Shown one piece after another: positions 1-41,893 of a stretch of 41,893 bases of DNA (positions are counted from its first letter, which is position 1; each line of letters starts with the position of its first letter). Position numbers and translations under genes: made by a program. Below the pieces are notes generated by a model. It did no database searches, was not told the origin of the DNA, and saw only the letters and a program-made list of their open reading frames with translations. The stretch is from Candidatus Mucispirillum faecigallinarum. Its GTDB lineage: Bacteria > Chrysiogenota > Deferribacteres > Deferribacterales > Mucispirillaceae. The stretch lies in contig DXAQ01000086.1 of assembly GCA_019116905.1 (NCBI GenBank), positions 1 to 41,893 on the forward strand, given 5' to 3'.

Positions 1-80
1 TTCTTATTTTAAAATTATTAGCGTAGAAATCTACTAATTAATATACATTAGAAATAAGTCTGTATTATCATAAAAATAAT

Positions 81-2654
81 TTATACATCAGCTGTATCAT
101 CTGTTTTTCGTGCCTTCATCAGCTGGCATAAGGTAGTAAAAAGAATGTTATAATTAATAGGTTTTACAATATGAGCATTCATACCTGCTTCTTCTGTTTT
201 TGCAACATCTTCTGCAAAAGCATTTGCAGTTAATGCAATAATAGGAAGTGATGAAATATCTTTTCTTTGCATATTTCTTATTTCTTTTGCTGCCTGACAT
301 CCATCCATTTCTGGAAGTATCATATCCATAAGCACTGCATCTATTTCATATTCTTTAGATTTTTTTACTATTTCAACTGCATCTATACCATTCCATGCCT
401 GTAATACATTTATATTCTTAATTTTTAAAAGTTCATTTAATATTTCCATATTAACTTTATTATCTTCTACAATTAATATATTTTTACCTGCAAAAAAATC
501 TTCATCACATTCATTATTATTCATTTGACCATATACACTTTTATTATTATCACTAGATTTATCAAAAGGAAGAATAACAGTAATTGTTGTCCCCTGCCCT
601 AAACTGCTTTCCACATTAATACTGCCGTCCATTTCATCTACCCTTTTTAAAACTATTGCCATACCAAGACCTGTACCCTGCACTTTTTTATCTGTAAACA
701 TGTGCTCTCTTGCAAATGGTTTAAAAAGTTTTTCTAAAAATGATTTAGACATTCCAATACCTGTATCTTTAATAACAAACTTATATAATATTTCAGGTTT
801 TTCCTGTATCTGCATAATTTTTAAAGATATACTGTCATTTTCATTAGTATACTTAAAAGCATTGGAAAGCAAATTGTTTAAAATATGGCATAACTTATGG
901 AAATCACCTTTTACATAAATATCTTTTATATGAAAATCTAAATCAAAATTTTTATTCTCTGTTTTTGCCTGAATCTTAAAAATTTCAACTAAATTTTCAA
1001 TATCATCTTTTATATTAAATGATAAAACTTCATCATCTTTTATACCCTTACTATCTTTTGATTCAATTAAAATATCATCAACTAACTCTTTTAACAATGA
1101 TGATGTTACTTGTATTTTATTAGCATATTCTAAAATTTTATCTTTATTATCAATATTATATCGTAAAAGCTCAATAAGCCCCATAATATTATTAATAGGA
1201 GTTCGCATATCATGGCTTATATTTGAGTAAAACATTTTATCTGTTTGTATATTATTCTGCATATTATACATATTATCTTCTAAAAGCTGCATACTTTGCA
1301 GCTGTTTTATTCTTTCTGCATTAACATTTCTAAAACACATAACAGCATCATGTTCTATATTATATGTATCGAAAAGCACAGTTACATTCATCCAGCAGCT
1401 TTCCCCATTTACTTCCCATTTAAAATCGCCACCAAATTCATTAACAAGCTGTCTTGAAAGTTTTATCATATTTTCAATAGAAAATTGTTGATTAAATTCA
1501 TTTTTTGTATCTTTATCCATAACAGAACTTATTGACTTTAATAAATAAGAATAATCTCCTTTTGATTGTATCTGTATATAAGCAAATTCTGATTTTTTTA
1601 TATTAATATACTTTCTTGTTTTTAAATTTATTCTATATATTGCAGCGTAAGAATTACTTAATACTTTTATTGACTGATTTTGGTACTTTACTACTTTATT
1701 TAAATTATACATTCTTAAAAAAATAATAATAAAAATAATAAATGCAAAAATTACAAACTCAGTATAATTGGAAAAAAATGTAAAAATATCATTTTTTATA
1801 ATATTTAATGACTGTTTATATAAGGTAAGCTGAGGAATAGTTAATATAACAATCATATCATTTTGTGTAAAAGAATAAAAAACACTTCTTTTTTTACCTT
1901 CTAAATCAATAATATAATGAAAAGAAGAATTATATTCATTATTCCCAGAATAAATATTATTAACCGCTTTAGTAACAGCTTTTTGGAAGTTAGATAATGG
2001 TTGATTTATACTTGACTTTAAAAAAATAATTTCACCATTATTATCTGTTAAAAAATATGAAGTATTTAGAGGCAGCTCATTATTTAAAAGCCACATAGAA
2101 CCTATTTGTTTAGGGAAAACATCAAGAGCTAAAACATCTTTGCCATTATCTAAAACAGTAGCAAGAGTAAAAACTTTCTCACCATTTACAATATCTGTAT
2201 AAACATCAGTATGAACAACTTCTCCTTTTTGTTTAACAGCACTGGTATACCATTTCATTTTGCTTACAGGCATAGTAACAGAGCCTAATCTACCTTGTCC
2301 AGATACCAGCTTACCATTTATAATACCAAAAACATCAAGCCCTTTTGTGCCTAGTGTTTTTTCAATATATTTAATATAATTATTCATCCATAATTCTATA
2401 TCTTTTTCTGAATGATTTTTTGTCATAAAATATGAAAGACTTGCTGCACCACTTTTTAAAACAAGTGCATGCTGGTCAATAATATTTTCTATAGAATTGT
2501 TATAAATTTGAGCATAATTCATGCCTAACTGTTCAGCATTATATAATACTTTATATATAAATATAAAAAGAGATAGTAATACTACTAAAATAATTGATAC
2601 ATAAGCTGATGACTTTATCATCACAGTAGATTTTAAATTATTTGATGTTTTCAT
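81..2654 (-). CDS. Hybrid sensor histidine kinase: N-terminal TM, extracytoplasmic Cache-like sensor, second TM, HisKA, HATPase, C-terminal receiver
   Basis: 857 aa ORF; HisKA 'FYSNISHDMRTPINNIMGLIELL', HATPase 'NLLSNAFKYT' and 'DTGIGM...GTGLGMAI', receiver 'ILIVEDNKVNMEIL...AVLMDMILPEMDG...ALTANAF...KPI'; hydrophobic segments flank the sensor region. Confidence 0.93.
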   Translation of the reverse strand: MKTSNNLKSTVMIKSSAYVSIILVVLLSLFIFIYKVLYNAEQLGMNYAQIYNNSIENIIDQHALVLKSGAASLSYFMTKNHSEKDIELWMNNYIKYIEKTLGTKGLDVFGIINGKLVSGQGRLGSVTMPVSKMKWYTSAVKQKGEVVHTDVYTDIVNGEKVFTLATVLDNGKDVLALDVFPKQIGSMWLLNNELPLNTSYFLTDNNGEIIFLKSSINQPLSNFQKAVTKAVNNIYSGNNEYNSSFHYIIDLEGKKRSVFYSFTQNDMIVILTIPQLTLYKQSLNIIKNDIFTFFSNYTEFVIFAFIIFIIIFLRMYNLNKVVKYQNQSIKVLSNSYAAIYRINLKTRKYINIKKSEFAYIQIQSKGDYSYLLKSISSVMDKDTKNEFNQQFSIENMIKLSRQLVNEFGGDFKWEVNGESCWMNVTVLFDTYNIEHDAVMCFRNVNAERIKQLQSMQLLEDNMYNMQNNIQTDKMFYSNISHDMRTPINNIMGLIELLRYNIDNKDKILEYANKIQVTSSLLKELVDDILIESKDSKGIKDDEVLSFNIKDDIENLVEIFKIQAKTENKNFDLDFHIKDIYVKGDFHKLCHILNNLLSNAFKYTNENDSISLKIMQIQEKPEILYKFVIKDTGIGMSKSFLEKLFKPFAREHMFTDKKVQGTGLGMAIVLKRVDEMDGSINVESSLGQGTTITVILPFDKSSDNNKSVYGQMNNNECDEDFFAGKNILIVEDNKVNMEILNELLKIKNINVLQAWNGIDAVEIVKKSKEYEIDAVLMDMILPEMDGCQAAKEIRNMQRKDISSLPIIALTANAFAEDVAKTEEAGMNAHIVKPINYNILFTTLCQLMKARKTDDTADV

Positions 2655-2727
2655 ATAATACCATTTAATATTAAATAATATTAATTGTATAATGAATTCT
2701 ATATAATATGCAACTATTTTATATAAA

Positions 2728-2765
2728 AATATTCTCTTTCCTTATATTTTAGGAAAGAGAATATT
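2728..2765 (-). terminator. Intrinsic terminator downstream of glnN
   Basis: Perfect 15-bp inverted repeat AATATTCTCTTTCCT / AGGAAAGAGAATATT with 8-nt loop; on the minus strand it is followed by TTTTTATAT; lies just 3' of glnN. Confidence 0.8.
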
Positions 2766-2807
2766 TATAAATTACTTAAAATATACTAAATACTCAAAAA
2801 TATACTT

Positions 2808-4946
2808 CTATTTAATAAACAGCATTTCTCTGTATTTTGGCAGAGGCCATAAAGTATCTGATACAATTTTTTCTAATCTATCAACTACTTCTCTTAATTC
2901 TGCCATAGCGCTTAAGATTTCTTCATGGAGGCCTGTTACAGCTTTTTCCATTTTTTCTGTTTTCTCTGTTAAATCTTCAAGACCTTTGCCTAAAAGTTCA
3001 ACATTTCTTTTTAAAGCATCAACGCCAACAGTAATACCAGCATCTGTTGCAGATTTTACTGCTGAAAGTTCAGTTTTAAATTCTTCAATAACTGCAGGAA
3101 GAATATTGTTACGAACAATATTTAAAGCAATTTCACCTTCAATGCGTATTTTACGGTGATATTCTTCTAAAAATACTTCAAAACGTGATTCAAGTTCTTT
3201 TTTAGAATAAACACCATATTTGCTGAATAAATTAATATTTTTATCATTTACTAAGCATCTTAACGCTTCCATTGTAGATGATGCATTAGGAAGTCCTCTG
3301 CGTGCAGCTTCCTCTTTCCATTCCTGAGTATAGCCATCACCGTTAAAAATAACTCTTTTATGGTCTTTAATAATACCTTTTAATACTTTTTGAAGTTCGT
3401 TGTTAAAAGCTTCTTCATTTCCTACATGTTTTTCAAGCTGTTCTGCAATAAAATCAAAAGAGTCTGCAACAATAGTATTTAATACTGTCATAGGACCAGA
3501 GCATGACTGGCTTGAGCCTGGCGCTCTAAATTCAAATTTATTACCAGTAAAAGCAAATGGGCTTGTTCTGTTTCTATCAGTTGCATCTTTTGGCAGGTTA
3601 GGCAGAGTATCTACACCAATCTGCATAACGCCTGCTTTATGTTTAGAGCTTGTTTCGCCTTTTTCAATATTTTCTATTACTTCATTAAGCTGGTCGCCAA
3701 GGTAAACAGAAATAATTGCTGGAGGTGCTTCATTTGCACCAAGTCTGTGGTCATTACCAGCATGGGCAACTGATGCTCTAAGCATATCTGCATGAGTATC
3801 AACAGCTCTTATAATACCAGATAATACTGTTAAAAATACAGCATTTTGCTGTGGATTATTACCAGGGTTTAATAGGTTTGTAGAGCCATAATTAATTGAC
3901 CAGTTATTATGTTTACCGCTGCCATTTACTCCTGCAAATGGTTTTTCATGTAAAAGACATACAAAACCATGTCTGTCTGCTACAAGACGAAGTGTATCCA
4001 TAATAAGCATATTATGGTCAACAGCTAAATTTAAATCTTCAAACATTGGAGCAAGTTCAAATTGACCAGGCGCAACTTCATTGTGGCGAGTTTTTGCAGG
4101 CACTCCTAATCTCCATAATTCATCTTCCACTTCGTTCATAAAGTTAAGAACGCGCTGCTGGATAGAACCAAAATAATGGTCTTCTAACTGCTGATGTTTT
4201 GGAGGAGTTGCCCCAAAAAGTGTTCTGCCAGTTTGTAAAAGGTCTGGTCTGTGCAGGTAAAACTTTTTATCTATTAAAAAATATTCCTGTTCTGCCCCAA
4301 GAGTAACTGTAACTTTTTCTTCTTCTAAACCAAAGCATTTCATAAGCCTTTGAGTAGAAGATGATAGGCACTGAATAGAGCGTAAAAGCGGAGTTTTTTT
4401 ATCAAGCGCTTCACCAGTATATGAGCAGAAAGCAGTAGGAATACATAAAGTTGCACCATTAGCATGGCGTTTTATAAATGCAGGGCTTGTTGGGTCCCAT
4501 GCAGTATAACCTCTTGCTTCGAAAGTTCTGCGTAAACCACCTGATGGAAATGATGACGCATCAGGTTCACCAACTATTAAATTTTTAGCAGAAAATGCAA
4601 ATATTGCATTATCCCCTTCTATTTCTAAAAATGAGTCATGTTTTTCAGCAGTTGAGCCTGTTAATGGCTGAAACCAGTGTGTAAAGTGAGTAGCTCCCCT
4701 TTCTATTGCCCACTGTTTCATACCGTGAGCAACATCTGCAGCAATTTCTGGGTCAAGCTGTGCTCTGTTATTAATTGTATTTAATAACTTCTCTGCGGAT
4801 TTTTTTGGTAAATACTCCCTGATAGCTTTAGCGTTAAAAACATCTTCACCATAATGTTCTAATGTAGCTTTTTCTACTTTTGCATTTCCTAATGCTCTAT
4901 TTTCAGCAATAGAATTAATTGTCAAGTATCGTTTTGAAAAACTCAT
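2808..4946 (-). CDS. glnN: Glutamine synthetase type III
   Basis: 712 aa; GSIII-type motifs 'FQPLTGSTAEKHDSFLE', 'GAEQEYFLID', 'VNGSGKHNNWS', 'RNRTSPFAFTGNKFEFRAPGSSQS'; AGGAGG ribosome-binding site upstream. Confidence 0.97.
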   Translation of the reverse strand: MSFSKRYLTINSIAENRALGNAKVEKATLEHYGEDVFNAKAIREYLPKKSAEKLLNTINNRAQLDPEIAADVAHGMKQWAIERGATHFTHWFQPLTGSTAEKHDSFLEIEGDNAIFAFSAKNLIVGEPDASSFPSGGLRRTFEARGYTAWDPTSPAFIKRHANGATLCIPTAFCSYTGEALDKKTPLLRSIQCLSSSTQRLMKCFGLEEEKVTVTLGAEQEYFLIDKKFYLHRPDLLQTGRTLFGATPPKHQQLEDHYFGSIQQRVLNFMNEVEDELWRLGVPAKTRHNEVAPGQFELAPMFEDLNLAVDHNMLIMDTLRLVADRHGFVCLLHEKPFAGVNGSGKHNNWSINYGSTNLLNPGNNPQQNAVFLTVLSGIIRAVDTHADMLRASVAHAGNDHRLGANEAPPAIISVYLGDQLNEVIENIEKGETSSKHKAGVMQIGVDTLPNLPKDATDRNRTSPFAFTGNKFEFRAPGSSQSCSGPMTVLNTIVADSFDFIAEQLEKHVGNEEAFNNELQKVLKGIIKDHKRVIFNGDGYTQEWKEEAARRGLPNASSTMEALRCLVNDKNINLFSKYGVYSKKELESRFEVFLEEYHRKIRIEGEIALNIVRNNILPAVIEEFKTELSAVKSATDAGITVGVDALKRNVELLGKGLEDLTEKTEKMEKAVTGLHEEILSAMAELREVVDRLEKIVSDTLWPLPKYREMLFIK

Positions 4947-4981
4947 ACTGCCTCCTTAAATTTTTTTTCAAATTACCTTAA

Positions 4982-4997
4982 TGCAATATAAATGCCA
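4982..4997 (-). promoter_or_regulatory. Putative sigma-54 (-24/-12) promoter for glnN
   Basis: Minus-strand TGGCATTTATATTGCA matches TGGCAYRNNNNTTGCW at all defined positions but one, with correct GG-to-GC spacing; predicted start about 25 nt upstream of the glnN ATG. Confidence 0.75.
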
Positions 4998-5053
4998 AAA
5001 TTATTTTTAGTATAATAAAACAATAAATTTCCTTTATTTTCAATATAAAAATA

Positions 5054-5072
5054 ATGTTTTATCCAAAAACAT
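5054..5072. promoter_or_regulatory. Inverted repeat ATGTTTT-N5-AAAACAT in glnN/gltB intergenic region
   Basis: 7-bp perfect arms around ATCCA, midway between the divergent promoters. Confidence 0.4.
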
Positions 5073-5085
5073 ACTTGTGAAAACA

Positions 5086-5105
5086 TTATTACAATATTGT
5101 AATAA
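5086..5105. promoter_or_regulatory. Perfect 20-bp palindrome TTATTACAATATTGTAATAA, candidate operator/enhancer
   Basis: Self-complementary 20-mer between divergent glnN and gltB; its core TTACAA-N2-TTGTAA recurs at 12984-12997. Confidence 0.55.
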
Positions 5106-5174
5106 AAAAATAAATGCTTTACAATTTTTACTAAAAAATGTTATAAAAAAGCTTGTTTTTGCATAAAAAAATTA

Positions 5175-5190
5175 TGGCATAGTTTTTGAT
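5175..5190 (+). promoter_or_regulatory. Possible sigma-54-like promoter for gltB
   Basis: TGGCATAGTTTTTGAT has correct -24/-12 spacing but GA instead of GC at -12; about 28 nt from predicted start to ATG. Confidence 0.4.
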
Positions 5191-5228
5191 TATAATAAAT
5201 GCGAAGGAATAAATATAGGAGTGATTAA

Positions 5229-8200
5229 ATGTATCCTGAAAACATTGGGCTTTATGACAGCCAGTATGAAAAAGATGCCTGTGGTGTCGGGCTAATTGCA
5301 GATTTAAAAAATATACCAACACACCAAACTGTAGAAAATGGTATAACAATTTTAAAAAATTTAATGCACAGAGGTGCAACAGGTGGCGACCCTGAAACTG
5401 GTGATGGTGCAGGGATTTTAGTTTCTATACCTGATGAATTTTTCAGAAAAGTAGTTAAAGAAAAACTGCCTGAATATGGAAAATACGGTGTTGCTGTAAT
5501 TTTTGGCGGCACAGGTATAGAAGATGAAATTGAAAAAATAATCACAGAAAAATGTGGCGATATTATATGCTGGAGAGATGTGCCTGTTGATGTTAATGCA
5601 GTTGGTAAAGCTGCAAGAACTACATGCCCTAAAATCAGGCAGATATTTATTAAAAGTAAATATGATAATCAGGCAGTTTTTGAAAGAAAACTATTTATTG
5701 CAAGAAGACTTATTGAAATAAAATTAAAAGATGTATATATTCCTAGTATGTCATCAAAAAGTGTAGTTTATAAAGGTCTTTTTATGGCTACTCAGGTTGA
5801 AAACTTTTATCAGGATTTAAAAGATACGTCTTTTAAATCACCTATTGCATTAGTTCACCAAAGATACAGTACAAATACTTTTCCTACATGGGAGCTTGCT
5901 CACCCATTTAGATATATTGCTCACAATGGTGAAATCAATACATTAAAAGGTAACTTAAACAATTTAGCAGGCAGAGAGCCGCAGTTTTCTTCATCACTTT
6001 TAGGAGATGATTTAAAAGAAATACTTCCATTAATAAAAGAAGGACAAAGCGACTCTGCATCTCTTGACAATATGTTTGAACTGCTTGTAGCAAGCGGCAG
6101 AGATTTATGCCATGCAATGCTTATGCTTATTCCACAGGCATGGGGTCCTAAATACCACATGGGTAAAGATGTAAGAGCATTTTTTGAATACCATTCTGCA
6201 TTAATGGAACCATGGGACGGACCTGCTGCTGTTGCTTTTTCTGATGGTGTTAATGCTGGTGCTATACTTGACAGAAACGGACTTCGTCCTGCAAGATATA
6301 CTGTTACAACAGATAATGTGCTTGTACTTGCATCAGAAACTGGTGTTTTAGATATACCTTATGATAAAGTTCTTAAAAAAGGCAGATTACGTCCTGGTGA
6401 AATAATCTACTGTGATTTAGAAAACCATAGAATAGTCAGCGATGCTGCTGTTAAAAAAACAGCTGCAAGAAACCTGCCTTATAGAAGATGGATTGATGAA
6501 AACAGAATATATGTTAATGGTCTTTTTGAATCATTATCACCTGCAGAACCATCTAGAAATATTATTAAAAAACAAAAACTTTTTGGTTATACTAAAGAAG
6601 ATTTTGATTTTATTATTAAACCTATGGCAGAAAAAGGTGCAGAACCTGTTGGCTCTATGGGTAACGACGCTGCACTTGCTGTATTAAGTGAAAAACCACA
6701 GCTTTTATTTAACTATTTTAAACAGCTTTTTGCTCAGGTTACTAACCCGCCAATAGATTCTATCAGGGAAGATTTAGTTATGAGCCTTATTACTTTTATT
6801 GGCAATAAAGGCAATATATTAGAAGATGACGCAAGCCATGCAAGAGTAATTGAACTTCCAAGACCAATTATTACAAATGATGAACTTAAAAGACTTAGAG
6901 ATATTGGTGAAGAAGGATTTAAATCAGCTGTTATCAATATTTCATTTAGAAATGATTTAGAGCAATCTTTAAAAAATATTGCAGAAATAGCAGTAGAAAA
7001 AGTTAAGGAAGGTTACCCTGTTCTTATATTAAGTGATAAAAATATTGAGGAAGGATATACTCCTATTCCATCACTGCTTGCTGTTACTGCAGTTAATAAA
7101 GCATTATCAAAAGCAGGAATACGTCCAGAATCTGCTGTTATTTTAGAAACTGGTGAAGCAAGAGAAATTATGCATTTTGCTCTGCTTTTAGGCTACGGCG
7201 CTACTGCAATATGCCCATATATGGCTCTTGAAAGTATTTCTGCACTTGTAGAAAGCCATGAAATAAAAGCAGATAAAGTAAAAGCTACTGAAAACTATGT
7301 AAAAGCAGTAGATAAAGGACTTCTTAAAGTTATGAGTAAAATGGGTATTTCTACATTAAGAAGTTACAGAAGCGGCCAGCTTTTTGAAGCGGTTGGTTTA
7401 AACCAGGATATTATAAAAGAATATTTTACAGGCACAGCAAGCCGTATTAATGGTATAGGCTTAAAAGAAATTGAACATGAAGCTTTAATGAGAAGAAAAG
7501 CAGCTGATGAACATAATGATGATATGCTTGAATCAGGTGGCCAGTATCATTTTAGAAAAGATGGTGAAAACCACTTATGGACTCCTGAAAGTATGACATT
7601 ATTCAGACAGGCAGTTCAAGGTAAAAATAAAGAAAAATATAAAGAATATGCAAAACTTATTAATGAGCAGTCAAAACATTTATGCACATTAAGAGGTCTT
7701 TTTGAATTTGCAACAGCAGTGCCTGTACCACTTGAAGAAGTTGAAAGTGCATCATCTATTGTTAAAAGATTTGTAACAGGTGCTATGTCCCTTGGCTCTA
7801 TCAGCCCAGAAGCACATGAAACTATTGCTATTGCCATGAATAAATTAGGCGGTATGAGTAACTGCGGTGAAGGTGGTGAAGACCCAGAAAGATACAAACC
7901 TAACGAAAAAGGTGAAGTTAGAAGCAGTGCAATTAAACAGATTGCAAGCGGCAGGTTTGGTGTGACTATTGAATACTTAACTAATGCAAAAGAATTACAG
8001 ATTAAAATGGCACAAGGTGCAAAACCAGGTGAAGGCGGCCAGCTTCCAGGTCATAAAGTAAACGCATTTATTGCAAAATTAAGACACTCTATGCCTAATG
8101 TTAGCTTAATATCTCCTCCTCCTCACCATGATATATACTCTATTGAGGATTTAGCACAGCTTATTTATGACCTGCGTAACTCTAACCCAGAAGCAAGAAT

Positions 8201-9641
8201 TTCTGTAAAACTTGTTTCAGAAGTTGGTGTAGGTACAATTGCAGCAGGTGTTGCAAAAGCTCATTCAGATGTTATTTTAATAAGCGGTCATGACGGCGGA
8301 ACAGGAGCATCACCTTTAACAAGTATTAAACATGCTGGTCTTCCTTGGGAATTAGGTCTTGCAGAAGCGCAGCAGACACTTGTTTTAAATAAACTTCGCG
8401 GCAGAGTAAGGCTGCAGACAGACGGCCAGTTAAAAACAGGACGTGATGTTATAATTGCTGCTCTTTTAGGTGCAGAAGAATTTGGGTTTGCTACAACAGT
8501 TCTTGCAAGTTTAGGCTGCGTTATGATGAGACAGTGCCACTCAAATACTTGCCCTGTTGGTATTGCTACTCAGGATGCAGATTTAAGGAAAAAATTTACT
8601 GGAAAACCAGAATATGTTGAAAACTTCCTGATGTTTGTAGCAGAAGAAGTAAGAGAATATTTAGCAGCTTTAGGACTTAGAACACTTGATGAAGCAATAG
8701 GCAGAAGTGATTTATTACAGGTTAATAAAGCAATTGAATTTTATAAAGCTAAAAATCTTGATTTCTCTAAAATACTGCAGACTGTAAGCGGTAAAGAAAT
8801 TAAACATAACAGCAGTTACAGTAATAAACTTGAAAACTATGATAGAGAATACTTACTTGCTCCATTTAAAGAAAGTATAGAAACTGGAAAAGCTAAAACT
8901 ATTGATTTAGAAGTTAAAAATATTAACAGAACAGTAGGAACAGAGCTTTCTCACAATGTAGCTAAAAAATACGGCTTAAAAGGTTTAGAAGATGATACTA
9001 TTAATGTAAACTTTAAAGGCTGTGCAGGTCAAAGTTTTGGTGCATTCTTAGCTCACGGTATTACTTTTAATTTAGAAGGCGAAGCAAATGATTTTGTAGG
9101 TAAAGGTATATCTGGTGGTAAAATAATAGTTAAACCTGCTAAAAATGCTTCATTTAAAGCATCTGAAAACGTTGTTGCTGGTAACGTTATTGGTTACGGC
9201 GGCACAAGTGGTAAAATATTCTTAAATGGTCAGGCTGGTGAAAGGTTTGCCATTAGAAACAGTGGATTTATCTCTGTTGTAGAAGGTATTGGCGACCATG
9301 GATGCGAATATATGACAGGCGGCAGAGTTGTTATACTTGGTAATACAGGTGTAAACTTTGCAGCAGGTATGACTGGCGGTATTGCTTACGTTCTTGATAT
9401 GAGTAATGATTTTGACTTACGCTGCAACACAAGCTCTGTTGACTTAGAAAATATTGAGCCAGGCAGCGAAGATGAAAAAGAAATTTTATCATTACTTAAT
9501 GAACATATAAAATATACTGACAGCCAAAAAGCCAAAGAAGTAGTAGCAGACTGGGAAAATTACAGAGATATGTTTGTAAAAGTATTCCCTGTAGATTACA
9601 AAAAAGCATTACAAGCTATGAAAGAAAATGGCAGTAACTAA
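5229..9641 (+). CDS. gltB: Glutamate synthase large subunit
   Basis: 1470 aa; N-terminal 'CGVGLIADL' class II glutaminase, 'HQRYSTNTFPTWELAHPFR', FMN-binding/synthase region 'GQLPGHKVNAFIAKLRHSMPNVSLISPPPHHDIYSIEDLAQLI', C-terminal GXGXG domain. Confidence 0.97.
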   Translation: MYPENIGLYDSQYEKDACGVGLIADLKNIPTHQTVENGITILKNLMHRGATGGDPETGDGAGILVSIPDEFFRKVVKEKLPEYGKYGVAVIFGGTGIEDEIEKIITEKCGDIICWRDVPVDVNAVGKAARTTCPKIRQIFIKSKYDNQAVFERKLFIARRLIEIKLKDVYIPSMSSKSVVYKGLFMATQVENFYQDLKDTSFKSPIALVHQRYSTNTFPTWELAHPFRYIAHNGEINTLKGNLNNLAGREPQFSSSLLGDDLKEILPLIKEGQSDSASLDNMFELLVASGRDLCHAMLMLIPQAWGPKYHMGKDVRAFFEYHSALMEPWDGPAAVAFSDGVNAGAILDRNGLRPARYTVTTDNVLVLASETGVLDIPYDKVLKKGRLRPGEIIYCDLENHRIVSDAAVKKTAARNLPYRRWIDENRIYVNGLFESLSPAEPSRNIIKKQKLFGYTKEDFDFIIKPMAEKGAEPVGSMGNDAALAVLSEKPQLLFNYFKQLFAQVTNPPIDSIREDLVMSLITFIGNKGNILEDDASHARVIELPRPIITNDELKRLRDIGEEGFKSAVINISFRNDLEQSLKNIAEIAVEKVKEGYPVLILSDKNIEEGYTPIPSLLAVTAVNKALSKAGIRPESAVILETGEAREIMHFALLLGYGATAICPYMALESISALVESHEIKADKVKATENYVKAVDKGLLKVMSKMGISTLRSYRSGQLFEAVGLNQDIIKEYFTGTASRINGIGLKEIEHEALMRRKAADEHNDDMLESGGQYHFRKDGENHLWTPESMTLFRQAVQGKNKEKYKEYAKLINEQSKHLCTLRGLFEFATAVPVPLEEVESASSIVKRFVTGAMSLGSISPEAHETIAIAMNKLGGMSNCGEGGEDPERYKPNEKGEVRSSAIKQIASGRFGVTIEYLTNAKELQIKMAQGAKPGEGGQLPGHKVNAFIAKLRHSMPNVSLISPPPHHDIYSIEDLAQLIYDLRNSNPEARISVKLVSEVGVGTIAAGVAKAHSDVILISGHDGGTGASPLTSIKHAGLPWELGLAEAQQTLVLNKLRGRVRLQTDGQLKTGRDVIIAALLGAEEFGFATTVLASLGCVMMRQCHSNTCPVGIATQDADLRKKFTGKPEYVENFLMFVAEEVREYLAALGLRTLDEAIGRSDLLQVNKAIEFYKAKNLDFSKILQTVSGKEIKHNSSYSNKLENYDREYLLAPFKESIETGKAKTIDLEVKNINRTVGTELSHNVAKKYGLKGLEDDTINVNFKGCAGQSFGAFLAHGITFNLEGEANDFVGKGISGGKIIVKPAKNASFKASENVVAGNVIGYGGTSGKIFLNGQAGERFAIRNSGFISVVEGIGDHGCEYMTGGRVVILGNTGVNFAAGMTGGIAYVLDMSNDFDLRCNTSSVDLENIEPGSEDEKEILSLLNEHIKYTDSQKAKEVVADWENYRDMFVKVFPVDYKKALQAMKENGSN

Positions 9642-9660
9642 TTTTTAAGGGTGCAATATT

Positions 9661-11052
9661 ATGAAAACTATACCTAGAATACAAAATATATATAGACCAG
9701 AAGCTACTCGTATAGAGGATTATAAAGAAGTTGAAAGAAAATTTAATACAGAAGAATTAACTATTCAGGCTTCAAGATGTATGGACTGTGGTATACCATT
9801 TTGTCATGGATTAGGCTGCCCTCTTGGTAATGTTATACCAGAAATGAATGATGCAGTAAAACATGAAAACTGGAAACTTGCATGGGAAATATTAAGTGAA
9901 ACAAGTAATATGCCTGAATTTACAAGCAGAGTATGCCCTGCCCTTTGCGAAAATGCATGCACAAAAAATATTGAAAATGTGCCTGTAATGATTAGACAGC
10001 TTGAAAAATCTGTTGTAGAAAACGCTTTTGAATTTGGTTATGTAAAACAAATCACACCTGAAACAAAAACTGGTAAAAGCGTTGCAGTTGTAGGTGCAGG
10101 CCCTGCTGGGCTTTATATGGCTTTTGAACTTTTCAAAAAAGGCCACAACGTTACAGTTTATGAAAAAAGAAAATATGCAGGCGGACTTTTAAGATACGGT
10201 ATACCTGATTTTAAACTGGAAAAAAATGTAATAGAAAGACGCATAGATATATTAAAAGCATCTGGTATTGAATTTCAGTTTAATACAGAAATAGGAAAAG
10301 ATATTTCTGCAGAATATTTAAAGAAAAAATATGATGCTACCGTACTTGCAATAGGAACACCAGTTCCAAGAGATTTACAGGTGAAAGGCAGAGAGCTTAA
10401 AAATATACATTTTGCATTAGAATTTTTATCTGGTCAAAATATGTTTATAGGCAAAGAAGTTAACAAACTTCCTATTGATGTAAAAGGAAAAGATGTAGTT
10501 ATTATAGGCGGCGGCGATACAGGAAGCGACTGTTTAGGTACATCTATCAGGCAGAAAGCTGCAAATGTTACTCAAATAGAAATTATGCCTGAGCCACCAA
10601 AAGAACGTTCTGCCTCTACTCCTTGGCCAGACTGGCCTTATGAGCTGAAAACTTCTTCAAGCCATAAGGAAGGCGGCACAAGGCTTTGGGCAAAAGTTGT
10701 CAAAGAGTGCCATGGCTCAAACGGCGTTGTTACAAGTATTGATATTGTAGATGCTGCATGGGAATTTTCTCCAGAAGGCAGACCAGTATCTTTTAAAGAA
10801 GTGGAAGGCACTCTTACAAATATTAAAGCTGACTATATCTTTATAGCTATGGGCTTTTTAGGTGTAGATGGTAACTCTTTTATTAAAGATTTACATTTAG
10901 AAGCAGATAAAAGAGGCAGAGTGGAAGGTGCAGCAGCTCAAGGTATCTTTACATGCGGCGATATGAGAACTGGACAATCACTTGTTGTGCGTGCAATGGC
11001 TAACGCTAAACAAACAGCAAAAGATGTAGATAACTATTTAAAAGGACTATAA
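9661..11052 (+). CDS. gltD: Glutamate synthase small subunit (NADPH)
   Basis: 463 aa; Cys clusters '[22 protein letters not shown]', '[10 protein letters not shown]', dinucleotide motifs '[14 protein letters not shown]' and '[13 protein letters not shown]'; follows gltB. Confidence 0.96.
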
Positions 11053-11053
11053 A

Positions 11054-12286
11054 ATGGCAAAAATTAACTCAAATTACTTACTGCTTCCTAACAGCTATCT
11101 TTTTGCAGAAATTGCAAGAAAAGTTAAAGCTTATCAGGAAGCAAACCCAAATGCAGATATTATCAGAATGGGTATTGGTGATGTTACACGCCCTCTTACT
11201 CCAAGCATTGTAAAAGCTATGGAAAAAGCTGCAGAAGAAATGGAACATGCAGAAACTTTTAGAGGCTATGGGCCAGAACAGGGGTATGATTTTCTTATTA
11301 ATGCTGTTATTAATGGGGAATATAAATCAAGGAATATTAATATTGAGCCTGATGAAATCTTTATAAGCGATGGCTCAAAATGTGATGTTGCTAACATTCA
11401 GGAAATATTTGATATAAACTCTACTGTTGCAATAGCAGACCCTGTTTATCCAGTATACCTTGACAGTAACGTTATGGCAGGCAGAAGCGGCAAATTAAAT
11501 GATAAAGGATATTTTGAAAAAATTATTTATATGCCTTCTACAAAAGAAAATAATTTTAAACCAGAATTTCCTGCGCAGCATGCTGATTTAATATATATCT
11601 GCTCCCCTAATAACCCAACAGGGACAGCTTTAACAAAAGAAGACTTAAAAGCATGGGTTGATTATGCATTAAAAAATAACTCTATTATTTTATATGACAG
11701 TGCATACAGCGCATATATTCAGGAAGAAAATGTATGCGGCTCAATATATGAAATACCTGATGCTAAAAAAGTTGCAATAGAATTTAAATCATTCTCTAAA
11801 ACAGCAGGTTTTACAGGCATAAGGTGTGCTTTTACAGTTGTGCCAAAAGAATTAGAAGCTTTTGATGATATGGGCAATAAAGTTGCTCTTAATAAACTTT
11901 GGAACAGAAGGCAGACTACTAAATTTAACGGCGTATCTTATGTTACACAAAGAGCAGCAGAGGCTGTTTATTCAGAACAAGGTATGAAAGAAACAAAAGA
12001 AGTCATTAAATACTATATGGATAATGCTAAAATAATATTAGAAGGCTTAAAAAGTGCCGGCTTTGAAGTATACGGCGGCGTAAATGCACCATATATATGG
12101 TGGAAAATACCATCAGGAATAAAATCATTTGATTTTCTTGATATATTACTTGAAAAATATCAAATAGTCGGCACTCCTGGTTCAGGTTTTGGACCATGCG
12201 GCGAAGGCTATTTCAGATTAACAGCTTTCGGCAACCAAGAGAAAACTAAAGAAGCAATGCAGCGAATATCAAAAGGCAGCTTCTAA
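11054..12286 (+). CDS. dapL: LL-diaminopimelate aminotransferase
   Basis: 410 aa class I aminotransferase; '[19 protein letters not shown]', '[13 protein letters not shown]', '[17 protein letters not shown]', '[11 protein letters not shown]' typical of DapL. Confidence 0.94.
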
Positions 12287-12307
12287 ATAGTTTATTCCTT
12301 CACACCT

Positions 12308-12335
12308 CCCCCTGATTATTTCAGGGGGTTTTTTT
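12308..12335 (+). terminator. Intrinsic terminator for gltB-gltD-dapL
   Basis: CCCCCTGA-TTATT-TCAGGGGG followed by TTTTTTT. Confidence 0.95.
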
Positions 12336-12340
12336 ATAAG

Positions 12341-12841
12341 TTAAAAATTTAATATATATTTAATTAGTTTTGTATCAATACTAATACTGCGAGCTAACGG
12401 ATGTTTCGGAGAACCATTCTTATTTAACCCTAAACAATATAATTTTAAACCTAATGATTTTAATATATTTAAAACTTCAATATCACGATTTAAAAAATGA
12501 CCATGATTTCCCCATGCAGCAACAATAATTTGTGATTGTTTTACAATTTTATTTATCCAAAAATTATTTTCTGGTCCAACAGGGTCATTATTAACATATA
12601 ATTCTGCTGGTTTAGATGAACGTAATGCAAATAAATTAACTACATATATGCTGCCACATTCTTCTCTCATAGCTAGTTTGACACATTTACGGATAGTTGG
12701 GTCATCTTTTAATGCATCTGCTTTACTTGGATTTAGCATTATATATGTCATAACTTTATCATTATCAAGCCACTTACGTTTTAAAAAATATCTATATATT
12801 TCATTTTCAGAAATTTTTACATCAGAACTAATATAATTCAT
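12341..12841 (-). CDS. DUF1643 family protein
   Basis: 166 aa; 'YIMLNPSKADALKDDPTIRKC', 'VVNLFALRSSKPAEL', 'IVAAWGNHG', 'LGLNKNGSPKHPLA' typical of DUF1643. Confidence 0.85.
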   Translation of the reverse strand: MNYISSDVKISENEIYRYFLKRKWLDNDKVMTYIMLNPSKADALKDDPTIRKCVKLAMREECGSIYVVNLFALRSSKPAELYVNNDPVGPENNFWINKIVKQSQIIVAAWGNHGHFLNRDIEVLNILKSLGLKLYCLGLNKNGSPKHPLARSISIDTKLIKYILNF

Positions 12842-12982
12842 TTATATAATTGCCTCCATATTTTTAGTTTATTATAAGAATAATAAGATTTTATATCTCA
12901 ACCACTAATATTATGATATAACTTTATATTCAATAATACCATACTAATTAATAATTAAATATTATTAAATAAATATTTTCTC

Positions 12983-12998
12983 TTTACAATTTTGTAAA
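12983..12998. promoter_or_regulatory. Palindromic candidate operator TTTACAA-TT-TTGTAAA upstream of the sigma-54 activator
   Basis: 7-bp arms, 2-bp spacer; overlaps possible sigma-70 -35 (TTTACA) with TATAAC 17 bp downstream; shares core with palindrome 5086-5105. Confidence 0.5.
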
Positions 12999-13039
12999 AG
13001 TCTATTATAACCTATTATTCAAATTAATAAGGGTTACAA

Positions 13040-14608
13040 ATGGCAGGAAGAAAAGCAAATATTCAAGACAAGCAGGAACATTCATTAAGTCCAGAAATTA
13101 CTGTATTACAAGAGATAAGTTATGCGATAGTTCATAAGAAAAATGTAAGTGAACTTTTACACCAAATATTAGAAATATTAAGCTCACGCCTGAATATGAA
13201 ACGCGGCACTTTCACTATTGTTAAGCATAATAAATTATTTATTGAAGCAACCCATGATTTACATGATGCAGAAAAAAAACATATATCTTATGATATTGGA
13301 GAAGGTATTACAGGCCATGTGGCAGAATGTGGCAGACCTCACTTAATAGAAGATATTGTCCATGACCCAAGGTTTTTAAACAGGCTTGGTGCAAGAGATA
13401 AAAACGAAAAAATAGCATTTATATGTGTACCTATCATTAATATGGAAAGAGTTATTGGCACATTAAGTGTTGATAGAATAATGGATGAAAATGCAGACCT
13501 GCAAAAAGATTTAAAATTTTTAGAGATTGTAGGAAATATTGTAGGTGAAGCATTAATGGCAGTAGTTGCAGAACATGAAGAAAAAGAACAGCTTATACAT
13601 GAAAATAAACAGCTTAGAGATATGCTTGATGACAGCAACCCGCCTGCTTTAATTGGCAACTGTAAAAGTATGAGAGAAATATATGCATTAATCAAGCAGG
13701 TTGCTGCAAGTGATGCAACAGTATTACTTCGTGGAGCATCAGGCACAGGTAAAGAAATGGTTGCTCGTGCCATTGTATCACTCAGCAATAGAAAAGATAA
13801 ACCATTTATTACATTAAACTGTGCTGCAATACCAGAAAACCTTGTAGAAAGTGAACTTTTTGGCCATGAAAAAGGAGCATTTACTGGTGCAGTTGCAAGG
13901 CGTATTGGTCATGTTGAAAAAGCAAATACTGGCACATTATTTCTTGATGAAGTTGGTGATTTATCACTGGCATCCCAGGTTAAACTTTTAAGATTTATTC
14001 AAGAAAGAACATTTACAAGGCTTGGCAGCAGCCAGACACTAAAATCAGATGTAAGGTTGATTGCTGCTACAAGTAGAAATCTTGAAGAAATGATAGCAAA
14101 TGGACAGTTCAGGGAAGACTTATATTACAGATTGAATATTTTCCCTATTACTATGCCAGATTTAAATGCAAGAAGAAGTGATATTATTCTTTTAGCAGAA
14201 CATTTTATAGAAAAACATAACTTAAAATATCAAAAAAATATTAAAAGGCTTTCTACTCCTGCAATTAATATGCTTATGAGCTATCACTGGCCTGGTAATG
14301 TGCGTGAACTTGAAAACTGTATAGAAAGAGCAGTAATCACTGCTACAGATGACTGTATACACGGCTATAATCTGCCTGCATCATTACAAACTGGTAAAAC
14401 ATCTAACTCATCATTACTGCCTGATGGTGCTGCATCATTTAATACTCTTGTAGATTCTTATGAAAGAGAATTAATTGTAGAATCATTAAAAAGAAACCAT
14501 GGCAATATGTCTGCTGCTGCAAGAGATTTAGATTTATCTCCTCGTGTAATACATTATAAAATCAGAAGATTAGGTATTACTCCAGAATGGTATCAAGATA
14601 AAGTATAA
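13040..14608 (+). CDS. NifA/NtrC-type sigma-54-dependent activator (GAF, AAA+, Fis-type HTH)
   Basis: 522 aa; GAF 'GEGITGHVAECGRPHLIEDI', Walker A 'GASGTGKEMVA', 'ELFGHEKGAFTGA', 'GTLFLDEVGDL', 'HWPGNVRELENCIERAVI', C-terminal HTH 'GNMSAAARDLDLSPRVIHYKIRRLGI'. Confidence 0.94.
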   Translation: MAGRKANIQDKQEHSLSPEITVLQEISYAIVHKKNVSELLHQILEILSSRLNMKRGTFTIVKHNKLFIEATHDLHDAEKKHISYDIGEGITGHVAECGRPHLIEDIVHDPRFLNRLGARDKNEKIAFICVPIINMERVIGTLSVDRIMDENADLQKDLKFLEIVGNIVGEALMAVVAEHEEKEQLIHENKQLRDMLDDSNPPALIGNCKSMREIYALIKQVAASDATVLLRGASGTGKEMVARAIVSLSNRKDKPFITLNCAAIPENLVESELFGHEKGAFTGAVARRIGHVEKANTGTLFLDEVGDLSLASQVKLLRFIQERTFTRLGSSQTLKSDVRLIAATSRNLEEMIANGQFREDLYYRLNIFPITMPDLNARRSDIILLAEHFIEKHNLKYQKNIKRLSTPAINMLMSYHWPGNVRELENCIERAVITATDDCIHGYNLPASLQTGKTSNSSLLPDGAASFNTLVDSYERELIVESLKRNHGNMSAAARDLDLSPRVIHYKIRRLGITPEWYQDKV

Positions 14609-14648
14609 ATATAAATTATTTTACACACTCATTTTTAATCATAAAAAG

Positions 14649-14668
14649 AGCCCATTTAAAAATGGGCT
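14649..14668. terminator. Bidirectional intrinsic terminator between the convergent activator and M23 peptidase genes
   Basis: AGCCCATTT-AA-AAATGGGCT with T-rich flanks on both strands. Confidence 0.8.
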
Positions 14669-14701
14669 TAATTTTTATCTTATTTATAATTCTTTTAAAA
14701 C

Positions 14702-15877
14702 TTAAAACTGCATAACAGCCATTGTTGAACTTACTGGTGGAACTGTATAAAAAGTGCTGTTTTGTGCATACATAATGTGAGACATATCAAGCTTATCAAA
14801 ATATGATTCTGCAAACTCTAAAAAGGCAGCTACATCATCTTTTTTCAATGTTTTAGGAGTTGCCACAAATTTTAATGGGTTTAACCATTTGCCGTTTTTT
14901 CTAATGCGGTAATCAAGGTGCGGACCTGTTGAATAACCAGTAGAGCCAACGTATCCAATAATCTGCCCCTGCTCTACATGGCTGCCCTGTTTTATTGCCC
15001 TGTTAAAACCATTTAAGTGAAGATAAAATGTTTCATAACCATTTGGGTGGCGAAGTGCAATATAATTACCATTTCCTTTTGAACGTGATTTGATTTTTAC
15101 TACACCGCTTGCAGTAGCTTTAACTGGTGTGCCTGTCGGTGCTGCATAGTCGACCCCGTAGTGCGGCCTGTGGTAACCTAATACAGGATGAAGCCTTGAA
15201 GTAGTATATCGTGATGAAATACGGGAATAATTTAATGGAACACGTAAAAAACCGCGTTCAAGACCTTCCCCTTTTTCATTATAATATCCTTTATTCTTAC
15301 CGCCATCATTATAATAAACTGCCCTTTTTAACTGGCCTTGATTATAAAAATCAGCAGCTAATATTTTTCCATAACCTGCATATCTATCTTTAATAAATTT
15401 TTTCTCAACTAATATAATAAATTTATCGCCAGGACGTAAATCTTTAAAAAAATCTATTTCCCATTCAAAAATACTTGCCAGATTTGCTGCCAGCTCAGCA
15501 TCTTCCCCTGCTTTATTCATTGCATCAAATAAATTAGTTTCTATAATGCCGCGAACAACAACATTCATCATATCATATTGATATTCATTAAGTGATACCT
15601 TTGCTGTGCCGTCAACCATACGTTCAATTATAATATCTTTGTCAAGCGCTGCACTTAATATTACTTTATTTGGCTCTAATGATAATTTCATTCCAGGTTT
15701 TAAAACAAAGCCTTTAAAATCTTTTTTTATTTGAGCATTAATTTCTGCCATTTCCTGAGGATTAAACCTGTCAGATAAAATACCATATAATGTATCACCT
15801 GATTTTACTTCATAAGTTTCTGCATAAACTGAAAAAGCAGATAATAAAAATAATAATACAAAAATAAATTTAGACAT
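14702..15877 (-). CDS. LysM + M23-family metallopeptidase (murein DD-endopeptidase-like), secreted
   Basis: 391 aa; signal peptide, LysM 'YEVKSGDTLYGIL', M23 'HPVLGYHRPHYGVDYAAPTGTPV...GNYIALRHPNGYETFYLHLN...QGQIIGYVGSTGYSTGPHLDYRI'. Confidence 0.94.
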   Translation of the reverse strand: MSKFIFVLLFLLSAFSVYAETYEVKSGDTLYGILSDRFNPQEMAEINAQIKKDFKGFVLKPGMKLSLEPNKVILSAALDKDIIIERMVDGTAKVSLNEYQYDMMNVVVRGIIETNLFDAMNKAGEDAELAANLASIFEWEIDFFKDLRPGDKFIILVEKKFIKDRYAGYGKILAADFYNQGQLKRAVYYNDGGKNKGYYNEKGEGLERGFLRVPLNYSRISSRYTTSRLHPVLGYHRPHYGVDYAAPTGTPVKATASGVVKIKSRSKGNGNYIALRHPNGYETFYLHLNGFNRAIKQGSHVEQGQIIGYVGSTGYSTGPHLDYRIRKNGKWLNPLKFVATPKTLKKDDVAAFLEFAESYFDKLDMSHIMYAQNSTFYTVPPVSSTMAVMQF

Positions 15878-15891
15878 TTAAAAGCACCCTG

Positions 15892-16548
15892 TTACGAGAT
15901 TGTTTCTCTTTTTTTACGATATTTATATATTACAACATATACTATTACAAGCAAAATCAATGCCGGAAAAATAAAGTACATAATATGGTCAACATTTTCT
16001 TTAATTAAATCAATATTATTACCTACAAAATAACCAACATACGCAAGCACTGTGCACCATATTGCAGCGCCTAAACCAGTGTAGAATACAAATTTTTTCA
16101 AATTCATACGCACAAGCCCTGCAGGAAATGAAATATACTGCCTTATAACAGGAATAAGCCTGCCTACAAATGTAGTAATTTCACCATGTGTATTAAAAAA
16201 AACTTCAAATTTAGCAAATTTATCTTTATCTAGGAAAAAATATTTAGCATATTTTAAAAGAAAATCTCTACCAAAACGATAAGCTATCCAGTAGTTTAAA
16301 AGTGAACCTAAAATAGAACCAAAAATACCAGATAATATAACAAGAAATATATTCATCTGCCCAAGTGATGCTAAATATCCAGCAGGTGGAACTACAACTT
16401 CGCTTGGAAATGGAACAAATGAACTTTCAAGGGCCATTAAAAGTATAACACCAGCATAACCAAGTTTACCCACCGTATCTACTAAAAAGGTAACTACAAC
16501 AACACCAACAGCTAAAATATCATGCATTAAATTCTTTATTGTTTCCAC
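15892..16548 (-). CDS. DedA family membrane protein
   Basis: 218 aa; 'ALESSFVPFPSEVVVPPAG', 'GSLLNYWIAYRFGRDFL', 'FVGRLIPVIRQYISFPAGLVRM'. Confidence 0.93.
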   Translation of the reverse strand: METIKNLMHDILAVGVVVVTFLVDTVGKLGYAGVILLMALESSFVPFPSEVVVPPAGYLASLGQMNIFLVILSGIFGSILGSLLNYWIAYRFGRDFLLKYAKYFFLDKDKFAKFEVFFNTHGEITTFVGRLIPVIRQYISFPAGLVRMNLKKFVFYTGLGAAIWCTVLAYVGYFVGNNIDLIKENVDHIMYFIFPALILLVIVYVVIYKYRKKRETIS

Positions 16549-18203
16549 TAAGCATTGCTCCTGTTTATCATATCTTCTGCCTGCTGCATCGCCATTTGGG
16601 TGGCTTCTCCAGAAATCATTGTAGCTATAATATTGATTTTTCCTTGTTTGTCAAGTTTTAATATGTTTGTAGAAGATATTCCTTCTTTATCTGATTTAGA
16701 AATGTGGAAGTGGCTGTCTCCCATAGCTGCAACAACTGGCAAGTGAGTAATAACAATAATCTGTTTTCTTTTGCTAAGCTGTTTTAATTTTTTTGCAACA
16801 GCGCCTGCTGCTTTGCCGCTGATACCTGTATCTATTTCATCAAAAAGCATTGTGCCCACATTATCATAATCTGCAAAAACTTCTTTTAATGCAAGCATAA
16901 CGCGTGATACTTCACCGCCTGATGCAACAGTTGCAAGTGGAGCAGTTTTAAACCCTGCATTTGTTGATATAAAAAATTCTGCACTAATACCACCTGAAAT
17001 ATCTAAATTATCACTTTCTTTAAATACAACTTCAAATTTAGCAGAATTTAACTCTAATTCATGTAAAATACTTTCTGTTTTTTTGCTTAATTCTTCTGCT
17101 GCTTTTCTGCGTGCATCATTTAATATTTTACTGCTTTTTAATGCTTCTTCTTTTAAAAGAGCAGTTTCCTTTTCAAGTTTTGATGTAATATCTTCATCGC
17201 CGTCTAATTCTTTTAAATCTTCTTCCAGCTTGTTTCTATATTCTATTACGCTTTCTAATGAGCCGCCATATCGTTTTGATAAATCCTGTAATTTATATTT
17301 TCTATCTATCAGGTTATTTAATTCTTCAGGGGAAGTTTCCTGTTCTTCTTCGCTTAAAAGGCTTGTAATTAAGGAGGCAGCTTCATTAATATTAGTTAAA
17401 GCAGCCTGTAAAAATTCTTCTGCTTTTAAAGCGTCCTGCGACATATTACTTATACTGTTTATTGAGCGTACTGCTCTTTCTATTAATTCTGATGCTGAAA
17501 TTTCACCATCACTTAATGCATCCATTGATGATGTAACAGCTTCCCTTACTTTTTCTATACTTGATAAAAATTTAATTCTTTCTTCAATAACTGCATCTTT
17601 TTCTAAATCAATATTATAGGACAGGATTTCATTATACTGCATTTTATACATTTCCTGCATTTTTATAATATTTTCTCTATTCTTTTTTAAATCTTCCAGC
17701 TTATCAAGTTTTTCCCTGTATGCTCTATATTTAGAGCTGTAATCCTGTTTTAAAGCATCATCAACAAAAAAGTCTACAAAAGATAAGTGTTTTGCAGGAT
17801 TAAATAAAAACTGATTTTCATGCTGTCCGTGAATATCTATTAAATATTCTGATACATCTTTTAATCTGTTTACAGGAGCAGCTCTGCCATTAATAAATGC
17901 TTTATTTTTACCATTTTCATCAGTTTCTCTTGAAACTATAAGCTCATCATCTATTTCATACTGTTCTTTTAATTCAGGTTCAATATTTAAATCATCACAA
18001 AAAATACCTTCTGCTGAAAATTTTTCATTTTGATTTCGTGGAGTTACTTTTCCAAGCCTGTCCCCTGTAAGATATTTTAAAGCTCCTACAAGCACAGATT
18101 TACCAGCACCTGTTTCACCTGTAATAACGTTTAATCCTTTTTCAAATTCTAAACTTACTTTTTCTATAACTGCTATATTTTTTACGGCTAGATATGTTAA
18201 CAC
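16548..18203 (-). CDS. recN: DNA repair protein RecN
   Basis: 551 aa SMC-like; 'ITGETGAGKSVLVGAL', 'DIHGQHENQFL', 'VASGGEVSRVMLALK', 'FDEIDTGISGKAAGAV'; GTG start overlapping nadK stop. Confidence 0.96.
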   Translation of the reverse strand: MLTYLAVKNIAVIEKVSLEFEKGLNVITGETGAGKSVLVGALKYLTGDRLGKVTPRNQNEKFSAEGIFCDDLNIEPELKEQYEIDDELIVSRETDENGKNKAFINGRAAPVNRLKDVSEYLIDIHGQHENQFLFNPAKHLSFVDFFVDDALKQDYSSKYRAYREKLDKLEDLKKNRENIIKMQEMYKMQYNEILSYNIDLEKDAVIEERIKFLSSIEKVREAVTSSMDALSDGEISASELIERAVRSINSISNMSQDALKAEEFLQAALTNINEAASLITSLLSEEEQETSPEELNNLIDRKYKLQDLSKRYGGSLESVIEYRNKLEEDLKELDGDEDITSKLEKETALLKEEALKSSKILNDARRKAAEELSKKTESILHELELNSAKFEVVFKESDNLDISGGISAEFFISTNAGFKTAPLATVASGGEVSRVMLALKEVFADYDNVGTMLFDEIDTGISGKAAGAVAKKLKQLSKRKQIIVITHLPVVAAMGDSHFHISKSDKEGISSTNILKLDKQGKINIIATMISGEATQMAMQQAEDMINRSNA

Positions 18204-19054
18204 GGTATGCCTCCCCAGCCTAATTTATCTCTTAATATACTGTAATAATTTCTATTTTCTGATATTGCTAAATTTAAATCCGCAGAAGAACGCTGAACTT
18301 TTAATATACTTCCACTGTTAAACGGGCGGACAATTTGTCCGTCATAAGTTGCATAACATTCCACATTACTAGTTTCAATTCTTATATCTATTGTGCTTGT
18401 TTTTGGCAGCACAATAGGGCGTATATTTAATGCATGTGGACAGATTGGAGAAAGTATAATAGAATCTAAATCAGGATGCACAATAGGGCCGCCTGCAGAA
18501 ATTGTATAGCCTGTTGAACCTGTTGGGGTTGATATTATTGCACCATCCGCACGGTATCTTGTAACAAAACTGTTATTTATAAATATACTTAATTCTATCA
18601 TTCTTGACGGAGCACCTTTATTAATTACTATTTCGTTTAATGCTTCCTCCTCAAAAACATTTTCTCCATTTTCTAATATTATACCGTCAACTTTCATACG
18701 TTTTTTTATGATTAATTTTTTATTAATAAAATCATTAATAACTTTTTCAAAATCTTCTATATTATGCTCCATAATAAAACCAAGCCTGCCAAGATTAAAT
18801 CCAATTACAGGCACATTTAAAAACCTAAACATTCTTGAAGCATAAAGAAGTGTGCCATCACCGCCTAAAACAATTACTGCATCTGCCATAGAACGCATAT
18901 CTGAAATTGAGCAGCTTTCCCTATTTAAAATAAGACGCTCTACAGTTTCTTTTTCTAAAAGTGGTGTAATACCTTTGCTTTCTAATATTTTTACTGCATT
19001 TTCTACAGTTTCTTTTAATTCGCCTTTTGGCTTAACTATTAATGCCGCTTTCAC
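18197..19054 (-). CDS. nadK: NAD kinase
   Basis: 285 aa; 'VLGGDGTLLYASR', 'GFNLGRLGFI', 'ADGAIISTPTGSTGYTISAGGPIV'. Confidence 0.95.
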   Translation of the reverse strand: MKAALIVKPKGELKETVENAVKILESKGITPLLEKETVERLILNRESCSISDMRSMADAVIVLGGDGTLLYASRMFRFLNVPVIGFNLGRLGFIMEHNIEDFEKVINDFINKKLIIKKRMKVDGIILENGENVFEEEALNEIVINKGAPSRMIELSIFINNSFVTRYRADGAIISTPTGSTGYTISAGGPIVHPDLDSIILSPICPHALNIRPIVLPKTSTIDIRIETSNVECYATYDGQIVRPFNSGSILKVQRSSADLNLAISENRNYYSILRDKLGWGGIPC

Positions 19055-19837
19055 TTATAACACAACCTTTTCTATAATATTTTCTATATTTTTATTTTCA
19101 TTATTACCTTTATATATAAAATATGATAAATATTCAATATTTCCTTTTGCACCAGTTATACATGATTTTACTACATCAATAAATGAAAATCCATACTCGC
19201 ATGCAAAATCAATCACCTTTTTTATAACTTTTTTATGTATATTTTTATCTCTTACAATGCCGCCGCTTTCTACTTCGTTTCGTTCTGCTTCAAACTGTGG
19301 CTTAATTAGTGCAATAAATATTGTGCCCTGCCTGCAAAAATTTACAGCGTTTGGTATTATTGCACATAGTGAAATAAAGGATACGTCAGTTACTATATAA
19401 TCACAGTATCTGCCTATTTTTTCAAACTCAAAATATTTAAAATTAGTGTTTTCAAAAGAGATAACTTTTTCATTATGGAGCAGTTTATTATGCAGTTGAG
19501 CAGTGCCGGAATCTACTGCTATCACACATGCAGCACCTTCCTGCAGACATACATCAGTAAATCCGCCTGTAGATGAGCCTATATCCATTACAAAAGCATC
19601 CTTCATATTTAAATGAAATGTATCTACTGCATGTTTTAATTTAAGACCACCGCGGCTTACATAAGGCAGCCTGTCTTTTAATCTTAATGCAGCATTTACA
19701 GGTACTAAATCACCAGCCTTATCAATACGTTTATCATCTGCTATGGCTAACCCTGCCATTATAAATCTTCTTGCTTCATCAATACTTGATGCTAATCCAT
19801 TTTCTACAAGCAGTTCATCTATCCGTTTCTTTTTCAT
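19055..19837 (-). CDS. tlyA: TlyA-type S4 domain / SAM-dependent rRNA methyltransferase
   Basis: 260 aa; 'RIDELLVENGLASSIDEARRFIMAGLA', 'YVSRGGLKLKHAV', 'DIGSSTGGFTDVCLQEGA'. Confidence 0.93.
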   Translation of the reverse strand: MKKKRIDELLVENGLASSIDEARRFIMAGLAIADDKRIDKAGDLVPVNAALRLKDRLPYVSRGGLKLKHAVDTFHLNMKDAFVMDIGSSTGGFTDVCLQEGAACVIAVDSGTAQLHNKLLHNEKVISFENTNFKYFEFEKIGRYCDYIVTDVSFISLCAIIPNAVNFCRQGTIFIALIKPQFEAERNEVESGGIVRDKNIHKKVIKKVIDFACEYGFSFIDVVKSCITGAKGNIEYLSYFIYKGNNENKNIENIIEKVVL

Positions 19838-19846
19838 ATTTTATTT

Positions 19847-21736
19847 TTAGATTTTACCAGCTTTTATAAAACACTCATTAATTACATTATATATGCTTAT
19901 GCTGTCAAGTCCTGCATCTTTTCTTAAATCATTTACTGTGCCATGCTCAAAAAATTCATCACTTATTCCAATAGTTCTGCATGGTATATATACACCGCAG
20001 TTATTAAGAATAGAAACTATAGTTTCTCCTGCCCCGCCTAGAACAGCACCTTCTTCAACAGTGATTATAAATGATTTATCTTTTAATATGCTGCATAAAT
20101 ATTCTTTATCAATAGGTTTGATAAATCGTAGATTAATAAGAGAAACTTCTTTATTTTCACTTAATAATTTTTTATATGCAGGATATACTTCACTAAAAAT
20201 ATGACCAACAGAAATAACAGCAATACTGCCATTATTAGATATTATTTCAGGTCTGCCTGTCTCTAATTTATTAAATGCAAGCTCACTGTTTTCATAAACA
20301 TTACCTCTTGCATAACGAATAGCCACAGGCTCATTTAATTCATAACTTAAATCAAGCATGGCTTCAAGTTCCTGCTTATCTTTTGGCACCATAATATTTA
20401 AATTAGGAATTGTTTTTAAATAAGCAATATCATATATACCATGGTGAGTGGAGCCGTCTGCCCCTACAAAACCGCCTCTATCTACGCATAATGTTACTGG
20501 AAGTTTTGCAATTGCAACATCATGAATAATCTGGTCATAAGCACGTTGTAAAAATGTAGAATATACTGCACAATACGGTTTCATTCCTGCAATAGCAAGC
20601 CCTGCAGAAAATGCAACTGCATACTGCTCAGCAATACCCACATCAAAAAACCTGTCAGGATATTTTTCTGCAAAATCTTTTAAACCTGTGCCGTCCCTCA
20701 TAGCTGCTGTAACAGCTGCAATATTATTGTGAGTTTCTGCCATAGAAAGAAGTTTACTGCCAAATACATCTGTCCATGACATAGATGAACTTTTACCTTT
20801 TGCTTTGCCTGTTTCTTTATCAAAAGCAGATACGCCGTGAAATATATCAGGACTTTCTTCTGCCGGCTTATATCCTTTTCCTTTTTTAGTGGCAATATGT
20901 ACTAAAACTGGACGTTTTTGCAGTTTTGCGTTTGATAATGCTTTTTCTATTTCCTTTATATTATGACCGTTAATTGGTCCTATATATCTTATACCTAAAT
21001 TTTCAAAAAACGCACCTGGTGATAAAACGCCTATCATTACATTTTCCATTTTTTTAGCTATTTTTAAAACAGTATCGCCAAAAGGTGCTTCACCAGCAAC
21101 TGATTTAAAATCATAACGCATTTTTGTAGCCAATGCACTTGTCATAGATTTAGAAAGATATGATGAAAATGTACCCACATTATTACTGATAGACATTTCA
21201 TTATCATTTAAAACTATAATAATATTCTTTTTAAATACGCCTATATTATTTAAGGCTTCTAAAGCAACACCGCCTGTTAAAGCGCCGTCTCCAATAACTG
21301 CAACAGCTTTACCCTCTTTATTTAATAGAGAATTTGCAAGAGTAATACCAACAGCTGAAGAAATAGAAGTGCTTGCATGTCCTGAAATACAAGTATCATA
21401 AACACTTTCTTCTGGCCTTGAAAAACCGCTTATTCCTTTATACTGCCTGAGAGTATGAAATGAATCAAGCCTGTCTGTCAAAATTTTATAAGCATAAGAC
21501 TGATGACCTACATCCCAAATAATTTTATCTTTCGGCACATCAAAGACACGAAGTAATGCAATAGTAAGCTCTACTACCCCAAGACTTGGAGCAATATGGC
21601 CGCCATTTTTTGAAGTAATATCAATAATTAGTTCTCTTGTTTCCTGAGCAGCCTGTTCTAAATCACTGTATGATAACGTTTTTAAATCTTCAGGCAGCTT
21701 AAGCGATTTCAGGAAATCTATATTACAGTTATCTAT
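19847..21736 (-). CDS. dxs: 1-deoxy-D-xylulose-5-phosphate synthase; 5' end extended past the ORF-track start, probable non-AUG (AUA/AUC) initiation
   Basis: ORF track starts at internal GTG 21538 ('MPKDKIIWDVGHQSYAYKIL'). The same frame stays open upstream and encodes conserved Dxs N-terminus 'IDNCNIDFLKSLKLPEDLKTLSYSDLEQAAQETRELIIDITSKNGGHIAPSLGVVELTIALLRVFD'; no ATG/GTG/TTG in it; in-frame stop TAA at 21740-21742. Exact start uncertain (21739 or 21736). Confidence 0.9.
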   Translation of the reverse strand: MDNCNIDFLKSLKLPEDLKTLSYSDLEQAAQETRELIIDITSKNGGHIAPSLGVVELTIALLRVFDVPKDKIIWDVGHQSYAYKILTDRLDSFHTLRQYKGISGFSRPEESVYDTCISGHASTSISSAVGITLANSLLNKEGKAVAVIGDGALTGGVALEALNNIGVFKKNIIIVLNDNEMSISNNVGTFSSYLSKSMTSALATKMRYDFKSVAGEAPFGDTVLKIAKKMENVMIGVLSPGAFFENLGIRYIGPINGHNIKEIEKALSNAKLQKRPVLVHIATKKGKGYKPAEESPDIFHGVSAFDKETGKAKGKSSSMSWTDVFGSKLLSMAETHNNIAAVTAAMRDGTGLKDFAEKYPDRFFDVGIAEQYAVAFSAGLAIAGMKPYCAVYSTFLQRAYDQIIHDVAIAKLPVTLCVDRGGFVGADGSTHHGIYDIAYLKTIPNLNIMVPKDKQELEAMLDLSYELNEPVAIRYARGNVYENSELAFNKLETGRPEIISNNGSIAVISVGHIFSEVYPAYKKLLSENKEVSLINLRFIKPIDKEYLCSILKDKSFIITVEEGAVLGGAGETIVSILNNCGVYIPCRTIGISDEFFEHGTVNDLRKDAGLDSISIYNVINECFIKAGKI

Positions 21737-22626
21737 GATTTACGCTCCGTAATAAATTTAGCAATAGATAATAATGTTTCAGCCTTATCACCAAAACTAT
21801 CTAAACTTCTGCATGCTTTATGAATATACTGCTCTGCTTTACTTTTTGCACCTTCAAGAGAATAAACAGCAGGATATGTTGCCTTATGGCTGTTTATATC
21901 TTTTTGAACATTTTTTCCTAAAACATCAGAAGAAGAAGTTATATCTAGAATATCATCTACAACCTGAAAAGCAAGCCCTGCATATTTACCAAAAGATATA
22001 AGGTTTTCTAACTGTTTATCATTTGCGCCGCCTGCAACAGCTCCCAGATAAACAGCACATTCAATTAGTGCAGACGTTTTATTTTTATGAATATATTCTA
22101 CAAGTTCAACAGTAGGCTTTTTACCTTCTGCATTAATATCTGCAAACTGACCGCCAACCATTCCTAAATCACCAGCAGCAAGTGCAAGTTTATAGATTGC
22201 TTTAACACGAATATCTGCTGGAATATTTGGTGCGCATGTATAATCTGACATAATTTCAAATGCTTTTGTAAGCAGTGCATCACCTGCCAAAATTGCTTCT
22301 GCCTCTCCAAAAGCAACATGGTTAGATGGCTTGCCACGCCTCATATCATCATTATCCATAGCTGGTAAATCGTCATGAATAAGAGAATATGTATGCAGTA
22401 CTTCAATAGCTGCTGCAAAAGGCGTAACATAATCATAATCATCTGAAAATAAACCGTAGGATGCATAAACAAGTGCAGGACGCAGCCTTTTACCACCTGC
22501 AAAAAGACTGTAACGCATACCTTCGTTTAATTTAGCTGTAAAAACAGATGAATTTATAAGCCTGTTATCTAAAAAATGCTCTACTCTTTCAGAACTTTCT
22601 TGAAAAAATGATAATATATTATTCAT
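21733..22626 (-). CDS. ispA: Polyprenyl synthetase (farnesyl/geranyl diphosphate synthase)
   Basis: 297 aa; 'GGKRLRPAL', first Asp-rich motif 'LIHDDLPAMDNDDMRRGKPS', second 'FQVVDDILD'. Confidence 0.95.
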   Translation of the reverse strand: MNNILSFFQESSERVEHFLDNRLINSSVFTAKLNEGMRYSLFAGGKRLRPALVYASYGLFSDDYDYVTPFAAAIEVLHTYSLIHDDLPAMDNDDMRRGKPSNHVAFGEAEAILAGDALLTKAFEIMSDYTCAPNIPADIRVKAIYKLALAAGDLGMVGGQFADINAEGKKPTVELVEYIHKNKTSALIECAVYLGAVAGGANDKQLENLISFGKYAGLAFQVVDDILDITSSSDVLGKNVQKDINSHKATYPAVYSLEGAKSKAEQYIHKACRSLDSFGDKAETLLSIAKFITERKS

Positions 22627-22852
22627 TTGTTTTTAAATCACTTGTAACAATATTGCCGTTACTATCTTCGTCCATTACAACTTTAACTGATTCTTCCACT
22701 TCTTTTAATGCTTTGCGACATTCTTTTGAAAGATTCATACCTTCTTGAAACAGTTTAACTGTATTTTCTAATGACTGTTCTTCTTTTTCTAAAGTATTAA
22801 CTATTTCTTCAAGCCTTTTTAAATTATTTTCAAAATCTTCAACAGCTTTCAT
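22619..22852 (-). CDS. xseB: Exodeoxyribonuclease VII small subunit
   Basis: 'DFENNLKRLEEIVNTLEKEEQSLENTVKLFQEGMNLSKECRKAL' typical XseB; start placed at MKAVEDF. Confidence 0.92.
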   Translation of the reverse strand: MKAVEDFENNLKRLEEIVNTLEKEEQSLENTVKLFQEGMNLSKECRKALKEVEESVKVVMDEDSNGNIVTSDLKTNE

Positions 22853-23307
22853 TATAATACGCACCCTAAAACTTTTTCTGCATGACCGCTTGCTTTTACT
22901 TTATAAAATGCTTCTTCAATAATACCTTCTTCATTAATTATAAATGTAGAACGTATTATGCCTTTATAAACTTTACCATACATAGTTTTATCACCATAAG
23001 CAAAATAAGCAGATGAAACATTATTTTCAGGGTCTGATAATAATGTAATTTTTAAATCATGGTCTTTAATAAATTTATGGTGTTTTTGAATACTGTCTGG
23101 GCTTACACCAAAGATTTGAATATTTTTATTTTTAAAATCATTTATTAACTGGCTGAATTCAACAGCTTCTTTTGTGCAGCCTGATGTATTATCTTTTGGG
23201 TAAAAATATAATACATATTTAGAACCTTTTAAATTTTCACTGGAAACTGTTCCACCATTACTGCTTTCAAGCTCAAAAGCTGGAGCTTTATCACCTTTTT
23301 TTAACAT
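22852..23307 (-). CDS. bcp: Peroxiredoxin, BCP/PrxQ type
   Basis: 'MLKKGDKAPAFELESSNGGTVSSENLKGSKYVLYFYPKDNTSGCTKEA'; start at 23307 with GGAGA ribosome-binding site, not the longer ORF-track start. Confidence 0.93.
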   Translation of the reverse strand: MLKKGDKAPAFELESSNGGTVSSENLKGSKYVLYFYPKDNTSGCTKEAVEFSQLINDFKNKNIQIFGVSPDSIQKHHKFIKDHDLKITLLSDPENNVSSAYFAYGDKTMYGKVYKGIIRSTFIINEEGIIEEAFYKVKASGHAEKVLGCVL

Positions 23308-23323
23308 ATCTATCTCCTTTTCG

Positions 23324-24373
23324 CTATACAGCATCAGCGCCTTTATAGTCTGCAGCAAGTTGACCACATGCGCCTGCAATATCTTGACCTAATTTTTTTC
23401 TTATAAATACTGTAAGGTTATTATTTATTAAATATTCTTGAAATTGTAATACATTTTTTTCACTTGGTGTTTTAAACTCTGAATATGGAGAGCCGTTATA
23501 TGATATAAGGTTTATTTTTGCTTTTATACCTTTTATTAGCTGTACAAATTCTTTTGCATGAGCTAATGAATCATTAACACCGCCTAATAATACATATTCT
23601 AATGTAATACGTTTTCTTTTATCTAATTCAACATTTTTTAATGTATCAATTAAATCAGCTAAATGGTTTTTATTTGTTACAGGCATAATTGACTGCCTTA
23701 TTTTTTCGTTTGGTGCGTTAATAGATACAGCAAGATTAACAGGAGTATCCATTTGGAAAAATTTTTTAATACCGCTGATTAAACCAGATGTGGATACAGT
23801 AATTTTTCTATGAGAAAACCCAAATGCTTCATCATCAAGTAGTATTTTAACAGCTTTTGATAAGTTATCTATATTATCAAGAGGTTCGCCCATACCCATA
23901 AAAACAAGGTTTAAAAGTCTTTCATCAAATAATTCTTCAGCACTTTTTCTTAAAGCGGTAACTTGTAATAATATTTCTCCAACAGTTAAGTTACGCTTAA
24001 AACCAACAGCTCCTGCAGTAGCGCAAAATTTACAGCCCATACGGCAGCCTACCTGAGTAGATATACACCCTGAAATTCTGCTGCCATCACTTAGTAATAC
24101 TGATTCAATACTTTCTCCGTCTTCAAGTTTAAATAAAAATTTTATTGAACCATCACAAGATGTAAGCCTTTTAACTTCTTCTAAATAAGTAAACTCATAT
24201 TCTGACGATAATTTATCCCTTAAAGATGCAGGAATATTTGTCATCATATCAAATGATGTAACATTATTATGATAAAGCCAGTTATATATCTGTTTACTGC
24301 GAAATGACTGCTCTGAAAAACCTTCCACAACTTCTTTTAATTCTTCTGCAGATAAACAATCTATTTTTTTCAT
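23324..24373 (-). CDS. rlmN: Dual-specificity 23S rRNA/tRNA adenine-C2 methyltransferase (radical SAM)
   Basis: 349 aa; 'CISTQVGCRMGCKFCATAGAVGFKRNLTVGEIL', 'NLVFMGMGEPLDN', 'GACGQLAA'. Confidence 0.95.
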   Translation of the reverse strand: MKKIDCLSAEELKEVVEGFSEQSFRSKQIYNWLYHNNVTSFDMMTNIPASLRDKLSSEYEFTYLEEVKRLTSCDGSIKFLFKLEDGESIESVLLSDGSRISGCISTQVGCRMGCKFCATAGAVGFKRNLTVGEILLQVTALRKSAEELFDERLLNLVFMGMGEPLDNIDNLSKAVKILLDDEAFGFSHRKITVSTSGLISGIKKFFQMDTPVNLAVSINAPNEKIRQSIMPVTNKNHLADLIDTLKNVELDKRKRITLEYVLLGGVNDSLAHAKEFVQLIKGIKAKINLISYNGSPYSEFKTPSEKNVLQFQEYLINNNLTVFIRKKLGQDIAGACGQLAADYKGADAV

Positions 24374-24394
24374 ATTTATTATACCAAAACTTGC

Positions 24395-24745
24395 TTATTT
24401 TAAAAGTTTAGCTTTGGCTTCTTCATCATCACTAACAATAGTAAAAAGTCTATTTAAGTTAGTATGAACAAATATTTTATATATATCATCACTAACATTA
24501 GAAAAAATAAGACTTTTTTCCTTTTCTTTTAAAACTTTGAATAACTGAATTAATTCTCTTAAACCACTGGAATTTAAGTAAGTAATATCTGAAAAATTGA
24601 TAACAACACTATCAACATCACCAGATATTTCACTAATATAATTTTTTAACTCCTCTCCATTGAAAGAGTCAATTTCATGAACAGGGAAGATAAATTCAAC
24701 TTTAACACTTCCACCTATTGTTTCACGCTGACTATTAAAAGACAT
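24395..24745 (-). CDS. STAS-domain anti-sigma-factor-antagonist-like protein
   Basis: 116 aa; 'VVINFSDITYLNSSGLRELIQLFK'; candidate phospho-Ser in NSSG. Confidence 0.85.
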   Translation of the reverse strand: MSFNSQRETIGGSVKVEFIFPVHEIDSFNGEELKNYISEISGDVDSVVINFSDITYLNSSGLRELIQLFKVLKEKEKSLIFSNVSDDIYKIFVHTNLNRLFTIVSDDEEAKAKLLK

Positions 24746-25424
24746 TTTTCCTCCTAAAATTATCCTCTAATCTTTCTTTATTATGTTGACGTTGAAAAAC
24801 ACACCTTATTATTTTATCTCTATCAGGCTCTGATAATGATGTAAACATTACTCCAACAGCATGGCCTTCTTCTTCTAAATCTATATATCTTATAACTCTT
24901 GCCCGTACACTGTCAAGACCTTCTACTAACCCGCTTAAATCTATATCCAAAATATCTTCTTTATCTAAACATAATGGACTAACAAGTTTCATACCGCCGC
25001 CTGAAAGGTCTGTGCATATCATTGTAACAATATCATTTTTTTTATAATCTGTGTTTGTATGTGCCATACTAACTATTTTTACAGGTAAACGCCTAAGCAT
25101 TTCCACCCTGTAAAAAGCTCGCATTTCATTACGCTGCAAAGTTTCAGGCAGCTCAACAGCTATTAATGTTATATTATCCTTTATAATACCTATTGGTGTA
25201 GTTGTAAAGAAATACTTGCCACTTTCTTTTACAAACATAAATTCAAGCACTGTTTTTTTAGTAACTATAAGCTTTTCTCCATTATCTGTTGGAGGAAGTA
25301 TAGTAAACGATGTTTCATAAACATCACTTATTTTTGTAAAAAACAGCCTTTTAGTGCCGCTTACTGCCACCCATAGCTGTAAATCAGGCTGTAGATATTT
25401 CTTGACGGCAGTAATGGTTTCCAT
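24735..25424 (-). CDS. PilZ-domain protein (YcgR-like, probable c-di-GMP receptor)
   Basis: 229 aa; 'QRNEMRAFYRVEM' (RxxxR) and 'DLSGGGMKLVS' (D/NxSxxG) spaced as in PilZ; extra N-terminal domain. Confidence 0.82.
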   Translation of the reverse strand: METITAVKKYLQPDLQLWVAVSGTKRLFFTKISDVYETSFTILPPTDNGEKLIVTKKTVLEFMFVKESGKYFFTTTPIGIIKDNITLIAVELPETLQRNEMRAFYRVEMLRRLPVKIVSMAHTNTDYKKNDIVTMICTDLSGGGMKLVSPLCLDKEDILDIDLSGLVEGLDSVRARVIRYIDLEEEGHAVGVMFTSLSEPDRDKIIRCVFQRQHNKERLEDNFRRKNVF

Positions 25425-25441
25425 AAAAAACTAACCTGTAG

Positions 25442-26029
25442 TTATTTAGCAAATACACGGCTTCCTGGTTTTACACAAGGCAGTCCTTCTTTACACATTG
25501 GACATTCATCTGCGCTGTAACTTTTTACTTCAATAGAAGCAAGCGGATAAAATGGCACAGTAAACCCTGCTTTTCCAGAACTCCTGTCTATTATTGATGC
25601 AATGCCTACAACAACACCGCCTGCATCTTCAATAGCTTTTATACATTCTTTCGTAGATTTACCAGTTGTAACAACATCTTCTGCAACGATAACTTTTTCG
25701 CCTTTTTGTAAAGTAAAGCCTCTGCGGAAAGTCATTACTCCATCAACTCTTTCTGTAAAAAGGCTTCTTTTATTTAATTGTGATGCCAGCTCATAACCAA
25801 ACCTAATGCCGCCTATAGCAGGGCTTACAATAGTAGTAAAATCTAAGTCTTTTAAAACATCTTTTAAACCGCTTATGACTTTTTTAGCATTAGCAGGGTC
25901 CTGCATAATAAGTTCAGACTGCAAATAAGCATCAGAATGAAGTCCTGATGAAAGTAAAAAATGACCTCTTAATAATGCTCCATGTTCTTCATAATTTTTT
26001 ATAACTGCATCGCTGTTCATATTATTCAT
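25442..26029 (-). CDS. pyrE: Orotate phosphoribosyltransferase
   Basis: 195 aa; 'GHFLLSSGLHSDAYLQ', 'VSPAIGGIRFGYELA', PRPP motif 'VIVAEDVVTTGKST'. Confidence 0.93.
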   Translation of the reverse strand: MNNMNSDAVIKNYEEHGALLRGHFLLSSGLHSDAYLQSELIMQDPANAKKVISGLKDVLKDLDFTTIVSPAIGGIRFGYELASQLNKRSLFTERVDGVMTFRRGFTLQKGEKVIVAEDVVTTGKSTKECIKAIEDAGGVVVGIASIIDRSSGKAGFTVPFYPLASIEVKSYSADECPMCKEGLPCVKPGSRVFAK

Positions 26030-26726
26030 TTATCTCCTTTAAAATTAATTCTGCGGCACCAGCTGGGTCTTTTGCTGCTGTTATTGGCCTGCCTATAACT
26101 ATATAATCAGAGCCAAGATGTAAAGCATCTTTTGGAGTAACAACTCTTTTTTGGTCAGTTAAATCTGCGCCGGCAGGACGTATACCCGGTGTTACTGTTA
26201 TAAAATCTTTACCTAAATTTTCTTTTATAACTTTTGTTTCTTTTGCGCTTGAAACTACCCCGTCAAGCCCACATTCTTTCGCATAGCCTGCAAGTTTTAA
26301 TACATAACCAGCTGATGAAAAATCATGTATGCCATATTCCTGTAAATGATTTTCATCTAAACTTGTAAGTAATGTTACACCTATTAATAATGGTTTAGAC
26401 ATATTCTTTTTACTGCATTGGTTTTGCAGTTCTTCCACACATTTTGTCATCATCTCTTTGCCGCCTTGTGTGTGGATATTTATAATATCTGTACCATAAT
26501 TAGCAGCAGCTGATACTGCTCGAGATGCTGTATTTGGTATATCATGAAATTTTAAATCAAGAAACACTTTTTTATTTTCAGATTTTAACCAGTCAATAAT
26601 TGCAGGACCGCTTGAAACAAAAAGTTCTAAACCTACTTTATAATAGGAAATATGTGAGCCTACTTTATTTACAAGCTCCTTTGCTTTATCAATACTGTCA
26701 AAATCTAATGCTGTAATAATTTCCAT
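26022..26726 (-). CDS. pyrF: Orotidine-5'-phosphate decarboxylase
   Basis: 234 aa; 'ITALDFDS', 'VFLDLKFHDIPNTA', 'TPGIRPAGADLTDQKRVVTPKDAL', 'SDYIVIGRPIT'. Confidence 0.95.
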   Translation of the reverse strand: MEIITALDFDSIDKAKELVNKVGSHISYYKVGLELFVSSGPAIIDWLKSENKKVFLDLKFHDIPNTASRAVSAAANYGTDIINIHTQGGKEMMTKCVEELQNQCSKKNMSKPLLIGVTLLTSLDENHLQEYGIHDFSSAGYVLKLAGYAKECGLDGVVSSAKETKVIKENLGKDFITVTPGIRPAGADLTDQKRVVTPKDALHLGSDYIVIGRPITAAKDPAGAAELILKEINE

Positions 26727-26789
26727 AACATACCCACTTATATATTTTATGCTACACTATCATATTATTTTAAAAACTTCAATTTATAT

Positions 26790-27563
26790 TTATATTTTTA
26801 TTGTATCACAAGGGCATACTTCTACACATTTGCCACAACCTGTGCATTTTGTATAATCTATTGACGCTAAAAAATTATTTACATGTATTGCATCATCTTC
26901 ACACGTTTTTTCACATAGTTTACAACCAATGCAGCCTGTAGTGCAGTATTTTTTCTGAGCTGCGCCTTTTTCTTCAGAAAGACAAGTTACGTTTACTTTA
27001 TTTTCACCTTCTAGAAATATTAAATGTTTAGGACATTCTTTGACACATATTCCACAGCCTGTACACTTTTCATAATCAACTTCTGCAAAGCCATTTTCAT
27101 TTACAAATATAGCATTAAATGGACACGCCTTTTCGCATGTACCACCACCTACGCAGCCATATTTACATGATTTTATGCCGCCGTCATACTGGCTCATAAG
27201 CAGGCAGTCATTTGGTCCGAAATATTCATACCTGTTTTGGCAGTTTATGCCGCCTGAACATCTTATATATGCTTTTTTCTTTATACTTTCTGAACTTTTA
27301 AGCCCTAAAAGCTGTGATATATTTTTTATTTCATCATCTTTTAATGCAATACATAAACTTACAGGTGCTTCTCCTGCACAAATTGCTTTTGCCAGTGCTG
27401 CGCAGCCTGCATAACCACAGCCGCCGCAGTTAGCTCCTGAAAGCATATCTTTTACAAGCTCAATTCGTTCATCTTTTACTACATGAAAATATTTTGATGC
27501 AAAAGCAAGTCCGCTGCCAGCAATTAAACCTATTACCCCTAATACTATTACTGCCTCTATCAT
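26790..27563 (-). CDS. rnfB: Rnf complex subunit B (multi-[4Fe-4S])
   Basis: 257 aa; 'LSGANCGGCGYAGCAALAKAICAGEAPVSLC' plus four ferredoxin-type Cys motifs. Confidence 0.95.
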   Translation of the reverse strand: MIEAVIVLGVIGLIAGSGLAFASKYFHVVKDERIELVKDMLSGANCGGCGYAGCAALAKAICAGEAPVSLCIALKDDEIKNISQLLGLKSSESIKKKAYIRCSGGINCQNRYEYFGPNDCLLMSQYDGGIKSCKYGCVGGGTCEKACPFNAIFVNENGFAEVDYEKCTGCGICVKECPKHLIFLEGENKVNVTCLSEEKGAAQKKYCTTGCIGCKLCEKTCEDDAIHVNNFLASIDYTKCTGCGKCVEVCPCDTIKI

Positions 27564-27564
27564 A

Positions 27565-28143
27565 TTATTTCACCATTCCAGAAAAACCCATAAAAGCAAG
27601 GGATAATATACCTGCCATTATAAATACAATAGGCATACCTTGAAAATATTTAGGCACAGTAGAATATGCTATCCTTTCCCTTAACCCTGCAAATAATATT
27701 AAAGCAAGCCCAAAACCTGCTGCTGTTCCAAAGCTGAATATAAGCATCTCTATAAAATTATATTGAAACTGCACATTTAAAAGTGCCACACCTAATACTG
27801 CACAGTTTGTTGTAATAAGTGGAAGATATATTCCTAAACCAGAATATAATTCAGGCAGTGTTTTTTCTATAACCATTTCCACAAACTGCACAAGGGATGC
27901 TATTATTAATATAAAAACAATGGTTCTTAAATATTCAAGTGATAATGGAACTAAAATATATTTATCTATTAAAAAAGAAACAGCAGAAGAAATTGTCATT
28001 ACAAATGCAACAGATAAGCTCATACCTACTGCTGTTTCTGTGCTTTTAGATACACCCATAAATGGGCATATTCCTAAGAATCTGCTTAAAACAATATTAT
28101 TTACTAAAGCAGCACCTACAAAAAGAAGAAGTAAATGTTCCAT
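27565..28143 (-). CDS. rnfA: Rnf complex subunit A
   Basis: 192 aa membrane protein; '[19 protein letters not shown]', '[15 protein letters not shown]'. Confidence 0.95.
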
Positions 28144-28742
28144 TATTTTTCACCTTTCTTTCTATTATCTATAAACTGCTTGCCTGCAAATATAAAACCT
28201 AAAAATAAAAATGCACCAGGAGGCATAACAGCTATTAAAAGCGGATTATATGATGAAAGCATTACAGGCATACCAAAAAATGTGCCTGCCCCTGCAATCT
28301 CCCTAAATGAGCCTAATATAAATAAAGCAATAGTAAACCCTAAACCTACACTTATTCCGTCAAGCAGTGAATAAAACGGGTTGTTTTTTGAGGCAAAAGC
28401 TTCTGCTCTGCCTAAAACAATACAGTTTACTACTATTAATGGTATAAATATTCCTAACACTTTATGCAGTGAATATAAGTTTGCTTTCATCATCTGGTCA
28501 ATAATAGTTACAAAGCATGCAATAATTACAATATATGCTGGTATCCTTACATTTTTTGGGATATATTTTGCAATAATAGATATAACTAAATTAGAACCTG
28601 TAAGCACTGCTGTTGTAGCAAGCCCCATACCTAATGCATTAACTGCACTTGTTGTTACAGCAAGTGTAGGACAAAGACCAAGCATCTGCTTAAATATTGC
28701 ATTATTGCTGTATAACCCGTTGACTATTATGTTTTTTACCAT
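28143..28742 (-). CDS. rnfE: Rnf complex subunit E
   Basis: 199 aa; '[31 protein letters not shown]', '[19 protein letters not shown]'. Confidence 0.95.
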
Positions 28743-28744
28743 AT

Positions 28745-29290
28745 CTATTTTCCTGTAACGCTGTTAATTATTTTCAGGCTGTCTGATACGCCTTGTGCAA
28801 CTGCACGCGGGCTGATAGTTGCACCGCTGAACTGCTCTATTGTGCCGCCATCTTTTTTTACTGCTATTTTATCTTCATAAGTTAAACCTTTAAATAAATC
28901 CAAGAATGACTTTTCTGTTATTTTATCACCAAGCCCCGGGGTTTCTGAATGATAAATTACTGCTACACCATGAATTTTACCAAACTTATCTGTTCCTGTA
29001 AGAATAGATATTGCCCCACCATACCCTTGAGTATTAATAACATTTACAGCATAACCTGTTATACTGCCATTATCTTTTGCAATAAATACTTTATTATTAT
29101 TTATAATTTCATAATCTTTATCAGGCTCATTATTATGATAAGGAAGAATTGATTTAAAAGCTGTTAAAATCTCCTGCCTTTCCTGATAAGCTATTTTATC
29201 TTTTGTTACAGAATAAGATAAAGAAAGCATAACTCCTGCTAAAACTGTAATAATAGTTATAGTAAATACAGATTTAAAAAAGCTGTTCAT
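28745..29290 (-). CDS. rnfG: Rnf complex subunit G (covalent FMN)
   Basis: 'MNSFFKSVFTITIITVLAGVMLSLSYSVT', FMN-attachment motif 'FSGATISPRAV'; start placed at 29290; overlaps rnfD end by 17 nt. Confidence 0.92.
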   Translation of the reverse strand: MNSFFKSVFTITIITVLAGVMLSLSYSVTKDKIAYQERQEILTAFKSILPYHNNEPDKDYEIINNNKVFIAKDNGSITGYAVNVINTQGYGGAISILTGTDKFGKIHGVAVIYHSETPGLGDKITEKSFLDLFKGLTYEDKIAVKKDGGTIEQFSGATISPRAVAQGVSDSLKIINSVTGK

Positions 29291-30254
29291 CTCTATCTCC
29301 AAACACTTTTGGTTTAAAAAATTTATCAATCAAAGGTGTAAAAGCATTCATTATTAATACAGCAAAGCCTACCCCCTCAGGATAGCCTCCGTAAACCCTT
29401 ATAACAGTTGTTAATATACCACACCCAATACCAAAAATTACTTTACCTGACCAATACATAGGGCTTGTAGAATAATCCGTTGCCATATAAATTGCACCAA
29501 GCAGTAAGCCGCCGCTTATTATATGGTTATATGATGATATTGTAATATTGCTGTCTATATTATTAAGAATTAATGTTAATATAAAAACAGTGCCTATAAA
29601 AGAAACTGGTATATGCCATGATATTATTTTCTTATACATTAAAAATATACCGCCAAGAATTAATGCCAGTGGCGATATTTCACCAAGTGAACCCCCTGTT
29701 GAAATTAATAACTGATGATAATCTATATTGATATGGTTAATAATGCCGTAAGCAGATAAATCAGTTTTTGCACTGCCAAGCATTGTAGCACCACTTAATG
29801 TATCTATATTAGAATAAGCAGGCATATTAAATGAAGTCATTAATGCAGGAAATGATACTAAAAGCACCATTCTGCCTGTTAATGCAGGGTTAAATGGATT
29901 CTGCCCAATGCCGCCAAATACCATTTTTCCTACTACTATTGAGAAAAACACACCTATGAAAGCTGTCCATAAAGGCAGGTGAGGAGGCAGAGTCATTGCA
30001 AGTAGAAGACCAGTAAGAGCAGCACTTAAATCATTAATTGTTGTTTTTTTACCCTGTATTTTACAAAATATATGCTCTAATAAAACAGCAGATATTATAC
30101 ATACTGCATAAAGAGTTAAAGAATAAAGCCCATAATTTATAATAGAAATAATAACAGAAGGCATAAGTGCAAGTATAACAAAAAGCATTATTTTAAATGT
30201 ATCCATACTGCTTCTTATATGTGGAGCAAATGTAACATTCATTAACTGTTTCAT
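29274..30254 (-). CDS. rnfD: Rnf complex subunit D (covalent FMN)
   Basis: 'FAPHIRSSMDTFKIM', 'GGIGQNPFNPALTGRMVLLVSFP', 'DTLSGATMLG', 'DYSTSPM'; start placed at MKQLMNVTF. Confidence 0.93.
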   Translation of the reverse strand: MKQLMNVTFAPHIRSSMDTFKIMLFVILALMPSVIISIINYGLYSLTLYAVCIISAVLLEHIFCKIQGKKTTINDLSAALTGLLLAMTLPPHLPLWTAFIGVFFSIVVGKMVFGGIGQNPFNPALTGRMVLLVSFPALMTSFNMPAYSNIDTLSGATMLGSAKTDLSAYGIINHINIDYHQLLISTGGSLGEISPLALILGGIFLMYKKIISWHIPVSFIGTVFILTLILNNIDSNITISSYNHIISGGLLLGAIYMATDYSTSPMYWSGKVIFGIGCGILTTVIRVYGGYPEGVGFAVLIMNAFTPLIDKFFKPKVFGDRDEQLF

Positions 30255-30255
30255 A

Positions 30256-31554
30256 TTATTTATTTCCTTTTTTATTAGCAAGAAAGACAGCAGCTTTCTT
30301 CTTACCAGCTTTTATAGTTTCTGCCAAAAGCCTGACTGACGGGCATATATATGAGCAGCAGCCGCACTCAATACAGCTCATTATTTTATCATCTACATTT
30401 TGTTCAACCATATTATGCAGAAAATTTTGTTCAAGTTCACGTGGCACAAGCCCCATAACACATACTTCACTGCATTTACCACACCTGATACATGGTAAAA
30501 TATTATGACGTTTTTGGTTTTTTAAAAGCAGCACTCCACCTGTTGTTTTTATAACAGGAATATCAAGAGATGCAACAGAACCGCCTGTCATAGGGCCGCC
30601 AAATATTACTTTATGACCTTTTTTATACTTATTGCCAGTTCTTTCTAAAAATCTTTCCACAGGCACGCCAAGTGGCATTTTATAATTAGCAGCATTTTCT
30701 ACTTCGCCTGATATTGTAACAACCCTTTCAAAAAGAGGTTTAGAAAAAACAGCTGCTTCATATAAAGCATATACTGTTGCAACATTATGCAGCAATACTC
30801 CTATATCTGCAGGAAGTCTGCCTGAAGGCACTGTTCTGCCAAGAATAGAATATATTAACTGTTTTTCACCACCCTGCGGATATTTTGTAGGAAGTGATAC
30901 TACATCTATATTGTATTTTTTAGAATTTTCTTTAAATAACTTAATACAGTCTTTTTTATTATTTTCTACAGCAATTATGCAGGCACCAGCTTTTACATGC
31001 TCTTTTATCATTTGTGCGCCTGCTAAAATACTTTCATATTTTGCATGCATTAAGGCATGGTCGCACATTAAATAGGGCTCACACTCTGCTCCATTTATAA
31101 TAACTGTATCAATCGGTTTATTAGGGTTTAATTTAATATATGCAGGAAAGCCTGCACCACCTAAACCAACAATACCTGCCCTGCGTGCTAAATCTGATAA
31201 ATCACTGCCGCCATCAAGTTTTTTAAAATTTGATGTATCATTATTTATGGCTTTTATAGTACAGCCACTTACCTGCCCTATTGCAGGGTGATAAACTTGT
31301 GATATATCAATAACTTGACCATTTACTGGGCTGTGTATTCTTGAAGATAGTCCAGCACCGCACTCTGCCAAAAGCTGACCTCTTTCTACTTCATCGCCTA
31401 TTTTTACTACGGCTGAAGCTGGTGAGCCAATGTGTTGAACAAAGGGGATGAAAAACTCATCCCCCTCAATAACCTGAAAATCTTTTATAGACGATATATC
31501 CGATATTTTATGTCCATTAGGATGAATACCGCCTTTTAAAATATGCTCTATCAT
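30256..31554 (-). CDS. rnfC: Rnf complex subunit C
   Basis: 432 aa; 'GGIHPNGHK', 'GLGGAGFPAYIKL', 'VIINGAECEPYLMCDHALM', 'CIRCGKCSEVC', 'CIECGCCSYICP'. Confidence 0.95.
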   Translation of the reverse strand: MIEHILKGGIHPNGHKISDISSIKDFQVIEGDEFFIPFVQHIGSPASAVVKIGDEVERGQLLAECGAGLSSRIHSPVNGQVIDISQVYHPAIGQVSGCTIKAINNDTSNFKKLDGGSDLSDLARRAGIVGLGGAGFPAYIKLNPNKPIDTVIINGAECEPYLMCDHALMHAKYESILAGAQMIKEHVKAGACIIAVENNKKDCIKLFKENSKKYNIDVVSLPTKYPQGGEKQLIYSILGRTVPSGRLPADIGVLLHNVATVYALYEAAVFSKPLFERVVTISGEVENAANYKMPLGVPVERFLERTGNKYKKGHKVIFGGPMTGGSVASLDIPVIKTTGGVLLLKNQKRHNILPCIRCGKCSEVCVMGLVPRELEQNFLHNMVEQNVDDKIMSCIECGCCSYICPSVRLLAETIKAGKKKAAVFLANKKGNK

Positions 31555-32006
31555 TATTTTTCTTTTTGGTACTGTAATACTCGTATATCAGTATCTTTTA
31601 ATAATTCATCTGCCAGGCTGTCGTTATAATATTCTTCATAGACTATCTTTGATATTTTTGCATTGATAATCATTTTTGTGCATATTGAGCATGGTTTTGT
31701 AGTGCAGTATATTGTAGCACCTTCAGTAGAAACACCATATAAAGCTGCCTGAATTATAGCGTTTTGCTCTGCATGCAGCCCTCTGCATAACTCATGACGT
31801 TCTCCGCTTGGTACATTTAATTTCTGCCTAAGACAGCCTGTAACTTCGCAGTGAGTTACACCAGCTGGCGCTCCATTATAACCTGTAGCAATCACCCTGG
31901 TATCTTTTACCAAAACTGCTCCAACATGACGGCGTAAACATGACGAACGAGTTGCTGTCAGTTTTGTCATTTCCATAAAGTAGTCGTCCCAGCTGGGTCT
32001 GTTCAT
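31554..32006 (-). CDS. dCMP/deoxycytidylate deaminase (ComEB-like)
   Basis: '[35 protein letters not shown]', '[13 protein letters not shown]', '[18 protein letters not shown]'. Confidence 0.92.
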
Positions 32007-32007
32007 A

Positions 32008-33264
32008 TTAGTATAACCTGCCTTTGTATAAAGGAAAAGCTGCACAAAGTTCTTTTACTTTGCTTTGAACTTCTGCAATTTTTTTATCATCATTGATATT
32101 TTCAAATACATCTGCAATGAAATTACCAATTAATTCCATTTCTTTTTCTTTCATACCTCTTGTTGTTACAGCAGGAGCACCGATACGGATACCGCTTGTA
32201 ACAAATGGAGATAATGTTTCAAATGGAATAGTATTTTTATTTGTTGTAATATTTGCTTTATCAAGTGCAACCTGACAGTCTTTACCAGTTAACCCTTTTG
32301 AATGTACATCAATTAAAACAAGGTGGTTATCTGTACCGCCAGAAACTATACGAAAGCCTCTACTTTTAATTGTTTCTGCAAGCTGTTTAGCATTTTTAAC
32401 AATTTGAGTTTGGTATGCTTTAAAATCATCTGTTAATGCTTCTTTGAAAGCAACAGCTTTACCAGCAATAACATGCATTAATGGACCGCCCTGCATACCA
32501 GGAAATACTTGAGAGTTAATTGCTTTTTCATACTGTGCTTTTGCAAGTATCATACCGCCTCTTGGCCCTCTTAATGTTTTATGAGTAGTAGTTGTTACAA
32601 TATCTGCATAAGGCACAGGGTTTGCGTGAACACCTGCAGCAACTAAACCTGCAATGTGAGCCATATCAACCATTAAAACTGCACCAACTTTATCTGCAAT
32701 TTTTCTAAACTGAGCAAAATCTATAGCTCTTGGGTATGCGCTGGCACCTGCAATGATTAATTTTGGTTTATTTTCAACAGCTAATTTTTCTACTTCATCA
32801 TAATCTATTGTTTCTGTATCTTTTGTTACGCCGTAAGGTATAACTTTAAAGAATTTACCAGAAAAGTTTACAGGACTACCGTGAGTTAAGTGGCCGCCGT
32901 GAGATAAATTCATACCTAATATTGTATCACCGCTTTGTAATACAGAAAAATATGCTGCAAAGTTTGCCTGACTGCCTGAGTGTGGCTGTACATTTACATA
33001 TTCTGCACCAAAAAGCTCTTTTGCTCTGTCTATTGCAAGCTGTTCTGCAATATCAACAAATTCGCAGCCGCCATAATAGCGTTTTGCAGGATAACCTTCT
33101 GCATATTTGTTAGTAAGAACTGAACCAACTGCTTCAAGTACAGCAGGGCTTACAAAGTTTTCACTTGCAATAAGTTCAATGTGTTCTTCCTGACGGTTTG
33201 CCTCTTTCATTAAGGCATCATAGATTTCTGGGTCAAATTGTTTTACATGTTCGTAAAGGCTCAT
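32008..33264 (-). CDS. glyA: Serine hydroxymethyltransferase
   Basis: 418 aa; '[18 protein letters not shown]', '[20 protein letters not shown]', '[16 protein letters not shown]'. Confidence 0.98.
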
Positions 33265-33295
33265 TTTTTTCTAACTCCTTAAAGTTAAATTTATA

Positions 33296-33727
33296 TTAAT
33301 CTAAATCTAGTTTGCATATACGGCGTTCATGTCTGCCGCCTTCAAATTCTTCTTTTAACCATTCTTTTATCATTTCTTTTGCCAAAGGTAAAGCAACAAT
33401 ATTAGCGCCCATTGCTAAAACATTAGCATTATTATGCTGGCGGCTTAATCTTGCACTGTAAATATCTGAGCATAAAGCAGCTCTAATACCTTTATGCCTG
33501 TTTGCAGCAATTGATATACCTATACCTGTACCGCAGATAAATATACCACGCTCTGCTTTGCCGTCAATAATAGTAAGTGCTGCATCATGTGCATAGTCTG
33601 GATAATCACAAGATTCTTTTGAATGTGTGCCACAGTCTATAACATTATGACCTTCTGACTGCAAAAATGATTTAATATCTTCTTTTAATGTAAATCCTGC
33701 ATGGTCTGATACTACAACAATATTCAT
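33296..33727 (-). CDS. rpiB: Ribose-5-phosphate isomerase B
   Basis: 143 aa; 'VVSDHAGFTLKE', 'CDYPDYAH', 'GIFICGTGIGISIAANRHKGIRAALC'. Confidence 0.95.
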   Translation of the reverse strand: MNIVVVSDHAGFTLKEDIKSFLQSEGHNVIDCGTHSKESCDYPDYAHDAALTIIDGKAERGIFICGTGIGISIAANRHKGIRAALCSDIYSARLSRQHNNANVLAMGANIVALPLAKEMIKEWLKEEFEGGRHERRICKLDLD

Positions 33728-33739
33728 AATAGCCTCAAT

Positions 33740-34519
33740 TTAATTTAATTCCATTTCTGGATATACTTCATTTATTAATGTATAGTCTGTTATAATATTA
33801 TCATCATTAATTGTAAAGGAAAAACCATTAAACATTGCAGCTCCTTTTGTTTCCACAGTAAACCTTACAGGAACCTGTTTAGTAAACATTTCTACAACAG
33901 GTGCCGTTTCAACACCTATTACAGAAGATTCTGCTCCGCACATACCTGCATCAGTTAAATATAAAGTATTTTTATCAATCATTTTTAAATCATTTGTCTG
34001 CACGTGCGTATGAGTGCCGCATATAACATTTGCTCTGCCCTTTGCATAATGACCAAAAGCAATTTTTTCACTTGTTGCCTCCCCGTGAAAATCAACAAGT
34101 ATAAATGTATCTTTTGGCAGCTCGTTATATATTTTATCAAACATTTCAAAAGGGCAGTTACTCATATTTAAAAATACTCTGCCTAATAAATTAATAATAC
34201 ATATATTTTTATTGTTTACATTAAATATTCTGTAACCTTTTCCAGCTAAACTGCTGCTTAAATTAGCAGGGCGTATAAACGCATCCCATGAATCTGCTAA
34301 TGATAACGCCTCTTTTTTATCCCATGTATGATTGCCTGCTGTCATAGCATTAAATCCCATATCTTTTAACTCATGATATACTTTATCAGTTATACCAAAG
34401 CCAGCAGCAGAGTTTTCAACATTACCGATTACAAAATCATACTTATTATGTGATAAGTGATATCTACATGCTTTTCTTCCAAGCCTGCCTACAATATCAC
34501 CAATAAAAAGTATTTTCAT
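33740..34519 (-). CDS. YmdB-like metallophosphoesterase (TIGR00282 type)
   Basis: 259 aa; 'ILFIGDIVGRLGRKA', 'GNVENSAAGFGIT', 'TAGNHTWDKKE', 'VDFHGEATSEKIAFGHYAKGRANVICGTHTHVQT'. Confidence 0.93.
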   Translation of the reverse strand: MKILFIGDIVGRLGRKACRYHLSHNKYDFVIGNVENSAAGFGITDKVYHELKDMGFNAMTAGNHTWDKKEALSLADSWDAFIRPANLSSSLAGKGYRIFNVNNKNICIINLLGRVFLNMSNCPFEMFDKIYNELPKDTFILVDFHGEATSEKIAFGHYAKGRANVICGTHTHVQTNDLKMIDKNTLYLTDAGMCGAESSVIGVETAPVVEMFTKQVPVRFTVETKGAAMFNGFSFTINDDNIITDYTLINEVYPEMELN

Positions 34520-34527
34520 CTTATATA

Positions 34528-35463
34528 TTAATCCTCTGGTATAAGACCATGATTATAAAACTGGCGCTCTAATATTCTATCATACTGGCTCCAGCCGCCT
34601 CCCTCTACATTTTCTCTTTCAAATGCCATATTAAATGAGTTAATTCTTGCATCTATATTATCTACATAGTGGAGAATAAATGCCTCTTTTGTTTTTGGGC
34701 GTTTTGGTGAGCCATATTCTAATAAACCATGATGACTGGCTATTAAATGGACAAGTAAATCTCTTGCCTTTTTAGGAAAATCAGGTATGCCTTCAATATA
34801 TTTATCAACCATGCTTATACCTAAAAGCAGATGACCTAAAAGTTTACCCTCATCAGTATATTCAAAAGAATTATCTATATCAATTTCCTGTATTTTACCA
34901 ATATCATGAAATAAAGCACCCATAATAGTTAATTCTTTATTTACAACATCTTTGCCGTAAAAATCGCATACTAATGCACATAATTTTACCATAGATAAAG
35001 TATGCTCTAAAAGACCATGAATATATGCATGGTGAACGCTTTTTGCAGCTGAGCATTTAGTGAAAAGAGAATATGTTTCCTTATCTGCATAAAAAGCATT
35101 ACAAAGGCTTTTAAAGTATGAACTTTTTATATGTTTTTGCAATACTGCTTTTAATTCATCTTCCATAGCTTTTGCATCTTTATCAGATTTTGGCAGGAAA
35201 TCATTAGTATCTTCCCCCTCTAATAAAGTCATATCGCTTACCTTTAACTGAGTAACACCATTATACTGCTGCAGCGCTCCAGTTACTTCTACAATATTGC
35301 CACGTGCAGGCTCAAATGAAAGCTTATTGCTGTCAAACATAATAGCATTCATACTGCCGCCCTCTGTATCAGTTAATGTCATACGAATAAAAGGCCTGTT
35401 ATCTTTTGTTGTATTTGTAACGATATTAAATATCATATATTTTTTTGTAATACCTAAATCCAT
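34528..35463 (-). CDS. OB-fold + HD-domain 3'-5' exoribonuclease, YhaM-like
   Basis: 311 aa; N-terminal OB-like segment, 'HAYIHGLLEHTLSMVKL', 'MGALFHDIGKIQEI', 'HLIASHHGLLEYGSPKRPKTKEAFILHYVDNID'. Confidence 0.88.
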   Translation of the reverse strand: MDLGITKKYMIFNIVTNTTKDNRPFIRMTLTDTEGGSMNAIMFDSNKLSFEPARGNIVEVTGALQQYNGVTQLKVSDMTLLEGEDTNDFLPKSDKDAKAMEDELKAVLQKHIKSSYFKSLCNAFYADKETYSLFTKCSAAKSVHHAYIHGLLEHTLSMVKLCALVCDFYGKDVVNKELTIMGALFHDIGKIQEIDIDNSFEYTDEGKLLGHLLLGISMVDKYIEGIPDFPKKARDLLVHLIASHHGLLEYGSPKRPKTKEAFILHYVDNIDARINSFNMAFERENVEGGGWSQYDRILERQFYNHGLIPED

Positions 35464-35751
35464 CTAAAGCTCCCTGTCCTGCGGTGCAAATTCATCTACA
35501 TTTTCAGATATATCCACAATTATATCACTAATAGATAAACCTTCATTTTGTAATGCATGCATAACCTGCAGAGTAGTTTTATATACAGAATTAGTGCTGA
35601 ATACAGCACAGTTGCATTTTTCTTTATCAATAGTGCGTATAAGACCTAACCCACCGTAAGAATCTAAAATAGAATTAACTATAATAATATCCTGCTTATT
35701 ACAGGAAAAGCGTATACGGACCGTATAAAATTCCTTATCCACTATATACAT
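35464..35751 (-). CDS. Small conserved protein, possibly DUF4911-like
   Basis: 95 aa ORF in operon; 'IIIVNSILDSYGGLGLIRTIDKEKCNCAVF' is reminiscent of DUF4911; family assignment uncertain. Confidence 0.6.
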   Translation of the reverse strand: MYIVDKEFYTVRIRFSCNKQDIIIVNSILDSYGGLGLIRTIDKEKCNCAVFSTNSVYKTTLQVMHALQNEGLSISDIIVDISENVDEFAPQDREL

Positions 35752-36131
35752 CCAAAATTCATTAAGATTACTTCCACATTATCAAGTTTTTTAGCAATAT
35801 GCTCTATACTATAATGCAGTGAATTTTCAAGATAAATTCTTTCAAATTTTAAATTTTTAACCATATCTAAAAATATTTCAGGCTTATTTAATATTTCTTG
35901 AAAATCAAGTAAGAAAATACCTTTTTCAAAGAAAATATTATCTTTTTTTAGAAATATTTTATCATCAAAAGTAATACCTTCCAAAGAAGAAGATATTTCT
36001 CCATGGGAGAAAAAATCTATCCTGCTTGAACCACCACGAGGGCGGTTTTTTATAAAATCATAATCAATAATTGCAGGGCTGTATTCTACCTGACCAAAAT
36101 CAATTACTAGTTTATCATTATTTTCTGTCAT
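35742..36131 (-). CDS. Hypothetical protein
   Basis: 129 aa ORF overlapping both neighbours by about 10-14 nt; no family recognised. Confidence 0.65.
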   Translation of the reverse strand: MTENNDKLVIDFGQVEYSPAIIDYDFIKNRPRGGSSRIDFFSHGEISSSLEGITFDDKIFLKKDNIFFEKGIFLLDFQEILNKPEIFLDMVKNLKFERIYLENSLHYSIEHIAKKLDNVEVILMNFGCI

Positions 36132-36552
36132 TATCTAACTCTATAGAAAATTTATTTTTTACATTTTCTAATATACCATTAACAAAAGATGCTGATTTTT
36201 CATCACCATAATTTTTAGCAAGCGTAACATAATCATCAATAACTGCATAATATGGCGCGTCCCCTTCAAACAGTTCTGATATTCCAAGCCTTAAAATACA
36301 TCTTTCAATGGCACCTATCCTATCTATTGTCCAGTTTTTATTTATAAGCTCTGATATAATAGCTTCATCTTTTTCTTTATTTTTAAAAGCTGTTTCAAAA
36401 AGCTTATCTGCAAAATCTAAAACATCACTAGATTCATCTGCATATTCTAATCTAAATGATGATTTTGTTTCTTCAACAGAATTATCTGCCAAAGCAGCAC
36501 TATATAACATTTGTATAGCGTAATCACGCCCTTTTGTTCTTTTTCTTTTCAT
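36118..36552 (-). CDS. nusB: Transcription antitermination factor NusB
   Basis: 144 aa; 'RDYAIQMLYSAAL', 'RIGAIERCILRLGISEL', 'VIDDYVTLAKNYGDEKSASFVNGILENV'. Confidence 0.93.
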   Translation of the reverse strand: MKRKRTKGRDYAIQMLYSAALADNSVEETKSSFRLEYADESSDVLDFADKLFETAFKNKEKDEAIISELINKNWTIDRIGAIERCILRLGISELFEGDAPYYAVIDDYVTLAKNYGDEKSASFVNGILENVKNKFSIELDNDRK

Positions 36553-37019
36553 TATAAGTTCATACCTTTATAAAGACTAACCATTTCTAAGGCAGCCATA
36601 GCAGCATCACTTCCCTTGTTACCAGCTTTTGTGCCGGCTCTTTCAACAGCCTGCTCTATTGTATCAGTTGTAAGCACACCAAAAATAACAGGTATATTAT
36701 ACTGCATAGCAACTGATGCAACACCTTTTGAAACTTCTGCTGCTACATAATCAAAATGAGGAGTTGAGCCTCTGATAACAGCACCAAGTGTAATTACAGC
36801 ATCATATTTACCGCTTTTTGCAAGTTTTACACATACAGAAGGGATTTCAAAAGCACCAGGTACTCTGTAAACATGAATATCATCTGTATTAACATTATGG
36901 CGAACAAGAGTATCTTCTGCACCACCAATTAATTCTTTTGTAATAAATTCGTTAAATCTTGAAGCAACTATGGCTACTTTTACGCCTTTTCCGTCAAAAT
37001 TTCCTTCAACTATTTTCAT
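36552..37019 (-). CDS. ribH: 6,7-dimethyl-8-ribityllumazine synthase
   Basis: 155 aa; '[16 protein letters not shown]', '[12 protein letters not shown]', '[18 protein letters not shown]', '[16 protein letters not shown]'. Confidence 0.97.
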
Positions 37020-37040
37020 TTTATCCTCTCAACGTTTTAT

Positions 37041-38249
37041 TTATATATCTAATATATGACCTAATTTTTGTTTTTTTGTCTGCATATATTTCATATTTTC
37101 GCCACCTATTCCGCACTGAATAGGTACACGTTCAACAATTTCTATACCATACTTTTCAAGCCCTGAAAATTTCCTAGGGTTATTAGACATAAATCTCATT
37201 TTACCAACACCAAGTTTTTTTAAAAGCTGAGCGCCAAAAGAATAATCCCGCTCATCATCTAAAAAACCAAGCTTAATATTAGCCTCTACAGTATCATAGC
37301 CCTCATCCTGCAGTTTATAAGCTTTAATCTTATTTAAAAGACCTATGCCCCTGCCTTCCTGAAACATATATAATATAACTCCTCTGCCTTCATGCTCTAT
37401 CATCTGCATGGCAGTATGCAGCTGGTTGCCGCAGTCGCATCTTAATGAGGCAAACCCGTCCCCAGTTAAGCACTGAGAATGAACTCGCACAAGCGGAGGG
37501 TTACCCCCTTCAATATCACCTTTAATTAAAGCAACTGCCTCTTTACCGTCTGCTTTATTTTGATAGCCTTCTATTCTAAATGTGCCAAACTCTGTAGGCA
37601 GAATTGCTGATGAAACTTTTTCTATTAAATTATCGTTTATTTTTCTATATTCTATTAAGTCCTCAATAGTCAAGATTTTTAATGAATGAATTTTTGCAAA
37701 TTTTTCTAAATCATTCATTCTTGCCATTGTGCCGTCATCATTCATAATCTCACAAATTACGCCAGCCTGATTTAAGCCTGCAAGCCGTGCTAAGTCAACA
37801 GAACCTTCTGTCTGACCAGGGCGGACTAATACGCCACCCTCTCTTGCACGTAAAGGGAAAATATGACCTGGACGAATTAAATCTGTTTTTTTAGATAATG
37901 GGTCTGCAAGTACTTGTATTGTTTTTGCTCTGTCAAAAGCAGAGATTCCTGTTGTAACACCCTGCTTTGCTTCAACAGAAACTGTAAAGGCAGTTCCAAA
38001 CCTGCATGAATTATTTGATGACATCTGCTCTAAACCAAGAGCATCACACCTTTCTCCACTTAAAGCAACACAAATTAAACCTCTGCCATAAGTTGCCATA
38101 AAATTTACTTTTTCAGGGGTAACAAAATCAGCAGCAAAAACTAAATCACCTTCGTTTTCGCGGGATTCATCATCTGTTAATATTATCATACCACCTGATT
38201 TTATTATATTCACTGCTTCTAATACATTAGCACGAACACTCATATCCAT
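37041..38249 (-). CDS. ribBA: Bifunctional DHBP synthase / GTP cyclohydrolase II
   Basis: 402 aa; '[19 protein letters not shown]', '[10 protein letters not shown]', '[21 protein letters not shown]', '[17 protein letters not shown]'. Confidence 0.97.
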
Positions 38250-38256
38250 ATTTTAA

Positions 38257-38892
38257 CTACCTTTTAAAACCTAAAATTAATGATTTAAGTTTTTCATCTT
38301 TATTATCACTATATATCATTTTTTCCACATATCTTGCAATAATATCTGATTCTAAATTAACTATATCACCATTTTTTTTATATTTTAAGTTTGTATTTTC
38401 AAAAGTATGTGGTATTACTGCCACTTCAAAACTATTATTTTTTACATCTGCAGCAGTTAAACTTATACCGTCTATTGCAACAGAGCATTTTGAAACAATA
38501 TATTTATCAATCTGGCTTGGATAGCTTATAAAAAGCTTATAAGAATCACCATATTTTGTAATATTAATAATTTTTCCTGTGCAGTCTACATGACCCTGCA
38601 CAATATGACCACCAAGCCTTGATGAAAGCGTTAAGGCACGCTCTAAATTAACTTTAATGCCAGGTTTTATATTATTAAGAGAAGTTTTTGCAAGTGTTTC
38701 ATAACTGATATCTGCCTCAAAAAAAGAACTGCCAAAATCAACAGCAGTTAAGCATACACCATTTACAGCAACAGAATCACCAAGTGATAAATCTTGAGTA
38801 ATCTTACTGCAGCCAACTTTTAATTTCATACTTTTATCGCCTTTTATTAAGGCGGTAATTTCTCCTAATTCTTCTATAATTCCTGTAAACAT
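38257..38892 (-). CDS. ribE: Riboflavin synthase
   Basis: 'MFTGIIEELGEI', 'GDSVAVNGVCLTAV', 'LGGHIVQGHVDCTGKI'; start placed at 38892 (MFTGIIEE). Confidence 0.95.
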   Translation of the reverse strand: MFTGIIEELGEITALIKGDKSMKLKVGCSKITQDLSLGDSVAVNGVCLTAVDFGSSFFEADISYETLAKTSLNNIKPGIKVNLERALTLSSRLGGHIVQGHVDCTGKIINITKYGDSYKLFISYPSQIDKYIVSKCSVAIDGISLTAADVKNNSFEVAVIPHTFENTNLKYKKNGDIVNLESDIIARYVEKMIYSDNKDEKLKSLILGFKR

Positions 38893-38893
38893 A

Positions 38894-40033
38894 TTATTCT
38901 GCTTTATAATTTTTAGTAAATTCAACAACACAAGATGTATAATCTTGAAGTCTTGCAGATATTAATATATCACTGCCGCTTTTTGTGATATTATAATCTT
39001 TAAAACTTAAAGCCTGCTCCATATTATCAATTCCTGCACCGCCAATAGATGATATGGCATCTTTGCCCCCAATAATTTTTGGAGCAATAAATGCTTCTAA
39101 TTTATCAACAAGCTTATTATCAAAAAATGAGCCGTTTATTCTGCTGCCTGCCTCTACAAATATATTCATATATCCTGCATCATATAAAGAGTGCATAATC
39201 TCATTTAAATCAAGCATACCTGCATTATCTGAAACTGTTATAACTTTTATATTTTTATCACTAAGCATTGAAAGTTTTTCTTTATCTGCTTTTTCTGATG
39301 TATAAATTATAACAGGAGAAATATCTGCACTATTTACTATATTTGCATTAATATCTATTTTTAAACTGCTGTCAAGCACTACCCTGTGAGGCTGCCTGCG
39401 CGCATCTTTCCTTCTATCTGTCATAAGCGGATTATCTGCCAAAACTGTTCCTATGCCTGTTAAAACCACATCTGATAACCCACGCATTTTATGAACAAGC
39501 TCTCTTGATAAATCACAAGTTATCCATTTAGAATGACCTGTTTTACATGCAATTTTTCCATCAATACTTGTAGCTGTTTTTAATGTAACATAAGGTATTT
39601 TTAATGTTTGATATTTAATAAAATCCTCTATTAAAAGGCTGCATTTATCTGATAAAATACCATATTCTACTTCTATACCAGCATTGCGTAAAATATTTAC
39701 TGCCTGCCCTCTGTGTTTTGGGTTAACATCAAGCACACCAATATATACTTTTTTTATACCTGAATTTATTATTTTTTCAACACAGGGCGGCGTTTTACCA
39801 TAAGTAGAGCATGGCTCTAATGTAACAAAAAGTTCGCAGCCTGAAACATTTTCCCCTGCATTTTTAATTGCATTTACTTCTGCATGGGCAAAACCGTATT
39901 TTTCATGAATACCATAAACTGCCTCATTATCTTTTATAACGGCTGCCCCTACTAATGGATTAGTTAAAGTAAATCCTTTCGCATTATAAGCAAGCTCTAC
40001 ACACCTGCTCATAATGGCTTCTTTATTCAGCAT
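38894..40033 (-). CDS. ribD: Bifunctional riboflavin deaminase/reductase
   Basis: 379 aa; 'NPLVGAAVIKD', 'HAEVNAI', 'VTLEPCSTYGKTPPC', 'TLKTATSIDGKIACKTGHSKWI'. Confidence 0.96.
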   Translation of the reverse strand: MLNKEAIMSRCVELAYNAKGFTLTNPLVGAAVIKDNEAVYGIHEKYGFAHAEVNAIKNAGENVSGCELFVTLEPCSTYGKTPPCVEKIINSGIKKVYIGVLDVNPKHRGQAVNILRNAGIEVEYGILSDKCSLLIEDFIKYQTLKIPYVTLKTATSIDGKIACKTGHSKWITCDLSRELVHKMRGLSDVVLTGIGTVLADNPLMTDRRKDARRQPHRVVLDSSLKIDINANIVNSADISPVIIYTSEKADKEKLSMLSDKNIKVITVSDNAGMLDLNEIMHSLYDAGYMNIFVEAGSRINGSFFDNKLVDKLEAFIAPKIIGGKDAISSIGGAGIDNMEQALSFKDYNITKSGSDILISARLQDYTSCVVEFTKNYKAE

Positions 40034-40637
40034 CTTTTTCCTTTTTCTTTACAAATCTATTTTCTTCGCCTTTTAAAATACGCACAATATTTGAGCGGTG
40101 TTTAAAAATTACAAAGAAAACAATTACTGCAGTAAGCACTTTTAAAGCAAACCAGCTGCTCATTATACATACAGATATAAGCAGCGCCAGTGAGCCTAAT
40201 ATAGAGCCTGCTGATACCATTTTTGTAGCAAGAAATACAATAATAAATACAATAAGAGCTATACCTATTTCTATTGGAGCAAGTGCTAAAAATACGCCTG
40301 CTCCGGTTGCCACACCTTTGCCGCCTTTAAAGCCTAAAAATACAGTATAAGTATGACCTAACACTACAACAGCAGCCACTACTAATGTAATAACTGTTTC
40401 ACCATATAAATAATATGAAATAAATACTGGTAAAAAGCCTTTAAGAGCATCTAATATAAAAACACTTATAAAGCCCCATTTACCAAGTACACGTGCAGCA
40501 TTAGTTGCCCCTGCATTACCACTGCCTACAGTTCTAATATCTATATTTTTTACAAGTTTTACTATAATATAAGCAAATGGAATTGCTCCTATAAAATATG
40601 CTGCTATAATTAATAATATCTGCGGTATTGTAATCAC
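40023..40637 (-). CDS. plsY: Acyl-phosphate glycerol-3-phosphate acyltransferase
   Basis: 204 aa; 'GSGNAGATNAARVLGKWG', 'GHTYTVFLGFKGGKGVATGAG'. Confidence 0.95.
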   Translation of the reverse strand: MITIPQILLIIAAYFIGAIPFAYIIVKLVKNIDIRTVGSGNAGATNAARVLGKWGFISVFILDALKGFLPVFISYYLYGETVITLVVAAVVVLGHTYTVFLGFKGGKGVATGAGVFLALAPIEIGIALIVFIIVFLATKMVSAGSILGSLALLISVCIMSSWFALKVLTAVIVFFVIFKHRSNIVRILKGEENRFVKKKEKDAE

Positions 40638-41197
40638 TGTGCAGGCTCTCCTTTATTTTCATTTTTAAAATAATCTCTATAATATACAAAGGCTGAGTAT
40701 ATAGATAAAACTAATGCTATATACATTAATATTTCTCCAAGTAAAAACCAGTTTATACCAAGCCATACATTTTTAAAAGAAAGCATACCTATTGCTACCA
40801 TTTGGAAACCAGTTTTTAGTTTTCCCCAAATGCCTGCAGCTATAATAATACCTTTACTGGCAGCTAAATTGCGTAAAGCTTCCATAGAAAAATCTCTTGC
40901 AAGCATAATTACTGCTATCCACCAGTAAAGCCTGTCTAAATCTATTAAAGCAATTAAGGCAGCAGCTACTAAAATTTTATCTGCTATTGGGTCTAATATT
41001 TTACCTAAATCAGTAACCATATTATACTTTCTTGCAATATAACCATCAAGGAAGTCTGAAACACCTGCAAATATAAAAATTATGGTTGCAGCAACATTAC
41101 TCCAGTCTTTATTAATATAAAGAACTAAAAGATAAATAGGAATGGCAACAACCCTTACTATTGTTAACTGATTAGCAATGTTTAGTTCTAATTTCAT
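40634..41197 (-). CDS. pgsA: CDP-diacylglycerol-glycerol-3-phosphate 3-phosphatidyltransferase
   Basis: 187 aa; CDP-alcohol phosphotransferase motif 'VSDFLDGYIARKYNMVTDLGKILDPIADK'. Confidence 0.95.
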   Translation of the reverse strand: MKLELNIANQLTIVRVVAIPIYLLVLYINKDWSNVAATIIFIFAGVSDFLDGYIARKYNMVTDLGKILDPIADKILVAAALIALIDLDRLYWWIAVIMLARDFSMEALRNLAASKGIIIAAGIWGKLKTGFQMVAIGMLSFKNVWLGINWFLLGEILMYIALVLSIYSAFVYYRDYFKNENKGEPAQ

Positions 41198-41231
41198 ACT
41201 TCCCCCTGCATAATTTATACTTTTTAAAAAA

Positions 41232-41711
41232 TTAGCCTTCTATAAACTCTATTTTGATAATTTCATACTCTGTTTCACCTTTTGGTGCCTGAACAGTAAA
41301 ATCATCGCCTTCTTCTTTACCCATCATAGCTCTTGCCAGCGGGGACATAATAGATATTTTACCACTGAAAATATCTGCCTCATCACTGCCTACAATAGTG
41401 TATACTTTTCTTTCTTCAGTATCTATATTTTCAATTGTAACAGTTGCACCAAAAGCCACCTTATCGCCAGCCATCTGTGCCACATCTATTATTTCAAAGA
41501 GGCTCATTTTATATTCAAGCTCGTTGATACGTGCTTCAATCATACCCTGTCTTTCTTTTGCTGCATCGTATTCTGCATTTTCACTTAAATCTCCATGCCC
41601 CCTTGCTTCCTGAATAGCAAGTATTACCTCATTCCTATCTACATTACGCAGTTTATCAAGCTCTGCCTTTAATTTTTCATATCCACCGCGTGTTATAGGT
41701 ATTCTGCTCAT
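41232..41711 (-). CDS. greA: Transcription elongation factor GreA
   Basis: 159 aa; 'PITRGGYEKLKAELDKL', 'ARGHGDLSENAEYDAAKERQGMIEARI', 'ISIMSPLARAMMGKEEGD'. Confidence 0.96.
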   Translation of the reverse strand: MSRIPITRGGYEKLKAELDKLRNVDRNEVILAIQEARGHGDLSENAEYDAAKERQGMIEARINELEYKMSLFEIIDVAQMAGDKVAFGATVTIENIDTEERKVYTIVGSDEADIFSGKISIMSPLARAMMGKEEGDDFTVQAPKGETEYEIIKIEFIEG

Positions 41712-41762
41712 TTACATCTCCTTTATCATTTAATATATTTATTTTTATATCACTAAATAAAT

Positions 41763-41786
41763 ATATACTTGATAAATCAAGTATAT
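41763..41786. repeat. Inverted repeat upstream of greA
   Basis: Perfect 11-bp arms ATATACTTGAT-AA-ATCAAGTATAT; could be an operator or a terminator of the gene beyond the window edge. Confidence 0.45.
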
Positions 41787-41893
41787 TTAAAATATCTTAA
41801 AAGTATATCATATTTTTTTAAAAAACGGTATAGAAAAAATGCTATTTTAAAATTTTTTGTAAAATCTAAAAACGATTGCAACACATTAAGCAG

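Follow-up and report, generated by a model that had tools for sequence, protein, structure and literature searches.

The palindrome TTACAA-N2-TTGTAA, which in Candidatus Mucispirillum faecigallinarum stands both between the divergent genes glnN and gltB and in the promoter of a nearby gene for a one-component sigma-54 activator, is very probably the DNA site of this neighbouring activator, a putative assignment derived from genome comparisons. The sites, their conservation, their geometry with respect to sigma-54 boxes and their link to the activator gene were observed directly in the genomes. The window to which all positions refer is the whole stretch of DNA analysed, 41,893 nucleotides in length.

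Sites in the window and in the genome

Two exact copies of TTACAANNTTGTAA are found in the window, at 5089-5102 (glnN/gltB) and at 12984-12997 in the activator promoter, where the sequence reads TTTACAATTTTGTAAA (12983-12998). Both lie exactly where the original prediction had placed them, and its reading of the second promoter was likewise right: TTTACA at 12983-12988, 17 bp, TATAAC at 13006-13011. The features of the window discussed here are the following:

2808-4946, minus strand: glnN, type III glutamine synthetase (GSIII_N), predicted target
4982-4997, minus strand: predicted sigma-54 -24/-12 element of glnN, TGGCATTTATATTGCA; centre of the upstream site at about -124
5086-5105, core 5089-5102: palindrome TTATTACAATATTGTAATAA, putative enhancer (UAS) in the divergent glnN/gltB intergenic region
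5119-5132: second, degenerate copy of the palindrome, TTACAATTTTTACT, at a distance of 30 bp or about three turns of the helix
5175-5190, plus strand: predicted sigma-54 -24/-12 element of gltB, TGGCATAGTTTTTGAT; centre of the upstream site at about -105
5229-9641, plus strand: gltB, glutamate synthase large subunit (PRK11750, above cut-off), predicted target
9661-11052, plus strand: gltD-type glutamate synthase small subunit (TIGR01317, above cut-off), gltB operon
11054-12286, plus strand: LL-diaminopimelate aminotransferase (TIGR03542, above cut-off), gltB operon
12983-13011, plus strand: sigma-70-type promoter TTTACA-N17-TATAAC of the activator gene, with the -35 inside the putative operator; -10 region conserved in 8/8 congeners
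12984-12997: putative operator TTACAATTTTGTAA in the activator promoter, exact and at the same position in 8/8 congeneric genomes, the present one counted
13040-14608, plus strand: activator, 522 aa, composed of GAF, AAA+ sigma-54 interaction and Fis-type HTH domains
13145-13555, plus strand: GAF sensor domain of the activator, residues 36-172
14462-14569, plus strand: Fis-type HTH (HTH_8, PF02954) of the activator, residues 475-510, recognition helix SPRVIHYKIRRLG

According to Markov models of order 1-3 trained on the window, 0.012-0.022 exact matches are expected by chance per 41.9-kb window, the probability of at least two is 7e-5 to 2.5e-4, and 0.7-1.2 matches are expected in the 2.31 Mb of the genome. 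The whole genome contains five, and the same pattern read backwards, used as a control, does not occur at all; a motif equally common in random DNA, the outcome named beforehand as speaking against the idea, is thus not what we found. Four of the five sites are intergenic: those at glnN/gltB and the activator gene, one upstream of amtB (locus L003) and one upstream of a porin-like gene (locus L002; gene at L002:58-1314, minus strand), which was classified as an outer-membrane porin by sequence only and has no NCBIfam match. The amtB and porin sites, the sigma-54 boxes and the degenerate copy at 5119-5132 were absent from the original prediction.

Tolerance of mismatches abolishes the enrichment: with up to two mismatches, six matches were found in the window vs 9.7 expected; with one mismatch, the backwards control was commoner in the own genome (40 vs 27), and relaxing the pattern to TTACA-N4-TGTAA gave 12 vs 8 there. 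Only the exact motif is therefore informative, our argument is built on exact sites and their conservation, and no confident targets can be drawn from relaxed searches.

The fifth exact site is carried by the atypical contig C7, where it is flanked by genes for a BceS-like kinase and a BceA-like transporter. Since it matches the BceR consensus and the contig has a GC content of 25%, the site was set aside, its most plausible reading being a BceR box on DNA of foreign or contaminating origin. Contig C7 (L001, L006, L007) carries a BceRSAB-like cluster together with two further TTACA-N4-TGTAA sites, and probably is a Firmicutes contaminant in the assembly. The fifth site is also a caution that a palindrome of this kind does not belong to one family of regulators only.

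The activator and its predicted promoters

The activator lacks a receiver domain at its N-terminus and has a GAF domain instead, followed by an AAA+ domain (PF00158, E 1.9e-71) with the GAFTGA loop present. Its best NCBIfam model is that of NifA (TIGR01817), with a score of 476.2 bits, below the cut-off of 528.85. The closest solved chains to the GAF segment are those of Nlh1 (4g3k/4g3w, E ~7e-17), ahead of NifA (9qq6), the latter being the best full-length solved relative (E 9e-97). For most of the chain, the structure is predicted with confidence (mean pLDDT 83); a fold search with the full model brought AAA+ activator structures to the top and hence says little about the sensor domain. No PII protein (GlnB/GlnK) was detected in any of the eight same-family genomes searched, the control being positive in 13 of 14 genomes, and the GAF domain may therefore read the nitrogen status directly. 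Most genomes of the own genus do contain amtB, glnN and gltBD.

The site precedes the predicted sigma-54 start by approximately 98-125 bp at glnN, gltB, amtB and the porin gene. The predicted -24/-12 elements downstream of the amtB and porin sites are TGGCACACTATTTGTT (site centre at about -98) and TGGCATAAAGATTGCA (about -120), respectively, and a glnN box is retained in every one of the eight further genomes of the family where it could be read. The sigma factor itself is encoded in the genome (rpoN; PF04552, contig C57, E 1.6e-58). NtrC-type DNA sites follow the pattern GCACY-N5-RGTGC; neither this pattern nor the NifA UAS, TGT-N10-ACA, occurs in the four target regions. Upstream of the activator gene, no sigma-54 box was found in the genomes of the genus that were read, and the palindrome is separated from the ATG by 42 bp; its overlap with the -35 hexamer is partly forced, since the palindrome itself supplies TTTACA.

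Two observations concern the neighbourhood of these promoters. At the porin-like gene (L002:1480-1520), a TTTACA-N17-TATAAC element covers the site as at the activator gene and stands beside the sigma-54 promoter; it is present in the own genome and not in G009, the arrangement suggesting dual control of this gene. Between the aminotransferase and activator genes lies a DUF1643 gene (window 12341-12841), likewise in G004, which was not found at that place in the other congeners read.

We hold with good confidence that the protein encoded at 13040-14608 binds TTACAA-N2-TTGTAA (core TACA-N4-TGTA), using it as a sigma-54 enhancer and as an operator in its own promoter; binding to the sites, the sign of autoregulation and the nature of the signal are what we infer here. 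When nitrogen is short, the GAF domain would release the AAA+ domain, and the activator, positioned upstream of the sigma-54 promoters, would switch on glnN, the gltBD-aminotransferase operon, amtB and the porin gene. On its own gene, where the -35 of a sigma-70-type promoter falls within the site, the bound activator is proposed to limit its own synthesis. The signal might be 2-oxoglutarate or another nitrogen-status metabolite, and direct sensing is proposed because no PII was found.

Conservation within the genus and family

The elements TTTACAATTTTGTAAAA and ATTATAACC of the activator promoter are unchanged in eight same-genus genomes, amid divergence farther upstream. All six readable amtB promoters carry an exact site, with differing flanks. 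At glnN/gltB, the site is exact in eight of the nine genomes of the genus, G007 having one mismatch, as well as in G011, which belongs to another genus of the family; among the other readable genomes of the family it is exact in 8/9. An element resembling the degenerate second copy recurs at +30/+31 in same-family genomes, and the porin site was seen in two genomes only. Altogether, 24 of the 27 exact sites in ten same-genus assemblies stand at the four promoters. Two extra exact sites were set aside, one in G003 (C4:86526) lying inside a coding ORF and one in G007 (C1:1745765) having neighbours without an evident nitrogen role.

Exact sites were also compared with the presence of the activator in all 40 genomes, hand-tallied from two tables: the 11 genomes with a detected activator orthologue (one of them a fragment) contain 27 exact sites vs 8 backwards controls, the 29 genomes without a detected one 22 vs 21. 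Of the latter 22 sites, three belong to nitrogen promoters of G002 and G024; both assemblies are incomplete, and their congeners have the activator gene. An exact site in G018 was rejected, as its EBP is only 38-40% identical and has a different recognition helix. In the sister genus, no activator orthologue was found (best match E ~1e-70), and the GSIII promoters are without the site, GSIII there being a different one (51-52% identical); RpoN is present in the genome of this genus that was tested.

In G024, which belongs to another family of the same order, exact sites precede nifH and amt, and near-matches precede glnN; the operator may thus have taken on a role in nitrogen fixation. It speaks against the assignment that this 88%-complete assembly yielded no close activator orthologue, although its congener G035 has one. 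The nifH locus of G024 (C110, L292:374-3725) comprises a sigma-54 promoter and the exact site, followed by nifH, two small ORFs in the nifI position and nifD. In G035, a natural GAF-less activator homologue (C70, L293:4415-5362; 74% identical, 315 aa with the start as taken from the ORF) is encoded in a gltD-aminotransferase-activator gene run.

The same site in other phyla

In Victivallis vadensis, the region that separates the divergent genes glnN and gltB holds the palindrome twice in exact form, at a distance of 31 bp, with one sigma-54 box on each of the two sides (TGGCACGGCATTTGCT and TGGCACGCTTTTTGCT); such AT-rich palindromes are rare by chance in this genome with its 62% GC. The 31-bp tandem, with 0-1 mismatches, recurs between divergent glnN and gltB in a Victivallis MAG (G040) and a Victivallales MAG (G042), again flanked by sigma-54 boxes on both sides. 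Sites are also found at gdhA in V. vadensis, there with a sigma-54 box upstream of the gene, and in the Victivallis MAG. The Victivallis glnN and gltB (L250, L253) are 67-71% identical to window 2808-9641, while the GSIII of the sister genus reaches only 52%. For the glnN/gltB module, sequence comparison suggests either transfer across phyla or differential loss.

In Lentisphaerota/Verrucomicrobiota, Spirochaetota and Desulfobacterota-type MAGs, homologues of the activator are encoded in the neighbourhood of gltBD-aminotransferase, glnN, gdhA, amt-PII or gltB. A gltBD-aminotransferase run ends with the activator gene in G011 and the Victivallis MAG, for which reason the own-promoter operator in the present genus may be a later arrangement. 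Four homologue loci (Spirochaetaceae, Treponema and a deltaproteobacterial MAG) together contain the core TACA-N4-TGTA six times, mostly beside the activator, amt or gltB, vs twice in 793 kb of background loci, a ratio that is indicative only, as the background is on average GC-richer. The exact core was not found in the homologue loci of Akkermansia, Kiritimatiellae, Bacteroidetes and most of those of Desulfo- type. The spirochaete sites mainly read CTACA-N4-TGTAG, and the recognition helices of the spirochaete proteins differ as well; this joint change of operator base and recognition helix is the best sequence evidence that the site is recognised by the activator rather than by some other protein.

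The proposal that one activator serves both sites of the window, as enhancer of glnN/gltB and autorepressor of its own gene, thus gains comparative support: site, sigma-54 boxes and activator co-occur across genera and phyla, and a diverged spirochaete recognition helix goes along with a changed outer base of the motif.

Alternative explanations

The main rival is an NtrX-like response regulator (contig C157), the adjacent GAF activator then acting elsewhere. An NtrY/NtrX-type kinase-regulator pair is indeed encoded in the own genome, and NtrX of S. meliloti binds CAAN2-5TTG (PMC9223101), which is contained within TTACAANNTTGTAA. However, the site adjoins the gene of the GAF activator and this synteny extends across phyla, the TTA/TAA flanking CAA/TTG matches the core in its degree of conservation (partly a matter of selection, the sites having been picked with at most one mismatch), and in the spirochaete loci it is with the helix of the GAF activator that the outer base changes; given synteny and this co-change, we regard an NtrX-like binder as unlikely. 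Less probable still is an OmpR-family BceR-like or other unlinked regulator: BceR-type regulators do recognise TNACA-N4-TGTAA (PMC9020739), and the BceRSAB-like cluster of contig C7 has three TTACA-N4-TGTAA sites, but the GC content of that contig lies below the 28-36% of other loci of the genome, BceR serves peptide-resistance transporters, and at the other sites there are sigma-54 boxes of nitrogen genes, spaced as for an enhancer.

That the palindromes are nothing but chance AT-rich sequence, a caveat already attached to the original prediction, could appeal to the GC content of about 23% in the intergenic DNA here and to a motif that, with two mismatches, is no commoner than in shuffles. 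We consider it exceedingly improbable, as it is contradicted by conservation across genera and phyla: the exact sites far exceed expectation in the window, persist as islands in otherwise diverged promoters, and form a tandem at the same genes in a genome of 62% GC. A variant compatible with the main part of our explanation has the activator bind with a positive or neutral effect on its own gene. It has some claim to attention, for where the activator ends a gltBD-aminotransferase run (G011, Victivallis MAG), its autoregulation from the gltB promoter would be positive; the covered -35 hexamer, the short distance to the ATG and the lack of a detectable sigma-54 box at the activator gene of the present genus make it rather improbable here. 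The reading of the palindrome as the activator's enhancer at its targets and repressing operator at its own gene remains the one we prefer.

Significance and comparison with known systems

In our literature search, transcriptional control of type III glutamine synthetase was found only for cyanobacteria; the GSIII of Mucispirillum has been published (PMC5285517). The present analysis offers a concrete candidate regulator-operator pair for this enzyme, an operator common to unrelated gut bacteria, and a predicted regulon comprising glnN, gltBD, amtB, the porin and the regulator itself, joined by gdhA and nifH in relatives. In a lineage with sigma-54 nitrogen control and no detectable PII, it becomes directly testable what a NifA-type GAF domain senses by itself. 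More tentatively, and with somewhat more doubt than conviction, we suggest that PII-independent one-component control may stand in place of NtrBC/PII in this family, the GAF activator reading a nitrogen metabolite directly, and that regulator, 31-bp-phased tandem operator and divergent glnN/gltB may form a module conserved between, and possibly transferred across, gut-bacterial phyla, with the spirochaete operator base following the changed recognition helix.

The comparison with NtrC at glnALG, drawn from the outset, holds in part. NtrC has enhancer sites, more than one per promoter, before the sigma-54 promoter of a glutamine synthetase gene and represses sigma-70 promoters of its own operon (PMC3870243), and the present activator would share both traits. 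The present protein, however, is a GAF regulator of NifA/Nlh1 type and not NtrC; it has no receiver domain, no PII was detected in the genomes of the family that were searched, the DNA sequence is another one and the enzyme is GSIII, not GSI. The spacing of roughly three turns is also that of the E. coli NtrC sites at glnALG.

The closest known systems are NifA, Nlh1 of Aquifex aeolicus and DVU1949 of Desulfovibrio vulgaris. NifA resembles the activator in domain architecture and as its best full-length solved relative, and the same site stands before nifH in G024; unlike NifA, the activator scores below the NifA cut-off, its putative UAS is TACA-N4-TGTA vs TGT-N10-ACA, and its predicted targets in the own genome are assimilation genes. 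Nlh1 (NifA-like homologue 1) likewise is a GAF-regulated one-component sigma-54 activator and provides the nearest solved GAF chain; a role in the assimilation of nitrogen, and not in its fixation, has been speculated for it, and its GAF dimer keeps the AAA+ domains inactive until ligand binds (PMC9866876). It differs in phylum, and the targets GSIII, amtB and porin as well as the cross-phylum UAS are described here for the present activator. DVU1949 is a one-component sigma-54 activator with a predicted regulon of nine nitrogen-metabolism operons plus its own operon (Kazakov et al. 2015, PMC4641369); it shares with our activator the comparative-genomics nitrogen regulon and the predicted autoregulation, and differs in being co-transcribed with DVU1952, in some genomes with iorAB, and not with gltBD/glnN. 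A Desulfovibrionaceae MAG carries a homologue of the present activator (L065, 42-43% identical) beside glnN-gltB, and DVU1949 may belong to the same group.
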